Positions 1 to 64,000 of a stretch of DNA of 64,000 nucleotides are shown here, piece by piece. The DNA lies in contig QZKS01000020.1 in NCBI GenBank assembly GCA_003599865.1, positions 1-64,000 on the forward strand. Reading direction: 5' to 3'. How positions within the stretch are numbered: position 1 is the stretch's first letter; every line of letters starts with the position of its first letter. The position numbers were made by a program, and so were the translations under genes. Source of the stretch: Desulfobacteraceae bacterium. Its GTDB lineage: Bacteria; Desulfobacterota; Desulfobacteria; Desulfobacterales; SURF-7. The notes beneath the pieces were generated by a model. It had not been told where the DNA came from and ran no database searches. It saw only the letters and a list, made by a program, of their open reading frames with translations.

Positions 1-817
1 CATTGAGTCCGGCAATCCCCTCGGCAAACAAGCGTGCATTTGCATGATCCTCTTCCAGACGATCCACCATCTGCGTCAACGACAGGATACCGGCTGCGGC
101 CAGAATTCCTGCCTGACGCATGCCGCCCCCCAGAACCTTTCGGACCCTCCTGGCCCGATCGATAAAATCAGATGATCCGCACACCATGGACCCGACAGGT
201 GCAGACAAACCCTTGCTGAGACAAAAAGATACCGAATCCGCCCCGGCAACCAGTTCCTTCACGCCAGCTTGCAGACAGACGGCGGCATTGAAAATCCTTG
301 CCCCATCCACATGCAGCGACAATCCGTGTGTCTTTGCCAGCCGGGAAGCTGCCGCCATATAATCCGGATCAAGTGGCGAACCATTGCAGCGGTTATGGGT
401 GTTTTCCAGAACCAGCAGCCTGGATCGCGGAAAATGAATATTGTCACCCCGGATCGCGGATTCCACTTCATTCAGATCCAGGGTTCCGTTCTTCCGGTTG
501 GCCACGGTCCGGGAATGAATCCCTCCGATTGCGGCAGACCCGCCCTGCTCATAGTAAAAAATGTGGGACTGATCTCCCAGAATCATTTCATCACCACGGC
601 TGCAATGGGACATCTGACAGATCAGATTGGCCATGGTTCCGGAGGCGACAAACAAGGCCTTTTCCTTGCCCGACATCTCGGCAGCCAGAGCTTCCAGCCG
701 GTTCACCGTCGGATCTTCTCCAAATACATCGTCACCAACCGCTGCACTGGCCATTGCTTCTCTCATGGCCCGGGTCGGCAGGGTAACCGTATCGGAACGC
801 AAATCAATTGTTTTCAT
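1..817 (-). CDS. ltaE: L-threonine aldolase, low specificity (3' end cut by the window)
   Basis: PLP-dependent enzyme that cleaves L-threonine or L-allo-threonine to glycine and acetaldehyde. Translating the minus strand from the ATG at 817 gives 272 residues and then runs off the window at base 1, so roughly the last 70 residues expected for the family are missing. The start [15 protein letters not shown] is typical of the family. Further matches are the aspartate-containing segment [11 protein letters not shown] and the [15 protein letters not shown] segment, whose lysine is the expected PLP Schiff-base residue. No frameshift is visible. The gene is divergent from the lipoprotein gene at 1051. 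Acetaldehyde made here could in principle feed the aldehyde oxidoreductase at 60354, but nothing in the sequence links them. Confidence 0.93.
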
Positions 818-1050
818 AATTTCTCACCCCTGCGGTTTTCCACCATTCCGTTTGTGCATGTCAAACCATGTGTACCCGCTTTTCCCGGCCGAAACAAGAA
901 ACCGGAACCAAGCCCCCATGGGTTTGTTCAAGTGACAATAAAATTCTGTTGCCATCTCCCCATTATCTTACTATGGTAATTTGAATCCGTGCAAAGGACT
1001 GCATATGAAAAATGAAATATCGGATGATTTCAAAACATAGGAGCGTTCCG

Positions 1051-1605
1051 ATGATCAAAAGACCCTTCCGGATGACCCTGATTTTCATTTGTCTTTTTTC
1101 ATTTTTCCTGTCCGCCTGTTCCGACAGCGAAGATATTTCTCCTGGAGGAGAAGCCGGGGATCGATCCCCGGAGAGCGAAATACAGGCCAACCTTCCCAAA
1201 AATGATGAAAAAATAACGATTTCTCAAGGCGTGTGGGGCAATGTATGGTTCTGGGAAGGCAATCATATGCCGACCTTGGATGAAAATCCCGTTTCCGGAA
1301 CAATCACGCCCGTTGAAAGGGAAATCTACATTCATGAGGCCACAACCATTCACGATGTGTCCTCAGCCCAGGATTATTCTTTTTATTCGGAAATCCATAC
1401 CCCGCTCATGGCAACAACGGTATCCGATGCCGACGGCTTTTTCCAGGCATCCCTGCAACCCGGCTCCTACAGCGTATTTGTAAAAGAAAATAACCTGTTT
1501 TACGCTGCCTCATTCAGCGGCACCGGCGAAATAAACCCGGTTACCGTCAGGCAGGATACGGTGCAAAAAGTTCAGGTTGACATCACCTATCAGGCAACCT
1601 TTTAG
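1051..1605 (+). CDS. Small lipoprotein with a carboxypeptidase-regulatory-like domain
   Basis: A 184-residue predicted lipoprotein of unknown function. I chose the ATG at 1051 over the in-frame ATG at 1012 because AGGAG lies just upstream and because it puts a short basic N-terminus before the hydrophobic stretch. That stretch ends in the lipobox LSAC, so Cys would be lipidated. After an acidic linker of about 35 residues the C-terminal half contains GFFQASLQPGSYSVFVKE, a pattern typical of the prealbumin-like beta-sandwich of carboxypeptidase regulatory domains, which usually bind or display ligands and are not catalytic. The gene stands alone, divergent from ltaE and convergent with the response-regulator array. 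No substrate can be inferred. Confidence 0.72.
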   Translation: MIKRPFRMTLIFICLFSFFLSACSDSEDISPGGEAGDRSPESEIQANLPKNDEKITISQGVWGNVWFWEGNHMPTLDENPVSGTITPVEREIYIHEATTIHDVSSAQDYSFYSEIHTPLMATTVSDADGFFQASLQPGSYSVFVKENNLFYAASFSGTGEINPVTVRQDTVQKVQVDITYQATF

Positions 1606-1643
1606 CAGACCATTTTCCCTTACGCCCTCTTTACATCATACTG

Positions 1644-2072
1644 TTACCAGGATTTGCTCATCATGATATTCCTGATCTTTTCTTCGGACTTCTTCTCCAC
1701 CAGGATCATTTTTTTCGCCTGGGCCTTATGAATCTTTTCGGTCAGAACGGACAGATCCGCCGGTTTCTCAACCAGGTCCATGGCTCCTAACTTCATGGCC
1801 TCGATTCCTTTCTCGACAGTGGCATGACCGGTCAGCAGAATCACCTGAAGCTCGGGTCTCTTTTCTTTCAGGATTTTCAATGCCTCAAGCCCATCCATCT
1901 CCGGCATCTGCAAATCCAGAACAACCGCATCAAACGCCCCATCTTCCACAAGTTTTAATGCTGATTTTGGAGATGTCGATGTCTCTACTTCCATTCCACG
2001 GTTCCGCATTCTTTCTGCCAAGGTATCGATAAATTCCTGTTCATCGTCGACAAGCAATACTTTCTCAGTCAT
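1644..2072 (-). CDS. Single-domain response regulator (last gene of the phosphorelay array)
   Basis: A 142-residue CheY-like receiver protein. The acidic pair is at KVLLVDDE near the N-terminus, the phospho-acceptor Asp is in VVLDLQMPEMDG (about residue 53), the switch Thr is in LLTGHA and the conserved Lys is in VEKPAD. After the receiver fold only about 20 charged residues remain, with no DNA-binding or enzymatic output domain. It is therefore likely to act as a phosphate shuttle or by protein contact. It is the promoter-distal gene of the minus-strand series that begins at 8957 and lies 39 bases after the kinase-like gene at 2112. Its partner is probably the kinase at 3150. Confidence 0.88.
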   Translation of the reverse strand: MTEKVLLVDDEQEFIDTLAERMRNRGMEVETSTSPKSALKLVEDGAFDAVVLDLQMPEMDGLEALKILKEKRPELQVILLTGHATVEKGIEAMKLGAMDLVEKPADLSVLTEKIHKAQAKKMILVEKKSEEKIRNIMMSKSW

Positions 2073-2111
2073 TTGATTCCTCCTTGTTTGATTCCATCAT
2101 ATTCAGCCGCA

Positions 2112-2780
2112 TCATTTTTGATGCGTTCTGTTCAACACCAGACTGATCCCTTTTGGTAGGTCATGGAAGAGAAGATGCCCTCCCAGCTTTTCCAGCATGC
2201 TTTCCAGTTTTTCACAAAAGGAAATTTTAAGGTTCTGATCATCCGGATTTTCAATCCTCCGGAAAACAATTTCAATATTGCCTTCCCCTGCCTGCATCAT
2301 GACCTCCACAACCTTCTCAGGGCCAATCGTTTTTATTGAAAAATCGAGACACCGGCGGATGGCATACATGAGAAAGAACGGATGGGTCACGGCAATGATT
2401 TTCTCCTGAGGCGGTGCAAAACGGATCGAAACACCCTGGTTGGCTGCCGAACGCTGCGCAAGCGTCATGGCCAGGGACAGAATCTCACCCATATCGGTAC
2501 TTTTTTCAGGCACATCCGTGCTATGGGCAAAACTGTTCATATTTTTCACAATGGCATCCGCCCGCTTGATCTGGCCGGATATCTGACCGGCAATCCGGTC
2601 GATCCGCTCCGGGTCCAGAGGCTTGCCTTTCCGGCTGAGCATCACCAGATCCTGCAGCAGGCCGGCACTTTCATTCATGATGGCCAGACAATTTTTAATT
2701 TCATGAGACACGGATGCCGTTGTTTCGCCAAAAAAACGGATACCGTCTTCCGCATGGATTGAAAATTTTGATGTGTTCAT
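2112..2780 (-). CDS. Histidine-kinase-like protein with H-box but no recognisable ATPase domain
   Basis: A 222-residue soluble protein. Residues 20-45 contain VSHEIKNCLAIMNESAGLL, a clear dimerisation/phospho-acceptor H-box that closely resembles that of the kinase at 3150 (HEINNPLAIINEKAGL). In the second half I cannot find an N-box asparagine (the expected position reads RRCLDFSIKTI), nor the DxGxG or GxGxG glycine boxes. Only the rough size of an HATPase domain remains. By sequence it should not bind ATP and would more likely work as a histidine phosphotransferase or as a dimerisation partner. It overlaps the upstream response regulator by 4 bp (ATGA), which indicates translational coupling. 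Confidence 0.75.
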   Translation of the reverse strand: MNTSKFSIHAEDGIRFFGETTASVSHEIKNCLAIMNESAGLLQDLVMLSRKGKPLDPERIDRIAGQISGQIKRADAIVKNMNSFAHSTDVPEKSTDMGEILSLAMTLAQRSAANQGVSIRFAPPQEKIIAVTHPFFLMYAIRRCLDFSIKTIGPEKVVEVMMQAGEGNIEIVFRRIENPDDQNLKISFCEKLESMLEKLGGHLLFHDLPKGISLVLNRTHQK

Positions 2781-3148
2781 ACACCACCCTGTTTTTGTAA
2801 AACCTCATTCAACTTATCAATTAAAAGGTCGATATTGACCGGTTTCACAAGGTAAAACTCCCTGCCGGTCTCCGCGCTTCCAATATGATAGTAGTTATCC
2901 GATCCATGTCCGGTCATGAAAATGAATTTCATCTTCGGATTGTTTTCCTGAAGCTGTCTCTTCAGCTTGAATCCATCTGTTTCGGGCATTTTGATATCCA
3001 GAACCGCAATGTCGTAAATCTGCTGCCCGGACTTGGATAGCGCTTCTTTGGCACTGCATGCCCAGTCCGTATCCAGACCACGATAGCTCAATCGCTCGGC
3101 AAGAGTCGAAACCAATTCCTCTTCGTCATCCACCAGCAGTATTCGCAT
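2777..3148 (-). CDS. Single-domain response regulator
   Basis: A 123-residue CheY-like receiver. It has ILLVDDEEE at the N-terminus, phospho-acceptor Asp in VLDIKMPETDG (about residue 52), the switch Thr in FMTGHG and the Lys in YLVKPVN. There is no output domain. It starts one base after the stop of the membrane kinase at 3150 and overlaps the following kinase-like gene by 4 bp, so the three are almost certainly translated from one message. It carries an uncommon insertion-like segment DNYYHIGSAETGREF before the Lys-containing strand. The probable phosphodonor is the kinase at 3150, and the probable next acceptor is the H-box protein at 2112; both are inferences from gene order. Confidence 0.88.
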   Translation of the reverse strand: MRILLVDDEEELVSTLAERLSYRGLDTDWACSAKEALSKSGQQIYDIAVLDIKMPETDGFKLKRQLQENNPKMKFIFMTGHGSDNYYHIGSAETGREFYLVKPVNIDLLIDKLNEVLQKQGGV

Positions 3149-3149
3149 G

Positions 3150-4922
3150 CTATTGCTCCTTTTTCTCCAATTTCATGGGCAGGTTGATGATGAAGGTTGT
3201 CCCTTCACCGACCTTGCTTTCCACCTCGATCCGTCCGCCCAGCTCTTTTGCAAGACTGTAGGTAATGGACAAGCCAAGCCCGGTACCGCCTACCTCTGTT
3301 TTGGTTGAAAAAAACGGCTCAAAAATAAACTTCAGATTTTCCCGGGATATCCCGCATCCGGTATCCGATATCTCGATCTGAACCCTCGCATCCGCCATGG
3401 CCCTTGCCCGAATGGTGACGGAGCCGCCGGTTGTCATGGCGGCAAAGGCGTTGTTGATGATGTTGAGCAGAATCTGCTGCAGTTTGCCGCGATCGCTTTC
3501 AAAATCAGGAATATCTTCCTTTATATCCACCACGACATCAATGGACCGATATTCCGCTTCTTTGGCTAAAAAGCTGAGGACTTCCTGAACCAGACTTTTG
3601 AGATTGATCTGCTGAACACTCACATTCATGTGTCTGGCAAAATTCAGGAGCTGCCGGGTAATCCGGCTGCAGCGTTCCACGGAATTCAAAATCGCATCCA
3701 TGGTTTCCATCAGCCTGGGGTCATGCTGGTATTCCTTCTTGTAATGAAAAATATCTTTCACCAGACCGGCCTTCTCATTGATAATGGCCAGCGGATTGTT
3801 GATTTCATGGGCCACACCGGCTGCAAGCCTGCCGATGGAAGCCAGCTTGTTGCTGTATTCCGCCATATGAAGATATTTGACACGGCGCCGGTCCGTTTCT
3901 TTTAAGCGCCGGACCAGATATGTGGTGATTCCGAGAATCCAGAGGATAATAATGGTGATGCTGACCGCCAGATATTGAATCAGTTCCTGACGGCTTTCGC
4001 GCCAAGGCTTCATCAATATGTTCCTATCCTTGACAATCATCAGGATGAACGGCGTCTCGGGTATGTAGCGATAACCCACAATCAGATCAGCGCCGAACGA
4101 ATCATGGCTCTCGATCACTTCTGTTTCATCCGAAAGCTCCGGTACGGGAATGGATATTTTTTTCAGCACATTCCCGAAGTAGGAAGATTCGGTCTGCAGA
4201 ATACCCTCCCGGTTGATGAGAAAAACATCGGTTTTCCGATCGGAATCGATCCCGGCGGAATCCTGGGGTACGGTATTGACCTCCGAAAGGATACGGGCCA
4301 GATTATGTTCAATGGTCGCCCGCAGCACGTAAAACCGTCCATCTGCGGATTTGTATTTGATGGCGATCACCAGGTGTGGAATATTGCGGAACCCGAGAAA
4401 CACATCGCTGATAAATATGCCCCGACTGACAACATTCCGGAACCACTGCTGATCGCTGTAATTTTTCCCGATCAGAGAATACGGTCCCACATAAACCCGC
4501 TGCAATCCATCCGAGTCAATGACGCCAAGGTCGGTAAAGCCGCCGTAAATATTTCTCAGATTGTCCAGAATTTTGGACAATCGGCGCGGTTCATTCAGAT
4601 CTTCAAAACTGTTTTCCCCCACAATGAACCGCAGGGCGCTTTGTCTTTCATTTAAAAAAAAGGCAACGGAACGCCAAGTATTGGAGGTCAGGCGCGATGT
4701 TCTGAATACGGTATCCGACAGAGTCAGCCGTTCCGTAACATTATAATCGATTACGGCAAAGAAAATCACCGGAACAATCGAAAACCCGGATGTCAGCAAA
4801 AAAGAAAGCAGCCAGATCCGTCTGAAGTTGAACACCTCCTGACGCTTTCTCATATGATCGACTTCCTTGTCTCCAAATTTATTCCCGTTTTTTTCCGGTG
4901 ATCTTTGCATAGACTGTTTCAT
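3150..4922 (-). CDS. Membrane sensor histidine kinase with dCache-type periplasmic domain
   Basis: About 590 residues, with the ATG at 4922 assumed; the ATG at 4853, preceded by AAGGAAG, is an equally possible start. Order of parts: basic N-terminus, one membrane segment, a periplasmic region of about 270 residues with double-Cache character (LGVIDSDGLQRVYVGPYSL and DQQWFRNVVSRGIFISDVF are typical), a second membrane segment, then the kinase core. The core is complete: H-box GVAHEINNPLAII, N-box LNIINNAFAAM, G1 DTGCGIS, F-box FIFEPFFSTK and G2 GGTGLGLSIT. It is the only protein in the array with an intact ATPase domain, so it should drive the phosphorylation of the receivers at 2777, 1644 and possibly 4974. 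Cache domains usually sense small organic ligands such as amino or carboxylic acids; the ligand here is unknown. Confidence 0.9.
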   Translation of the reverse strand: MKQSMQRSPEKNGNKFGDKEVDHMRKRQEVFNFRRIWLLSFLLTSGFSIVPVIFFAVIDYNVTERLTLSDTVFRTSRLTSNTWRSVAFFLNERQSALRFIVGENSFEDLNEPRRLSKILDNLRNIYGGFTDLGVIDSDGLQRVYVGPYSLIGKNYSDQQWFRNVVSRGIFISDVFLGFRNIPHLVIAIKYKSADGRFYVLRATIEHNLARILSEVNTVPQDSAGIDSDRKTDVFLINREGILQTESSYFGNVLKKISIPVPELSDETEVIESHDSFGADLIVGYRYIPETPFILMIVKDRNILMKPWRESRQELIQYLAVSITIIILWILGITTYLVRRLKETDRRRVKYLHMAEYSNKLASIGRLAAGVAHEINNPLAIINEKAGLVKDIFHYKKEYQHDPRLMETMDAILNSVERCSRITRQLLNFARHMNVSVQQINLKSLVQEVLSFLAKEAEYRSIDVVVDIKEDIPDFESDRGKLQQILLNIINNAFAAMTTGGSVTIRARAMADARVQIEISDTGCGISRENLKFIFEPFFSTKTEVGGTGLGLSITYSLAKELGGRIEVESKVGEGTTFIINLPMKLEKKEQ

Positions 4923-4973
4923 ATCCCGATTTCTCTTCCGGTTGAAGAAAAAATGGTTATGCCTCAAAAGGAA

Positions 4974-6194
4974 TTATTGTTGCTTTTTCCGTTGAATTTT
5001 TTCATTCGCCCTTTTCAGGGTCTCGCTCAGACGTTCAATGTCAACCGGTTTCTGCAAATAGTCAAACGCACCCAGCTGCATGCATTTTTCCTTATCCGCC
5101 TCTGATCCATGTCCGGTCAGAATGATGACTTCAATATCCGGCCGTGTGTCTTTGACTTTTTTCAATACCTCCATGCCGTCGATACCCGGCATTTTCAGAT
5201 CCAGAATCATGACTTCCGGCTCATCTTCCGCTACCAGATTCAATGCCGACTCCCCGTCATATGCGACAGCAGATCCGACATCCCGCATCAGAAGACGTTC
5301 CGACAATGTCTGCACAAACTCTCTTTCATCATCTACCAGCAGAACCTTGGATGGAACCTGAAAATCATATTTCCGATAGATGTCCGGCTGATAAAAACCC
5401 TTCCCGATTCTGGTCTCGACCGTTTTTACACCCGGAATCTTCTTGGCAATGGATTTCAATTCTTCTTCCAGCCGGCCCAGCATCAAGACATTATTGCGTA
5501 TGGTCAGGGTAACCAGGCCGTCCCGGGCCGTCACATCCACCGCGTGTCCTTCTTTTGACAGGGCGACTTCAATATGGGCACACATCAAAAAGTCTTCCGT
5601 GGCTTTCTGAGACGATTTTGTCGGCCGGATCACCTCACTCTTCAGATTTTCATCGATCAGGTCCGAGATCTTATCCATGTTCATCTTGTCCGTCGGAATC
5701 ACGATATCATACAGGGAGGGATCCCAGGGATCTTTGATTTTAAACAGATCGTGAACCCATTGGCTTCGAAGCTGATCTTCAAGGTGAATCCGTGCCTTCG
5801 CCTCTTTTTCATCAACACCTTTCTCCTCGCCGGCCTTCCGGATACGATGGGCCATGTCGGCAATCAAACAGATACGAAGCACATGATGAATGGCACCGGG
5901 CACCAGCAGACCGCAAAAGCCGTCGATCAGAAAATTTTTTTCCGACAACTTTTGCGCCAGGGCCAGTTTGAGGTATGCAACGGCTCTCTCCTTCTCATGG
6001 GTGAATTGATTGAAGACCGATGCTTTATTCTCCAGCACACGGAAGATTTTCTTTTCCGCAAGGCCGGACAGATCGGACGCTTTGGCAATAATGGATTCAT
6101 CGGTCAACAACTGATAACCGGTTTTATCAATAATATTTTTGACAACAGCATCCTTGTCACAAAAGGTTCCGCTGAAAACTGTCATGGCTGACAT
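4974..6194 (-). CDS. Cytidylate-kinase-like / BON / receiver fusion protein
   Basis: 406 residues from the ATG at 6194, chosen because AAAGGAGA precedes it; a longer reading to 6239 would overlap the SulP gene. Residues about 1-205 resemble the cytidylate kinase-2 family, but the N-terminal nucleotide-binding loop reads SGTFCDKDAVVKNI, without the usual glycine-rich GSGG/GSGK pattern, so activity is doubtful. Residues about 215-275 look like a BON domain (DGLVTLTIRNNVL, then IPGVKTVETRI). The C-terminus is a full receiver: KVLLVDDERE, Asp in MILDLKMPGIDG, Thr in ILTGHG, Lys in LQKPVD. It lies 17 bp after the SulP gene and 51 bp before the kinase gene. It may tie nucleotide or envelope sensing to the phosphorelay; that is inference. 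Confidence 0.78.
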   Translation of the reverse strand: MSAMTVFSGTFCDKDAVVKNIIDKTGYQLLTDESIIAKASDLSGLAEKKIFRVLENKASVFNQFTHEKERAVAYLKLALAQKLSEKNFLIDGFCGLLVPGAIHHVLRICLIADMAHRIRKAGEEKGVDEKEAKARIHLEDQLRSQWVHDLFKIKDPWDPSLYDIVIPTDKMNMDKISDLIDENLKSEVIRPTKSSQKATEDFLMCAHIEVALSKEGHAVDVTARDGLVTLTIRNNVLMLGRLEEELKSIAKKIPGVKTVETRIGKGFYQPDIYRKYDFQVPSKVLLVDDEREFVQTLSERLLMRDVGSAVAYDGESALNLVAEDEPEVMILDLKMPGIDGMEVLKKVKDTRPDIEVIILTGHGSEADKEKCMQLGAFDYLQKPVDIERLSETLKRANEKIQRKKQQ

Positions 6195-6211
6195 AATACT
6201 ATCTCCTTTTT

Positions 6212-8353
6212 TCAATTCATGGATTCCGTCATCCGGCAAGTCATCAAAAGCGGACAGCTGTCTTCTTCACTGTCCGTATGGGTTTTGGCATGAACCGCCG
6301 AAATCGCCCTCTCCATTGTGGGATAAATGTTGTTGCCCCCGATCTCTTCATACAGATGGGTTCTCTTGAGTACCGCGAGAACCGATTCATTGATTCCGCT
6401 GAAAGACACCCCATAGCCTGCGGCCCGCAACCGTTGAAGAACAAGGGCCAGCATTTCCTCACCGGATGCATCCATATCGTTGATCCCGTTTGCCGCGATA
6501 ATAAAATGCCGCAATTTTTTCCGATTGATAATCCGGTTGTTGATCTCATCTTCCAGATAGCTCGCATTGGCAAAAAAAAGCGGCCCGTCGAATCGAATCA
6601 GATCGATGTGTTCACACTGCAACAGCCGGCACGCGGCGGAATCCCGAAGTGCATCATCCTCATCCCGTGACAGGGAAGCAACCCTGGGCCGCATGCTCTT
6701 ATATAAAAACACTCCCAGTGACAGGATAACACCGATGTAAATCCCCTCTTCCAGGTGTGGGGCCAGGGCCAGTGTGGCAATAAATGTAATCACGGATATT
6801 GCGCCGTCATACCACTGTGCCCGCCAGGCATGGATAAAACCGCTCACATTGATCAGGCCGATAACGGCCATCATGATGACGGCCGCCAGCACCGCCTGGG
6901 GGAGATGATACAGGAGCGGGGTAAAAAACAGCAGGGTAATGACTACTGCCAGGCTGGTAATGACACTGGACAATCCGCTGATAGCCCCTGCCTGGAGGTT
7001 AACCGCACTTCTTGAAAAAGAGCCGGATACCGGATAGCTTTTACCGATCGACCCCAGAATATTGGCCAGACCCTGGCCGATCAGCTCCTGGTTCGGGTCC
7101 AGCCGCTGACCGGTTTTGGCTGCCATGGCCTTGGCAATCGCAATGGCCTCCATAAACCCGAGCAGCGATATAATAACCGCATACGGAAGCAGCTGAAAAA
7201 AAACCTTCCCGTTGATTTCCGGAATGCCCAGTGTCGGCAGCCCCTTCGGGATGGTCCCCACCACCGCGCCGCCGCCGGTCATCAGTATGTGTTCCGTATC
7301 GAGCATGCTGTTGCCGATCTTGATCCGCCATACACGGCCATCGGTCTTGTCTCCGGCCGCTACCTGATCTTTGGGAACAAATGTCATGCCTCCGGATGGG
7401 TTTTCTATTCCGGCAAACTGTAAACGCCTTAATTTTGTACGCTCATCATGCGCCGTTGTCTTGAGAAGGTCAAGCTCATGATTGATTTTTTTCAATTCAT
7501 ATTCCAGCCGAAGCGCATCGGACGAAAGGGCCGGGTCTTTCTTTGTCGCTTCCAGCTTTGCCGTCAATTCCGTCCGCCTTTCTCCGGCTTTGGAAATATC
7601 GGCAACCGCCTGATTGAATACAGCAACCGATTCCTGCGCCTCTTGGGAAACAATATCCTGAACCGGTACGCCGGTATTATGTTCAAACCCCATACCCCAG
7701 GAGATCAGGGTGGTAATGACAACGGCGATCAGCACATAGGGTATTTTCGGATTCAGCCTTTTCAGACCATACATGATACCGATGGCCAGTATTCCCAGAA
7801 TGATGGTGGGAGTATGGGTATAGTCAACCGCAGCTTCCACAACCCGGATGATGGTTTCATAATGATGCGGCTCTTTGTCCACATATACTCCGAACAGTTT
7901 GGACAACTGGGAAGAGGCGATAATGATGGCGGCCGCATTGGTAAAGCCGTTCACTACCGGATGGGATAAAAAGTTGACGATCAGTCCCAATTTCAATACC
8001 CCCAGTGACAGCTGAAAAACACCAACTGTCAGCGCCAGCATGATCGCATACATGATGAATGCCGGGCTGCCGGTCGCCGCCAAGGGCTCAAGCGAGGCCG
8101 CCGTCATCAATGAAACAACCGCCACCGGCCCGGTGGCCAGCTGGCGGCTGGAACCGAACAATGCCGCGATCATGGGGGGCAGAAATGCGGCATAAAGGCC
8201 GTAATACGGCGGCAATCCCGCCAGCTGCGCATATGCCATGGACTGGGGGATCAGTACAAGGGCCACGGTAATACCGGCCACGAAATCAATCCGGAAATAT
8301 CCGAGCGTGTAATTTTTAAACCATTCCAGAAAAGGAAATACTTTTGTTATCAT
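6212..8353 (-). CDS. SulP family anion permease with STAS domain and a long coiled-coil insertion
   Basis: 713 residues. I chose the ATG at 8353 because GAGGAAGG, lying inside the end of the TetR gene, sits at the right distance. The N-terminal part is typical SulP: FRIDFVAGITVALVLIPQSMAYA, GSSRQLATGPVAVVSL, then many membrane segments. The C-terminus is a STAS domain (DLIRFDGPLFFANASYLE, NDMDASGEEML). SulP proteins carry sulfate, bicarbonate or other anions across the inner membrane. Unusual is an insertion of about 150 residues (roughly 223-373) between membrane segments, including a charged heptad-like stretch (ELTAKLEATKKD to KINHELDLLKTTAHDE), probably a coiled coil. The gene is directly downstream of its likely TetR repressor and upstream of the phosphorelay genes. 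Confidence 0.9.
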   Translation of the reverse strand: MITKVFPFLEWFKNYTLGYFRIDFVAGITVALVLIPQSMAYAQLAGLPPYYGLYAAFLPPMIAALFGSSRQLATGPVAVVSLMTAASLEPLAATGSPAFIMYAIMLALTVGVFQLSLGVLKLGLIVNFLSHPVVNGFTNAAAIIIASSQLSKLFGVYVDKEPHHYETIIRVVEAAVDYTHTPTIILGILAIGIMYGLKRLNPKIPYVLIAVVITTLISWGMGFEHNTGVPVQDIVSQEAQESVAVFNQAVADISKAGERRTELTAKLEATKKDPALSSDALRLEYELKKINHELDLLKTTAHDERTKLRRLQFAGIENPSGGMTFVPKDQVAAGDKTDGRVWRIKIGNSMLDTEHILMTGGGAVVGTIPKGLPTLGIPEINGKVFFQLLPYAVIISLLGFMEAIAIAKAMAAKTGQRLDPNQELIGQGLANILGSIGKSYPVSGSFSRSAVNLQAGAISGLSSVITSLAVVITLLFFTPLLYHLPQAVLAAVIMMAVIGLINVSGFIHAWRAQWYDGAISVITFIATLALAPHLEEGIYIGVILSLGVFLYKSMRPRVASLSRDEDDALRDSAACRLLQCEHIDLIRFDGPLFFANASYLEDEINNRIINRKKLRHFIIAANGINDMDASGEEMLALVLQRLRAAGYGVSFSGINESVLAVLKRTHLYEEIGGNNIYPTMERAISAVHAKTHTDSEEDSCPLLMTCRMTESMN

Positions 8354-8354
8354 A

Positions 8355-8957
8355 TCAGGCACCTTCCTCATAATGATGATCTGTTGCAAGTATCTTTCTG
8401 CAGGATACTATAATATCGTTGAACAATGCACTGGCATCGTAAAGGTTATACGTCTTGAATCTCACCACACCGTCCACCATGGAAAAAATGATCAGCGCAG
8501 TTTTCCGGGGTGGCATTTTCGCAATCGAACCATCCTTCTGCCCCATCAGAACCCCTTCCTCGAAGATATCGATCAGACAATCATATATGGCCTCCAGATT
8601 TTCCCGGCAGCTGGGAAGTGTCAGCGCCATCTGATACGGATAATGCCGGTGAAGCAGCAAAAACTGATTCTCCATTTTGCCGGCAAGATACATGTAGAAT
8701 GACACCGCATTTTCAATCATCTCCATGCCGTCTCGAAAGTGACGATTTTCCATATAGGACTCAAATTCTTCGATGATCATTTCACGCGTCCGTTCCAGAA
8801 CGGACAGAAACAATTTTTCCTTGTTGTGAAAATGATAATAAATGGTTCCCTCTGCGACATTGGTGAGCCCGGAGATATCCGCCGTTGATGTCTCTTTGTA
8901 TCCCTTCTGGGAGAACAATACGGTCGCAGCTTGCAGAATGGATTCTTTTCTCGTCAT
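8355..8957 (-). CDS. TetR/AcrR family transcriptional regulator
   Basis: 200 residues. The N-terminal helix-turn-helix is clear: MTRKESILQAATVLFSQKGY followed by TSTADISGLTNVAEGTIYYHF. The C-terminal ligand-binding part is divergent, as usual in this family. The gene is first in the minus-strand run; its stop lies 2 bp before the SulP start. Two near-identical palindromes directly upstream (8976-8995 and 8997-9016) are the likely binding sites, so it is probably an autorepressor that also controls sulP and perhaps the whole array. The ligand is unknown. Confidence 0.9.
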   Translation of the reverse strand: MTRKESILQAATVLFSQKGYKETSTADISGLTNVAEGTIYYHFHNKEKLFLSVLERTREMIIEEFESYMENRHFRDGMEMIENAVSFYMYLAGKMENQFLLLHRHYPYQMALTLPSCRENLEAIYDCLIDIFEEGVLMGQKDGSIAKMPPRKTALIIFSMVDGVVRFKTYNLYDASALFNDIIVSCRKILATDHHYEEGA

Positions 8958-8975
8958 ACCAAACCCTTTTAAAAA

Positions 8976-8995
8976 TACCGAGTGTTAACTCAGTT
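8976..8995. promoter_or_regulatory. TetR operator-like palindrome, distal copy
   Basis: TACCGAG-N6-CTCAGTT, a 7-6-7 inverted repeat with a mismatch in each arm, 19 bases upstream of the TetR start. Same architecture as the neighbouring site; centre-to-centre distance is 21 bp, two helical turns, so dimers would sit on one face of the DNA. Confidence 0.65.
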
Positions 8996-8996
8996 T

Positions 8997-9016
8997 TACT
9001 GAGTGGTGCCTCAGTA
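8997..9016. promoter_or_regulatory. TetR operator-like palindrome, perfect copy
   Basis: TACTGAG-N6-CTCAGTA, a perfect 7-bp inverted repeat with a 6-bp spacer. Size and position fit an operator of the TetR gene at 8355. Together with the copy at 8976 it covers the region where the promoter of the TetR-sulP unit should lie. Confidence 0.72.
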
Positions 9017-9228
9017 TTAATGTTTTTTAAATCAGATGTCAAGCAGATTTTTTTGAAAATACCAAAAAGAAAATACCCCTGCCAAAGTAATCGTGACCGA
9101 CTTATGAGAAGTCAAAATTGATCTATTCGGAATTGGTACTTGTTGCCGCTTTATGAATCTTGAACCATCACCTGTGAATCATTACCGGCGGGATACAGGA
9201 AGTGAGTGATAGCGGATCATGACAAATT
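9017..9228. other. Non-coding stretch between two minus-strand genes
   Basis: About 210 bases between the TetR operators and the terminator hairpin of the tatT gene. It is AT-rich close to the operators. I see no open frame with a ribosome site, no RNA gene and no further repeat. It presumably carries the rest of the TetR-sulP promoter. Confidence 0.5.
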
Positions 9229-9256
9229 CCGGCGCTTACAGGGGTATAAGCGCCGG
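9229..9256 (-). terminator. Hairpin downstream of tatT
   Basis: Perfect 10-bp stem CCGGCGCTTA / TAAGCGCCGG with an 8-base loop, 27 bases after the tatT stop on the minus strand. It is followed on that strand by AATTTG, a poor uridine tract, so termination may be partial or factor-assisted. Confidence 0.55.
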
Positions 9257-9282
9257 ATCAACAATTCATCATGAAATGGTCT

Positions 9283-10173
9283 TCAGAACAGTTCGTCCAC
9301 TTCCGCCAGAAGGGCTTTTGATTTCACTCTGGCGGCCTCGTTTACAAAATTTTTCTCCGGCAGCAGATTTTCCGGGGATGAAATGACTTCCTGAAGTGTC
9401 CGGACAAAGAGATCCTGATCCTGAATCTGGACAGTATAGAACTTTGCATACAGATACTTCCACATCAGATATTTTGAATCGGAAATCTCAAACGCCTGCT
9501 TGAAATGCCAGTCCGCCTCTTTTGGATTTCCGCCGAGCATGACCGGTCTGGAAGCAAGATAGGAACCCATCATGGCATGGATGGCACCAAAATTAAAGGT
9601 ATCATCCAGTTCGATGATCCTGCTCATGATCGCTTCCACCTTTGGCAGATCGGTCAATGCCTTCGGGTTTTCGGCATGACTCAATCCAATCCATGACAGC
9701 CAGCTGTTTGCCGCGAGAAAAAGTGCGCGGACATCTTCTTTGTCAAAGGTCTTCAGTGACATGGCGAATGCTTCTTCCGGCTGATCAAACGCCTCCTGAA
9801 AATCATCATTCTTTAACAGAACGCGCAAGGCATATTCCTTTGCCTTCTGAAACAGTTTCCGGGCCCTTGGCTTATCCGTATCCATAAGAAACAGAAAGGC
9901 ATATCCCCCATTGGCTTCCGACGCCCGCAGCAACAGGTCCTCATTGTCCGGTACGGCCTCGATAAAGCCATCCATCTGAACCAGACTGGCCGGCATGGCA
10001 TCTTTCACAAGCGCGACGTCACTGTTTTTATTGACGGCGATATTCATCTTGTCCATGATGGGCCGCATACTGTTGACCGTCATCTTGGCCCTCATATTTC
10101 CGCACCCCATCAACAAACAGGCCGTAACAATGAGCAAACTCCACTTGAATCGAAAAAAGGCGACCATACCCAT
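9283..10173 (-). CDS. TatT-like lipoprotein (TRAP transporter-associated TPR protein)
   Basis: 296 residues from the ATG at 10173, which has GGAG at the best distance among three close in-frame ATGs (10179, 10173, 10167). The N-terminus is a lipoprotein signal ending in LLMGC. The rest is helical with TPR-like spacing: LLLRASEANGGYAFLFLMDT, then DKPRARKLFQKAKEYALRVL and GNPKEADWHFKQAFEISD. This matches the TatT family, first described in Treponema as a periplasmic partner of TRAP-type transporters, which forms a trimer with a hydrophobic pore. No TRAP permease or binding protein gene is nearby, so the partner is encoded elsewhere or the protein has another role. The gene is divergent from the M20 peptidase gene. 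Confidence 0.8.
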   Translation of the reverse strand: MGMVAFFRFKWSLLIVTACLLMGCGNMRAKMTVNSMRPIMDKMNIAVNKNSDVALVKDAMPASLVQMDGFIEAVPDNEDLLLRASEANGGYAFLFLMDTDKPRARKLFQKAKEYALRVLLKNDDFQEAFDQPEEAFAMSLKTFDKEDVRALFLAANSWLSWIGLSHAENPKALTDLPKVEAIMSRIIELDDTFNFGAIHAMMGSYLASRPVMLGGNPKEADWHFKQAFEISDSKYLMWKYLYAKFYTVQIQDQDLFVRTLQEVISSPENLLPEKNFVNEAARVKSKALLAEVDELF

Positions 10174-10511
10174 GACCATGCTCCTTTGATTGGAAGTATA
10201 ATGTGATACTAAACTCTGAATTTTGTTTGCTTTCATTTTTATATTTGTCCAAACCAATACAATACTAAAATAAATTCCGTCAAGGTAAAAGAACGGCTTT
10301 CCTGCTTTCGGCAAAGGGATCATTCCGTTTCCGGAAACAGGATCGGGAGGGAAGACTGGAGAACCGGAAAAGGATTCTTGATAAAAAAGAACGGGATGAT
10401 ACAATGGCGGGCAAGCTGTTAAAGCAAATGATTTTCAACCCGAACCGCCGGATACGGAAAGCTCTTCGTTTCAGGCCGATGCCATTCCATGCATGAATGA
10501 AAGGAGCAGCC
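10174..10511. other. Divergent intergenic region, tatT / M20 peptidase
   Basis: 338 bases between two divergent genes, AT-rich in the half next to tatT. It contains an imperfect palindrome AGTAT-N6-ATACT close to the tatT start, which could be a regulator site. No open frame with a good ribosome site and no RNA gene was seen. Confidence 0.45.
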
Positions 10512-11816
10512 ATGAATGATGATCCTGTAAAGCTATTGGCGGAGTACCTTAGGATCAATACCACCAATCCGCCGGGAAACGAATCAAGAGCAGTAACCTT
10601 TTTTCAAGATATTTTTGCCCGGGAAGGGATTGAAACCAAGACCTATGAATCCGCGCCCGGCCGGACCTCCATCCGTGCGATCCTGCGGGGTTCAGGAGCC
10701 CAAAAACCGCTTATTCTGCTGAATCATATGGATGTGGTACCGGCGGAAAAGCAGGAGTGGAGTGCGGACCCTTTCGGCGGAGAAATAATAGACGGCTTTC
10801 TATACGGCAGGGGTGCATTGGATATGAAAAGCCTGGGCATCATGGAATTGCTGGCCCTCCTTGACATCCAAAAAAGCGGCATAAAACCATGCCGCGATGT
10901 CATTTTCCTGGCAACGGCCGATGAGGAGGCCGGAGGAAAACACGGCATTCAGTTTCTGCTGGAAAACCATCCGGATGACTTTTCCGCCGAATTTGTGATC
11001 AATGAAGGCGGTTTCGGCATATCCGGACTGTTTCCGGACAGGCCGGTTTTCATGATTTCCACTGCAGAAAAAGGATTGTGCTGGCTCAAGGTGACCTGCA
11101 CCGGGCAGCCCGGACATGGTTCCGTACCCCATGGACAGAGTGCGCTGGAAAAACTGAATGCCGCCATCTATCGGCTTCTGGCTGAAAAAACACCGGTTAC
11201 CCTGACCCCGATTATCAAACGTTATTTTCACAATCTGGCAGCCGGCTGGGATTTTCTGGAACCATTCGTCAACGATCAAAAAGCGGAAACACTGGAACGG
11301 ATTCTGGAACAGACCGGGCTGATTCAGATGCCCCAGATATCCGCCATGCTGAGGAATACGATCAGTCTGACACAAATTCATTCCGGCAACAAAGCCAATG
11401 TGATTCCGGCATCTGCCGAAGCGACATTCGATATCCGGCTTCTTCCCGGTCAATCCCTGGAAGAATATTTGGCCATCATCAAAGAAAAAATGGGTGATGA
11501 CGCATTACGGTTTGAGATTCTCGCCCAAAGTGAATCCAGTACATCTCCTCCGGATACGAAATACTTTCATCTGATAGCAGATGTCATCCGGCAGGATTAT
11601 CCGGAAGCACTGGTCACGCCGTCTCTTTTATTCGCAACGTCGGATTCCCGTCTGTTTCGCAAGCACGGAATCACGACCTATGGGTTTTGTCCGGCCGTTA
11701 TCGGCCTCGAAGACATTCCCAAAATCCATGGAATTGACGAACGGATTTCCCTGGAAAATATGATCAACGGAACCAGGCTGTTCACGAAAATCGTCAAAAA
11801 GCTGTGCCTGGAATAA
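10512..11816 (+). CDS. M20 family metallopeptidase (ArgE/DapE/ACY1 type)
   Basis: 434 residues; the ATG at 10512 follows AAGGAG. It is a probable zinc-dependent amidohydrolase that removes an acyl or amino-acyl group from an amino acid or dipeptide in the cytoplasm. Visible motifs: metal His in LLNHMDVVP, bridging Asp in GRGALDMKSLG, catalytic and metal Glu pair in LATADEEAGGKHG, a His in the dimerisation domain (TGQPGHGSVPHG), and C-terminal IHGIDERISLENM with the last metal His. Length fits the M20/M25/M40 group. The exact substrate cannot be read from sequence. Its stop directly abuts the stop of the convergent amidohydrolase gene. Confidence 0.87.
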   Translation: MNDDPVKLLAEYLRINTTNPPGNESRAVTFFQDIFAREGIETKTYESAPGRTSIRAILRGSGAQKPLILLNHMDVVPAEKQEWSADPFGGEIIDGFLYGRGALDMKSLGIMELLALLDIQKSGIKPCRDVIFLATADEEAGGKHGIQFLLENHPDDFSAEFVINEGGFGISGLFPDRPVFMISTAEKGLCWLKVTCTGQPGHGSVPHGQSALEKLNAAIYRLLAEKTPVTLTPIIKRYFHNLAAGWDFLEPFVNDQKAETLERILEQTGLIQMPQISAMLRNTISLTQIHSGNKANVIPASAEATFDIRLLPGQSLEEYLAIIKEKMGDDALRFEILAQSESSTSPPDTKYFHLIADVIRQDYPEALVTPSLLFATSDSRLFRKHGITTYGFCPAVIGLEDIPKIHGIDERISLENMINGTRLFTKIVKKLCLE

Positions 11817-12728
11817 TTACCGCTCCGGAAACCGATCCGGCAAAGCAATGGAAAACAGTTCCACCGCATTCCTTCCCAGAATCCGCTCCCGTTTTCGGGC
11901 ATCCGGAAAATGGGCTTCCAGTTCTTTTAATTCCCGATCCCAGGCATAAGGGATATTCGGAAAATCAGAGCCATACAGGATACGTTCTGTTCGCATATCC
12001 GAAAGCAATACCGGATTTTTCCCCGGAAGATAAGCGGTTACAGCCATGGCCGTATCCAGCCACAGGTTATCGTATTTTTCAATCAGGAATTGGTAGGCAA
12101 GGAACTCATCGGCTCCCAGATGGGGCACGCACACCTTCAGTTCCGGAAAATCCCGCAGTACGAAATCCAGTTTTTCCGCCTTGCAGATCAGATACGGATC
12201 GCATGCATACCCCGGGCTTTTGGGTTCCCGGCCGACATGCATTATCAGCGGTTTGCCGTAAGAGGAGCAGGTATCATAAACAGGTTCCATCTCCCTGCCG
12301 TTCATATCAAAGCATTGCACATGGGAATGGAGTTTTACACCGCCAAGGCCTTCTGCAAAAGCGTCTGCAAGAATTTTGTCCGCGTCTTCCTCTCCGGGAA
12401 AAACCGTTGCCATCCCGGTAACCTTTCCGGGAAATTTTGCACATAAATTTTTCATGAATTGATTCAGGTCCCGGGAAATCCCCGGCTTGTGCGCGTATTG
12501 AAGGGCGACAATATGCGCCACCCCTCTGGATAACAGAAAATCCAGAATTTCTTCACTGCCGATCTGATAACGGACCGGCCAGCCATACTCATCAAACCAC
12601 TTCCATATGGCTTTGAAAATAGAATCCGGGAACACATGCACATGCGCATCGACGACCATGGGAAATGACTCGGGAACCCAATTTCCTTCGGGGTCATTCA
12701 CGGCGGGAAGAGGTGTTTTCAGCATCAT
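11817..12728 (-). CDS. Amidohydrolase family protein (amidohydrolase-2 / TIM-barrel metal-dependent hydrolase)
   Basis: 303 residues. The HxH motif DAHVHVFP opens the barrel. Further likely metal or catalytic residues are in LHSHVQCFD, MHVGREPK, VCVPHLGADEF and YGSDFPNIPYAW. This pattern is that of the ACMS decarboxylase/amidohydrolase-2 group, which includes both decarboxylases and hydrolases, so the reaction is open. The start has no clear ribosome site, but it lies only 16 bases after the DHH gene stop and may be translated by coupling. It is the last gene of the minus-strand run that begins near 14347. Confidence 0.82.
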   Translation of the reverse strand: MMLKTPLPAVNDPEGNWVPESFPMVVDAHVHVFPDSIFKAIWKWFDEYGWPVRYQIGSEEILDFLLSRGVAHIVALQYAHKPGISRDLNQFMKNLCAKFPGKVTGMATVFPGEEDADKILADAFAEGLGGVKLHSHVQCFDMNGREMEPVYDTCSSYGKPLIMHVGREPKSPGYACDPYLICKAEKLDFVLRDFPELKVCVPHLGADEFLAYQFLIEKYDNLWLDTAMAVTAYLPGKNPVLLSDMRTERILYGSDFPNIPYAWDRELKELEAHFPDARKRERILGRNAVELFSIALPDRFPER

Positions 12729-12743
12729 AGAAAAAAACCGTGG

Positions 12744-13715
12744 TCAGTGAACCTTTTTCATGATCCAGTTCAACAGATTGCCTGCATTGTAGGGCTTGAT
12801 TTCCGCTTTAACGGCAGCCAGCGGAATTTCCGCCCGTGCAGCGCTCTTATGCCCTCCGGCACTGCCGATACTGCCGAAAATATTGGAGGATACGGCCCCG
12901 GCATTTTTTCGAATTCCGTCATTCCGGAAGATTATCACCAGAAGGTCATTATATGTCCCGGAAACAATACTCCACTGAACCGATTCAATCTTCAGAAAAA
13001 AATCCGCGATGTTTACGCAAATATCCGGATTTTCAACCGTTCCCAGGTGGCAGAACAGCTTTCCCTTATGGACGACTATTCCGGCCAGTGCTTTTTGATA
13101 ATATTTTAACTGGCTCAGCCGGATTTCAGACTGTTCGATCTTTCTCGCAAGATAAAGGTTGGCGTATTTGAACAGAAATTGAAACGCCTTCATATCCTCC
13201 ACAATCGCTTTTCTTTCAAAATCGCATGTGTCGGTTTTGATGGCATGAAACAGAGCGGTTGCCAGCTTCACGGATGGTTTGATTTTCGCGGCAATCACAT
13301 ATTCGGTCATGATACTTGCGGTTGCGCCATACAGAGGACGGATATCGGAAAAGGCACTCGCATACTTGGAGTCCGGATGATGGTCAATGACGGCATCGAA
13401 CCGGAACCGTGAAAAAATTTCATTATGACCCGGCTGAGAGTCAAGCATAACAAACCGGTTATAGCTGCCATTCTTGATATCATTGATATGTGTCATCCTG
13501 ATGCCCAGAAGCCGGATCATGGCGATATTGTCCGGGCGATCCACTACATTGACATTGGAAATGGTAATCGAAGCCACCCGCCTCCACATCAGTCTTTTAA
13601 AAGCCAGGGCGCTCGCCATCGAATCCGGATCGGCAATAACCACAATCAGGATATTGTCTCCTTCATCGAACACCTTGTAGAGCTCTTCCAGTTTTTTTGC
13701 TGCCGAATTTTTCAT
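12744..13715 (-). CDS. DHH family phosphoesterase
   Basis: 323 residues from the ATG at 13715; a GTG at 13808 would add 31 residues that do not look like the family. The protein has the DHH/DHHA1 arrangement: ADPDSMASALA (motif I), FVMLDSQPGH (motif II), IDHHPDS (the DHH motif) and, near the C-terminus, GSAGGHKSAARAEIP, the glycine-rich DHHA1 substrate-binding motif. Such proteins use Mn2+ to hydrolyse phosphodiesters (nanoRNA, pApA, c-di-AMP or pAp). All metal residues appear present, so an active enzyme is likely, but the nucleotide substrate cannot be decided. Confidence 0.85.
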   Translation of the reverse strand: MKNSAAKKLEELYKVFDEGDNILIVVIADPDSMASALAFKRLMWRRVASITISNVNVVDRPDNIAMIRLLGIRMTHINDIKNGSYNRFVMLDSQPGHNEIFSRFRFDAVIDHHPDSKYASAFSDIRPLYGATASIMTEYVIAAKIKPSVKLATALFHAIKTDTCDFERKAIVEDMKAFQFLFKYANLYLARKIEQSEIRLSQLKYYQKALAGIVVHKGKLFCHLGTVENPDICVNIADFFLKIESVQWSIVSGTYNDLLVIIFRNDGIRKNAGAVSSNIFGSIGSAGGHKSAARAEIPLAAVKAEIKPYNAGNLLNWIMKKVH

Positions 13716-13840
13716 GGATATTGATTTGACAGACTCCTCAAAAATCAGATTGGGATAAGGTTGTAACCTGAAAATATCAAAATATGGTGCATTATATGTT
13801 TTTTTCACAAAAACATCAAGCCACGGCCGGTGGACAGAAT

Positions 13841-14347
13841 CTATTTCATGAACGGAACCTCATCTTCACCGTAAATATGCTTCATGATCAGGCTGGTATC
13901 CAGAAATAACCGATTGATATCGCTTTCCAGCTCCACCACATTACCCAGTCCGTATTTTATCACATGAAAATTAAAGTCCTTGAGTTTCCGGTAAAAATTA
14001 TCGCAAACAGTTGGAACGGTCTCCAGACTGATATGACAGGCCCCATCAAGACAATAGATTTCCGCACAATGGTTGATCAGAAAACCGAAACAGACCGATG
14101 ACATATATCTTGGGGCGGATTGAAGATACAGCTCCGGATAAAATCTCGATACATGGAGATCTTTTTTAGTCGGATTATAGGAAAAAACCAGGGAAGAGGA
14201 TATGGTTTCCGATGAAATACGATTTTTTATGAAATATTCAATGCACGAGCTTTCCCGGAAATAGGATATGGCAAAACGGCTGTTGAATAACGGACCGTTT
14301 GCAAGCATAAATTTTGATTCAAGATGTTGCATTGCTGGAGATTTCAT
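13841..14347 (-). CDS. Conserved-looking hypothetical protein
   Basis: 168 residues of no recognised family. It has no signal peptide and no membrane segment. Cysteines are clustered in the middle (SSVCFGFLINHCAEIYCLDG, then GACHIS), but the spacing does not match a known metal site. The frame is uninterrupted and in the same direction as the DHH gene, from which it is separated by 125 bases. An intergenic gap of about 100 bases separates it from the pseudouridine synthase gene upstream. Nothing in the context gives a function. Confidence 0.55.
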   Translation of the reverse strand: MKSPAMQHLESKFMLANGPLFNSRFAISYFRESSCIEYFIKNRISSETISSSLVFSYNPTKKDLHVSRFYPELYLQSAPRYMSSVCFGFLINHCAEIYCLDGACHISLETVPTVCDNFYRKLKDFNFHVIKYGLGNVVELESDINRLFLDTSLIMKHIYGEDEVPFMK

Positions 14348-14446
14348 AATCCATAACGTATCACATATACCACTAAATTAGTATCCAATTTGGAGAAACC
14401 CCTTCCAACAAGACGTCCTGCCTCGACCTAATCCGTCTGCAGGCGA

Positions 14447-15259
14447 TCAACGAGTGACCGTGCCTGTTTCCGGAGACCCCAGCCGATCCCATTGAAATGC
14501 AATCAGGATTTTTTGAAAATCAGCAGAATACGGCGCGACGATCCGGGTCTCCTTACCGGTTTCCGGATGCGGGAAGGTCAGTTCTTTTGCGCAGAGCAGC
14601 AGTTGACGGCACTGAAACTCTTTCCGGAAAAAATGATTGTGGGGTGTCTGGCCGTATCGGGTGTCGCCGACAATGGGGTGGGAGATATGCTTCATATGGT
14701 TTCGGAGCTGATGCCGCCTTCCGGTTAACGGGTGCAGCTCCACCAGGGAATACCGGGTGGATGGATATCGATCCACTTCCACCGGAAGCTCGATGGTTGA
14801 AAGACGGTTATACAGGGTTACGGCAGGATATCGTTTCAATCCATCCTGATCCTGAAAAGGGATATAACGGTCTTTCACCTCTTTTACCGGATAGTCGATC
14901 ATGCCGGATTCCGGCGTATATCCGCGGACCACGGCAATATATCTTTTTTTCACATTCCCGGACTGGAACACGGAAGACATCTTTCGTGCCGCTTCAGGGG
15001 ATAAGGCAAACAGGAGAACACCGGATGTAGGGCGGTCCAGCCGGTGAACCGGATACACATGCCGGCGGATCTGATTCCGGAGCATGGGAACGGCGGCGCT
15101 TTTTTCTCTTCTGTCAATCGGGCTGCGATGCACCAGAAGCCCGGCAGGCTTGTTGACTGCGACAAGATATGCATCCTGGTAAAGGATTGTAAGGGATGGA
15201 TGGATCTCCTGTTCCGGAATAACCGCATTCATATGAGGACCATTCTGATCACAAAGCAT
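14447..15259 (-). CDS. truC: tRNA pseudouridine synthase, TruC-like (RluA family)
   Basis: 270 residues. RluA-family catalytic motif HRLDRPTSGVLLF (Asp is the nucleophile) and a TruC-like run: YLVAVNKPAGLLVHRSPIDR, RYPSTRYSLVELHPLTGRRH, then HPIVGDTRYG. It should isomerise a specific uridine in tRNA (U65 in E. coli TruC). There is no S4 domain, as expected for TruC. The start is uncertain; the in-frame ATG at 15232 is an alternative that fits the family length better. It is encoded just downstream of iorB but has no evident functional link with it. Confidence 0.88.
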   Translation of the reverse strand: MLCDQNGPHMNAVIPEQEIHPSLTILYQDAYLVAVNKPAGLLVHRSPIDRREKSAAVPMLRNQIRRHVYPVHRLDRPTSGVLLFALSPEAARKMSSVFQSGNVKKRYIAVVRGYTPESGMIDYPVKEVKDRYIPFQDQDGLKRYPAVTLYNRLSTIELPVEVDRYPSTRYSLVELHPLTGRRHQLRNHMKHISHPIVGDTRYGQTPHNHFFRKEFQCRQLLLCAKELTFPHPETGKETRIVAPYSADFQKILIAFQWDRLGSPETGTVTR

Positions 15260-15279
15260 AATGAATCAGGGGAATCTCC

Positions 15280-15858
15280 TTATTCCGTTGCCGGAGCACT
15301 GAAAAATTCCAGATTTTTCTGCAGCATGGTTCCTTCCATGAGATCTTCCATGGATGCCCTGTAATGCTCTGCGGTCAGTTCCGGGATCAATTTGTTTTGG
15401 TGAATGACTCTCAGCAGGGCAATATTCTGCATCCGGGCATCGGAAAGGTTCTCATGAAACACCTTTATTCCGGTAATCTTTCGTTTTCGGCATTCCTGCC
15501 GAATCAAGTTCTCGCTGATTTCATCACTCAGCCCCAGACGCACGGGAAGCGGCTGCCAGACCGCGTCGTAATAGACAAGAGTGCCGCCATCCCGGAGCGC
15601 CAGATTCATCCCGCGGAGAGCTTCATGTCTTTCCAGTGCGACCACAAGATCCGCCTCTCCTTCCGGTATCAGGGGAGAATGAACCTTGTCTCCGATTCGA
15701 ATCCGGGAGGCAACAATCCCTCCTCTCTGGGCCAGTCCGTGGGTATCCGTTCCTTTTACCGGATATCCGGCCTTGTCCGCGGCTCGAAGCAGAATTTCAC
15801 TTAACAGGCCGATTCCCTGTCCACCGACCCCGGTCAGATAGATATTGAAGTTTTTCAT
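15280..15858 (-). CDS. iorB: Indolepyruvate:ferredoxin oxidoreductase beta subunit, set 1
   Basis: 192 residues from the ATG at 15858, which overlaps the iorA stop by 4 bp (ATGA) and follows AGGGG. The gamma-type domain of 2-oxoacid:acceptor oxidoreductases is seen in NIYLTGVGGQGIGLLSEIL, GTDTHGLAQRGGIVASRIRI and EADLVVALERHEALRGM. With IorA it oxidises aryl 2-oxoacids (indolepyruvate, phenylpyruvate) to the acyl-CoA with ferredoxin reduction. It is the downstream partner of the iorA at 15855 and follows a flavoprotein gene in the same direction. Confidence 0.93.
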   Translation of the reverse strand: MKNFNIYLTGVGGQGIGLLSEILLRAADKAGYPVKGTDTHGLAQRGGIVASRIRIGDKVHSPLIPEGEADLVVALERHEALRGMNLALRDGGTLVYYDAVWQPLPVRLGLSDEISENLIRQECRKRKITGIKVFHENLSDARMQNIALLRVIHQNKLIPELTAEHYRASMEDLMEGTMLQKNLEFFSAPATE

Positions 15859-17738
15859 TTCCGATCCCCTTTTGGAAGGTTGATTGCCTGAGAAGGACAT
15901 ACCCGGACACAGGACCCGTCGCCGATGCACAAATCATGATTGATGGTAATCCTTCCATCCTTGTTCCGGACAAAGCTGGGACACCCGAATTTTTCGACAC
16001 ACTCGTAACGACGGGTGCAATCATCCTGTAAAATCGTAACCGGAACCGATTTGAATCCGGGCCGACGGCGTTTTTCCCTCATCTGTTTGAGCATGCAGGG
16101 ATGTTTTGCAATCACCACGCTCAGACCGGGTTCAGCCATGGCCTTTTTGACGAGTTCCGTCAATTTTTTCATCTGATAGGTGTCTGTCTCATGGATCTGT
16201 TCAATGCCGAACCCCTCCAGTACCTTTCGAACGGGAATGGCATCCACCGGCTCATTGAAATTTTCTCCGGAAGCGGCATGGCTCTGATGCCCTGTCATGG
16301 CGGTCGTACCGTTTTCCATAATGATAAGCGTCAACTGATGTTTGTTAAACAGCGCATTAATGATCCCGGGCAGTCCTGCATGAAAAAATGTGGAGTCCCC
16401 GAGAAAGGCAATCACCTTCCCCGTGCTGTTGAACAGGGACATGCCGGAGCCGATTCCTGTGGATGCGCCCATGCACAGGAGAATATCCCCCATTTTGTAA
16501 GGAGGAAGAAACCCGAGGGTATGGCACCCGATATCCGCAACCTTGATATCCTGTTCGGAAACTGCCTTGGCAATGGCATGAAAGGCTGCGCGATGCCCGC
16601 ATCCGGGACACATCTGAGCAGGCCTCGGCGGCGCCTCCGATATCCGATCCTGCTTTTCCGGTTTATCCGGAAGCAGTTCCGGCCAGTTTTTTTTGATCAC
16701 CTGAAACACCTTGTCCGGTGTGTATTCCCCGATCCAGTCCTCGGCATCCTTTTTCCCGATAATGCCGGTTCCGATCTTTTCCTCAAAGGCAATCAGCTTG
16801 ATTTCCTTCTCCAGGATATTGTCCAGTTCTTCCAGAACCAGAACCTTGTCATGAGCCTGCAGGAATTGCGTTACTCGTTTTCGGGAAACCGGATACACAA
16901 CGGCAAGCTTCAGGATATCCGGCTGTTCAGCGGCATTTTCCAGAACCTCCAGCAGGGATAGGAACGGAAGCCCGGCCGTAATGATTCCATAGTTTTGGTT
17001 TTGATTGTCGACAAGCCGGTTCAGGCCGGAATCCCCTGCAATCCGTTCGATTGCCGAAAGATTTTCAAGGGCTCTCCTTTTTTTAGGAAAAACCATCGAG
17101 GTGATGGGAATGAACGGACCGTCCGCAGCATTGAAACGAATTGCCGGATCATGAGGCTTTGGTTTCCATCCGCCAAATTCGACTCTCTCCTTTGCATGAC
17201 ATACATGGGTCGTAAGCCGGACAATGATCGGCATCTGCCGCTGCCGGGATATCCGGGCGGCTTCCCGATAAAAAGAGTATACTTCGGAAGGATTGGCCGG
17301 TTCAAACACCGGCGTATAGGACATATGGGCAAAATGACGGTTATCCTGCTCGTTCTGGGAAGAATTGGCGCCGGGGTCATCCCCCAGGACGATCACCATA
17401 CCGCCTGTAATTTTCATCAGGCTTAACTGGACAAATGAATCGGACGCCACGTTCAGCCCCACACTCTTAAAAAAAACAGTGGATAGATGACCATTCATTG
17501 CCGCACCAAATGCCACCTCCGTCGCGACTTTTTCATTGGTGGAAAATTCAAAATAAAACGGCCTTGCCGCAGGAGGAATGGACCGGATGGCGGTTGCGAT
17601 CTCCGGTGTTGGTGATCCCGGATAGGATGTCACGACCCGGGTTCCCGCTTCCACCATTGCCCGGACCAGTGCGGTATTTCCCATCACAATCTCAGAAAAC
17701 GGATTTTCCTGTAAAAGCATGTCTCCCATCTTTTTCAT
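15855..17738 (-). CDS. iorA: Indolepyruvate:ferredoxin oxidoreductase alpha subunit, set 1
   Basis: 627 residues; GGAG lies 9 bases before the ATG. N-terminal pyrimidine-binding domain (TRVVTSYPGSPTPEIA, FEFSTNEKVATEVAFGAAM), then the TPP-binding domain (PAQMCPGCGHRAAFHAIA; FLGDSTFFHAGLPGIINALF, the GDG-type metal motif; EHGT-like MENGTTAMTG), and a C-terminal ferredoxin domain. The first cluster motif is CTRRYECVEKFGCP. The second reads CIGDGSCVRVCP: the second cysteine of the usual CxxCxxCxxxCP is replaced by Asp, exactly as in Pyrococcus furiosus ferredoxin, so this cluster may be a labile [4Fe-4S] or [3Fe-4S]. The paralogue at 28713 keeps all four cysteines. Co-translated with iorB. Confidence 0.94.
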   Translation of the reverse strand: MKKMGDMLLQENPFSEIVMGNTALVRAMVEAGTRVVTSYPGSPTPEIATAIRSIPPAARPFYFEFSTNEKVATEVAFGAAMNGHLSTVFFKSVGLNVASDSFVQLSLMKITGGMVIVLGDDPGANSSQNEQDNRHFAHMSYTPVFEPANPSEVYSFYREAARISRQRQMPIIVRLTTHVCHAKERVEFGGWKPKPHDPAIRFNAADGPFIPITSMVFPKKRRALENLSAIERIAGDSGLNRLVDNQNQNYGIITAGLPFLSLLEVLENAAEQPDILKLAVVYPVSRKRVTQFLQAHDKVLVLEELDNILEKEIKLIAFEEKIGTGIIGKKDAEDWIGEYTPDKVFQVIKKNWPELLPDKPEKQDRISEAPPRPAQMCPGCGHRAAFHAIAKAVSEQDIKVADIGCHTLGFLPPYKMGDILLCMGASTGIGSGMSLFNSTGKVIAFLGDSTFFHAGLPGIINALFNKHQLTLIIMENGTTAMTGHQSHAASGENFNEPVDAIPVRKVLEGFGIEQIHETDTYQMKKLTELVKKAMAEPGLSVVIAKHPCMLKQMREKRRRPGFKSVPVTILQDDCTRRYECVEKFGCPSFVRNKDGRITINHDLCIGDGSCVRVCPSQAINLPKGDRK

Positions 17739-17798
17739 GACGTTGTTCTCCTGATTGATAACTACTTTTTACTTGGAAGGAAAAAAATCGGCATTCGT

Positions 17799-19283
17799 TT
17801 ACGGCTTCCAGGACCAGGTTTTCAGCGAATCCGGAAAGGCGTGGGGCTTGTATACGGATTCCCCCAGGAGCATCCGGATGCACTCCTGAATCGCTTCCGA
17901 CATGGTCGGATGCGGATACAGGGTGTTCAGCATTTCGCGAATCCCCCTGGATTGATTCATAAACAGTGATACGGCCATGACCGTGCTGGATATCTGCGGA
18001 CCGGCACCCCTCATGCCGAGAATCTTCGGTTCTTTCTCATCGGTTGCCAGAATTTTGACAAATCCATTTACCGCCCTCATGGCAATGGCACGGTGCAGAA
18101 AAGCGTTTGAGTAGTAAGCTGCCTTATAGGGTATGTTTTTCTTCCGGCACATCTTTTCATTTAATCCCACCGCAGCGACAGCCGGATGAAAAAACATGAT
18201 GGTGGACATGTCCTGGTAGCTGAGCGGTCTGGTGGGCTGCCCAAACATGCTCAATACGGCATGCCTTGCTTCCATTTCCGCAATATTGACCAAGGCCGGA
18301 AGATGGGTCACATCCCCGACCGCATAAATATTGTTTTTCGCAAGGCAGTTTTCATTGGTATCGATCCGTCCGGTGATGTCCGGTATGATGCCGGCGGCTT
18401 CCGGATTCAAACAGGAAAGATTGGGAGACCTTCCAATGGAAATCAAGGCAGCGTCCGCTTCCACCACCTGGGAATGCCCGTCCTGGAAATCCAGGATCAC
18501 ATCGATATGTTCCTGCCGTTTGACAATGTCCGTTAACACCGCGGAATGAAATATTTCAACACCGTTCCCCTCCAGGCACAAACTCACAAACCGGCTGATA
18601 TCCGGGTCCTCATAGGGAATCACGGTTTTTTCATAATCCACCAGATAGACCTTGGTCCGGTTAAAATTGGAAAAAATGGTTGCATATTCGCAGCCCACGA
18701 TACCGGCGCCGATAATGATCAGCCTTTTGGGAAATTCCTTGAGATTCAATATGGAGTCGGAACTTAAAATCCGTTCATGATCGAAATCGATCCCGGGAAA
18801 GGCTTTTGGCGTGGAACCGGTTGCAATCATAAAATGATCTGCCTGAACCATCTCGTCCGGACAGGCTTCGCGGACAATCCCAACCTGTTTTTCGGAAACA
18901 AACCGGCAGCATCCCCGTTTGAATGTCAGGGAGCCCGGTCCTTTCCATCGTCTGGGAGAAAAGGTCTCGATCTGGGAGAGCATCTGATACTGTTTTTCCC
19001 TGACCGCCCTCATCACCGTATCCCGGACATCTCCATAATCCGGCCTCAGTCCCGTTGCCCGGTAGCCCCGATCCGTCTTGGCCGCCACGGCATAATCTTT
19101 TGAAAGCTCCCACATGGTTTTGGAAGAAAGCGCTCCCCATCGGACACCCGCGCCGCCGATTTCATCCTTTTCAATGATGCAGACATGCTTGCCGAGATCC
19201 AGGGCTCTCATGGCCGCAGAAAAGCCGCTGACGCCGCATCCGATGACACACAGATCATATATGGGTGAATCTTTACCGGCCAT
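17799..19283 (-). CDS. FAD-dependent pyridine nucleotide oxidoreductase lacking the redox disulfide
   Basis: 494 residues with the fold of dihydrolipoyl dehydrogenase: FAD motif CVIGCGVSGFSAAMRA, NAD(P) motif IIGAGIVGCEYATIF, second FAD motif IYAVGDVTHLPALVNIA, and the interface domain ending in YPHPTMSEAIQE. The active-site segment reads GGAGVRWGALSSKTM; in dihydrolipoyl dehydrogenase it is GGTCLNVGCIPSK. Both redox cysteines are therefore replaced (Gly and Ala), so classic disulfide reduction is unlikely. It is closer in this respect to soluble transhydrogenases or NAD(P)H:quinone-type members. It precedes iorA with a 60-bp gap, which suggests transfer of electrons between NAD(P)H and another carrier near the Ior reaction; this is inference. 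Confidence 0.82.
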   Translation of the reverse strand: MAGKDSPIYDLCVIGCGVSGFSAAMRALDLGKHVCIIEKDEIGGAGVRWGALSSKTMWELSKDYAVAAKTDRGYRATGLRPDYGDVRDTVMRAVREKQYQMLSQIETFSPRRWKGPGSLTFKRGCCRFVSEKQVGIVREACPDEMVQADHFMIATGSTPKAFPGIDFDHERILSSDSILNLKEFPKRLIIIGAGIVGCEYATIFSNFNRTKVYLVDYEKTVIPYEDPDISRFVSLCLEGNGVEIFHSAVLTDIVKRQEHIDVILDFQDGHSQVVEADAALISIGRSPNLSCLNPEAAGIIPDITGRIDTNENCLAKNNIYAVGDVTHLPALVNIAEMEARHAVLSMFGQPTRPLSYQDMSTIMFFHPAVAAVGLNEKMCRKKNIPYKAAYYSNAFLHRAIAMRAVNGFVKILATDEKEPKILGMRGAGPQISSTVMAVSLFMNQSRGIREMLNTLYPHPTMSEAIQECIRMLLGESVYKPHAFPDSLKTWSWKP

Positions 19284-19445
19284 AGATCCCCTGTTTTTTG
19301 AAGATAACGGAAACTCTCTCTTCTTCTATAAACGAAAAAAGCCTGCCAGGCAAATCCTTCTTGATTCCGTATCGGCCCTTATGATACTTGAAAAATGATT
19401 TTCATCGGGTTTGTTTATGGATACTTAACCGGCAAAGGTTACAAA

Positions 19446-20363
19446 ATGAGCGTTATTGATGCAATAGGAAACACTCCCCTTGTGGAGATTGTACGCATGT
19501 GGAATACCGATAAAACCGGTGTACGCATCATGGCAAAGATTGAAGGTGCCAATCCCGGCGGTTCGGTCAAAGACAGACCCGCATATTACATGATCAAAAA
19601 AGCCATGGATTCCGGAAAACTGAAACCCAATCAGGTCATTCTGGAGCCGACTTCCGGGAATACCGGAATCGGAATGGCAATGATCGCAGCCGCACTCGGC
19701 TACCGGATCAAGCTGACCATGCCCGCCTGCGTGAGCATTGAACGAAGGTCCACATTGATTGCCATGGGGGCCGAACTGGAATTGACACCCGGATGCGACA
19801 AAACCGATGGCGCCATTGCCCGGGCACACGCGATCATGGAAACCTACGGCGATCAGTATTACATGCCGAACCAGTTCGACAATGATGCCAACTGGGAGGC
19901 CCACTACTACACCACGGCCCCGGAAATCATCCGGGATACGGACGGCAATGTCGATCTTTTTGTCGCCGGAATGGGAACCACCGGAACGCTGATGGGGTGT
20001 TCACGGTATTTCCGGGATCACAACCCCAGAACAAAGGTCGTTGGCATCGAACCAGGCCTGAATCACAGGATTCAGGGCTTGAAAAACATGCAGGAGTCCA
20101 TCGTACCGAAAATTTATCAGCCGGAACTGCTGGACAGAAAAATCATATGTGACGATGACAAAGCCTTTCATACGGTCCGCGATCTTGCCCTGCGGGAGGG
20201 GATTTTCTGCGGAATCAGCAGCGGTGCCGCCCTGTGGGGTGCAATAGAAGCGGCAAAAGATCTGCCAAGAGGTTCAACGGTTGTTGTGATATTGCCGGAC
20301 CGGGGAGATCGATATCTGTCTACCGAGGTGTTTCGATCCGTATGCGCGGAATGCCCTCCCTGA
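19446..20363 (+). CDS. Cysteine synthase (O-acetylserine sulfhydrylase family)
   Basis: 305 residues; I chose the ATG at 19446 because AAAGG precedes it and because the family N-terminus (VIDAIGNTPLVEIVRM) starts there. PLP lysine in NPGGSVKDRPAYYM; phosphate/substrate loop EPTSGNTGIGMAM; glycine-rich phosphate cup GMGTTGTLMG; C-terminal GISSGAALWGA. It makes cysteine from O-acetylserine and sulfide in the cytoplasm. The segment SIERRSTLIAMGAELELT leans towards the CysM type, but CysK cannot be excluded. The gene stands alone, with no serine acetyltransferase gene nearby. Confidence 0.92.
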   Translation: MSVIDAIGNTPLVEIVRMWNTDKTGVRIMAKIEGANPGGSVKDRPAYYMIKKAMDSGKLKPNQVILEPTSGNTGIGMAMIAAALGYRIKLTMPACVSIERRSTLIAMGAELELTPGCDKTDGAIARAHAIMETYGDQYYMPNQFDNDANWEAHYYTTAPEIIRDTDGNVDLFVAGMGTTGTLMGCSRYFRDHNPRTKVVGIEPGLNHRIQGLKNMQESIVPKIYQPELLDRKIICDDDKAFHTVRDLALREGIFCGISSGAALWGAIEAAKDLPRGSTVVVILPDRGDRYLSTEVFRSVCAECPP

Positions 20364-20420
20364 TCGGAAAAAACCGCTCCGGGCATCCATTTACCGGAAC
20401 AGTGTCCGGATTCCGATCAG
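20360..20420. terminator. Inverted repeat spanning both convergent stop codons
   Basis: CTGATCGGAA (20360-20369) pairs perfectly with TTCCGATCAG (20411-20420). Each arm contains the stop codon of one of the two convergent genes (cysteine synthase and TetR). An inner CCGG-rich segment could extend the stem. There is no strong uridine tract, so a bidirectional terminator role is tentative. Confidence 0.4.
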
Positions 20421-21034
20421 ACCGTGTCCATTCCTTTTCGAAAAACAGCGGCAATTAAAAGCGCGAGCTTGTGAATCTGCTTGCGCTTTTCTTCCCTGCT
20501 TCGGCCCGGATAATTTCGGAACGCCATGATGATGCCTGTCAAAGAAGCAAAAAATGCCTGGGAATAAACCTGCACCTTCTCTTTACGTGCACCGGCCCGC
20601 ATCAGCACCTGATCCAGCAGATCCAGAAAATACCGGGACACGGTATTGAATCGGCTGATAATCTGGGGTTCCATATCATTTTTGGTCATGAAATAGCTCA
20701 TCATCTGATAGGTGGGCTCGTTGTCGATCAGGTAATCGCTGACCTCAACAGCAAACTCCTCGATGGATGCACTCTGGTCTTCCATTCGTTTCTCAAACCG
20801 CTGTTCGACAATAATAATATCCCGGATCAACGCCTCGGCAAACAAATCATCCCGGCTGGGAAAATACCGGTAAATGGATGCTGCGGAAACGCCTGCCTCT
20901 GCGGCAATATCCCGCATTCCGATATCCTGAAACGGCATTCGCTCAAAAAGGATCATCGCCGCGTTGATGATCAATGTCTTTCTGATCTCGCGCTCATCCT
21001 CCCGCATCCGCATAAATGTGGACTTGTCTTGCAT
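20417..21034 (-). CDS. TetR/AcrR family regulator, second of a tandem pair
   Basis: 205 residues. N-terminal helix-turn-helix: EREIRKTLIINAAMILFERM, then MRDIAAEAGVSAASIYRYFP and SRDDLFAEALI. The C-terminal part ends in a region typical of TetR proteins that act on lipid or efflux genes, but no ligand can be named. It is a close paralogue of the gene at 21034 along its full length; the first 75 residues are largely identical. Its ATG overlaps the stop of that gene (TAATG), so the two are translationally coupled and may form a heterodimer. Confidence 0.9.
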   Translation of the reverse strand: MQDKSTFMRMREDEREIRKTLIINAAMILFERMPFQDIGMRDIAAEAGVSAASIYRYFPSRDDLFAEALIRDIIIVEQRFEKRMEDQSASIEEFAVEVSDYLIDNEPTYQMMSYFMTKNDMEPQIISRFNTVSRYFLDLLDQVLMRAGARKEKVQVYSQAFFASLTGIIMAFRNYPGRSREEKRKQIHKLALLIAAVFRKGMDTV

Positions 21035-21681
21035 TATTGCGCTCCCTTCGACTGTGAGGTGCTCTTTCTCAAGGAATCAAGCGTCATTCCATCCTGCATG
21101 ATGAGCAAGGCAAGAGAATGCATATGTTTCCTTTTTTCCTCTTTGTTCTTGCTGGGAAAATTCCGAAACGTCATTACCACGCCGGTCAATGAGGCAAAAA
21201 AGGCGTGGGTAAAATATTTTGCATTCTCCGCTACACCGGCTTTTTTCAGGATCTCATCATACATGTTCAGAAAATAAATCTGAACCGCATTGAATTTATT
21301 CATGACCCGGGGATTGATGCCGCCGCGGATCATGAAATGACACATCATTTGAAAGGTGGCTTCATTGTCAATCAAATAGTCAACGACGGCAACGGCAAGA
21401 TCCTCAATGGAAGTATGGCCTTCTGCCAGATCCTGTTCCAGCCGTTTTTCAATATTGTTCACATCCTGGATGAGCGCCTCAATAAAAAGGTCGTCCCGGC
21501 TGGGGAAATAACGATATATCGTGGCTGCGGATACGCCGGCTTCTTTTGCGATTTCCCGCATTCCGATTTCATGGAACAGCTTTGTTTCAAAAAGTTTCAG
21601 CGCTGCTTCCATAATCAGCGTTTTTCTGATTTCTCTTTCATCCTCTCTTAATTTCATGAATGCTGATGAAGAATCCGACAT
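21034..21681 (-). CDS. TetR/AcrR family regulator, first of a tandem pair
   Basis: 215 residues; TTTGGAGGG precedes the ATG at 21681. Helix-turn-helix in MREIAKEAGVSAATIYRYFP, preceded by LREDEREIRKTLIMEAAL as in the neighbouring paralogue. The C-terminus is about 10 residues longer than in the paralogue. About 60 bp upstream on the minus strand lies the AT-rich stretch TTACAGTAAAGTAAA, which could contain the promoter and an autoregulatory site, but no convincing palindrome. No target gene is adjacent except the pair itself. Confidence 0.9.
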   Translation of the reverse strand: MSDSSSAFMKLREDEREIRKTLIMEAALKLFETKLFHEIGMREIAKEAGVSAATIYRYFPSRDDLFIEALIQDVNNIEKRLEQDLAEGHTSIEDLAVAVVDYLIDNEATFQMMCHFMIRGGINPRVMNKFNAVQIYFLNMYDEILKKAGVAENAKYFTHAFFASLTGVVMTFRNFPSKNKEEKRKHMHSLALLIMQDGMTLDSLRKSTSQSKGAQ

Positions 21682-21988
21682 TCCCGATACCCTCCAAATT
21701 CTCTGACATAATCTGCTTGATCATTTTACTTTACTGTAATTTCAGCTTGGGTAGACCATGAAGGACACGATCCTGGCCCCGGAACACCTAAATATGCTGA
21801 AAAAATGCCCCTGATTCCGGAAGTCCCTCACATGACCGGATCACATGAAAACGCTGCAAAATGCGTTGCCCTGACCAATATAATAACCATTGGATGATTA
21901 GATTGCAGGAGTACGAATTTCTGTTCTTGATAACACAGTTCACTCGGATAAACAACCCAAAACTAAGGTTTATAAAGGGAAATCCATC
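21682..21988. other. Non-coding stretch, tetR pair / lysM gene
   Basis: 307 bases between the start of the TetR pair and the end of the LysM protein gene, both on the minus strand. The part next to the TetR start is AT-rich and should hold its promoter. I see no RNA gene, no clear terminator hairpin for the upstream LysM gene and no credible small open frame. Confidence 0.45.
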
Positions 21989-22681
21989 CTACCGTTTCTT
22001 TTGGATCCGCAGTTTCTGCCCGGGAAATATCGTCTTTTTCCCGGAAAGAGACGGGTTCAGCTGTGTCAACTCCGCCACACTCAAATCGTATTTGCGGCTG
22101 ATACTGTAAAGCGTATCCCCTTGACGGACATGATGATAAATCTCCGGGCCTTTCGAAGAAGGCTGTTTCTTCTCCGCTACGATCTTTTGGGGCTGTTTCT
22201 TCTCCGCTACGGTTTTTTGGGGCATTTCGGCGACACTTTTCGGCACGCTTTTTTCAGCCTGTTTCTTGGGTTCCGGACTCCGGCTTTCCATTCTTTCAAG
22301 GATAGTGGCCAGATTGGATTCCAGGGTATAGACCCGAGTGGTCAATTGATCGAGTTTTTCCCCCTGGGTCTCCAGACCGACAAGCTTTGTTTCAAACAGA
22401 CTCAGATCAATAATGCGATCCTCCATCTGCTTGATCCTGGCGTCCATTCCCGTAATACGGTCAGGATCAAAGGATTTCCCTGATTTTAATGCAATCAATC
22501 CCACCAGAACAGCTACCGCAATTCCCCCTGCCAGGTACAGCAATACCGTCATTCCCGTAGCACCGGAAAAATTGAAACCGGACCGTTTTTTCATCAGGGA
22601 TGAATGTTCCATGCCGTCAAAATAATTTTCGTCCTTTTTTTCCTCCATTGAATCGTCTTTCATGGGATCATCAAATTTCAT
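21989..22681 (-). CDS. Membrane-anchored LysM protein
   Basis: 230 residues from the ATG at 22681, preceded by GAGAGGG. A charged cytoplasmic N-terminus of about 40 residues is followed by one membrane segment (VLLYLAGGIAVAVLVGLIAL), a helical region with heptad character (QMEDRIIDLSLFETKLVGLE), a Lys/Pro/Glu-rich linker with a tandem 10-residue repeat, and one C-terminal LysM domain (HHVRQGDTLYSISRKYDLSV to IFPGQKLRIQKK). LysM binds peptidoglycan glycans, so the protein would tie the inner membrane to the cell wall. It lies 52 bases downstream of the DUF6178 gene, in a run with AmpG, which also points to murein. Confidence 0.85.
   Translation of the reverse strand: MKFDDPMKDDSMEEKKDENYFDGMEHSSLMKKRSGFNFSGATGMTVLLYLAGGIAVAVLVGLIALKSGKSFDPDRITGMDARIKQMEDRIIDLSLFETKLVGLETQGEKLDQLTTRVYTLESNLATILERMESRSPEPKKQAEKSVPKSVAEMPQKTVAEKKQPQKIVAEKKQPSSKGPEIYHHVRQGDTLYSISRKYDLSVAELTQLNPSLSGKKTIFPGQKLRIQKKR
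22161..22220. repeat. 30-bp tandem repeat, two copies, inside the lysM gene
   Basis: Two adjacent 30-bp units (22161-22190 and 22191-22220) differ at two positions. They encode two copies of a 10-residue QK-V-AEKKQP-type linker unit. The in-frame unit length means that slippage would change linker length without breaking the LysM domain. Confidence 0.85.
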
Positions 22682-22733
22682 TGCACCCTCTCCCTGCAAA
22701 TAGTTAACTGAACGATGAACAATATTAAGGCTT

Positions 22734-24509
22734 TTAGAGATGCCCTGATTCTTTTTTATAGCCTAACAAAAACATACGCACATATCTTGGGTCAAGGTTA
22801 TTCGCAGAAACCCCTCCATACTCATTTTCCAGTTCCCGAAATAATGCATCAAAAACATTACCATACCGTTCGGTGATCTCCCTGTCCGACCAGCCGGTCC
22901 GGGCGGCAATCCAATGGACAAAAGCGGTTTTGGCATGGGTCGTGATCCGCCGGTTCAACGGTTCATCCGCCTGCGGTTCGTTTTGCCGGTTTTCTATCGA
23001 TTCTTCAAAAATTCCATCAAAAAAAGATTTAAACCGGTCATCCAGTTCGACAGGCGCCGGCTTATTTTCCAGGCCAAGCCGATCCCTTGCCCAGAGTGTC
23101 AAGAGAACATTCTTATAGGTAACAAAATACCCGGTGATTGGTTCAAACACGATGTTCAATACGGAAAAAAGGGTATCAAACCGGAACACATCGGATACGG
23201 CTTTTTCCGTTTTCCGGACATCGTCTATCGACGCAAACTCACGATACAGTTTTCCGGTTTCGTAATTATCATAATACAGGGGTTTTTTCAGCAGAAGCCC
23301 CCCCAGTACCCCCATCCACTCTTCACCCCAGAATCCCAACGCCGGCCTGTTTTCCTGAAACCAGCTTTTTTTCAGCCATCGATCCGTACGCCATTTCAGC
23401 TCCAGAACAAGGCCATAGCCGATTTTAAAAAAAGAGGAAAGAGGATACTCCGAAATCAATGACAGCAGATTTTCAACATGCGGTTTTTCCGCACCTCCGG
23501 AAAGATGCTGAAGCCCGATGCTGACGTAACCACAAGCCTTTGCCACAATTTCAGCCAGTTCCTCCTTTCCCCGTATGGTTTTCCGGTCAGCGGAAATAAT
23601 GGTATTGCAGAGGACCGCGAATTCGGATTCCAGGCCCGGCGCCAGGTCGGTCTGATTCATTGTTCTTGAAAACAGATCCTCTCCGGCAATAGCGGAAACC
23701 GGATACAGAGACAATGGAATGTTTTTCTCCCGGGAACTTTCCGGCCGGGCTGTTTTTTCCCGCATGGTGCTTCTGATCTTTTCAGGGAGCGGCTGATAGA
23801 TTCCGATGGCCTCTTCAAACGGAAGAAATCCTTTTTCAGCCATCCGGACATTTCTCCAGCGGTAGATCTCCTCTTCCGCCTCGGCAGGCAGCATGCCGGC
23901 AAATTCAAACAGGATTTTCTGATACATGACATGGTCCGTATCGGCCAGTTTTTTCAGCAGGGAATCAACGATCTCCTCTTTTTCCCGGGAAAACCCGTCA
24001 TCTTCCGGCGGATCGGCAGGATGATCCAAAAACCGGATGTAGAAAATCCCGTCCACCGTGGAAAAACCATCTCCAAAAACGGAAGGGTCCTCATCATGTT
24101 CCCGTATTCTCACTTCAATGGTTTTGAGAAGACAGAACTCGAACAACTCCAGTTTTTCATCCTGAACCCATTGGATCAGACGATCTTCATCGGCCTTTAA
24201 CAGGAGATCAAACCATTTCAGTACCGGCTGCAGGCTGATTCTGTCCCGTTGCCATATCTCCACATCCAGAATGTATTCCCACTGGGATTTGGAAGCCATG
24301 GAAAGTATGGGCAATGCATCATCAATTCCAATGTCGTGGATGAAAAAATAAAAATCCTCCCCGGAAAAGGAATGGACCAACGGCAGAGGGTCAGGAGTAT
24401 CCATAATTGCATCCAATGCCTTTTCAGCAGGCATGGAAAGCAGCCTGCGCCGCTGTTCCAGCAATTCGCGTTTCTTTTGTTCCATCTCTTTTTCGATGTT
24501 ATCGTTCAT
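22734..24509 (-). CDS. DUF6178 family protein
   Basis: 591 residues from the ATG at 24509, 14 bases after the AmpG stop; longer readings would run back into ampG. The N-terminal signature (LSMPAEKALDAIMDTPDPLP, then LVHSFSGEDFYFFIHDIGID and SQWEYILDVEIWQRDRI) is that of DUF6178, a large soluble family that I know mainly from Desulfobacterota. It begins with a short coiled-coil-like stretch. I see no catalytic motif, signal peptide or membrane segment. It is encoded between ampG and the LysM protein. Function is unknown. Confidence 0.78.
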   Translation of the reverse strand: MNDNIEKEMEQKKRELLEQRRRLLSMPAEKALDAIMDTPDPLPLVHSFSGEDFYFFIHDIGIDDALPILSMASKSQWEYILDVEIWQRDRISLQPVLKWFDLLLKADEDRLIQWVQDEKLELFEFCLLKTIEVRIREHDEDPSVFGDGFSTVDGIFYIRFLDHPADPPEDDGFSREKEEIVDSLLKKLADTDHVMYQKILFEFAGMLPAEAEEEIYRWRNVRMAEKGFLPFEEAIGIYQPLPEKIRSTMREKTARPESSREKNIPLSLYPVSAIAGEDLFSRTMNQTDLAPGLESEFAVLCNTIISADRKTIRGKEELAEIVAKACGYVSIGLQHLSGGAEKPHVENLLSLISEYPLSSFFKIGYGLVLELKWRTDRWLKKSWFQENRPALGFWGEEWMGVLGGLLLKKPLYYDNYETGKLYREFASIDDVRKTEKAVSDVFRFDTLFSVLNIVFEPITGYFVTYKNVLLTLWARDRLGLENKPAPVELDDRFKSFFDGIFEESIENRQNEPQADEPLNRRITTHAKTAFVHWIAARTGWSDREITERYGNVFDALFRELENEYGGVSANNLDPRYVRMFLLGYKKESGHL

Positions 24510-24523
24510 CTTCTTATCAAATT

Positions 24524-25765
24524 CTATTGTTGATTGTTGTGGGCTCCCGGTGTGAATTTCAGCAGCAGCATCATCCCCGGAAATGCGACGACGGCGCAGA
24601 AAATAAAAAACCACTCCCACCCCATCTGTTTTGCAAAAAAACCGGTGGGGGCGGATGCAAATACCCTTGGTATGCCCATGAGACTGGACAGCAATGCATA
24701 CTGGGTGGCGGTAAACCGTTTGTTGGTAATACTGGCCATAAAAGCCACATATGCCGTGGTTCCCATACCACTGCTGAGATTCTCAAAGGCAATCACGGCA
24801 GAAAGACCGGCAACACTCGGACCGATATGGGCAAGCAAGGCAAAACATGCCGTTGAAACGGCTTGCAGAACCCCGAAAACCCAGAGACTGCTGTAAATGC
24901 CGATTTTCAGCATCATAACACCGCCGACAAGACTGCCGGCAATGGTTGCCCAGAATCCAAACAGTTTCACCACCGCTCCGATCTGGGTCTTTGTAAAACC
25001 GATATCCAGATAAAACGGCGTGGTCATGGCACTGGCCATGGCATCCCCTATTTTATAGAACAGAACAAACGACAGAATCCATATGGCCCCGGTGCGGCTG
25101 AAATATTCCAGGAGGGGATCGAAAACCGCTTCCCTGATCGATCCCGGCGTTCCGGCCGGATTATCCGGCTCCGGTGTCAGGATGGTCGTGATCACGCCCG
25201 GAAGCATGCAGAGCGCCATGATCAGATACACCGCCCGAAACGGGATATGGTCCGCCATGATCAGACCGCCCCCGGAAGCCAGAAGCATCCCGACGCGATA
25301 ACCATTTACATAAAAAGATGACCCCAAACCCAGTTCTTCATCCGGGAGATCCTCCCGCCGGTATGCATCAATGGTGATATCCTGGGATGCGCTGAAAAAG
25401 GTCACCCAGAAAGCGGCAAAAGCCACCAGCCAGGGTTGTTTTCCCGGATTGGTAAAGGCGAGAAGAACTATCGACAACATCAGAAAGAGTTGCGCAACGA
25501 GCAGCCATCCCAGCCTTCTCCCCAGAAACGGCAGCGTAAAACGATCCAGGACAGGAGCCCAGAGGAATTTCAATGTATAGGGAAGCCCGACAAGCGTCAT
25601 CAAACCGATCACCGTAAGGTCAACCCCTTCTTCTTTCATCCAGGCCTGCAGGACGCTCAATGTCAGAAGAAGAGGCAACCCGCTGGCAAATCCCATGATC
25701 AGCGCAACAATCATTCGACGGCTGAAGATGACCTCCAGAACCGCCTTTCCGGTTGGTGACTGCAA
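24524..25765 (-). CDS. ampG: AmpG-like MFS permease (muropeptide transporter family)
   Basis: 413 residues with 12 predicted membrane segments; start is TTG with GAGG upstream. Early segments read MGFASGLPLLLTLSVLQAWM and LVGLPYTLKFLWAPVLDRF, and an inner motif SQDITIDAYRREDL, all characteristic of the AmpG/AT-1 branch of the major facilitator superfamily. AmpG imports anhydromuropeptides released during wall growth for recycling. The pairing with a LysM protein two genes downstream fits a wall-related role. The length is close to the shorter AmpG forms. Some members of this branch transport acetyl-CoA or siderophores, so the substrate is not certain. Confidence 0.82.
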   Translation of the reverse strand: MQSPTGKAVLEVIFSRRMIVALIMGFASGLPLLLTLSVLQAWMKEEGVDLTVIGLMTLVGLPYTLKFLWAPVLDRFTLPFLGRRLGWLLVAQLFLMLSIVLLAFTNPGKQPWLVAFAAFWVTFFSASQDITIDAYRREDLPDEELGLGSSFYVNGYRVGMLLASGGGLIMADHIPFRAVYLIMALCMLPGVITTILTPEPDNPAGTPGSIREAVFDPLLEYFSRTGAIWILSFVLFYKIGDAMASAMTTPFYLDIGFTKTQIGAVVKLFGFWATIAGSLVGGVMMLKIGIYSSLWVFGVLQAVSTACFALLAHIGPSVAGLSAVIAFENLSSGMGTTAYVAFMASITNKRFTATQYALLSSLMGIPRVFASAPTGFFAKQMGWEWFFIFCAVVAFPGMMLLLKFTPGAHNNQQ

Positions 25766-25792
25766 CGGAACCTCATTTAAGCATTTAATGTG

Positions 25793-27751
25793 TTACCCCT
25801 GAAGCTGATCCGGTGTCACAATCGCCCCAAATTTTTCTTTCAGAGCGATCAGCCCTTCCCGCTGTTTTTTCAGAATCGTAAACAGTCTTGCCGGGACGTT
25901 TTTTTCCTTCCCGTATGCCTGCTCCTGAAGGTCAATCCGTGCAACAATGTTGTCGACATACAGTGAAAACTGTCTGGTATACAGTTCTTTCGGGTACTCT
26001 TTCTGAATAATCGTCTGAAACAACATCTTTAAATCTTCATACACCGGAAGGTTTCCGATCGGTGTCTCAATCACTCCCACTTCTTGGTGTGCATGGCGTT
26101 CCAGCCAGGCCAGCCAGACCTTGACATCTTTTTTCTCCCCCAGAAGTTTTTTGGAGGTTCCGCCCCGGGCCTGATCGGTCAAAAAATAATTCAACCCGGC
26201 CATGACCGGCTTTTTATCGGCTGCGATTTTCCGATTGCCGAAAAATTGGAACTGGATATCCATGTAATCTGCCAGAGAACCGGGAATAAACGGGGCGTTG
26301 GCCCATGGCGCCCGCTTCACGCCGGTAGCACCGACCTCTGTTGCGGTTGCGGCGGAAACGATGGATGCTCCGATCACGACCCCCTGATCCGGGTTCAAGG
26401 CTGCCCATACCGGCGGCATGGTGTCACTGTCCCGCCCGCTGTATGTAATGACACGGGTTTCGGCGCCTTCCGGACTCTCGGAAACTTCGGAATAAATGCT
26501 CAGTGCCTTTGCCGAAAGTGTACAGCGTGAGTTGGGATGGGAGCAGGGGATCGCTTTTCCGTTTTTGTCTTTCATTCCCTGTACCCAGTCACCCTGGAAA
26601 TTTTTCCCTTTTTTCGGCGGTTCCTCACCGTTGCCGACCCATTGCGGTACCCCGTTTTCATCAATCAGTACATTGGACCAGATAACCTCGGTACCGGGTT
26701 TGCGGAGAAGTTCCATCAGCATGGGATCACCCTCCCGGTTCACATCCTCGACAATTCCGAAAATTCCGGCTTCCGGATTGATGGAGCGGATGCTGCCTTT
26801 TTCGTCAATCCACATCTGTGCCAAATCATCACCGATAAAATGACTGCCGGCCATGGCGGTTGTGGTTTTCCCGCAACCACTCGGGGCTGCGCCGGTAAAC
26901 CAGGTAATCCGGCCATTGGGACCGTCAAGGCCGGTAATAAACATATGCTCTGCCAGCTCCATCCCTTTTCCTTCATAGACCGCCTTGTCCACGGCAAACC
27001 GATGGTTTCCTTTTTTCAACAGCAGCGTATTTCCGGCATACGTACAGTTCATGCTGTAGGTTGTCCAATAGCTTCTGTCCATGAACACGCGTGCGTTGGG
27101 AAGGTCTTCGGTCCGGTTCAGGCCTTCACTGTGGATATTGGTAAAAAAATGCCCCAGCCGCGCCGCTTCCGGATTAAAGGCGTCAAAAATGTTTCGATAC
27201 AGCAGTTCGGCGCTATGGGATACATAAGCGGAACTGGTGATTTCGATGGCAGGGTTGGAAACCGGCGCTCCCATGGGACCTCTCATATAAAATCCCACGA
27301 TCATGACTTTTCCCTTCATGATCCCGACCATGATCTCCCGGATCTCCCTGATGGCATCATTCCGTAATTTTTTATTGGCCAGGGAGCTGATCTGTTCACC
27401 CTCGTTTGCAATGTAGAATGTCCGGTCAATGATCCTTCCCTGTTCGTCCTTGAGATCAAAATGGATGGTATGATCCTTCATGGGCAAGGCTGCCTCTTCG
27501 CCTTTTTCCAGGGCCAGATTTTTGACAAACTGTTGATCCTGCTTAGATCCGCTGTTGATAAACACGGAATCCGGTTCGCACATCTCAATGGAATTTGCGA
27601 TTTTCAAAAGAGCATCTTTGTTGGTAATCTTTTTGATTTTTTTCAGGTTTTCCCCATCCATCCTGGTCTGGAACACCTTCATGGCCTGATCTACGGTCTT
27701 GATGCCTCCGATTTCTAAAACGATATCGATCCCCTTATTTCTTTCCAGCAT
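25793..27751 (-). CDS. pckG: Phosphoenolpyruvate carboxykinase (GTP)
   Basis: 652 residues. It interconverts oxaloacetate + GTP and PEP + CO2 + GDP, linking the C4-acid pool to gluconeogenesis. Motifs: the P-loop GAAPSGCGKTTTAMAG with the reactive Cys of the GTP-type enzyme, the Mn-ligand region IGDDLAQMWIDEKGS, and the substrate loop FYMRGPMGAP. Full family length. It lies about 20 bases after rdgB and is followed by ampG. In an anaerobe with Ior and AOR enzymes it would serve gluconeogenesis from amino acids or organic acids. Confidence 0.95.
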   Translation of the reverse strand: MLERNKGIDIVLEIGGIKTVDQAMKVFQTRMDGENLKKIKKITNKDALLKIANSIEMCEPDSVFINSGSKQDQQFVKNLALEKGEEAALPMKDHTIHFDLKDEQGRIIDRTFYIANEGEQISSLANKKLRNDAIREIREIMVGIMKGKVMIVGFYMRGPMGAPVSNPAIEITSSAYVSHSAELLYRNIFDAFNPEAARLGHFFTNIHSEGLNRTEDLPNARVFMDRSYWTTYSMNCTYAGNTLLLKKGNHRFAVDKAVYEGKGMELAEHMFITGLDGPNGRITWFTGAAPSGCGKTTTAMAGSHFIGDDLAQMWIDEKGSIRSINPEAGIFGIVEDVNREGDPMLMELLRKPGTEVIWSNVLIDENGVPQWVGNGEEPPKKGKNFQGDWVQGMKDKNGKAIPCSHPNSRCTLSAKALSIYSEVSESPEGAETRVITYSGRDSDTMPPVWAALNPDQGVVIGASIVSAATATEVGATGVKRAPWANAPFIPGSLADYMDIQFQFFGNRKIAADKKPVMAGLNYFLTDQARGGTSKKLLGEKKDVKVWLAWLERHAHQEVGVIETPIGNLPVYEDLKMLFQTIIQKEYPKELYTRQFSLYVDNIVARIDLQEQAYGKEKNVPARLFTILKKQREGLIALKEKFGAIVTPDQLQG

Positions 27752-27772
27752 AGTTTTTTCTCCTCACACTGT

Positions 27773-28420
27773 TTATCGTTTACAATCAAATTTTTCCGGA
27801 ATCGGCATCTGCTGCCGAATCCAGATCAACACCTTTTGAAACTCGCTGACAACCTCCCGCAAGGCCTTTCCCCGATGGCTGATCCGGCTTTTTTCTTCCA
27901 TGGTCAACTGGGCAAACGTTTTTTGATATTCCAATGAATAAAAAATCGGGTCATACCCGAACCCGTTTGTCCCTTCCGGTCTGGTGGTGATGCGTCCCTC
28001 GCACCGGCCTTCGTATGTCAGAGCAGCGCCTGTCGGCACCGCAATGGAGATGACACATTCAAATGCCGCCTTCCGGTTGGTGTTGTCCCCCAGCTCTTCC
28101 AGAAGCTTGAGACAGCGTTCCTCATCGGTCGCATGTGCACCTGCATATCGGGCGGAATGAACACCCGGTCTTCCTCCCAGAGATTCCACTACCAAACCGG
28201 AATCATCTGCAAGGGCCGGATATCCCAGAATCCTGGCTGCGAAACCGGCTTTTTTATAGGCATTTTCGTCAAAGGTATCCCCATCTTCCGGAACTTCCGG
28301 GATCGGTCCAAAATCATCGAGATTTTTGATCAGAATCGGAAAATCTTTCAGCAAATCCCTGATCTCCGCTGTTTTCCCCTTGTTTCTGGATGCCACAACC
28401 AGAGACATTTTTCCCTGCAT
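27773..28420 (-). CDS. rdgB: XTP/dITP diphosphatase (RdgB/HAM1)
   Basis: 215 residues; AAGGAG sits before the ATG. Hydrolyses non-canonical purine nucleoside triphosphates (XTP, dITP, ITP) to the monophosphate and pyrophosphate. Motifs: VVASRNKGKTAEI at the N-terminus, ADDSGLVVESLGGRPGVHSA, EGTNGFGYDPIF and ISHRGKALR. It forms the first gene of a unit with pckG, 21 bases apart, and is divergent from iorA set 2. Confidence 0.95.
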   Translation of the reverse strand: MQGKMSLVVASRNKGKTAEIRDLLKDFPILIKNLDDFGPIPEVPEDGDTFDENAYKKAGFAARILGYPALADDSGLVVESLGGRPGVHSARYAGAHATDEERCLKLLEELGDNTNRKAAFECVISIAVPTGAALTYEGRCEGRITTRPEGTNGFGYDPIFYSLEYQKTFAQLTMEEKSRISHRGKALREVVSEFQKVLIWIRQQMPIPEKFDCKR

Positions 28421-28712
28421 GACCGCTCCTTATCCGGTGTTCAACCAGTTAGAACTATTTGACACAATTAAATATTTTAGTTTTTCCCATAACCTTATTC
28501 TCATATCGAATCACACTGACAAAGTAAAGGTTTTTTCATACAGGAAAGCCGGATCATCCGAACAATAAAACAGAAAAAACTTTACACCGATTATTGGGCT
28601 GGTATATGAATCATTCTGTTTTGTGGGACCGCATGAAGAGCGTATCCGGAATTCTCCGGAATTCTGAAGACCGGTTATCCATCTCTGATAACGCTAACAA
28701 AGAGGCAATGTT
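28421..28712. other. Divergent intergenic region, rdgB / iorA set 2
   Basis: 292 bases, AT-rich near rdgB. A TTGACA hexamer lies at about 28459 on the plus strand without a good -10 box at the right distance. At about 28645 TCCGGAATTC occurs twice in tandem. No RNA gene or riboswitch-like structure was recognised. Confidence 0.4.
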
Positions 28713-30563
28713 ATGCATAAATTACTGACCAATGAACCGGGAGCCAAAATGCTCCTTCTGGGAAACGAATCCATTGCAAGAGGGGCTATCGAGGCAGGGG
28801 TATCCTTTACATCGACCTATCCCGGAACGCCGTCCTCTGAAATCTCGTTGAACTTTTTCCAGATATCCAAGGAAAGCGATCTGTATTTTGAATACAGCAC
28901 CAATGAGAAAGTTGCCCTGGAGGTTGCCGCCGCTGCCGCAAATTCCGGTGTCCGCAGTATGTGCATCATGAAGCACGTCGGTATGAATGTGGCCGCAGAT
29001 ACCCTGATGACCCTTGCCTATGTGGGAACCAAGGCCGGTCTCGTGATTCTGACGGCAGACGATCCGTTCATGTTTTCCAGCCAGAATGAGCAGGACAACC
29101 GATATTACGGAAAACTGTCCGGGCTGACCATCCTCGAACCATCATCGGTTTCCGAGGCCAAAGAAATGACGGCCACAGCTTTTGCCATATCCGAAGAATT
29201 GCAGGAGCCGGTCATCCTGCGCACCACCACCCGGATCAACCATTCCACTGCCGTGGTCGAACTGGGCGAAATCAAGGAAAGAAAGACAAAGGGCGATTTC
29301 CGGAAAGATCCGTTTAATTATGTAACCGTGCCGGCGGTTTCCCGAAAACTGCATGAAAAGCTGCTGAACAATATCCGCAAGGCGGAAGCGCTTTCCGGCC
29401 TGTCTCCGTTTAATTTCATAAAAGGCAGCGGCAACCTGGGAATCATCTGCAATGGCGTCAGTTACAACTATGTGCAGGATGCGGTTGCCGACCTGCACCT
29501 GACCGATCAGGTAAAAATCCTTCGTATCGGTTTTTCCCATCCCATGCCGGAAAAGACCATCAAAGCGTTTTTGAAAGATTGCCGCAAGGTGCTTGTTGTC
29601 GAGGAAGGCGAACCCTATATGGAAGAATCGGTCAAGGCCTTTGCCCAGGAAGCCGGACTGACCATGCCCATTGCCGGAAAAAGCGATGCCCTGTTTTCCC
29701 GGCTCTTTGAATATGATCCGGCCATGGTCCGGAAAAACATTGCCGCTTATTTTGATATCCCCTACCTGTCCGCACAGCCGGTGGATACCTCCGACATTCC
29801 GGAAATTCCGCAGCGGCCGCCCAATTTATGTGCCGGATGCTCCCACCGGGCAACATTCTATGCCATCAAGCAGGCCGCCAAAGGAATGGAAACCATCTAT
29901 CCGAACGATATCGGCTGTTACACCCTGGGATTCCTGCCGCCCCTTTCCATGGGAGATTTTCTGATCTGCATGGGGTCTTCGGCCGGCACCGCCTGCGGCT
30001 TTTCACAGGTCACCGATAAGAAGGTCATTGCCCTGATCGGCGATTCCACATTTTTCCATTCCGGAATCCCGGGCCTGATCAATGCGGTGTTCAACAACCA
30101 TGATTACACCCTGGTTATTCTGGACAACCGGACAACCGCCATGACCGGGCATCAGCCCAACCCGGGCGTGGACATGGACGAGCTGAACTTTGAAGGATAC
30201 AACCAGGTTTCCATTGAAAAACTCGTAACCGCCATGGGTGTAGGCCATGTATCCGTGATCCGGCCGTATAACCTGAAGAAAAGCATATCGGCCATCAAAG
30301 AGGCGATTGAATATAAGGGCGTATCCGTGATTATCGCCAAGGAAAAATGCACCCTGTATGCCAAAAGCCTGAAGCAGCTCAAAGACAAGGCTTTTTATGT
30401 GACCGATAAATGTAAAAATCACCGGGACTGCATCAACGAGCTGGCGTGCCCGGCGTTTTTTATTCAGGATGAAAAAGTGAAGATCAACCCGTCCCTGTGC
30501 GTGGGTTGTGCGGTGTGCGCTCAGGTCTGTCCGGAAAATGCAATTTTACCCCTAAAAAAGTAA
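28713..30563 (+). CDS. iorA: Indolepyruvate:ferredoxin oxidoreductase alpha subunit, set 2
   Basis: 616 residues; AGAGG precedes the ATG. Same architecture as set 1: pyrimidine domain (FTSTYPGTPSSEISL, FEYSTNEKVALEVAAAAA), TPP domain (NLCAGCSHRATFYAI; IGDSTFFHSGIPGLINAVF; DNRTTAMTGHQP) and C-terminal ferredoxin domain with CKNHRDCINELACP and a canonical CVGCAVCAQVCP. The two alpha subunits share the plan but are clearly diverged in the middle part, so they are unlikely to be recent duplicates and may favour different aryl 2-oxoacids. Followed 12 bases later by its beta-subunit gene. Confidence 0.95.
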   Translation: MHKLLTNEPGAKMLLLGNESIARGAIEAGVSFTSTYPGTPSSEISLNFFQISKESDLYFEYSTNEKVALEVAAAAANSGVRSMCIMKHVGMNVAADTLMTLAYVGTKAGLVILTADDPFMFSSQNEQDNRYYGKLSGLTILEPSSVSEAKEMTATAFAISEELQEPVILRTTTRINHSTAVVELGEIKERKTKGDFRKDPFNYVTVPAVSRKLHEKLLNNIRKAEALSGLSPFNFIKGSGNLGIICNGVSYNYVQDAVADLHLTDQVKILRIGFSHPMPEKTIKAFLKDCRKVLVVEEGEPYMEESVKAFAQEAGLTMPIAGKSDALFSRLFEYDPAMVRKNIAAYFDIPYLSAQPVDTSDIPEIPQRPPNLCAGCSHRATFYAIKQAAKGMETIYPNDIGCYTLGFLPPLSMGDFLICMGSSAGTACGFSQVTDKKVIALIGDSTFFHSGIPGLINAVFNNHDYTLVILDNRTTAMTGHQPNPGVDMDELNFEGYNQVSIEKLVTAMGVGHVSVIRPYNLKKSISAIKEAIEYKGVSVIIAKEKCTLYAKSLKQLKDKAFYVTDKCKNHRDCINELACPAFFIQDEKVKINPSLCVGCAVCAQVCPENAILPLKK

Positions 30564-30574
30564 GGATTAATCTG

Positions 30575-31171
30575 ATGGATATCACAAGACTGATCATTGT
30601 TGCCGTGGGCGGCCAGGGCAACCTCCTGGCATCCAAGGTTCTGGGTGAAGCCGCACTGCTTTCCGGTGTTCCGGTCCGCATGAGTGAAATTCACGGCATG
30701 GCCCAGCGCGGCGGGGTTGTCGAGTCGGCAATCGTTTTCGGGAATGCGGAAAGCACCATTATCTCCAACGGCGAGGCCGACCTTCTGGTCAGCTTCGAAC
30801 CGTCGGAAACCCTCCGGGCGCTCAATCGATGCAACAAAAAGTCCGTTGTCATTACCAACCTCTCTCCCTTGCCGCCGTTTACCGTGACCATCGGCAGGGG
30901 AACCTATCCGGATCTTGCCGAGGCCCAACGGCTGATCCGGGAGAAAACCGCCCGGCTGATCGCCTTTGATGCCGTCAAACTGGCAACCCTGGCCGGCAGC
31001 GTCATGGCCGTCAACATGGTTCTGCTGGGAGCGCTGGCACAGACCCGGATCATACCGCTTTCCACGGAAAACATACAGACCGCGATTCAGACCAGAACCA
31101 AAAAATCCTTTGTGGATATCAATCTGAAAGCGTTTCAGCTGGGACTTGAAGCGGCGGAAAAAGGATCATGA
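30575..31171 (+). CDS. iorB: Indolepyruvate:ferredoxin oxidoreductase beta subunit, set 2
   Basis: 198 residues from the ATG at 30575, preceded by AAGGA. Gamma-type domain: LIIVAVGGQGNLLASKVLGE, MSEIHGMAQRGGVVESAIVF, EADLLVSFEPSETLRAL. The motif order equals set 1, though the C-terminal half differs (here a TPS-like YPDLAEAQRLIREKTARLIA). It works with the alpha subunit at 28713. The gene ends 12 bases from the convergent PII-like gene. Confidence 0.93.
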   Translation: MDITRLIIVAVGGQGNLLASKVLGEAALLSGVPVRMSEIHGMAQRGGVVESAIVFGNAESTIISNGEADLLVSFEPSETLRALNRCNKKSVVITNLSPLPPFTVTIGRGTYPDLAEAQRLIREKTARLIAFDAVKLATLAGSVMAVNMVLLGALAQTRIIPLSTENIQTAIQTRTKKSFVDINLKAFQLGLEAAEKGS

Positions 31172-31183
31172 AATCAGTCTTTT

Positions 31184-32305
31184 TTATCCGACGTATGTAA
31201 ATGCTTTTGATGTGCGGCGCATAATGACCTGACCATGGCAGCGATCGGTGAAGGCTCCTGCGGTTTTCAGCGCATACACCACGGCCTCTTTCATTTCTTC
31301 CGGGACGACCATGCTGCATGCATCCCGTGCAGGAGAGATATCACAGAGCGGTGAGTCCGGCGGCCGGATATTCTTCAGACCGGATATGGTGGCCCCCCCT
31401 GCTCCGGCGGACATGGCTGCTTTTACAAGCTCCATACCGGTCCCGCCGTCGCAAAGAAGAACCAGCTCCACGAGATTCATGATATATTTTTTCTTCCGTA
31501 CCGCCCTTTTTTCATCCATGGCCCGCCGATGCCGCCATGCGGTGTTCCCCTTGATATGGTCAAGCGCGGTGACGATCTGCTCGATACTGGCTGCGTGATG
31601 CTGCTCATCCCTTGTGATTCTCATGTTGACAAGGCATTTTTTGATCGGAAAAGTATAGATGAATCCGCTCCCGGGCTGCCCCAGTCTTCCCGCATCAATC
31701 ATCATCTCCAGAATAGAATCGGATTCATGCGGTGCCGTAAAAACATGGACGATTTCTTTTTCAGCCGGGATGGTGATTCTCAGAAGCCCCATTTTATCCC
31801 GGACACCCGTGCCGGTTCCAAAGTGAATGGCCGGCACACATGTTCCCGTATCCAGAGCGATTCTGGCGACGCTGTCCCCCTGCCCCCTTTTCATGATGCA
31901 GCAGATACCGGTGCTGGAATACAGATGAACGGACAGCGGACTTGCCTCAACAGGCTGAATCTCATTTTCCCCGCAAAGTTCATGGCTTTCCAGAACATTG
32001 ACATCCTCCACCAGAATGGAACCCCTGCCGGGAACATCCAGATGACCTTTTTCAATAATGAGACGGACAAGAAGATCTTCCATCTCGGGCTTTACGAGAA
32101 AAAACAGGGTGTCCAGGGGATCCTGGGTCAGGTCCCTTCCGGGCAGGAACGAAAACAGCCGGTTCTTTGTTTCTATCACAAGGGAACGTGCGGGAAACAG
32201 GTGAAGATCATGGATGCCCACCTCTTTCAGCGCATTGATGACATCTTTTGAAATATTGCTGTGCAGATAGGCCGTAATACGGGAGACCATATTATCGATC
32301 TTCAT
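31184..32305 (-). CDS. Triple PII-like domain protein linked to a DUF1538 permease
   Basis: 373 residues that can be split into three PII-like units of about 110 residues. Unit 1 ends DVPGRGSILVEDVN; unit 2 has GDSVARIALDTGT at its start and GQPGSGFIYTFPIK at its end; unit 3 has GGTGMELVKAAMSAGAGGAT and ends CHGQVIMRRTSKAFTYVG. The Gly-rich end motifs correspond to the nucleotide-binding strand of PII. No uridylylation tyrosine is apparent at the T-loop positions. Its ATG overlaps the stop of the DUF1538 gene by 4 bp, so it is most likely the regulatory partner of that permease. The effector (ATP/ADP, bicarbonate or another small molecule) is unknown. Confidence 0.75.
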   Translation of the reverse strand: MKIDNMVSRITAYLHSNISKDVINALKEVGIHDLHLFPARSLVIETKNRLFSFLPGRDLTQDPLDTLFFLVKPEMEDLLVRLIIEKGHLDVPGRGSILVEDVNVLESHELCGENEIQPVEASPLSVHLYSSTGICCIMKRGQGDSVARIALDTGTCVPAIHFGTGTGVRDKMGLLRITIPAEKEIVHVFTAPHESDSILEMMIDAGRLGQPGSGFIYTFPIKKCLVNMRITRDEQHHAASIEQIVTALDHIKGNTAWRHRRAMDEKRAVRKKKYIMNLVELVLLCDGGTGMELVKAAMSAGAGGATISGLKNIRPPDSPLCDISPARDACSMVVPEEMKEAVVYALKTAGAFTDRCHGQVIMRRTSKAFTYVG

Positions 32306-34320
32306 GCTGCTTCCTTTCCACGCTGATGATCGTCAAGGGATGCCTCCATAACAGCAGCCTTTCTCTTTCTGTTGATATGCAGCCCCAGCAGGAGAACGGA
32401 AAGGATCGGATACACGGATGCAGAGGCCAGAATACCGAATCCTTCCACCACCCCGACCTGCGACCCGATTCCGATGCCCATGGCCAGCACAAGTGGAACG
32501 GTTATGGGGCCGGTTGTAACTCCGGCGCTGTCCCATCCGATGTTCACAAATTCCTCTGTTGACAAGGCCGTGACCAGAAGGAGAATGATATAGGGAGGCA
32601 CCAGAAGCCAGACAATGGGAATGGATAGTACAATCTTGGTAACCCCGACCGCGATTCCCGTTCCCACACCTGCGGCAACCGCCTGCATCAGAAGATTTTT
32701 TTTAAATGTCCCTGCCGTCAATTCCTCCACCGTGACCCCCAGGGCATTCAAGGCCGGCTCCGCCAGTGTGGCTCCGTATCCCATAATAAATGCAAACAAA
32801 ATAACGATCAGAATACCCGGCAGGGAGGTTCCGGATCCAAACAGCGGGCCTTTTACCGGCGTATAGCGGTACTGCCCGGCAACCTGGTCATAATCGGATG
32901 GATTGTACGGGATGGTAACAATTTTTCCATCTTTCTCAAAAAAGAAAAAAGGATGCTTCTTCCCATCCGGAGCAGTAGCCACATGGACACTGTCCGGGTC
33001 AAAATTCATGATGGTTTTATTTTCTTCCGGAAGCGGTATGGCTTTGAAGGAAGCCGGAAGCTTGCTCCCGATCTGAGTCCCCAGTTTGTCGAGCCCCAGT
33101 TCAATGCCGATACCAAAAACGGCCAAACCCAATACACAAAGAATAATACCCAGAAAAATCTCATCCGGGTAAGGCAAGGTTTCCCGGATCAGTAGAAAGA
33201 AAACCAGAAGAATCGGTATGGCAAGCAGGCTGATGGCCTTTACGGCAGCAATAAAATTTCTTTGGGTCAATTCCCGGATATCGAGTTCTCTTTTCGCGGC
33301 ATCCTCTCCGAAAACAGCCTTCCTTTTTGACTCCGAGGTAGAAAGGTCTTTCAGGTATTTTTCCATTTCTTCACTGTTTTCACCAAAAAAGGAGAGCTGC
33401 GCCTGGGGGCCGGCCTTCATGAAAACATATCGGATCATCTGGTCCTGGTTCGGGAAAAGCACCGCAATCCGGGATCGATTGTCTGTTTTGAAAAAATCTT
33501 CCTCACTCATGGGCCGGGGTACGGACTCATTGAAAAAAACCCCGAGACCCATCACCGCAACAACAGGGAGCAGTGAGGCAAGGGTCACCACCCCAAACCC
33601 GCCGGCACCGGATTCGGCTGAACCCACCATTCTGGATATTCCGATACCGAGTGCCAGAACAAGCGGAACCGTGACAGGGCCTGTGGTTACGGCGCCGCAA
33701 TCCCAGGCCAGTCCGATGATATCTTTCATATTGGCGTCAAAGCTTGCCCAGGCGGTTATCAGAACAAGCGAGCCCACCAGAAAATAGATAAACGGTTTGA
33801 GGGAAATATTATAGTAAAAGCGGAGCATCCCCAGGCTGACGGCCATGCCGACCCCGGCTCCCACCGAATACACAAGATAATGGGAATATTTATTCAGCAG
33901 GATAAACAGAAGAGGCGCGTCCCATGGCTTTACGGAATTTCCGGCCATCTGCAAAACCTGTATGGACGGTTCCGCAAGGGTTGCCAGGAACCCCAGAAGA
34001 AGACCGAATCCCAATACAACGGCAACGGGAGATTTTCGGGGAAGACCGCTCCCGACAATCGATCCCAGCCGCATCAGCCCGAGGAACAGACCCTCCATAA
34101 AAAGGGTCAGCCCGACGACAACCAGTCCGATGCCGATTGCGATCACGGATGCTTCAAAAATCGCGATCCTCAATATAATGGTCTGAAAAAAAATCAGATA
34201 AAGGATAATCAGCCAGACGGACCGGATCTGGATCATAACACGTTCACGGATATAGGGAAGCAGCAGGGAGAGAGCCTGCCGCATGCTGATTTTGATTTTT
34301 TTTGATTTATCACCGGCCAT
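32302..34320 (-). CDS. DUF1538 family membrane protein (two repeats)
   Basis: 672 residues with about 14 membrane segments arranged as two similar halves (roughly residues 20-260 and 370-650). Each half contains the repeated signatures LGFLATLAEPSIQVLQ / MGYGATLAEPALNALG and DCGAVTTGPVTVPLVLALGI / DSAGVTTGPITVPLVLAMGI. This internal duplication is the hallmark of DUF1538 proteins, which are putative transporters often found beside PII-like proteins. A soluble loop of about 80 residues separates membrane segments in the first half (SEEDFFKTDNRSRIAVLFPN), and another contains DPDSVHVATAPDGKKHPFF. The transported substrate is not known. Confidence 0.85.
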   Translation of the reverse strand: MAGDKSKKIKISMRQALSLLLPYIRERVMIQIRSVWLIILYLIFFQTIILRIAIFEASVIAIGIGLVVVGLTLFMEGLFLGLMRLGSIVGSGLPRKSPVAVVLGFGLLLGFLATLAEPSIQVLQMAGNSVKPWDAPLLFILLNKYSHYLVYSVGAGVGMAVSLGMLRFYYNISLKPFIYFLVGSLVLITAWASFDANMKDIIGLAWDCGAVTTGPVTVPLVLALGIGISRMVGSAESGAGGFGVVTLASLLPVVAVMGLGVFFNESVPRPMSEEDFFKTDNRSRIAVLFPNQDQMIRYVFMKAGPQAQLSFFGENSEEMEKYLKDLSTSESKRKAVFGEDAAKRELDIRELTQRNFIAAVKAISLLAIPILLVFFLLIRETLPYPDEIFLGIILCVLGLAVFGIGIELGLDKLGTQIGSKLPASFKAIPLPEENKTIMNFDPDSVHVATAPDGKKHPFFFFEKDGKIVTIPYNPSDYDQVAGQYRYTPVKGPLFGSGTSLPGILIVILFAFIMGYGATLAEPALNALGVTVEELTAGTFKKNLLMQAVAAGVGTGIAVGVTKIVLSIPIVWLLVPPYIILLLVTALSTEEFVNIGWDSAGVTTGPITVPLVLAMGIGIGSQVGVVEGFGILASASVYPILSVLLLGLHINRKRKAAVMEASLDDHQRGKEAA

Positions 34321-34430
34321 TTATTGTCTTCCTCTTTTGCAGGCTTTTATGCGGAAACAAGATATGCGAAAAACCAAAGGCTTGCAAATAAAATTTAAAT
34401 TGTTTTTCAGGAAAAACTTTGGGAGTCTGT

Positions 34431-35999
34431 TCAATGAAAAAAAACTGTTTTTTTCATATCCGAGTTTTGGCTTTTATAAAAAAACGAGTATCCCAGCAGG
34501 ATGACGGAAATGCATGAAACCAATATACCGAATGCGTTACCCACATAGCTGTAGATGGTCCGGCCGGTCATCATGGGAACCTCTCCGGCAAGGATTTCCC
34601 GGGTCCGCTGTCCGGTTCGCTTCTGTATACGCCCGACCGGATCGACTATGGCGCTGATGCCGGTATTGGTCGAACGAACCAGCGGACGGCGGTGTTCAAT
34701 GGCCCGAAAGCTTGCGTGAACCAGATGCTCCATGGGTTCAATCGTGTCGCCGTACCAGGAATCGTTGGTCAGGTTGACGATCATATGGGGAAGCGGATTT
34801 CCGGAAGCGATATCCGCGCACATGTTCTCCCGAACCACGCCGCCAAACAGGTCTTCATAGCAGATATTGACGGAAAACCGGTATCCCTGAAAAGAGAATG
34901 GCGTCTTTCGTGTGCCGGGAACAAAACGGCTGATATACGGCGACCATTTGTACAGTGCCGGGAACAGGTTCCCCAAAGGGACATATTCCCCGAAAGGAAC
35001 CAGGATGCGTTTATCGTAAACACCCAGGACATGATCATCCTCGTCAATCAGCATGGCGCTGGTATACTTCCGGACTCCGCCCGCGGTTCTTTCCGCCGTG
35101 ATGGTGCCGAACAGGATGGGAATGTCGATATCACCGAACAGTTCTCCGGGTAGTTTTTGCAAACTGCGGCTGATGGGTACCGCGATCACGGATTCCGGCC
35201 AGATCATCAGGTCGGCGTCCTGACTTGCTTTTTGGGCAGCCGGTTCCAGGGACATTTCCCGATGCAGCCTGAAAAACACCCAGGGATCTTTGTACTTCAT
35301 CGCCTCGCCCAGGCCTGCCTGAACCATCACCACCTTCTTCCGGGGAGCCGATGCCGTCTCTCTGTCGATCTGCCTGATCCGGAAAAACCCGTATCCTGCC
35401 GCAACGGCAATCATGATTCCAAAAACCGCCATCTCCCGGAAGGGAATTTTTTTTCGATCCGCCAGGCTCTCCAAAAGGTGATAAAGCGTTGCATTACAGC
35501 TGATCAGCAGAAAAGATATCCCGAGAATTCCAGTGATGTCGGCAATCTGTGTGAGAGGGATCAGGGAATATTGGCTCGCACCAATGTATACGGGAAACAC
35601 AAGGGGATACAGATTTTCCAACGCCGTCCAGATCAAAGGAGCCGTCCACCAGAAACCCCATCCTTTCCGTTGGCGCATAAAACTTACTGCCCAGGCAAAA
35701 AGGGCGAACAGCAAACCATAGTAGGCTGCAAACAGAATAAGGCCAATCAGACCGAAAAAAAAATTCATGCCGGAAAAGGCCGTCAACAAATGGACAAACC
35801 AGTAAGTGCCACCGCCATAGGCAATGGTTCCGGCAAGCCAGCCAAGATAAAAGGACCGCCCCGGGGACTGGACACGGATCGCCCGGAAAAGAGGAATCAG
35901 AAAAATCCATTCCAGATAAAACAGGTCATATCCGATGTATCCCAGAAATCCGAGGATACCGGAAAGCGCGGCCAGAAGCCAGGGTTGAACGGTTTTCAA
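34431..35999 (-). CDS. lnt: Apolipoprotein N-acyltransferase
   Basis: 522 residues; start is TTG with AGAGGA upstream. Transfers an acyl chain from phospholipid to the N-terminal Cys of lipoproteins in the inner membrane. Six to seven membrane segments are followed by a nitrilase-like periplasmic domain with the catalytic triad visible as Glu in LMIWPESV, Lys in YDKRILVPFGEYVP and Cys in SVNICYEDLFG; a final membrane segment closes the protein. It is consistent with the lipoproteins at 1051, 9283 and 47418. It is divergent from the acyltransferase gene at 36216. Confidence 0.94.
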   Translation of the reverse strand: MKTVQPWLLAALSGILGFLGYIGYDLFYLEWIFLIPLFRAIRVQSPGRSFYLGWLAGTIAYGGGTYWFVHLLTAFSGMNFFFGLIGLILFAAYYGLLFALFAWAVSFMRQRKGWGFWWTAPLIWTALENLYPLVFPVYIGASQYSLIPLTQIADITGILGISFLLISCNATLYHLLESLADRKKIPFREMAVFGIMIAVAAGYGFFRIRQIDRETASAPRKKVVMVQAGLGEAMKYKDPWVFFRLHREMSLEPAAQKASQDADLMIWPESVIAVPISRSLQKLPGELFGDIDIPILFGTITAERTAGGVRKYTSAMLIDEDDHVLGVYDKRILVPFGEYVPLGNLFPALYKWSPYISRFVPGTRKTPFSFQGYRFSVNICYEDLFGGVVRENMCADIASGNPLPHMIVNLTNDSWYGDTIEPMEHLVHASFRAIEHRRPLVRSTNTGISAIVDPVGRIQKRTGQRTREILAGEVPMMTGRTIYSYVGNAFGILVSCISVILLGYSFFYKSQNSDMKKTVFFH

Positions 36000-36215
36000 A
36001 AGCAGATCCTCTGCCTGGGTATTGTTGAAAGAGAATAATGATCAATCGTAACCTAAAAAAGATCCGCAGTTGTGTCAAGCCATGAACGATCCGTATGAGC
36101 CGATATCCTTTTCTCCAAGGGCTTTACTCGGCAATGGATACCTGTTATTGATACCATCAAGACGGTAATTCGTTTTTTTATTGTTTCCATTCTTTTTGTT
36201 TTTCAGGAGAAACCC

Positions 36216-37802
36216 TTGGACTCACTAAACCGGTTGCCTCTTCAAAAATGGTGGGAAAACATAAAAGAGAATTGTCATCCGGAAGAGCTGATCAACTTTC
36301 TGCAGCACAACAGGGAAAAGCTGGAAGAATCTTTCCGGGATCTGGATCGAAAACATCGGTTATACAATTCTCTGAATCGAGTCTTTTCCATCTTTTTTTA
36401 CCTGGCAAAGATGGCGGACCAGATTTCGGAAAAAATCCAGTTTTTTCTGATGCGTTTCCCTTTTTTACGGAAGCGGATTGCCGCGGCCCGCGATTGGAAA
36501 AATCAACTGAATTTCAGAGAACTTGTCGAATTCAGCCGGGCCAAGCTGTTTTCCCTGCGAATGCCTCCGTATAATGAAAAAACCATCCGATTTCTGGAAG
36601 AAATCATGGAGTATGCTTCCCGGCATGGATTGGATATGAACCAGTTCTTTCCCAAAGCCCGCCAGAGAATTTTGGAAAAAAAGCATCATCTGCTCCAGCA
36701 TAAATTTTTCCAGGAATTTTCCAGAAACCGCATGGAACAGCTCCTGGCCATCCAGTTTGAATTTGAACGGTCCCTTTTTCCGGTCTTGCCGGATTCCGCA
36801 TTCTGGCACAAGGTGTTTGAATACCTGGAAAGAAAAATGGTCGTCGACATTATCCTGGTGAACCGGGATAACCATCGCTTTTCCTGGAAACATACCGATC
36901 CCCGCGAGCTTGAGACAACCGACGTGATCCAAATCCTGAGACAGGTTGTCGAAATCAAAAATAAAGGGCATCGGGTGTTTTTTGTCGGGCACCATGAAGG
37001 ATACCTCGGACCGTATTTTGTCAGAAGCGTGATCCGAAAGCTCGGTTTTGACAACCTGACCCGGAACTGCAATACCATTGTCGGTCCCCGGATGTTTTCC
37101 AACCTGGTCCTGCGAAACGGTGCCGCCAATGTCGGCAATCTGTTTGTGACGGTTCCCTCCCAAAAAACAACCGCCATTCAGACCAAGGGTCTGGCCGAGG
37201 CACTGAAAGAAACCGCCCGGCGAACCCAATGCCTGATCAGTTTTCCCGATGCAGGGCTGTATCTGATGAAAAAACTAGACCTTCCGGATTTCAAAAAAAC
37301 CATCCGGGACACGGCCCTCTTTGAACAGCAAACCCATTTTCTCGAACCATCCCAAAAGGAAGAGCTGAAAGCCTATATCCATGACAATCAGATTGCAGAG
37401 GTCATGCAGAATTTGAAAAATGAGGACTATTCGCTGTTCCGGAAGGTCATGCGGGAATGTTTTGTCATTTTTCCGGAAGGAAAACGTTCTGATATTGCTT
37501 CGGACGGATCGGTCCTGATGAATAAAGTCAATCCGAAATACATGAAAACCTACATGCGGCCGGGGGACTATGTCGTGCCGGTCAACCTGGTCGGCGGATC
37601 GGATATCGGAAAGGGCTGGAGATTGCGTCCGGCAAAATTGGGGATTTCGCTGGATATGCCGTTTGAAGTCACCGTAGAAATGCTCCACGAATATGCAACG
37701 GAAGGCCTGAATATCATGCGGAAGATTGCCGCTCTGCCCAATATCAAGGCGGTTCGGCTGCATGAGGAAAACGGACCGGATGCAAAGGATGAATCCGGAT
37801 GA
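36216..37802 (+). CDS. Large glycerolipid acyltransferase-like protein (PlsB/PlsC superfamily)
   Basis: 528 residues; TTG start preceded by CAGGAG. The N-terminal 200 residues are helical and charged without known motif. The acyltransferase fold follows: motif I reads FFVGHHEGYLGPYF, motif II-like GPRMFSNLVLRNG, motif III CFVIFPEGKRSD, and motif IV-like YVVPVNLVGGSD. In the classical enzymes motif I is HxxxxD; here the Asp position is not Asp (HHEGYL), so catalysis may differ or an adjacent Glu may serve. It should act at the membrane on a glycerol-3-phosphate or lysophospholipid acceptor. Alternatively it could be a PlsB relative with another acceptor. Confidence 0.75.
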   Translation: MDSLNRLPLQKWWENIKENCHPEELINFLQHNREKLEESFRDLDRKHRLYNSLNRVFSIFFYLAKMADQISEKIQFFLMRFPFLRKRIAAARDWKNQLNFRELVEFSRAKLFSLRMPPYNEKTIRFLEEIMEYASRHGLDMNQFFPKARQRILEKKHHLLQHKFFQEFSRNRMEQLLAIQFEFERSLFPVLPDSAFWHKVFEYLERKMVVDIILVNRDNHRFSWKHTDPRELETTDVIQILRQVVEIKNKGHRVFFVGHHEGYLGPYFVRSVIRKLGFDNLTRNCNTIVGPRMFSNLVLRNGAANVGNLFVTVPSQKTTAIQTKGLAEALKETARRTQCLISFPDAGLYLMKKLDLPDFKKTIRDTALFEQQTHFLEPSQKEELKAYIHDNQIAEVMQNLKNEDYSLFRKVMRECFVIFPEGKRSDIASDGSVLMNKVNPKYMKTYMRPGDYVVPVNLVGGSDIGKGWRLRPAKLGISLDMPFEVTVEMLHEYATEGLNIMRKIAALPNIKAVRLHEENGPDAKDESG

Positions 37803-37818
37803 TCCCATGGGTTGCCGT

Positions 37819-38889
37819 CTAGGGAAGAGAATACGACACCCGCAAATGAAAGGTAAAATCCGGTACGCTGCCGGCGGCGAGGTCTTCACCAAAGGAAAAC
37901 TCGACATCCGTGTTCCGCGATACCCGGTAAACAAATCCCATATCCAGCGCCGGTCCTCCGGCTTCAAACCGGCTGAATTCCACATCCTGAAACGGTGAAG
38001 AAACATAATTCATCTGGATGATAACAGACAGGTCCGGGCTGTAACCATACTCCAGACCCGCAAACAGGCTGATGGTATCGTCCACCCGGATATCCGCGCC
38101 ATTGGTTTCCGGATCGGACAAAAAATTGTACCCGCCGTTCAGATACAGGGCAACCGGATCAAAATGAATCCGGGACAGAAAATGGATTCCATGGTCCCAT
38201 TCTCCGCTCCCAAAACCATATTCCGGGTCCCCCAAAGGAATTTTCAGATTATAGGCAACCGAAAGATCCAGCGGAATCGACTGACTGCTTCGGAGAAGAC
38301 CGTACTTTGCCGTTATCAGGCTGTCTATCGGATGAAGCCCCTCTTTTTTCCCCGTCACCCAGTTCTGATTGTCATAAGATATAAAATAGCCGAATGCGTC
38401 CTGAGGGCGGTTTTCACGGCCGTCATTGGAGACCCCGAGCCGGTCATGATAGGTTTCCAGAAAATTATCCATGAAGCCGTCACTCATGTGAACAAACACC
38501 GGCTGAAACGACAGGGTCAGGTTTTTCGTGATGCCGTATGCCATCATCAGGTCAATCACCGTCAGTTCCATATCCATCAGAACCTCCCAGTTGCCGGAAT
38601 CCTGATTCACATAAACACTGCTGTAATCGATTGCCGGAGAAAGCCTGATCTCCTTCTCTGACAGCGGGACCGGTGAAGCCGGCATGGGATTGATGAACAT
38701 CATGAACGCCGGAAACTGGTTTCTGGTTTTCAGCGGTCCCTTGAATGTTTCCGGAGAGGCCATGACCGTTGATTCCCCAAGAACCAATAACCATATTGAA
38801 ATGGAGAGACAAAACCGGAACAGCGACGGGAGAGTGTTCCCGTAACAGAATGATCCGGCGCAGGGACTTGGAACTTTCCGGCAATTCAT
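37819..38889 (-). CDS. DUF3187 family outer-membrane protein
   Basis: 356 residues from the ATG at 38889; an in-frame longer reading lacks a signal peptide at the right place. The N-terminus has a signal peptide (FRFCLSISIWLLVLGESTVMA). The mature part starts with LKTRNQFPAFMMFIN and has alternating-residue beta strands ending in an aromatic/hydrophobic C-terminus (DFTFHLRVSYSLP), as expected for an outer-membrane barrel. The features LSPAIDYSSVYVNQ and LGVSNDGRENRPQDAFGYF match DUF3187. Role unknown. It is divergent from the glycyl radical enzyme gene, with 216 bases between the starts. Confidence 0.78.
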   Translation of the reverse strand: MNCRKVPSPCAGSFCYGNTLPSLFRFCLSISIWLLVLGESTVMASPETFKGPLKTRNQFPAFMMFINPMPASPVPLSEKEIRLSPAIDYSSVYVNQDSGNWEVLMDMELTVIDLMMAYGITKNLTLSFQPVFVHMSDGFMDNFLETYHDRLGVSNDGRENRPQDAFGYFISYDNQNWVTGKKEGLHPIDSLITAKYGLLRSSQSIPLDLSVAYNLKIPLGDPEYGFGSGEWDHGIHFLSRIHFDPVALYLNGGYNFLSDPETNGADIRVDDTISLFAGLEYGYSPDLSVIIQMNYVSSPFQDVEFSRFEAGGPALDMGFVYRVSRNTDVEFSFGEDLAAGSVPDFTFHLRVSYSLP

Positions 38890-39029
38890 TTCTTTTTCCG
38901 CAGATGAATATGGCTTTCTCTTGAATGGTTTCACGACTTCTTTCCGTAACACAACCCGGAACATTATAAAAGGAGATCCTTCTGTTTTTGATCCGAAAGC
39001 AAAAAACAATGGACTGGTTAATTGAACAG

Positions 39030-39042
39030 TGTTAATTTAACA
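39030..39042. promoter_or_regulatory. Palindrome upstream of the glycyl radical enzyme gene
   Basis: TGTTAA-T-TTAACA, a 6-bp perfect inverted repeat with one central base, 64 bases before the start. In size it resembles an operator half-site pair for a dimeric regulator; no regulator can be named. Confidence 0.4.
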
Positions 39043-39052
39043 GCTTACCGGC

Positions 39053-39084
39053 CCAACCGGCTAACGGGCTAACCGGCCAACCGA
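39053..39084. repeat. Four tandem 8-bp units (CYAACSGR) in the leader
   Basis: CCAACCGG, CTAACGGG, CTAACCGG and CCAACCGA follow one another with exact 8-bp spacing, ending just before the AAGGAG ribosome site of the glycyl radical enzyme. A degenerate fifth unit, CTTACCGG, lies at 39044-39051, one base off phase. They are transcribed leader or promoter DNA, not coding. Confidence 0.8.
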
Positions 39085-39105
39085 CCCACCACAAGGAGCT
39101 TTACC

Positions 39106-42100
39106 ATGGGAATGCATACACAACTTCATCGAGCCCTGAACCTGCTGCTCATGATGTCACCGAAACAGCTTGCAGCAGAACGGGGAAATCCAAAACTGCT
39201 GAACGGAATCACCCATATTGCACTCCGGATGATGGCGATTCAGTTCAACCTCCGGCCGTCCCTGAAAAAATACCTGAAAGGAAAGGACGGGTGGATCAAC
39301 TTTGCCGTGGGTTTCCGGTCTGCCGCCCGGAACGTCGAACAGGCCATCATCTTTCATGACGGCCGGGTACGGGTTCAGGGAACCATTCCGGGAAATGTCG
39401 ATGTCACCATGATCTTCCAGGACGGCGAAGCTCTGAAGGAAATGGCCTTGAGCACACCCAATGAGATGCTCAACCTGATCCTGAAAAACCGGATGGTTCT
39501 GGACGGAAACCTGTCCTGCCTGCAGGTGTTCAACTTTTTGATTTCACTCCTCATGGGAAAACTTCATGAGCAGATGCTGAAACGATCCCACCGAAATGAC
39601 ATCCGACAGCGAAAAATCACCTACGGAGGCTGCAAGCCCGGACTTTCAAAAACGCTCACCAGCCGAAAACAATACCGGATGCGAGGCAAAACAGGTGCGG
39701 ACCCGAACGTCCTGTTTCTGTCCGACCCCTACCTTTCCGAATATTCCATGGAAGACTTCCCGCGCCTGAAAACATTCTTTGACTTTCATTTTGATGCCCG
39801 ACCGGAAATATGCGCGGAACGTCCCCGCATCCTGACCGACTGGTATCGTGAAAACGGATTTGAATTCAACAGGCAGGGCGACCCATGGTTCCCGGAAATC
39901 CGACAGGGGCTGGCCTTTCAGCATCTGATGAAGCATAAAAAGCCGGTCATCCGAAAAGACGATCTGCTTGCCGGAACCACCACATCGAAAGAGGCAGGCG
40001 TGACCGTCTTCCCCGACGGCCAGGGAAATATGATCTGGGGCGAACTCAACTCCCTGGAGCAGCGGATTCTCATTCCCTTTTCCTGCTCCCGGGAAACTGC
40101 GGAAACCCTCCATCATGACGTCCTTCCGTTCTGGATGCATCGGAATTTCAAGGAATATGTCCGCAACCATTTTCATTATCCCATCTGCCAGAAGCTGGAT
40201 GAACGGTTTGTCGCCTACTTTGTATGGAAATCGGTGGGCATCAGCCATACCATCCCCAACCTGAAGAGGGTTCTGGACAAAGGGATTTCCGGTATCATTG
40301 CCGATATCCAAAACCGATTGACGGATAATTCCCTTGCAACAAGGCAAAAACAGACCCTGCAGGCCATGATCCACACCCTTAAAGGGGTTGTGCAGTATGC
40401 GGAAAACCTGGCACAGGAAGCCGTCCGTCTGGAACAAAAGGAGTTGAATCCCCAACGCAAGGAGGAATTGCAGCATCTGGCCCGGATCTGCCGCAATGTT
40501 CCGAGAAAACCCGCCGAAACCCTGGATGAAGCGGTCAATGCCATCTGGATTGTATGGGTCGCCCTGCATATGGAAAATGCCAATACCGGCCTCTCCTTAG
40601 GCCGCCTGGACCAGTGGCTCCAGCCGTATTTCCGGAAAGACATGGAAAACCTCACTGCCGATGGGGAAAAAGAAGACTATATCCAACATGCCGTTGAACT
40701 GACCGGCTGTCTGATCATGCGGCTGACCGACCATGTTCCGCTCCTGCCGGATATTGCCAACTATCTGTTCGGGGGCGCCGCCTCCACCCAGGCCATCACC
40801 CTGGGTGGGGTCACACCGGAAGGAGAGGACGGGGTCAATGACATGACCTATATTTTTCTCAAGGCCGTTGAACTCCTGCCGGTCCGGGACACCAATATCA
40901 ACGCCCGGTACCATGCGGAAAAAAACAGTGACAACTACCTGAAACGGCTTTGCGAGGTAAACATCATCACATCCGCCACGCCGATCATGCAGAGCGATAC
41001 CGCCATGATCAAAGCATTGACTCCGCATGGATATACGCCCGAAGAAATCAATGACTGGGCAGCCACGGGATGCGTCGAACCCTCGATTCAGGGCAAGCAT
41101 TTCGGTCACACCGGATCGATTCTGCTGAACCTGGTGGCCGCCCTGGAAATGGCCTTGAACAACGGCACCCATCCCCTGATGCAATGGAATGTCGGCCCGG
41201 AAACCGGCAGCATCGAAAAGGGCGACTTTCCGGCATTTGAAGACTTTTTTCAGGCATGGCAAATCCAGCAGCAATTTATCATCGACCAGGCGGTTGAACT
41301 GAACAACATGCTGGGCCAGGCCCATCAGGAACTCAGGCCCACGCCTCTCCTGAGTGCACTCATTGACGGATGCATTGAATCCGGAAGGGATCTGGTGCAC
41401 GGCGGTGCACAGCACAACACCTCCGGAACATCCAACATCGGGCTTGTCGATGTCACGGACTCCATGATGGTCATCAAAAAACTGGTGTTTGACGAACAAA
41501 GGATATCCTTTGCCGAACTCAAAAAAGCCGTTGATTCGGATTTCAGAAACAACCCGGCCCTGCATGCCATGGTTCAGAACCGGGTGCCGCTGTTCGGCTC
41601 CGGAAATCCGGAAGCCCTGGCCATGTGCCGGCGGATCACGGAAACCATCCATGACTGCTGGCGGAAACACAAAAACATCCGGGGCGGAAAATACACGGTC
41701 GGTTTCTGGTCCATGTCCCAGCATGTGGCGTATGGTTCCCTGTCCGGAACGCTTCCTTCCGGAAGACTGGCCGGCAAGGCTTTCACCCCCGGACTCACGC
41801 CAAGCCCCCGGGCATCCCGGAATTTTCTGGACAACCTGACCGCGGTTGCCGGACTCCCTCCGGAGCATATGGACAACAACATTGCCTTTAACGTCAAGCT
41901 GACACCCCATGCCGATGACACCCGGGAAACGACAACGGACAACATGCATGCTTATGTCAAAGCCTATTTTGAACAGGGCGGCATGCAGATGCAGTTCAAT
42001 GTCGTAACCTCGGAAATGCTGAAGGACGCCATGGCCCATCCCGACAACTACCGCAACCTGATGGTCAGGATTTCCGGATACAATGCCTATTTTGTCGCCC

Positions 42101-42153
42101 TGAACAAGGATATTCAGATTGAATTAATCGAGCGGACGGAGTATGGATTGTAG
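39106..42153 (+). CDS. Glycyl radical enzyme with N-terminal SCP2-like domain
   Basis: 1015 residues; AAGGAG seven bases before the ATG. Residues about 25-165 look like an SCP2 lipid-carrier domain (INFAVGFRSAARNVEQAIIF, then DGRVRVQGTIPGNVDVTMIF, and a C-terminal hydrophobic helix). The rest is a pyruvate-formate-lyase-like barrel. The thiyl Cys is residue 656 in ATGCVEPSIQ, with the Cys-x-Glu arrangement of eliminase-type members such as glycerol and choline enzymes. The glycyl radical is Gly991 in MVRISGYNAYF, 24 residues from the end. It is longer than typical members (780-900) because of the extra domain. No activating radical SAM gene lies nearby, so activation must come in trans. The substrate is unknown; a lipid-carrier domain suggests a hydrophobic one. 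The last 51 bp before the final base of the stop are duplicated at 47322. Confidence 0.88.
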   Translation: MGMHTQLHRALNLLLMMSPKQLAAERGNPKLLNGITHIALRMMAIQFNLRPSLKKYLKGKDGWINFAVGFRSAARNVEQAIIFHDGRVRVQGTIPGNVDVTMIFQDGEALKEMALSTPNEMLNLILKNRMVLDGNLSCLQVFNFLISLLMGKLHEQMLKRSHRNDIRQRKITYGGCKPGLSKTLTSRKQYRMRGKTGADPNVLFLSDPYLSEYSMEDFPRLKTFFDFHFDARPEICAERPRILTDWYRENGFEFNRQGDPWFPEIRQGLAFQHLMKHKKPVIRKDDLLAGTTTSKEAGVTVFPDGQGNMIWGELNSLEQRILIPFSCSRETAETLHHDVLPFWMHRNFKEYVRNHFHYPICQKLDERFVAYFVWKSVGISHTIPNLKRVLDKGISGIIADIQNRLTDNSLATRQKQTLQAMIHTLKGVVQYAENLAQEAVRLEQKELNPQRKEELQHLARICRNVPRKPAETLDEAVNAIWIVWVALHMENANTGLSLGRLDQWLQPYFRKDMENLTADGEKEDYIQHAVELTGCLIMRLTDHVPLLPDIANYLFGGAASTQAITLGGVTPEGEDGVNDMTYIFLKAVELLPVRDTNINARYHAEKNSDNYLKRLCEVNIITSATPIMQSDTAMIKALTPHGYTPEEINDWAATGCVEPSIQGKHFGHTGSILLNLVAALEMALNNGTHPLMQWNVGPETGSIEKGDFPAFEDFFQAWQIQQQFIIDQAVELNNMLGQAHQELRPTPLLSALIDGCIESGRDLVHGGAQHNTSGTSNIGLVDVTDSMMVIKKLVFDEQRISFAELKKAVDSDFRNNPALHAMVQNRVPLFGSGNPEALAMCRRITETIHDCWRKHKNIRGGKYTVGFWSMSQHVAYGSLSGTLPSGRLAGKAFTPGLTPSPRASRNFLDNLTAVAGLPPEHMDNNIAFNVKLTPHADDTRETTTDNMHAYVKAYFEQGGMQMQFNVVTSEMLKDAMAHPDNYRNLMVRISGYNAYFVALNKDIQIELIERTEYGL
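42102..42152 (+). repeat. 51-bp direct repeat, left copy (3' end of the glycyl radical gene)
   Basis: Begins GAACAAGGAT and ends ATGGATTGTA. Identical at all 51 positions to 47322-47372, 5220 bases downstream. In this copy it codes for the last 16 residues of the enzyme; the following base makes the stop TAG. Confidence 0.97.
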
Positions 42154-42160
42154 CGTTGAT

Positions 42161-42189
42161 TTGACATACAAACCGATCAATGCTTTACT
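42161..42189 (+). promoter_or_regulatory. Probable sigma-70 promoter of the cassette
   Basis: TTGACA (42161-42166), 17-base spacer, TTTACT (42184-42189, 4 of 6 matches to TATAAT). It lies eight bases beyond the stop of the glycyl radical gene, so the cassette would be transcribed on its own. The leader to the first gene is about 200 bases and has no evident riboswitch. Confidence 0.55.
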
Positions 42190-42394
42190 GTATGATCAGA
42201 ATCGATTGAGTTGCCGATTCTTTCCTGTTTTCTTTTGTATCATAGTATTTCCGTTCAAGCCTGAGCATACTATAATTTTGAATCCGCTGTAACGCCAGTT
42301 GCAATATCATCAGAAGAAATATTCATCCCAACGGCAGGCTGTGGAAAGGTCACTGTTGTTTCAGAATTTTTTTCCGATGAAAAAGGAGCTGAAA

Positions 42395-43156
42395 ATGCTG
42401 TTTGAATGCATATTGTATGAAAAAGAAAAAAACATCGCTACCCTCCGCCTGAACCGGCCCGAAGTATTAAATGCCATGAACCGCCAGCTCTGGCTGGACC
42501 TTCAGTCGGCACTTGACGATGCCGGCCATGACCGGGATATAAAAGTTCTTATTATTACAGGAGAAGGACGGGCCTTTTCAACCGGTGCGGACCTGAAGGA
42601 ATCCAAAACCCGGACCCTGGAAGAGTATCGCGATTATCTTGAAAAGCTGCAGGAGGTTTCCAGAAAAATCATCCGGTTTGAAAAACCGATTATCGCAGCC
42701 ATCAACGGATATGCCCTGGGATCCGGATATGAACTGGCCCTGGCCTGTGACATCCGCATTGCGGCTGATGATGCCCGGATCGGATCTCCCGAAGCAAAAG
42801 TAAATTCTTCGGTTACCGGTGGTGCCTTTCGTCTGATACAGGAACTGATCGGTCCGGGAAAAACCCGTGAACTGCTGTTTACAGCCAGAAATATCGATGG
42901 CCGGGAGGCTGAACGGATCGGTCTGGTAAATCTGTCCGTACCCGGCAAGCAATTAATGGAGACAGCTTTCCGGATGGCCGGGGAGATCGCGCAGAATTCT
43001 TCCTTTTCCATGCGGATGATGAAAAAGGGCCTTCAGATGGCAGACGAGGTCAGCCTGGACGCGCTCATGGATTTTGAAACAGAAGCATGTCTGGCATGCG
43101 TTTCCACACGGGAGCGGCAAGCCTCGTTGGAAAAATTTGAGTCGCGTAAAAAATAG
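42395..43156 (+). CDS. Enoyl-CoA hydratase/isomerase family protein
   Basis: 253 residues from the ATG at 42395, preceded by AAGGAGCTG; an upstream in-frame extension to 42299 lacks a ribosome site. Crotonase fold: IATLRLNRPEVLNAMN, oxyanion-hole segments GRAFSTGADLKE and INGYALGSGYELALACDI, and a Glu in GSPEAKVN with a second Glu about 27 residues later (KTRELLF), at the positions of the two catalytic glutamates of hydratases. It would hydrate an enoyl-CoA or rearrange a double bond. It is the first gene of the cassette, with an acyl-CoA synthetase following after 57 bases. Confidence 0.9.
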   Translation: MLFECILYEKEKNIATLRLNRPEVLNAMNRQLWLDLQSALDDAGHDRDIKVLIITGEGRAFSTGADLKESKTRTLEEYRDYLEKLQEVSRKIIRFEKPIIAAINGYALGSGYELALACDIRIAADDARIGSPEAKVNSSVTGGAFRLIQELIGPGKTRELLFTARNIDGREAERIGLVNLSVPGKQLMETAFRMAGEIAQNSSFSMRMMKKGLQMADEVSLDALMDFETEACLACVSTRERQASLEKFESRKK

Positions 43157-43213
43157 CTTATCATCAACAGACACATCGGAGCGGACAGCACCATCAAAAA
43201 AAAAGGAGATACC

Positions 43214-45373
43214 ATGTCTCTGGAACGGATTATGAACGCGGAATCCGTCGCTATTGTCGGGGCTTCAAGAACAGAGACCAAACGCGGATTTCAGGCAATA
43301 CGCACACTGCTGGATTCAAAATATGAAGGCAAAATCTATGCGGTTAACCCTGCTGAAAAAAGTGTGCTGGGATTTCCCTGTTATCAAAAGGTTTCTGATA
43401 TTGATGGTCCCATTGATCTTGTCCTGATTACCACCCCCGCGAAAACCATTCCAGCCATCCTGGAAGATTGCGGCCGGAAAGGCGTTGCCGGGGCTGTAAT
43501 TATTGCCGGCGGATTCCGGGAACTGGGAAAAGAAGGTCGTGATCTTGAAAATGCCCTTATGGCTGCCGCCCGCAAACATCATGTCCGATTCATCGGCCCC
43601 AATACCTCCGGCATGATCAATGTAAAGACAAACCTGAATCTGGTTGGCTTGGAAGATGTTCCCAAAGGGGATATTGCATTGATTTCACAAAGCGGCAATA
43701 TGGCCCTCACCCTCATCACGGAAGCCAAGGTCAAAAGCCGTAAAGGATTTTCCTATTATGTGGGAGTGGGGAACGAATCGGATATCCGGTTTCATGAATA
43801 TCTGGCGTTTTTCAAAAATGATCCGGATACAAAGGCCATTCTCATGTATGTGGAGGGAATGCGGGAAGGACGCCGATTTTTGCAGGAAGCATACAAGACA
43901 TCACTTTTAAAACCGATTATCCTTCTGAAAAGTGGCCACTCCTCCGTTGGTAAACGGTCGGCAGGCTCGCATACGGGCGCCCTGGCCGGAATTTCCGAGG
44001 TAGCACGAACAGCCTTTCTAAGGGCAGGCATTATCACGGTGGAAAAATCGGATGAGCTTTTCCCTGTTGCCGAGACCCTGTCCAATTTACCGGTGATCAA
44101 AAACAATCAGGTTGCCATTCTGGCAGACGGCGGAGGGCACGCCACTATCGCAGCGGATATTTTAACCGACCAATTGGGTATTAACCTACCGGAGCTCGAT
44201 GAAAAAACCAAAAAAAAGCTTCGGCATATTCTTCCGTTTACCGCCTCTGTCATCAACCCGGTGGATGTGGCCGGCGGTACGGATGCCGATCCTGCTCTTT
44301 TTGCGGAATGCGCCCGAATCCTGCTGAAGGATTCGAATGTCGGAGGACTCCTGATGGTCGGGCTTTTCGGGGGTTACGGAATTCGGTTTGCCGAAAGTCT
44401 CCATTGGAAGGAAGAGGATGCCGCGCATCAACTGGGAAAGCTGGTATTGAAAAGCGGAAAGCCGATTGTGGTGCACAGCCTGTATAGCTCCATAAAGCCT
44501 CACGCACTGGAACTCCTTCGTTATTATAAAATTCCGGTGTATGACTCGCTGGATATTGCCTGCCGCTGCATGGGCGCGTTGTCGGAAAGAGGCCGCTATC
44601 TGTCCAAGTATCATGCCAAGGTCAATTTTGTATTGAACTGGCAGGCCAAAGAAAAACCGGAAGCCCGTCAAATATTGGAAACAGCCCGGCAACAAAAGCG
44701 ACGATTTCTGCTGGAACCGGAAGCCAAGCGAATTTTCAAGCTGCACGGAGCATCGGTGAGCGATGATTCCATCGCTACTACAGCGGATGAAGCGGTGACC
44801 ATATTTAAAAAGGTGAAGAGCGAAGTAGCCTTAAAAATTCTTTCACCCGATATTCTTCACAAAAGCGATGCCGGCGGCGTTCGCCTTCATCTGGCCACGG
44901 AGGAAGATGTACGTCGAGCCTTTGAGGAAATTATGGAAAGCGGACACCGCTACGCCCCCGAGGCGGATATTCGCGGCATCCTGGTTTCCCCCATGGCGGA
45001 ACTGGGCCTTGAAATAATCATCGGCACCAAAATTGACGACCAGTTCGGGCCGGTGATCATGTTCGGCATGGGCGGTGTAATGGTGGAGATCTTAAAGGAT
45101 GTCGCCTTCCGGGTTTTACCCATATCTCCGTATTCGGCCGGCAAAATGATAGATGAGATACGATCGGCACCGATTTTGAATGGTATCCGGGGCCGCGCGC
45201 CCTATGATAAAAAAGCGATCCGGCGACTGCTGGTGCTTTGTTCGGAAATCGTGGAAGCTTACCCCGACATTGAGGAAATGGACCTTAACCCGGTGATTGT
45301 CTATGAAACCGGTATCCGGATTGTGGATGCCCGTATCATCCTGAAAGAGACCGAAGGTTCCGGAGAAGGTTGA
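43214..45373 (+). CDS. Acyl-CoA synthetase, NDP-forming (acetate-CoA ligase ADP-forming family)
   Basis: 719 residues; AAAAGGAG before the ATG. Single-chain fusion of alpha and beta parts. N-terminal CoA-binding domain (SVAIVGASRTETKRGFQAI, FIGPNTSGMINV), succinyl-CoA-synthetase-like flavodoxin domains with the phospho-histidine in GSHTGALAG (His253), and C-terminal ATP-grasp (VALKILSPDILHKSDAGGVR, then GPVIMFGMGGVMVEILKD and MDLNPVIVYE). It interconverts an acyl-CoA + ADP + phosphate with the acid + ATP, often for energy conservation. Since it shares a cassette with a hydratase, both may handle one CoA intermediate. The chain length of the substrate is not evident. Confidence 0.92.
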   Translation: MSLERIMNAESVAIVGASRTETKRGFQAIRTLLDSKYEGKIYAVNPAEKSVLGFPCYQKVSDIDGPIDLVLITTPAKTIPAILEDCGRKGVAGAVIIAGGFRELGKEGRDLENALMAAARKHHVRFIGPNTSGMINVKTNLNLVGLEDVPKGDIALISQSGNMALTLITEAKVKSRKGFSYYVGVGNESDIRFHEYLAFFKNDPDTKAILMYVEGMREGRRFLQEAYKTSLLKPIILLKSGHSSVGKRSAGSHTGALAGISEVARTAFLRAGIITVEKSDELFPVAETLSNLPVIKNNQVAILADGGGHATIAADILTDQLGINLPELDEKTKKKLRHILPFTASVINPVDVAGGTDADPALFAECARILLKDSNVGGLLMVGLFGGYGIRFAESLHWKEEDAAHQLGKLVLKSGKPIVVHSLYSSIKPHALELLRYYKIPVYDSLDIACRCMGALSERGRYLSKYHAKVNFVLNWQAKEKPEARQILETARQQKRRFLLEPEAKRIFKLHGASVSDDSIATTADEAVTIFKKVKSEVALKILSPDILHKSDAGGVRLHLATEEDVRRAFEEIMESGHRYAPEADIRGILVSPMAELGLEIIIGTKIDDQFGPVIMFGMGGVMVEILKDVAFRVLPISPYSAGKMIDEIRSAPILNGIRGRAPYDKKAIRRLLVLCSEIVEAYPDIEEMDLNPVIVYETGIRIVDARIILKETEGSGEG

Positions 45374-45447
45374 ACAACCATACAAAGCCCTCTCCGCCGT
45401 TGAGATTCCGGAAAGCAGCGTTTATGGATGAATATATGGAGGACAAG

Positions 45448-47250
45448 ATGAACCGCAACATGCCATTGAAAAACAAAATCCTGAAAATACTGGATCTGGC
45501 GCCGCCGCTCAAAGAGATCCTTTTTTCCGGCCGTGAGTCTGCGCCCAAACGGATTCAAATTCAGCAATTTTTAGAGGCCCGGCTGAGAGAAACGTTTGAC
45601 GAGAATTCTTCCATTCCACACATGGAATGGGTGATCGCCCGTGACGCCATACTGGCATTTAAAAATATTCTATCCATCAGAAACGAAGGGATAGCGGGCT
45701 TCAGCTTTCTCGGCTACATCAACGATCTGGTGCAGCAGGAGCATTATCATGATATTCCGCTTCCCTCAAAAGGATTTATCGCCGAATTGGATCATCTTCT
45801 GCGGGGTATCATGGGAAAAGCCTGCATTTACTCGGAAAAATTTCCGACTTTTCAAAAACATGAGGGCCGGCGGGCAGCGGTTTTACGTTCCAAAGACCTT
45901 TCCCGGATGATGCGGATTGCGGGAAAATTCATAAACGCCTATCCCAGTGGCCTGGATGACAAAGTGATCCGGCAGCGGAGCGAAAACAAATCGCGGATTC
46001 TTCGATATTTCAAGGCCTCGGAACTGGAATGGGAGAACTGGAAATGGCATACCCGTAATATCATCCGGGATGCCGACACGATGGCCGCTCTGGTGAAACT
46101 GACGGACGAGGAATATCAGGCCGTGAAGCTTGCACGCAGCTATCGAATCCCGTTCGGCATTACCCCGTATTATCTTTCTCTCATGGATTACGAGACAACC
46201 GGCAGGCGGGATGCGGCGGTACGCGCTCAGGTCATCCCGAGCCTTTTGTACGTAACCCGGATGAAGGAATTGCGTGACAAAAACAAAAAGACAATGGATT
46301 TCATGCTGGAGCGGGATACATCTCCCATTGAAGGAATCACAAGACGGTATCCCGGCATCGTTATTCTAAAACCGGTGTTAACCTGTCCCCAGATATGTGT
46401 CTATTGCCAGCGGAACTGGGAAATCGAGGATGCCTGCCGGCCGGATGCCGTCCTCGGAGAAGCCACCATGAACAAGGCTCTCCAATGGATTTCCGATACA
46501 CCTGAAATCAGTGAGGTACTCATAACAGGAGGGGATCCACTCCTGTTATCCAATGCCAAAATGGAAAACCTGCTGTTCAGACTATCGAAAATCACGCATA
46601 TCGAACGAATCCGCATCGGAACCCGTATGCCTGTCACGCTCCCCCAGCGCATTACCGATGCACTGGTGCGCGACATCAACCATTTTCATCATCCCGGCAA
46701 GCGGGAGGTGGTTATCGTCACACATTTTGAACACCCATACGAAATAACTCCCCAATCCCTTGAAGCTGTCCAGAGATTTCGACGATACGGAATCAATGTC
46801 TATAACCAGCAGGTCTTCACATTTTATAACTCACGAAAATTCGAGTCCGTGGCGCTGAGAAAAAATCTTCGCCTGATCGGTGTTACGCCATATTATACCT
46901 TCAGCACAAAAGGCAAGGAAGAAACCGAAGACTATCAGGTGCCCCTGGTCCGGCTGCTGCAGGAACAAAAAGAGGAGGCGCGGCTCATGCCCGGGATGCT
47001 GAGAACGGATGAAATCGTCTTTAACGTACCCGGCCTCGGTAAAAATTATCTGAGAGCCCGCCAGGATCATGACATCATCTCCATCCTGCCGGATGGCCGC
47101 CGGGTATACGAGTTCCACCCTTGGGAAAAAAAGCTCGAACTGGCGGACACCTATATGTACACCGATGTTTCCATTTATGACTATCTCCAGCGGCTCAAGG
47201 CAGCCGGAGAAAACCTGCCGGATTATAGAACGATATGGTATTACTATTAA
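45448..47250 (+). CDS. KamA family radical SAM protein (lysine 2,3-aminomutase-like)
   Basis: 600 residues from the ATG at 45448, chosen for the perfect GGAGG-N5-ATG; longer readings start in the end of the synthetase gene. The first 290 residues are an extension of unknown role, rich in charged helices. The radical SAM motif is CPQICVYC (Cys313, Cys317, Cys320). Downstream are ITGGDPLLLSNAKME (SAM/GGDP motif), RIGTRMPVTLPQRIT and, near the end, FNVPGLGKNY, where lysine 2,3-aminomutase has PGGGGK; the PLP lysine (Lys532) seems kept but the glycine run is shorter. It may be an aminomutase for an amino acid other than lysine, or an inactive-PLP variant. Last gene of the cassette. Confidence 0.82.
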   Translation: MNRNMPLKNKILKILDLAPPLKEILFSGRESAPKRIQIQQFLEARLRETFDENSSIPHMEWVIARDAILAFKNILSIRNEGIAGFSFLGYINDLVQQEHYHDIPLPSKGFIAELDHLLRGIMGKACIYSEKFPTFQKHEGRRAAVLRSKDLSRMMRIAGKFINAYPSGLDDKVIRQRSENKSRILRYFKASELEWENWKWHTRNIIRDADTMAALVKLTDEEYQAVKLARSYRIPFGITPYYLSLMDYETTGRRDAAVRAQVIPSLLYVTRMKELRDKNKKTMDFMLERDTSPIEGITRRYPGIVILKPVLTCPQICVYCQRNWEIEDACRPDAVLGEATMNKALQWISDTPEISEVLITGGDPLLLSNAKMENLLFRLSKITHIERIRIGTRMPVTLPQRITDALVRDINHFHHPGKREVVIVTHFEHPYEITPQSLEAVQRFRRYGINVYNQQVFTFYNSRKFESVALRKNLRLIGVTPYYTFSTKGKEETEDYQVPLVRLLQEQKEEARLMPGMLRTDEIVFNVPGLGKNYLRARQDHDIISILPDGRRVYEFHPWEKKLELADTYMYTDVSIYDYLQRLKAAGENLPDYRTIWYYY

Positions 47251-47321
47251 TGAAAAGCGCTATTACCATCATACCGGAATCGATCCGGCATCCAGCCTTT
47301 ACCCATCTTTTCATTTCACCG

Positions 47322-47372
47322 GAACAAGGATATTCAGATTGAATTAATCGAGCGGACGGAGTATGGATTGTA
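47322..47372 (+). repeat. 51-bp direct repeat, right copy
   Basis: Perfect copy of 42102-42152, beginning 72 bases after the KamA stop. Here it follows no coding frame; if read in the same frame it ends with TAA. It lies 45 bases before the hydrolase start, so the original glycyl radical gene would have ended just there. Confidence 0.97.
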
Positions 47373-47417
47373 ACATATGTTTTTGGCTCAAGACTTGACT
47401 GCATCGGGAGGGACATT

Positions 47418-48365
47418 ATGAAAAAACAAATTGTATTGCTGATTCAGATTTTATTGCTGGTTTTCCTGGCCGGATGCGCCTCCATGCAGGATAGCATCTA
47501 CCGGTTTGGGATCGACAGGGAAAGAAGCAAGTCGGATCTGGTTTTGAAAACCATTGATGTCGAAGGGGAAACCGTCGCCTATCTGGAACGGGAAGGAAAA
47601 GGGGAAACCGTTGTTCTCCTGCACGGATTCACGGCAGATAAAAACAACTGGCTCCGTTTTGTCCGATACCTTCCCGAAACCTACCATGTACTGGCGATCG
47701 ATATGCCGGGACATGGTGACAATGTTCAGGATGTGACCAAATCATACGACCCGGTTTCCTTAAGCCGGGGGGTTGGAAAAACCGTCTCTGCCATCGGCAT
47801 GAAGCGGTTCCATATAGCCGGAAACTCCCTTGGCGGACTGGTTTCCAAAATTTACGCTTCCGAACATCCGGAAAAAGTCATCACACTGGGATTGTTTGAT
47901 TCTGCCGGTGTGACATCGCCTACACCCAGCGAATTCAGGATCGCTTTGGAAAAAGGAGAAAATCCCTTTGTCGTCAAAACCCGGGATGACTATGACCGGC
48001 TGGGGGAATACGCTTTTCATGATGAGCCCTTTCTGCCATGGCCGGTCCACTCGGTCATGGCCCGGAAGTATATCAGCCGGAATGACTTCAATCAGAAAAT
48101 GTTTGCAGATCTCAAATCCAGCATTGTATTTTCGGACGAATCCGCCCAGCGGGAACTGCTGGCCGGCCTAAAAATGCCGGTCTTTGTCATCTGGGGAGAC
48201 AAAGACCGTCTGCTCCATGTTTCCAGCGTTGAGATTTACAAAAAGGAATTACCGATGGTGGAAACCGTGATTCTGGAAAACTGCGGGCATCTGCCCATGC
48301 TGGAACAGCCGGAAGAATCAGCCATGCATTATGCGGAATTTATCGGCAAACATCCGGAACCGTAA
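47418..48365 (+). CDS. Lipoprotein alpha/beta hydrolase (lipase/esterase-like)
   Basis: 315 residues; GGGAGGG before the ATG. Lipoprotein signal: KQIVLLIQILLLVFLAGC, Cys at the lipobox. Alpha/beta hydrolase core: oxyanion loop VVLLHGFTADKNNW, nucleophile elbow AGNSLGG (Ser), acid Asp in WGDKDRLLH, and catalytic His in ENCGHLPMLEQPEE. It resembles cold-active bacterial lipases and monoacylglycerol hydrolases. It would act at the outer face of a membrane on esters or lipids. Its position directly behind the right repeat suggests that it formerly followed the glycyl radical gene as a two-gene unit. Confidence 0.87.
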   Translation: MKKQIVLLIQILLLVFLAGCASMQDSIYRFGIDRERSKSDLVLKTIDVEGETVAYLEREGKGETVVLLHGFTADKNNWLRFVRYLPETYHVLAIDMPGHGDNVQDVTKSYDPVSLSRGVGKTVSAIGMKRFHIAGNSLGGLVSKIYASEHPEKVITLGLFDSAGVTSPTPSEFRIALEKGENPFVVKTRDDYDRLGEYAFHDEPFLPWPVHSVMARKYISRNDFNQKMFADLKSSIVFSDESAQRELLAGLKMPVFVIWGDKDRLLHVSSVEIYKKELPMVETVILENCGHLPMLEQPEESAMHYAEFIGKHPEP

Positions 48366-48408
48366 TGTTTTGAGCAAAGGCGGAAGACTTCTTTAAATTA
48401 TTTTTCTA

Positions 48409-49806
48409 TCAGTTGGCCTTATGACGTGTTGAAAACAGATAAACCGTTCGCCGGCTGTCAGGTATTGGCTGCTGGTCTATCAAATCAAAATGACAGCGAA
48501 ATATCCGCTCAAAGTTATCCTGTTCATAACCGGGAAAAATATCCTTTCGATTTTGCAATAACTTCTTCACCTGGCTATCTTCTTTCTGCACGAATTCAAT
48601 AATGAGTTTATTTGATATTTTTGCTAAAAATCGTGCGATTATTTCCAGAGGCAGATTATGGGATATGGATAGGTGATGAATCAAGCCAAGTGCCAGAACC
48701 ATATCGGCCGGTCCCCGATCCTGCAGTGACATCCTTTCACTGTTGCCCCATCCTATGGCCGGTGAAGGGGTCGCCAGGTTGAGCAGCAAGGGTAAAACTT
48801 TCTCTTCACCTTTTTGCCTGCAAGCCAGATAGTTCAACTCAACGCAAGCCGTGTCGATATCCCACGCACAAACCATTTTGCAATACTTCGCGGCAATACG
48901 ACTGAAACGGCCGGTATTCGCCCCCAGATCCCATGCAATATGAATTGCAAAACGCTGCATAAAGGCATCTACAATCCTGTCTTTCGATGCCATGGCATTA
49001 TCCTGATAGTTATTATTGGCGTCGTAATAATCGATCCATTCAGTATTTTCCGGCACCCATTTCAGGGAATTGATACTGGTCCGCAAACTGTCAATCAACG
49101 CGATAAAGGCCTTTTTGGAAAATGTTTTTTTTGAAAATTGTTCAGTCACCGACCTGCCCGCATTTCTTATCTGCGATCTAGCATGAAGATGAATGTGCAG
49201 ACCCAATGAAATACTAAAGCGGGTTTTGAAAGGCAGCAACCTGCCGGCCAATGACAACGGGATACCGTCGATATTGTTTACCAGCAACTGGTTCAGGCTG
49301 ATATCGGTTTTTGCCATCAACGCCAACGGTGCCAAGAAATGTTGGCAAAACTGCCGATAGGCAACCCATGGTTCGCCTTCCTGATATCGTTCAAAGGACA
49401 GCGTATCTATAAAAATCGGCCTGCCTTTGTGGAACTGGACATTATAGGCACTGGCGTCCTTTAGTGAAAGATTCTTTTGGAGTGCCATCCTCTGGATATC
49501 CAGTGTCAGCAATGCGGCATCCTTCAATTGACTGAAAGACCACTCATAAGGATATGAAATCATATCGATTCGTTCGGGCTGGATTACCTTATAAACCAGG
49601 TTATCCGGCTCGGCGACCTCAATCTCCTCATGCGGAATCAGCCATGCCTGCCTGACTAATGCCCTATATAACCCACTATTCATAAAAACTTCATAATTGG
49701 GCCGGTAACAGCTATTGATCTGCCGGTAAAGTATGCCGTTTTTTTCAAAAAGAAACCCGGATGGATCACGGAAGGAACCCGCTATGGCTGTATTCATGAC
49801 AGACAT
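48409..49806 (-). CDS. NoeA-like class I SAM methyltransferase
   Basis: 465 residues. The N-terminal half resembles the nodulation protein NoeA family (SGFLFEKNGILYRQINSCYR, KDASAYNVQFHKGRPIFIDT, FCQHFLAPLALMAKT). The C-terminal half has the Rossmann methyltransferase core: AWDLGANTGRFSRIAA (SAM motif I), VCAWDIDTACVELNY and MVLALGLIHHLSIS. It probably methylates a surface glycan or a lipid-linked intermediate; the acceptor is unknown. It lies in a minus-strand trio with a small membrane protein and a sulfatase-like protein, and codon choice looks less GC-rich than in the flanks, which may indicate transfer. Confidence 0.78.
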   Translation of the reverse strand: MSVMNTAIAGSFRDPSGFLFEKNGILYRQINSCYRPNYEVFMNSGLYRALVRQAWLIPHEEIEVAEPDNLVYKVIQPERIDMISYPYEWSFSQLKDAALLTLDIQRMALQKNLSLKDASAYNVQFHKGRPIFIDTLSFERYQEGEPWVAYRQFCQHFLAPLALMAKTDISLNQLLVNNIDGIPLSLAGRLLPFKTRFSISLGLHIHLHARSQIRNAGRSVTEQFSKKTFSKKAFIALIDSLRTSINSLKWVPENTEWIDYYDANNNYQDNAMASKDRIVDAFMQRFAIHIAWDLGANTGRFSRIAAKYCKMVCAWDIDTACVELNYLACRQKGEEKVLPLLLNLATPSPAIGWGNSERMSLQDRGPADMVLALGLIHHLSISHNLPLEIIARFLAKISNKLIIEFVQKEDSQVKKLLQNRKDIFPGYEQDNFERIFRCHFDLIDQQPIPDSRRTVYLFSTRHKAN

Positions 49807-49857
49807 CCTGAAAAAAAGAAGTAGGTATCAAAATTTGTTTTCATGGTCGGCAGGGGG

Positions 49858-50103
49858 TTATTCATCTTTCCTATCGGCTTCAGTTTTATTTTCCAAAGAA
49901 TGATCCATTGTCTTGCCAAGCATGCTTGCGAAAAAGGTTTTCAGCCGGGACCAATACATTTTGACAGTGAACAGGGTTCCCATGATGCCGGCAATCAACA
50001 TCTGCAACACAAAGCTGCCGGCACCAGGATCAAGATAGGCAAAAGCAGGAGCTGCAAAACCAGTCAGGCATACGACAGTGACAAATAAACATTTTAATTT
50101 CAT
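49858..50103 (-). CDS. Small membrane protein with YLDPGAGS motif
   Basis: 81 residues. Cleavable signal peptide (LFVTVVCLTGFAAPAFA) followed directly by YLDPGAGSFVLQML, then one membrane segment and a basic/acidic cytoplasmic tail (DHSLENKTEADRKD). Short proteins with a Y-L-D-P-G-x-G-S start are commonly encoded beside sulfatase-like membrane enzymes; I know no assigned function. It sits between the methyltransferase and the sulfatase-like gene, 52 and 54 bases from each, so all three are probably one operon. Confidence 0.75.
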   Translation of the reverse strand: MKLKCLFVTVVCLTGFAAPAFAYLDPGAGSFVLQMLIAGIMGTLFTVKMYWSRLKTFFASMLGKTMDHSLENKTEADRKDE

Positions 50104-50157
50104 TTAATGAAACCTTTTATATTGTTTTTTTAGTGAATGATTTCATACTGGAAATTT

Positions 50158-51882
50158 TTAATCAACAGGCGGCAAAAAAATATCGCCGAGTTCCCATGGC
50201 ACCTCATAATGGCTGCCGGTGATCAAAAACTCCTGCATAGGGGGTGCATATTTCTCGCGCCATTCATTTTTTCTCCAGCTATAAAATCGGAACACACGTT
50301 CCCGTAGCGCAGTCTCTTCAATCCGCATGATGGATTGGAAGCCGAACGGATACCCCCATCCCATGATATCACTTATGGTATCCGGCACATCCGCCAAAGA
50401 AACCATCTTATCTGATATCTGGAGATCGCCGGCCTGGCTGGGCAATTTGATTGCGAGCATGGGGGATGCCAGTGATGCTACCCATTCCGGAGCCTCCGTG
50501 CCATCTGCAAATTTAATTGTGGCCCCTTGCCGGTGATTACCCGTCCAGCCGCCATGATCGCCATGTATAAGAATAAGTGTATTGTCATAGACACCGATCT
50601 CCCGCATCCGTTCAAACAATAGGACTATGGTATCAAGGGTACACTTGGTCTGGATTGTCAGGGTTTTCCTGGTCATCGGATAAACCTCGCCCGCATAACC
50701 ACAAGCGCTATTAACCACCATGGGATTATGGGTATTCATCACATGCAGATATTTGTAGGTCGGCGTGCCGCGGTTAGTTGCCATATTACGGATAAAGCTT
50801 TGTAAAAAATAAGTATGTTTGAAATAGTTATATTGCATGCCTTTCGGGCCGGCAAAAATCGAGGTCAGGCGCCATTTTTGACCGTTATAAATATAGGGCT
50901 TTAAAAAATGGGGAGCAGCCCTGAACAAGACCAAATCCATAATTTTTGCAACTTCCTCCAGTTGCGTGTTAAGTTTGCTGAGATTATAAAGGTTATCATG
51001 TTTCAGGTGAGAATAACGTTTTTCCAGATACTTCGTCCCTGCCCCCAAATCAATGGCGTATCCTTTGTCGCGCGCCAGATTGATGATATTTTTTCCGGCC
51101 AGTACCTTATCGACGTAATCATCCTGTGGCATCTGGTTGTCATACAATTGTCCGGCAAGGAACGCCGGTACGGAAAAACGCGTATAGGGGAATACGGTAA
51201 GCGTTTCCGGATAATAGGTGAAACCGCTGAAGGCTTGGCGATATGCCCTCCCAAGGTCTGGGATATGGATCAGATCGTTAAATACATCTGACTGAAAACC
51301 ATCCACTATCAGGTGTAACACATTTCTTTCCGTAGAAAAACGGTAAAGGTTTTCCAGCGCTCTATCTGATTTGTAATCTTCATACCTGATATGATCATAA
51401 TGTTGTAAAGATTGCACTGACACCGTCAATAATTGCAAGACAAAAACCGCAACAGCAGATTGTACCATACGTTTTTCGTATTTCCTGGAGAGAGCGACCG
51501 CTGTTCCAAGCAATACCAGCCATGCGGCCATATCCACCCAGCCGCGCCAGACATCCTTGCTCCAGTCGATCAGACGGCCGTCAAGCAGGCCGTAGTCCCA
51601 TAAAAACACATTACTTTGCAGCCAAACCAATATGCCGAACATAGCCAGGCTTGCCGTCAAATATGACCTGATTTTCGGTGCCAACACATGGCCAACCAAA
51701 ATCAAAATCAGTAACAAGAGCAAAGCCGGCACTAAGCACAATCTGCACAGGGCAAGCAGCGCAATATTCATCTCGTCGAGGTTGGTGAAATACAAACCGG
51801 CCGGTACGAACACGAAAAGCTGAGCGGCAAGAATCGTCGCACATACCATCAGACCCTTTTTGTTATTGTCAGATTTCATCAT
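50158..51882 (-). CDS. Membrane sulfatase-like (alkaline phosphatase superfamily) hydrolase
   Basis: 574 residues. Five N-terminal membrane segments, then a periplasmic catalytic domain of the sulfatase/phosphoglycerol-transferase type. Visible metal and catalytic regions: HLIVDGFQSDVFND, TVFPYTRFSVPAFLAG (probable nucleophile Thr or Ser), LHVMNTHNPMV and LILIHGDHGGWTGN. It is likely to transfer or remove a phosphoglycerol, phosphoethanolamine or sulfate group on an envelope glycan. The architecture is that of LTA-synthase-like and OpgB-like enzymes, but the substrate is unknown. First gene of the minus-strand trio. Confidence 0.8.
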   Translation of the reverse strand: MMKSDNNKKGLMVCATILAAQLFVFVPAGLYFTNLDEMNIALLALCRLCLVPALLLLLILILVGHVLAPKIRSYLTASLAMFGILVWLQSNVFLWDYGLLDGRLIDWSKDVWRGWVDMAAWLVLLGTAVALSRKYEKRMVQSAVAVFVLQLLTVSVQSLQHYDHIRYEDYKSDRALENLYRFSTERNVLHLIVDGFQSDVFNDLIHIPDLGRAYRQAFSGFTYYPETLTVFPYTRFSVPAFLAGQLYDNQMPQDDYVDKVLAGKNIINLARDKGYAIDLGAGTKYLEKRYSHLKHDNLYNLSKLNTQLEEVAKIMDLVLFRAAPHFLKPYIYNGQKWRLTSIFAGPKGMQYNYFKHTYFLQSFIRNMATNRGTPTYKYLHVMNTHNPMVVNSACGYAGEVYPMTRKTLTIQTKCTLDTIVLLFERMREIGVYDNTLILIHGDHGGWTGNHRQGATIKFADGTEAPEWVASLASPMLAIKLPSQAGDLQISDKMVSLADVPDTISDIMGWGYPFGFQSIMRIEETALRERVFRFYSWRKNEWREKYAPPMQEFLITGSHYEVPWELGDIFLPPVD

Positions 51883-52022
51883 TATTCAAATAGATTTCCT
51901 GGTGCATAGAATGGCAATAGCAGTTTATAGTCTATCTTTGATTTCGCTCTTTGAAAACATACGTTTTTATTTTTTTATCCTACCAGTCTCGCCGTCCCCT
52001 TTTGGCAAAAGTGATTCTATGA

Positions 52023-52730
52023 TCAAATCCCCAGATAGGCTTTCCGGACATTGTCGTTGGCGAGAAGGTTTTCTGCCGTATCGGTCATGGTGATCCGGCC
52101 GTTTTCCATGACATACCCGCGGTGTGCGACATTCAAGGCAAGGTTGGCATTCTGCTCGACCAGAAAAATCGTTGTGTTGTTCTCCCGGTTCACTTTTTTG
52201 ATGATATCGAAAATCTGCCGGACAATGATCGGCGCAAGGCCAAGGGAGGGTTCGTCCAGAAGAAGAAGCTTTGGCTTTGCCATCAGGGCGCGTGAAATGG
52301 CCAGCATCTGCTGCTCACCGCCGCTCAATGTCCCCCCCTGCTGATGCTGTCTTTGCGCCAGAATGGGAAACATCTCAAAAACATATTCCATGTCCTTGCG
52401 GATCTGGTCCCTGTCATCCCGTAAAAAAGCACCCATATCCAGATTTTCCTTCACGGAAAGATAGGGGAAAATGTGCCTGCCTTCCGGAACCTGCGAGATC
52501 CCCATGGCCACGATCCTGTTCGGATTCATATTGACGATGGATTTCCCATTGAAGAGGATCTCTCCGCATCTTGGCGGAAGAATGCCGCAGGTCGTCATCA
52601 GGGTCGTTGATTTGCCGGCACCGTTGGCGCCGATCAGCGTGATAATCTCGCCCTGTTTGATTTCAATATTGATATCCCGGAGCGCCAGAATTTTTCCATA
52701 ACAGGTTCGGACATCGATCAGCTTAAGCAT
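52023..52730 (-). CDS. livF: Branched-chain amino acid ABC transporter ATP-binding protein LivF
   Basis: 235 residues. Walker A GANGAGKSTT, signature LSGGEQQMLAISRAL, Walker B LLLLDEPSLGLAP, and the switch His in IFLVEQNANLAL replaced by Asn-containing LivF-type sequence. Powers uptake of leucine, isoleucine, valine or related amino acids with LivG. Overlaps livG by 8 bp. Last gene of the unit. Confidence 0.95.
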   Translation of the reverse strand: MLKLIDVRTCYGKILALRDINIEIKQGEIITLIGANGAGKSTTLMTTCGILPPRCGEILFNGKSIVNMNPNRIVAMGISQVPEGRHIFPYLSVKENLDMGAFLRDDRDQIRKDMEYVFEMFPILAQRQHQQGGTLSGGEQQMLAISRALMAKPKLLLLDEPSLGLAPIIVRQIFDIIKKVNRENNTTIFLVEQNANLALNVAHRGYVMENGRITMTDTAENLLANDNVRKAYLGI

Positions 52731-53511
52731 CCATCTCCTCCCCCAGATACGCCTTGATCACTACAGGATTGCATCTGATTTCCTCGGGTGTGCCCTGGGC
52801 GATCTTTTTACCATAATCCATCACAAAGATCCGGTCCGAAAGACTCATGACCAGCTTCATGTCATGCTCGATCAACAGAATGGATATTTTTTCCGTGTCC
52901 CGTATCCAGACAATCAGCTCATCCAGATCCGCGGTTTCCTGAGGATTCATTCCCGCCGCAGGCTCATCCAGCAGCAGCAGAAAAGGTTCCGTTGCCATGG
53001 CTCTTGCGATTTCAAGGCGGCGCTGGGCCCCATAGGGCAGATTCATGGCCAGCTCATCCACATACCTGGCCAGATTGATCTTTTTCAGTATCTCATAGCT
53101 GTCTTCCACAACCTTTTGCTCCTCCCGGACGGTTGCCTGCCCCCGGAAAACAGCCCCGAGGATACCGGACCTGGTGCGGCAGTGCCTTCCCATCATCACA
53201 TTCTCGAGGACGGTCATGTTGGGGAACAGCCGGATATTCTGAAAGGTTCGCGCCAGACCTTTTTCCGTAACCTGATTGGGCTTCAATCCATTGAGCCGGA
53301 CGGATTCCTTCCGGGAGCCGTGAACCAGAATATCACCTCCCGTGGGCTTGTAGATCCCGGTAATACAATTAAAAAAAGTGGTTTTCCCTGCCCCGTTCGG
53401 ACCGATCAGGGCGACGATCTCGCCTTCGTTGACATCCAGATCCAGGTTGTCCAGCGCGGTCAGGCCGCCAAACCGCATGGTCAGATTTTGTACATCGAGA
53501 ATCGGTTTCAT
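52723..53511 (-). CDS. livG: Branched-chain amino acid ABC transporter ATP-binding protein LivG
   Basis: 262 residues. Walker A GPNGAGKTTFFNC, LivG-type signature LPYGAQRRLEIARAM, Walker B LLLLDEPAAGMNP, switch His in LLIEHDMKLVMSL. The insertion between Walker A and the signature (GRHCRTRSGILGAVF) is usual for LivG. Overlaps livM by 4 bp and livF by 8 bp, indicating tight translational coupling. Confidence 0.95.
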   Translation of the reverse strand: MKPILDVQNLTMRFGGLTALDNLDLDVNEGEIVALIGPNGAGKTTFFNCITGIYKPTGGDILVHGSRKESVRLNGLKPNQVTEKGLARTFQNIRLFPNMTVLENVMMGRHCRTRSGILGAVFRGQATVREEQKVVEDSYEILKKINLARYVDELAMNLPYGAQRRLEIARAMATEPFLLLLDEPAAGMNPQETADLDELIVWIRDTEKISILLIEHDMKLVMSLSDRIFVMDYGKKIAQGTPEEIRCNPVVIKAYLGEEMDA

Positions 53512-54731
53512 ATCATTCGTGTTTCTTTGCCCTTGTATTTATAGACCCGTCTGATGTCCGGAATGATTCCGCCGGGACGAAAAATCATCATCACGACCAG
53601 TACGATTCCGAAGATCAGCATCCGATACTCGGAAAACGCTCTGAGGTATTCGGGAAGCAGGATCAGAATCATGGCGCCGGAAATCACCCCGATGATCGAA
53701 CCCATTCCGCCAAGAACAACAATACATAAAATGATAATCGACTCCCAGATGGTAAAACTGGCCGGATTGATAAAGGTTGTCTTTGCCGCAAAGACAACCC
53801 CGCCCATTCCGGCCCAGGTTGCACCAAGGGCAAAAGCGGTCAGCTTGGTTCTGGCCTTGTCGATTCCCATGGCCTGACAGGCGATTTCATCCTCTCGGAG
53901 GGCGATCCATGCCCGGCCGATTCTGGAGTTCTGCAGCCGGTTCACGACAAATATGGTAAACAGAACCAGAAGAATCATCAGGTAATAAAGATAGATTGTA
54001 TGACCTTTCAGGGACATCTCCATTCCGAAAAACCCGGGTCTTGGAATATTGGCTATTCCACTGGGGCCAAAGGAAAATTCATTCCAGTTTTCCAGAATCA
54101 GACGGATGATCTCTCCAAATCCCAATGTGACGATGGCCAGATAATCCCCCCGGAGGCGAAGAACCGGATACCCGAGAAGAATCCCGAACAGGGCGCTCAA
54201 CAAACCGCTCAGGGGAAGGGCTGTCCAGAAGCCGATACCGAAATGGTGATTCAAAAGAGCGTAGGAATACGCTCCCACAGCATAGAATGCAACATATCCG
54301 AGGTCGAGAAGTCCGGCCAGTCCCACCACAATATTCAGACCGAGTCCCAGCATGACATATATCAGGGCCGTGGTCATGATGTTGGTCTGGTACAGGGAAA
54401 ATACCAGGGGGAAGGCGATCATGAAACAGCCGAAAAGGGCAACCACAGGAAGAAATCGTTTTCTGTCTTCCCGTATTTTTTGAAAAATCGAAATGTTGTC
54501 CGTTTTTGCCGGGCTTTGTTTTTCGGTTCCGGTTTTGCCCTTTTCCCGGAACAGATTCCGCCAGAAAAAGGAAAGAATAAAACCGGCAACTCCGACCAGA
54601 AGCATGTTGATCCATCTCCATTCGATTACCTTCTGGACGGTATTGACCCGGATTACCATGATCGGAAACGTTAAAAACATGAACCAGATGCAGGTAAGGA
54701 GGGATTTCTTAATTTCTTCCAGTGATACCAT
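53508..54731 (-). CDS. livM: Branched-chain amino acid ABC transporter permease LivM
   Basis: 407 residues. Two N-terminal membrane segments and a charged cytoplasmic loop, then the conserved permease core (GLGLNIVVGLAGLLDLGYVA, GDYLAIVTLGFGEIIRLILE, and the EAA-like RIGRAWIALREDEIACQAMG). The N-terminal extension of about 100 residues is longer than in minimal LivM proteins but common in this family. Overlaps livG by 4 bp and follows livH by 14 bases. Confidence 0.94.
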   Translation of the reverse strand: MVSLEEIKKSLLTCIWFMFLTFPIMVIRVNTVQKVIEWRWINMLLVGVAGFILSFFWRNLFREKGKTGTEKQSPAKTDNISIFQKIREDRKRFLPVVALFGCFMIAFPLVFSLYQTNIMTTALIYVMLGLGLNIVVGLAGLLDLGYVAFYAVGAYSYALLNHHFGIGFWTALPLSGLLSALFGILLGYPVLRLRGDYLAIVTLGFGEIIRLILENWNEFSFGPSGIANIPRPGFFGMEMSLKGHTIYLYYLMILLVLFTIFVVNRLQNSRIGRAWIALREDEIACQAMGIDKARTKLTAFALGATWAGMGGVVFAAKTTFINPASFTIWESIIILCIVVLGGMGSIIGVISGAMILILLPEYLRAFSEYRMLIFGIVLVVMMIFRPGGIIPDIRRVYKYKGKETRMI

Positions 54732-54745
54732 GATCCAAATTCACC

Positions 54746-55654
54746 TTACACTTTTTGGGTGTCCGATCGGCCGAGAATACCCGCGGGCCTGAAAATTAAT
54801 ATGAAAACAAGAAACATGAAAGCAAAAACATCTTCATAATCACTGGAAATATACCCGGTAAAAAAACTTTCCGTCCATCCGAGGACCAGGCTTCCCAGAA
54901 CCGCCCCCGGGATACTGCCGATACCGCCCAGAACCGCAGCGACAAAAGCTTTGATACCGGCGATGAAACCAATATAAAAATTGATCTGACCGATATGGGA
55001 AGCGATCAGGACACCGCCAATGGCAGCGGTGGCGGACCCTACAATAAAGGTGACGGAAATCACCTGGTTCACATCAATGCCGACCAGCGCGGCCATCACC
55101 TTATCCTGTGCCGTGGCTCGCATTGCTTTTCCAATCCTGGTAAACTTGATCAGTATCGTGAGGAGGATCATCACAACAAAGGTGGTAATCAGAATGACCA
55201 ATTCCTGGGAACTGATGATATGCGCATAGGGTTCCCAGAATTCAAAATCCGGAATCAGGCTTGGAAACGGCAAAAAATCCGATGTCTGTGCCAGAAGGAC
55301 GTAATTCTGAAGAAACATGGACATGCCGATGGCACTGATCAGGGCCGACAGACGGGGGGCTTTTCGCAATGGCTTGTAGGCCAGTTTTTCGACGGTAAAC
55401 CCATACGCGCAGGAATAAACAACCGCCGCAACCGCCGCACAGATCAGAATCGCAACCTGATTCAGCCCCAGCATGGAAAGGACCGTTGCCACAATCAATG
55501 CGGTAAATGCGCCGATCATATATATCTCGCCATGTGCAAAATTGATCAGCTCAATGATCCCGTAAACCATGGTATAGCCTAAGGCGATCAGCGCATAGAT
55601 GCTTCCTCTTGTCAGTCCCCCCAAAAACAGTTCAAGGAAATATTCCCAATCCAT
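54746..55654 (-). CDS. livH: Branched-chain amino acid ABC transporter permease LivH
   Basis: 302 residues with about eight membrane segments. Typical LivH N-terminus (GGLTRGSIYALIALGYTMVY, GIIELINFAHGEIYMIGAF) and EAA-like loop RIGKAMRATAQDKVMAALVG. Pairs with LivM as the inner-membrane channel. It is separated from livJ by about 130 bases that contain a strong hairpin. Confidence 0.95.
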   Translation of the reverse strand: MDWEYFLELFLGGLTRGSIYALIALGYTMVYGIIELINFAHGEIYMIGAFTALIVATVLSMLGLNQVAILICAAVAAVVYSCAYGFTVEKLAYKPLRKAPRLSALISAIGMSMFLQNYVLLAQTSDFLPFPSLIPDFEFWEPYAHIISSQELVILITTFVVMILLTILIKFTRIGKAMRATAQDKVMAALVGIDVNQVISVTFIVGSATAAIGGVLIASHIGQINFYIGFIAGIKAFVAAVLGGIGSIPGAVLGSLVLGWTESFFTGYISSDYEDVFAFMFLVFILIFRPAGILGRSDTQKV

Positions 55655-55725
55655 AAATGATTCCTGAAATTGGTCGTCCGACCGGTATCATCCGGCTGCC
55701 TGGTGAAGTGCGATCATGAAAGCCA

Positions 55726-55753
55726 GGGAGCAGGAATTCGGATTCCTGCTCCC
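55726..55753 (-). terminator. Intercistronic hairpin between livJ and livH
   Basis: Perfect 12-bp stem GGGAGCAGGAAT / ATTCCTGCTCCC with a 4-base loop, 31 bases after the livJ stop. Followed on the minus strand by TGGCTTTC, without a long uridine tract. It probably acts as an attenuator or mRNA 3' stabiliser that keeps the binding protein in excess over the membrane parts. Confidence 0.6.
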
Positions 55754-55783
55754 CTGATCCTGATGAAGATAAACGACAGTTGA

Positions 55784-56917
55784 CTATTTCAACTCAACAT
55801 ATTTTCCATCTTGAACCTGGTATACGGAGAACCCGGCACCGATGGCGTCGCCCCGGTCATCAAACCGAATCTTGCCGATGGGGGTTTCCACCCATTCGGT
55901 TTTGAGTGCCTTGGATATCGCGTCATAATCCGTCGAGCCTGCTTTTTCAATGGCATTCAAAAGGGCAATCGTGGCCGTATAGGCGTTTTCATAAAAAGCG
56001 CCATGGGCCTCGCCGTATTTATCCTTATGGGCTTTCACAGCTTTGATATTCAGCGGGTTCTTGGAGGTATCTTTCGGACCGGAAGCATAAACACCTTCCG
56101 CATATTTTCCGGCAACCTTGATAAAGGTGTCATCCTTTACGCCGTCATCGGAAATGAAAATGGTCTTCATTCTCTTTTTTCTCATCTGGGTTACAATTTT
56201 GGATGCTTCCGGATGATAACCACCAAAAATAACCGCTTCGGCATCATTCTGTTTGATCTTTTGAACCACGGCGGAATAGTCAACTGCTCCCGGGGTCACG
56301 CCTTCAAACAATACCACTTCCGCCTTTCCCGATTCTTCCAGGAATTTTTTGGCGAATTCCGCAAAGCCTTTCCCATAATCGCCTTTGTCATGAATTACGG
56401 CAATTTTTTTCAGCTTCAATACATCCAGCGCAAAATCAACATCCAGTTTTGCCTGGGCATCATCGGATGCGATGGTTCGGTAAAAATTCGGATAATCCCC
56501 GCTTTGGGTTAAATCCGGATTGGTTGCAGATGGGGACATGACAACAATTTTGGAGTCCTTGTAAATGCCCATGGCCGCCTTGGTCGCCCCGCTGCAGATA
56601 TGACCAAGCACCACATCCACTTTTTTGGAAATCAGTTTTGTCGCCGTATTGGTGGCCACTTCCGGCTTACAGACGTCATCTTCCGTCAGCACTTCCACCT
56701 GTTTTCCAAGAACACCCCCTTTGGCATTGATCTCATCAACGACAAGTTTTGCCGCTCTGATGGATGGAATCCCGTAAGACGCCAAATCACCGCTGTGCGC
56801 ACCGGCAACTCCCAGCTTGATCGTGTCCGCAGCAAGCCCCGGACCAGACACGAAAAGGCATAACAACATCCCAACAATCACTGCAATCATCAATCTTTTC
56901 GATTCATTTTTCATCAT
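55784..56917 (-). CDS. livJ: Branched-chain amino acid ABC transporter substrate-binding protein
   Basis: 377 residues; GGGAG before the first of two adjacent ATGs. Signal peptide (MIAVIVGMLLCLFVSGPGLA), then the leucine-binding-protein fold (IKLGVAGAHSGDLASYGIPS, SKIVVMSPSATNPDL, DKGDYGKGFAEFAKKFL). It captures the amino acid in the periplasm. First gene of the liv unit and the first after the divergent nadK promoter region. Family members also bind aromatic or other amino acids, so specificity is open. Confidence 0.93.
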   Translation of the reverse strand: MMKNESKRLMIAVIVGMLLCLFVSGPGLAADTIKLGVAGAHSGDLASYGIPSIRAAKLVVDEINAKGGVLGKQVEVLTEDDVCKPEVATNTATKLISKKVDVVLGHICSGATKAAMGIYKDSKIVVMSPSATNPDLTQSGDYPNFYRTIASDDAQAKLDVDFALDVLKLKKIAVIHDKGDYGKGFAEFAKKFLEESGKAEVVLFEGVTPGAVDYSAVVQKIKQNDAEAVIFGGYHPEASKIVTQMRKKRMKTIFISDDGVKDDTFIKVAGKYAEGVYASGPKDTSKNPLNIKAVKAHKDKYGEAHGAFYENAYTATIALLNAIEKAGSTDYDAISKALKTEWVETPIGKIRFDDRGDAIGAGFSVYQVQDGKYVELK

Positions 56918-57240
56918 AGCCGACTCCCTTTTTGAAATATTGTAATTATCAGTGTAACATCATCCGCCAAGGTTTTGGTATCATAGTAGTTCATCTTTCC
57001 GGAGTCAAGCATGAACCCTGCCGAAACTCAATTTTATTCCATCACATTGAAAACGCTTACCAATAATATCAAGCTCTTGCTTTCTCCGTTCCGCACCGGA
57101 TCATGCATTCCCTTCCCATGGGATCACGCTTTCCGCCCATCCCGGCAGAAAACATCATGCACAAATATGACTTGTGGTTTTTGGCACAAACCAATATAAT
57201 TTTTCTTCATAAATCTGTTCTGTTCAAAGAAAGGAAAGTG
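56918..57240. other. Divergent intergenic region, livJ / nadK
   Basis: 323 bases. It should contain the promoters of the liv unit (minus) and of nadK (plus). AT-rich stretches lie within 60 bases of livJ, but I could not settle on one promoter. An open frame in phase with nadK runs upstream from 57241 to 57103, but it lacks a ribosome site and does not resemble NAD kinases. Confidence 0.4.
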
Positions 57241-58095
57241 ATGAAGCACGTTGGTCTGGTCATAAAACCGGATGCCCTGGCGGAAAAAAAGGCAGATGAA
57301 CTGGAACAATGGTTTACCGATCGAAATGTCAGAGTGGTTCGAAAACACCTCTCCAAGGTTGATGGAAATCCACCCCAACCCGATACGGAAACCGCCCCTT
57401 CCGACCTGTTCTGCGTGTTTGTCCTGGGCGGTGACGGAACCTTCCTGAGTGCGGCAAGGTGGATCGGAGACCGGGATATCCCCATGCTTGGCATCAAATT
57501 CGGCGATGTTGGTTTTCTCGCGGAGATTGCAGAGGAAAGCCTTTTCCATGTTGCGGAAAAAATACTGAACAACAATTTTGACACGCGGCTGCGATCCCGG
57601 CTGGAAGTAAGGGTTATCCGAAACAATCGGGAAATTGCCTGCGAAACCGTGTTGAATGATATCGTGATCAACAAAGGCGCCCTGGCAAGACTGGCCAATA
57701 TTCAGACTTACATCAACGGTCACTACCTGACCACCTACAAAAGTGACGGCCTGATCGTTGCAACCCCCACCGGTTCAACCGCCTATTCCCTTGCCGCCGG
57801 AGGACCCATTGTGCATCCGGCCGTATCCGGAATGGTCATGACCCCCATCTGCCCCTTTACCCTGACCAACCGGCCCCTGATTGTTCCGGACACGGTAACC
57901 ATCGAGATCAGACTCGCGAAAATGTCTTCCAATATCATGCTGACCTTTGATGGACAGGAAGGGCTGGGAATTGATGAACGGGACAACATTATCGTAAAGA
58001 CAAGCCCCCACCCGATCCGGATCATCATCATGCCCGACAGGCATTATTTCGATGTGCTGAAAGCCAAACTGCGATGGAGCGGCAGCCGGATCTGA
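57241..58095 (+). CDS. nadK: NAD kinase
   Basis: 284 residues from the ATG at 57241, preceded by AAAGGAAAG. Makes NADP from NAD with ATP or polyphosphate. Motifs: the catalytic [28 protein letters not shown], the NE/D motif [13 protein letters not shown], and [19 protein letters not shown]. Length usual for the bacterial enzyme. It is followed 66 bases later by the aldolase gene in the same direction. Confidence 0.94.
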
Positions 58096-58161
58096 TGTTC
58101 ATTGAAAATCGTAAACCGGAGACACCTTTATCCTGAATATAAAAAGAAAAGGAGGATGTAT

Positions 58162-59124
58162 ATGGTCAGTTATCAAGAGCTTGGTCTGGTCAACTCAAAA
58201 GCGCTGTTCCAAAAAGCAGTGCAGGGCGGCTATGCAATTCCGGCATACAACTTCAATAACATGGAACAACTGCAAGCCATTATTCAGGCTTGCGTGGAAA
58301 CAAAATCACCGGTGATTATTCAGGTGTCTTCCGGCGCCCGCAAATATGCCAATCAAACCCTGCTGCGATATATGGCTGAGGGAGCCGTAGCCTATGCCAA
58401 AGAACTGGGCTTTGGAATTCCGATTGTATTGCATCTTGATCATGGTGACACTTTTGAACTATGCAAAAGCTGTATTGATACCGGATTTTCTTCGGTCATG
58501 ATCGACGGTTCCCATTTGTCTTATGATGAGAATGTCGCCGTAACCAAAAAAGTCGTTGAATATGCGCATGCACATGATGTGACGGTAGAAGGCGAGCTTG
58601 GCGTGCTGGCCGGCGTAGAAGATGAGGTTTCCGCGGAACATCATACCTACACACGCCCGGAAGAAGTAGAAGATTTTGTCGGGAAAACCGGCGTGGATAG
58701 CCTGGCAATTTCGATTGGCACTTCCCATGGCGCTTTTAAATTCAAACCCGGCACGGATCCGAAAATACGATTGGACATTCTGGCTGAAATTGAAAAAAAA
58801 ATCCCGGGCTTCCCCATCGTATTGCATGGCTCTTCATCCGTCCCCCAAGATATTGTTGCCATCATTAACAAATTCGGCGGTAAGATGGATGCTGCGATCG
58901 GCATTCCGGAAGAACAGCTGCGCGCTGCCTCCAAATCTGCCGTGTGCAAGATCAATATCGATTCCGACGGCCGCCTGGCCATGACAGCCGCAATCCGCAA
59001 GGTGTTTGCCGAAAAGCCGGCTGAATTTGATCCGCGCAAATACCTGGGACCTGCCAGAGATGCCTTGAAAGAACTATACAAACATAAAAATACGAATGTA
59101 CTGGGTTCCGCCGGAAAAGCTTGA
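58162..59124 (+). CDS. fba: Class II fructose-bisphosphate aldolase
   Basis: 320 residues from the ATG at 58162, chosen for the strong AAGGAGG upstream. Zn-dependent aldolase of glycolysis and gluconeogenesis. Metal and active-site regions: VLHLDHGDTFELCKSC (first Zn His and Asp), VMIDGSHLSYDENV, VEGELGVLAGVEDEV, SIGTSHGAFKF and LHGSSSVPQD. With PEP carboxykinase elsewhere in the window it fits gluconeogenic growth. Related members act on tagatose-bisphosphate, but the motif set favours fructose-bisphosphate. Confidence 0.92.
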   Translation: MVSYQELGLVNSKALFQKAVQGGYAIPAYNFNNMEQLQAIIQACVETKSPVIIQVSSGARKYANQTLLRYMAEGAVAYAKELGFGIPIVLHLDHGDTFELCKSCIDTGFSSVMIDGSHLSYDENVAVTKKVVEYAHAHDVTVEGELGVLAGVEDEVSAEHHTYTRPEEVEDFVGKTGVDSLAISIGTSHGAFKFKPGTDPKIRLDILAEIEKKIPGFPIVLHGSSSVPQDIVAIINKFGGKMDAAIGIPEEQLRAASKSAVCKINIDSDGRLAMTAAIRKVFAEKPAEFDPRKYLGPARDALKELYKHKNTNVLGSAGKA

Positions 59125-59141
59125 GGATCATCCATAAACGA

Positions 59142-59170
59142 TAAATAAAAAGGCTGTCGAAAGACAGCCT
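59142..59170 (-). terminator. Intrinsic terminator of the AOR operon
   Basis: On the minus strand AGGCTGTC-TTTC-GACAGCCT forms a perfect 8-bp stem with a 4-base loop followed by TTTTATTTATC. It lies nine bases after the stop of the aldolase-family gene and also separates it from the convergent fba gene. Confidence 0.85.
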
Positions 59171-59178
59171 GCCGATTA

Positions 59179-60354
59179 TCAATGGCCGGCAGACTGCCGG
59201 GACAGAAGATCGGCTACCCGCCTGAAATATTCTTCCCGGCATTGTTTTTCTATATGGAACAGATTGAAAAACGGCTTGGAAAAGTCCTCATTACCAATGG
59301 TAAACAGGCCGTGGCCGTATACAATAACACCATCATGATCCTTTATGGCCTCTGGAACCGTGTTGCACAGGCCGTAAACCCCGGTTCCCACCTCTCCCGG
59401 AACAACGGGAATCCGGCAGACATCCCGTTCTTCGCGGCATCGGATATGGCATTGCCCCCTCTGCTCACAATGCGCCTTGTCACAATCCATGGAAAGAATG
59501 ACCGAGAATCGGGGATGACCATGCAAAATAGTATTGCAGCCGGTTTCCCGGATGATGCCGAGATGCGCATCCAGTTCACTCGATGCGGTGATCCCGGTAC
59601 AGGAGGAGCCGTCCATGGGAATTGGATCAATGCAGCCGGCAAGGTTATCCAGTGAACTTCCGGTCTGGCTGATATACAGTGTATTTCCCAGCCGGCAGGA
59701 TATGTTGCCGAAGTAGGAATCCACCAGCCTGTTTTCAACGGTCAGCCGGCCGGCCTCATCCATGGCGTCCAATACCATACGTTCGGAATCCAAGGGTCCC
59801 TTCATCAAAGCGCCGGAAAAAGACGGATGGGGACCCGGCATGTTTGCAACCTGTTCAAAGGTCTTTTGCAACAGCTCATCCACATGCCGGTTTCGAAGAG
59901 CCCCGAGATAATCGGAAAAAAATTTGACAAAACAGGCAAAGCAGATGGAGGAGAAAGTGACATATGCCTGTTCCAGGCTCACCATCCCATAGGTGATCAG
60001 GCCGACATCCGGCAGGATCACGCCTTTTCTGTTTTTGAGTATGGTTGCAATCTCCCGGGAATCCATTGACCGGCAAACGGGAAGATCGTGCAGGAATGTT
60101 CTGGTCTCACAGTCTTCCGGGCAGATCACGCCTCCGGATGTGCGGGCAAGATAAGAAATAATCGTGCGGTAAGGCTCAGCCGGCTTTGAGAATAAGATGG
60201 AGTTTATACTCAGCCCCTGGATCACCTCTTCCAGTATGGGAATGACAGGATCATCCCGGTTCCATTCCAGGGAGGCATCCAGAAATCCCATGACAGGCGA
60301 TGACCTTTCCGTCAGTCCGGCTGCAAGGAGTTTGTCTTCAAATTCCCGAAACAT
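59179..60354 (-). CDS. Class II aldolase/adducin-family protein with a doubled fold
   Basis: 391 residues, almost twice the usual length. The C-terminal half is the regular class II aldolase/adducin domain: VDSYFGNISCRLGNTLYISQ, ASSELDAHLGIIRETGC, Zn-binding HGHPR and a later VYGHGLFTIG. A Cys-rich insertion (DKAHCEQRGQCHIRCREERD) lies between the Zn motifs. The N-terminal half (ISYLARTSGGVICPEDCE, RKGVILPDVGLITYGM) looks like a second, degenerate copy without the His motifs. Its ATG overlaps the AOR stop (TAATG). It could cleave a hydroxyacid or sugar-phosphate to release an aldehyde for AOR; this is inference. Confidence 0.8.
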   Translation of the reverse strand: MFREFEDKLLAAGLTERSSPVMGFLDASLEWNRDDPVIPILEEVIQGLSINSILFSKPAEPYRTIISYLARTSGGVICPEDCETRTFLHDLPVCRSMDSREIATILKNRKGVILPDVGLITYGMVSLEQAYVTFSSICFACFVKFFSDYLGALRNRHVDELLQKTFEQVANMPGPHPSFSGALMKGPLDSERMVLDAMDEAGRLTVENRLVDSYFGNISCRLGNTLYISQTGSSLDNLAGCIDPIPMDGSSCTGITASSELDAHLGIIRETGCNTILHGHPRFSVILSMDCDKAHCEQRGQCHIRCREERDVCRIPVVPGEVGTGVYGLCNTVPEAIKDHDGVIVYGHGLFTIGNEDFSKPFFNLFHIEKQCREEYFRRVADLLSRQSAGH

Positions 60355-62102
60355 TATATCCCGTCCAATCCCAGTTCCTTTATTTTTTCTGCAACCGGCA
60401 TGCCGTCCTGGTCCAGACCGCGGACCGTGTAATAATCGGAAACCGCCTTCTGAAAAGCCTTTCTGTCAATCGGTTTCAGATCAGCGGCCGATTGGCTCGT
60501 TTCCGGTTCCCCAAAAAAACGAGGAGGCAGATCATCATCCTTTCGCGAAAAACCATTTTTTGCGTTCATCATCCGCTCGTGGTAGCAGATCCGTTCACCG
60601 GTTTTCAGAAGATCCTGACCGGTCAGGCTATGACCGGTTACGGCCGAAAACACGGCTGCATACTCTTCGAGAGATGCGGCAAAAAACGTAAATTTGCAGG
60701 CTGTCAGGGAATCCGCAACCGCATTGACATCCTCATTGATCTTAATGATCCTGGCTTTTCCGGTAAACCGGAAACGATCGGTAGCCACCGGTTTTCGCAA
60801 GATTTCATGGCTGATGGGATATGCCCTCAGATGACAGGCGCCTCTGGTCGATACGGCAAAGGCCAGTGCCATGCCCATGGCGCCTCGCGGATCATATGCC
60901 GACAAATCCTGCTGCTTTACCGTTATTGCGGCATCCGGTCTTCCACAGGATCGGGCAAGCCTTGCCGATCCCATTCCAAGATTTGCGTATTCGCCTTTTC
61001 CATGGGCAATTTCCAGAAGAGCCCCCACAATGTTTTGGGAAGGAATCCGCTTTCCGGAGATCTCCTGCCGGCATGCCAGTACCGAAGCGGCAGAGATCGT
61101 GTCCATCCCCATTTCATTGCAGATCCGGTTTGCTTCCATAACCGTTTCCCGATCATGGTTGTTGATCAGTGCGCTGAAATGGGACATGGTTTCAAATTCC
61201 GGTATGGATCGTCCGGAATCGGTTATTTTTTTGCATTGCACATGGCATCCCCTGCATCCGGTTTTCCCGGGCTTATACTGCTTTTCATAGGCATGGGCAT
61301 TCATGGACCATGCATGAGCAAACCGGGTCTTTTGAAAATTATCCGTCGGCATCATGTTCCGGGCATCCATCAGGTCATACAGTGCCCCGGTACCATATGC
61401 GGAGATTCCAAACCTACCGAAAATCGCCGGAGATGCCGCCATGAGCCGTCTGATGTTCTCCCTTTCGTCCTTCAGCTTCTCCGGATCAAAGATACGGATT
61501 TTCCCGGTTCCGGTGACCGCAATGTATTTCAATTTTTTACCGGCGAGAATCAGGCCCAGACCGTTTCTTCCCGCAGCATAATGTCCGTCAATGATGATAT
61601 TGGAAAACCGCACACCGTTTTCCGCCGCAGGACCGATGGCCGCCACAGAGCCATGATCCTTGCAACAGGCTTGAACCTGAGAGGTTGTCATTCCGTGAAT
61701 GGCATCCGCAGGAACAAATTGTACGGAGGTGTTCGTGATCTCCAGGCCGATGTTCCGGCGGCTTCTGCCGGTAATGATCAACCCGTCAAACCCGGTCTTT
61801 TTCAGTTCCGTGCCGAAACAGCCGCCAACCGAAGAGTCCCCGATGGTTCCGGTCAGGGGTGACCGCGACATGAACGTGCTTCTGCCGGGTGTGGGGGAGG
61901 TTGTACCGGTAAGGGGACCTGCAAAAATCAACAACGGCATTTCCGGCGCATGCCATTTCCGGTGAATATGGGGAGACAGGTAATAACCGGCCAGGCCGCG
62001 GCCGCCGATAAAGTTTTGATAGATGGATATATCCGGTTTCTCGACTTCCCAGGTTTGAGAGGTGAGATCAATTCTTGCTATCTTCCCGCACCATCCATAC
62101 AT
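60354..62102 (-). CDS. Aldehyde:ferredoxin oxidoreductase (tungsten-pterin, AOR family)
   Basis: 582 residues from the ATG at 62102, preceded by AAAGGAT. Oxidises an aldehyde to the acid with reduction of ferredoxin, or the reverse. N-terminus YGWCGKIARIDLTSQTW and GGRGLAGYYLSP are typical. The [4Fe-4S] ligands are in GCRGCHVQCKK and, near the C-terminus, DSLTACKFTFFA. Pterin-binding regions include GPLTGTTSPTPGRST and GRNGLGLILAGKKLK. Length is slightly under the 605 residues of the best studied AOR. The gene is 27 bases after the sigma-54 activator gene. The substrate is not known. Confidence 0.92.
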   Translation of the reverse strand: MYGWCGKIARIDLTSQTWEVEKPDISIYQNFIGGRGLAGYYLSPHIHRKWHAPEMPLLIFAGPLTGTTSPTPGRSTFMSRSPLTGTIGDSSVGGCFGTELKKTGFDGLIITGRSRRNIGLEITNTSVQFVPADAIHGMTTSQVQACCKDHGSVAAIGPAAENGVRFSNIIIDGHYAAGRNGLGLILAGKKLKYIAVTGTGKIRIFDPEKLKDERENIRRLMAASPAIFGRFGISAYGTGALYDLMDARNMMPTDNFQKTRFAHAWSMNAHAYEKQYKPGKTGCRGCHVQCKKITDSGRSIPEFETMSHFSALINNHDRETVMEANRICNEMGMDTISAASVLACRQEISGKRIPSQNIVGALLEIAHGKGEYANLGMGSARLARSCGRPDAAITVKQQDLSAYDPRGAMGMALAFAVSTRGACHLRAYPISHEILRKPVATDRFRFTGKARIIKINEDVNAVADSLTACKFTFFAASLEEYAAVFSAVTGHSLTGQDLLKTGERICYHERMMNAKNGFSRKDDDLPPRFFGEPETSQSAADLKPIDRKAFQKAVSDYYTVRGLDQDGMPVAEKIKELGLDGI

Positions 62103-62129
62103 CAACCGTATCCTTTTTCGACTTGTTCC

Positions 62130-63722
62130 CTACTCCCCGACAGCCGTCAGATGAATACCCTGGTGGTAAACCGGCTTGCTGATGCCCAGCCGTTTCATTC
62201 TGGAAGCAAAGGTAGAGCGGTTCACCCCGGCATCCCGGGCTGCCCAGGTTACATTCCAGTGATGCTTCTGAAGAAGGTACATGGCATAACTGTGCTCGAC
62301 CTCATCCCAGGTGACATCACCAAAATTCATCCCCTCCTTTATACACGATGTTGAGTTTGAATGGAAAGAATCATTTTCACGGACAGGGAACAATTCTTTT
62401 ACCGCCCGGGAACGATCCCGGCTGGTGAACTGTATGGGAAGGTCCTGGGGCAGGATATAATTCTTTTCCGTTGCCACCAGCAGGTATCGAACCAGATTTT
62501 CCAGCTCCCGGATATTGCCCGGCCATGAATAGGACATGAGATATCGCATGGTTTCCGTGGTCCTTGTCTTGACCGGGATATTGGTTTTGATCGATTCCCG
62601 GTTCATGAAATGATTCATCAGCAGCGGGATGTCCTCACGCCTCTCCCGCAAGGGAGGGAGATTCAGGGGCAGTACGGAAAGACGATAAAACAGATCTTCC
62701 CGGAACTCCCCTGTTTCAACCATTTTTTCAATGCGTTTATTGGTTGCCGAGATAATCCGGATATCAATCTTTTTCACATGGGTTTCACCAAGGGGCTTGA
62801 TTTCGGAATTCTGAATCACCCGGAGGATACGCGCCTGAAGATTCAGGGGCATATCACCGATCTCATCCAGAAAAACCGTTCCGCCTTCCGCTGCCTCAAA
62901 CAGTCCGATCTTGTCTTTCACCGCCCCGGAAAAGGCTCCTTTTTTATATCCAAACAGTTCGCTTTCCAATAAATTTTCCGGGATTGCGCTGCAGTTCTGT
63001 ACCAGAAACGGTTTGTCACTGCGATTCCCGAGGCGATGAATTTCACGAGAAACCAGTTCTTTTCCGGTTCCGCTTTCACCGGTGATCAAAACCGGATAGT
63101 CGGTTCGTGCATAACTGCGAATCATTTCCATACAACCCTGAAAAGGAGGACTGTGTCCTACCAGAGCTTCATTTCCCCGGAGTTCCTCCAGCGTGTCTTT
63201 CAGGGCCTTTGTTTCTTCCATCTGCTTGCTGAACAGAATGGCGTTGCTTAGTGCCAGTGATCCGATATTGACAAGATTCTGGATGTGGCCAAGGTAGGTT
63301 GACTCCAGATTGATCCTATCCTGCTCCGGACTCGTATCGATCAGTTGGACCGCTCCGTATACGGTATTGTTACGCAAAAAGAGCGGGAAACAGAGAATCA
63401 GGCGGCTCTTTTCCGACAGGTGTTCCTCAAACTCCCGATAATGACGAGGATCCTTATTGGGGTTGGATATGGTCATTTTTCCGTTCTCGATAACCCATCC
63501 TACAACGCTTTGCTGATCTTCATCAATTCCAGCACCCAGTATATTTTCACATTGGCGGCCGGCCGCCTCAATGCATAAGTACTTCTTCCCCTTCTTAATC
63601 CAGATGGAGCCCCGCTCAACATTCTGGAGTCTCAAAAGGGCAAACAGAAATTTCCGCTGCAGTTCTCCGGGATCCAGTTCCTCGGAAAAAGACTTGAACA
63701 ACGCAAAGGATTCATTATCCAT
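62130..63722 (-). CDS. GAF / sigma-54 activator / Fis-type regulator
   Basis: 530 residues; the ATG at 63722 has GAGG eight bases upstream, and a start at 63755 is possible. N-terminal GAF sensor domain of about 160 residues, then a linker helix and the AAA+ domain: Walker A GESGTGKELVS, Walker B GGTVFLDEIGDMP, and the loop normally reading GAFTGA is GAFSGA here. GAFTGA contacts sigma-54; Thr to Ser is a mild change reported to reduce activity in some activators. The C-terminus is a Fis-like helix-turn-helix (WAARDAGVNRSTFASRMKRL). It is the first known gene of the AOR operon, so it may sense an aldehyde or related ligand and control this operon or others. Confidence 0.92.
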   Translation of the reverse strand: MDNESFALFKSFSEELDPGELQRKFLFALLRLQNVERGSIWIKKGKKYLCIEAAGRQCENILGAGIDEDQQSVVGWVIENGKMTISNPNKDPRHYREFEEHLSEKSRLILCFPLFLRNNTVYGAVQLIDTSPEQDRINLESTYLGHIQNLVNIGSLALSNAILFSKQMEETKALKDTLEELRGNEALVGHSPPFQGCMEMIRSYARTDYPVLITGESGTGKELVSREIHRLGNRSDKPFLVQNCSAIPENLLESELFGYKKGAFSGAVKDKIGLFEAAEGGTVFLDEIGDMPLNLQARILRVIQNSEIKPLGETHVKKIDIRIISATNKRIEKMVETGEFREDLFYRLSVLPLNLPPLRERREDIPLLMNHFMNRESIKTNIPVKTRTTETMRYLMSYSWPGNIRELENLVRYLLVATEKNYILPQDLPIQFTSRDRSRAVKELFPVRENDSFHSNSTSCIKEGMNFGDVTWDEVEHSYAMYLLQKHHWNVTWAARDAGVNRSTFASRMKRLGISKPVYHQGIHLTAVGE

Positions 63723-63754
63723 GTTGACAACCTCATGTGTTCCGCTGATATGCA

Positions 63755-63820
63755 TTATCGTGCTGTTGCCTGAACTTCTTCCATTACTTTTTCCCGAATG
63801 ATTTGCAAGATAGATACCAT
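63755..63820 (-). CDS. Possible 21-residue leader peptide
   Basis: A short frame MVSILQIIREKVMEEVQATA plus one residue that ends in TAATG, overlapping the longer possible start (63755) of the sigma-54 regulator. GGAAAT lies upstream at a fair distance. Coupled translation with the regulator is conceivable, but a frame this short can occur by chance. Confidence 0.25.
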   Translation of the reverse strand: MVSILQIIREKVMEEVQATAR

Positions 63821-64000
63821 GATTTTATTTCCGGAAGGCCGGCCTGTCCGGATATGGATGGAATGCACCTTTATGAGTATCGAAATATCAATAACAAACC
63901 GGACCACAGGCAAAAATCGCCAATGTGCCTGTCGATATGGTACCGATCTGATCAAATATCATCAATCATGATGAGATATAACAGGCTGTTTCCCGTCCCT
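63821..64000. other. Upstream region of the AOR operon
   Basis: About 180 bases to the window end. It presumably carries the promoter of the regulator-AOR operon. A GG-N8-GC element on the minus strand near 63914 is two bases too short for a sigma-54 site. I see no other gene or repeat here. Confidence 0.4.

Follow-up and report, generated by a model that had tools for sequence, protein, structure and literature searches.

A three-gene operon inserted at the 3' end of a glycyl radical enzyme gene, whose last 51 bases are duplicated, in a Desulfobacteraceae bacterium

Results

The window, a 64,000-bp stretch of contig QZKS01000020.1 from a Desulfobacteraceae bacterium (GCA_003599865.1), carries at 39106..42153 on the + strand a glycyl radical enzyme gene that is the target of the insertion described here. 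The encoded protein (1015 aa) has PFL-like and Gly_radical domains, with the motif RISGYNAYF near its C terminus, the catalytic Cys656 within GCVE, and an N-terminal extension of about 200 aa outside the PFL domain. This extension, also present in close relatives, resembles by eye a sterol-carrier-type domain (39106-39790; no Pfam match). A TetR-type regulator gene precedes the glycyl radical gene in genomes G001 (L028 5902-6627) and G006 (L030 6741-7454), and is missing at 39010-39105 in the window. The original downstream neighbor of the glycyl radical gene is an alpha/beta hydrolase gene with a lipoprotein-like N terminus (47418..48365, + strand). Directly 3' of this hydrolase lies a second strain-specific segment (48366-52022), which encodes three proteins: a methyltransferase-like one of 465 aa with no Pfam match, one of 81 aa, and one with a sulfatase domain. 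In G001 this position contains nothing but a short GGCCCGTTAGCCCGTT array, G002 is just as short there, and no direct repeats of at least 10 bp were found at the segment's ends.

Between the glycyl radical gene and the hydrolase, a three-gene operon is inserted exactly at the end of the former, with the last 51 bases of the gene duplicated and the gene itself undamaged. The two copies of the repeat (42102..42152 and 47322..47372, both + strand) are identical at 51/51 positions when compared within the window, just as the original prediction had it, and the match extends leftward to 53/54 with one mismatch. By chance, an exact 51-bp direct repeat would be expected about 4e-22 times in 64 kb, and the 5.01-Mb genome contains exactly two copies of the segment. 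Sequence and gene positions also agree with the predicted asymmetry, in which the left copy forms the end of the glycyl radical gene and the right copy is non-coding, lying in an intergenic stretch. The left copy stops two bases into the stop codon, and the third base comes from the cassette, giving TAG instead of TAA. The cargo without the repeat (42153..47321, + strand) spans 5,169 bp and is absent from two congeners; counting one repeat copy, the added DNA amounts to 5,220 bp.

Pfam and TIGR families bear out the three enzymes predicted between the repeats, all encoded on the + strand: a crotonase (enoyl-CoA hydratase/isomerase, 253 aa, 42395..43156, PF00378), an ADP-forming acyl-CoA synthetase (719 aa, 43214..45373, PF13549, PF13607 and PF13380) and a KamA family radical SAM protein (45445..47250, TIGR00238), which is 601 aa long from the ATG at 45445 or 626 aa from the TTG at 45370 and carries CxxxCxxC and PGLGK motifs. 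A promoter had been predicted here as well and did not hold up: sigma-70-like matches on the + strand fall only within genes or at gene ends, and shuffled sequence gives equally many. Functionally, the only solved relative found is lysine 2,3-aminomutase, and the operon may allow an amino acid to be activated and degraded via a beta-aminoacyl-CoA, through the joint action of a KamA-type aminomutase, an acyl-CoA synthetase and a crotonase. The cargo begins and ends with non-coding DNA. The left end (42153..42394, 38% G+C) gave only short, weak matches of 23-29 bp in the 96 genomes searched, and the right end (47251..47321) is not common to the operons found elsewhere.

Evolutionarily, the cargo operon comes from another bacterial family. 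Searching for the cassette at other places, as originally proposed, recovered crotonase, acyl-CoA synthetase and KamA genes in the same order at three loci, with respective identities of 84/88/82% at L072 (G145), 85/89/80% at L132 and 70/74/62% at L118. DNA similarity to these operons spans 42389-47252 and leaves out 236 and 69 bp at the two extremities of the cargo. The neighbors, read in L072 and L132, differ from those in the window, and no relative of the glycyl radical gene was found at any of the three loci. Because these other copies stand without a glycyl radical neighbor, they bear out the earlier caution that adjacency alone does not make the cassette enzymes partners of the glycyl radical enzyme. 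The KamA tree, in answer to the suggested comparison of phylogenies, gives a foreign placement: the window's KamA groups with those of L072 and L132, from other families, at support 100, and apart from the KamA genes of its own family (G004, G007); KamA was not found in three congeners. Codon use, which had been proposed as a second comparison, yielded only a weak contrast. Since third-position G+C of the cargo genes is below that of the glycyl radical gene and not below that of the other neighbors, composition is indecisive.

We sought the glycyl radical gene in 96 related genomes, and the empty site that had been expected of an insertion was present in two congeners. In G001 (L028), the glycyl radical gene, whose protein is 82% identical to that of the window, ends in a single copy of the 51-bp segment (45/51 bases equal), with the alpha/beta hydrolase about 40 bp further on; G002 (L029, 89%) has the same gene order and likewise a single copy, and in neither congener was an element seen at this gene end. 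BLAST matches to the left and right of the cassette overlap on congener DNA by exactly 51 bp, and the inserted DNA therefore amounts to 5,220 bp. Six sites set both congeners apart from the window, and at each of them the two copies have the base of the window species; the second copy is therefore of the species' own type and not a distant donor's. The two copies differ at 0/51 positions (95% upper bound 5.7%). Because they are undiverged and carry the species' own bases, while the glycyl radical gene shows a difference of 48% from G001 at four-fold sites, the insertion is younger than the split of the window species from its congeners. These comparisons show the insertion and its polarity, the foreign nature of the operon, and a duplicated gene end that is the species' own; the gene acquisition is real and probably recent.

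Only the three enzyme genes lie inside the cassette, in line with the predicted lack of an integrase, and neither an integrase nor a remnant of one was found at 42102-47372. The cassette ends have no terminal inverted repeats and the cassette no transposase gene; with a duplication of 51 bp, a DDE transposon was rejected. The locus has no palindromic core or attachment-type palindrome, and the insertion site no tRNA or Rfam target. Among 194 genomes, the glycyl radical gene end occurs in only three, all of the genus, and it is absent from the phages and viral contigs searched; KamA had no match on plasmids or viral contigs. Elsewhere in the genome there are eleven Phage_integrase matches and no match to serine recombinase families.

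When about 2.39 Mb of the 5.01-Mb genome was compared with itself, direct repeats that occur in two copies, measure 38 bp or more and are spaced 0.4-40 kb apart were present at only three loci, the window cassette and two others, and there were no two-copy inverted repeats. At the phosphomannomutase locus (contig C3 130039-132971; L195 10039-12971), 179-bp copies of the gene's 3' end, 2.75 kb apart from start to start, flank an insert that encodes a fragment of an integrase N-terminal (SAM) domain (PF13495) adjoining the far repeat, a DUF6602 protein and a PIN protein. In G003 the phosphomannomutase gene end occurs once, near a gene that lies further on in the window genome. The copies differ at four sites, and since at 3/4 of these the far copy has a base unseen in the congeners or the near copy, the far copy looks like a decaying duplicate. 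The insert is a decayed integrative element, possibly with defense cargo. At the other locus (contig C4 102995-105290; L200 2995-5290), a lone crotonase gene sits in a mosaic built from duplicated fragments of two genes, one antitoxin-like and one ArgZ-like. Its far side carries 131 bp from the antitoxin-like gene upstream, and its near side two stretches, 123 and 63 bp long, from the gene downstream. This layout may be the decayed remains of a single crossover by a circle carrying both flanks. Over the three loci, repeats end at -1, +10 and +8 bp relative to the stop codon and measure 51, 179 and about 123 bp, with no significant common motif. As a control, we scanned 84 short loci, most of them from other genomes and 1.18 Mb in total. 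The repeats there were tandem arrays, a long duplication, or dispersed copies between genes; no gene end flanking an insert was seen, with only L126 and L135 read closely. A dispersed repeat family around GGATCAGGTCCGGCATGACGGAAT has about 34 matches in the scanned part of the genome (e.g., contig C3 108428-108489).

Discussion

Several known systems share features with this locus. Cis-mobilizable elements (CIMEs) have lost their integration and transfer genes and kept attL and attR (PMC5704250); like them, the cassette consists of cargo only, flanked by direct repeats of a target gene 3' end (putative attL and attR), with integration and transfer genes, including any integrase inside, absent. 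Unlike in CIMEs, no sister element with an integrase is known at this site (no related complete element was found there in viral contigs, phages or 194 genomes), and the cargo is a metabolic operon only, its mobilization being putative. Streptococcal integrative conjugative elements use the 3' ends of rplL, guaA, lysS, rpmG and rpsI, with 12-54 bp repeats (PMC4701971), and so resemble the cassette in repeat length and in targeting the 3' end of a protein gene whose product stays unchanged or nearly so, but they carry integrase and conjugation genes and target conserved housekeeping genes. Among the Dehalococcoides ssrA islands (PMC3146451), 15 are without an integration module and, as in the window, hold metabolic cargo between gene 3'-end repeats, although their target is a tmRNA gene and their repeat 20 bp long, and their sister islands have serine recombinases, the families that found no match in the window genome. 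Haloquadratum walsbyi likewise has strain-specific DNA bounded by direct repeats, a single copy of which marks the corresponding site in the other strain, but those repeats are 4-20 bp and mostly mark deletions (PMC3119063). In form, the cassette thus seems to fit CIMEs or the ssrA islands that lack an integration module. With an empty site in close relatives and a foreign phylogeny of the cargo, as in genomic islands, we read the insertion as an otherwise rather ordinary gene acquisition of a known kind, a CIME-like genomic island.

The original prediction had offered an integrase acting in trans, a degraded element or a single-crossover circular intermediate. The two further gene-end loci lead us to interpret the cassette either as an integrative element with cargo only, decayed or driven in trans, or as the single-crossover insertion of a circle, and these loci favor the degraded element and the single-crossover circle over an integrase in trans. 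Mechanistically, we propose, with a probability of roughly one half, that circular DNA bearing the foreign operon joined the chromosome by one crossover in the terminal 51 bp of the glycyl radical gene. The metabolic genes, originally those of another family, would have arrived as part of a circle that also carried a copy of the glycyl radical gene end; one reciprocal crossover within those 51 bp would then have rebuilt the gene with its protein unchanged and left the second copy of the gene end on the far side. The likeliest form would be a cargo-only, integrase-less, cis-mobilizable element whose tyrosine integrase was lost or acted in trans, with a RecA crossover on the 51-bp homology as a close alternative. 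Both the circle and the recombinase are what we infer from the empty site, the foreign operon, the C3 and C4 loci, the eleven Phage_integrase matches and the lack of Ku. Counted against the circle are the lack of an integrase or palindrome at the locus, the occurrence of the gene end in no phage and no genome outside the genus, a target enzyme that is not a widely conserved housekeeping one, the lack of a motif clearly common with the other two repeats, and a repeat of host type at every variable site, as local duplication would also give.

Such local duplication is the serious rival to circle insertion: linear foreign DNA would have been captured in the course of repair or replication, either by template switching, in which the copying strand re-enters the chromosome 51 bp behind its exit point, or by fill-in of a long staggered break, and the target duplicated without any circle. 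We consider this possible, though rather unlikely. The species' own base in both copies at all six variable sites would follow from it, and it would sit well with the missing integrase and inverted ends, with cargo ends unrelated to the operon ends elsewhere, and with repeat lengths that vary freely over the three loci; however, Ku was not found in the genome or twelve relatives, which weakens end-joining capture, the repeat ends lie closer to the stop codon than random breaks would be expected to, even with selection for an intact gene, and at the C4 locus fragments from the two flanks have ended up on opposite sides. That last layout, resembling a decayed Campbell-type insertion with both flanks, speaks instead for a circle recombined by RecA, with no site-specific recombinase, through a chance piece of the species' own glycyl radical gene. 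Perfect identity over 51 bp is in principle sufficient for RecA, and the genome encodes a ComEC homologue for DNA uptake. Yet a RecA-only crossover accounts neither for the integrase fragment of the C3 locus nor for a homology that runs out just at the stop codon, and we regard it as improbable.

Very little credence is due to an ancestral cassette lost in the congeners by recombination between the repeats: such loss would also leave one copy at the empty sites, but repeat copies identical at all 51 positions beside four-fold sites that differ by 48% from G001 argue against it, as do the foreign placement of the operon and the lack of KamA in three congeners. Less credible still is an assembly artefact. 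The assembly is a draft of 100 contigs, but common read lengths exceed 51 bp, the cassette lies inside a 268-kb contig, both flanks match the congeners, and the operon is real elsewhere. A more speculative and distinctly improbable proposal is that an undescribed, integrase-free route acquires metabolic genes by duplicating 51-179 bp of host gene 3' ends with the gene left intact; if true, its footprints in this lineage would be the three loci in 2.39 Mb.

Returning to the inserted operon itself, the locus provides a clean case, with its empty site, of a complete metabolic operon joining a genome beside an unrelated glycyl radical gene, and is as such a warning against predicting pathways from gene neighborhood. 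Together with the two further loci, it makes integrase-less, gene-end-duplicating acquisition countable and testable in a little-studied group.
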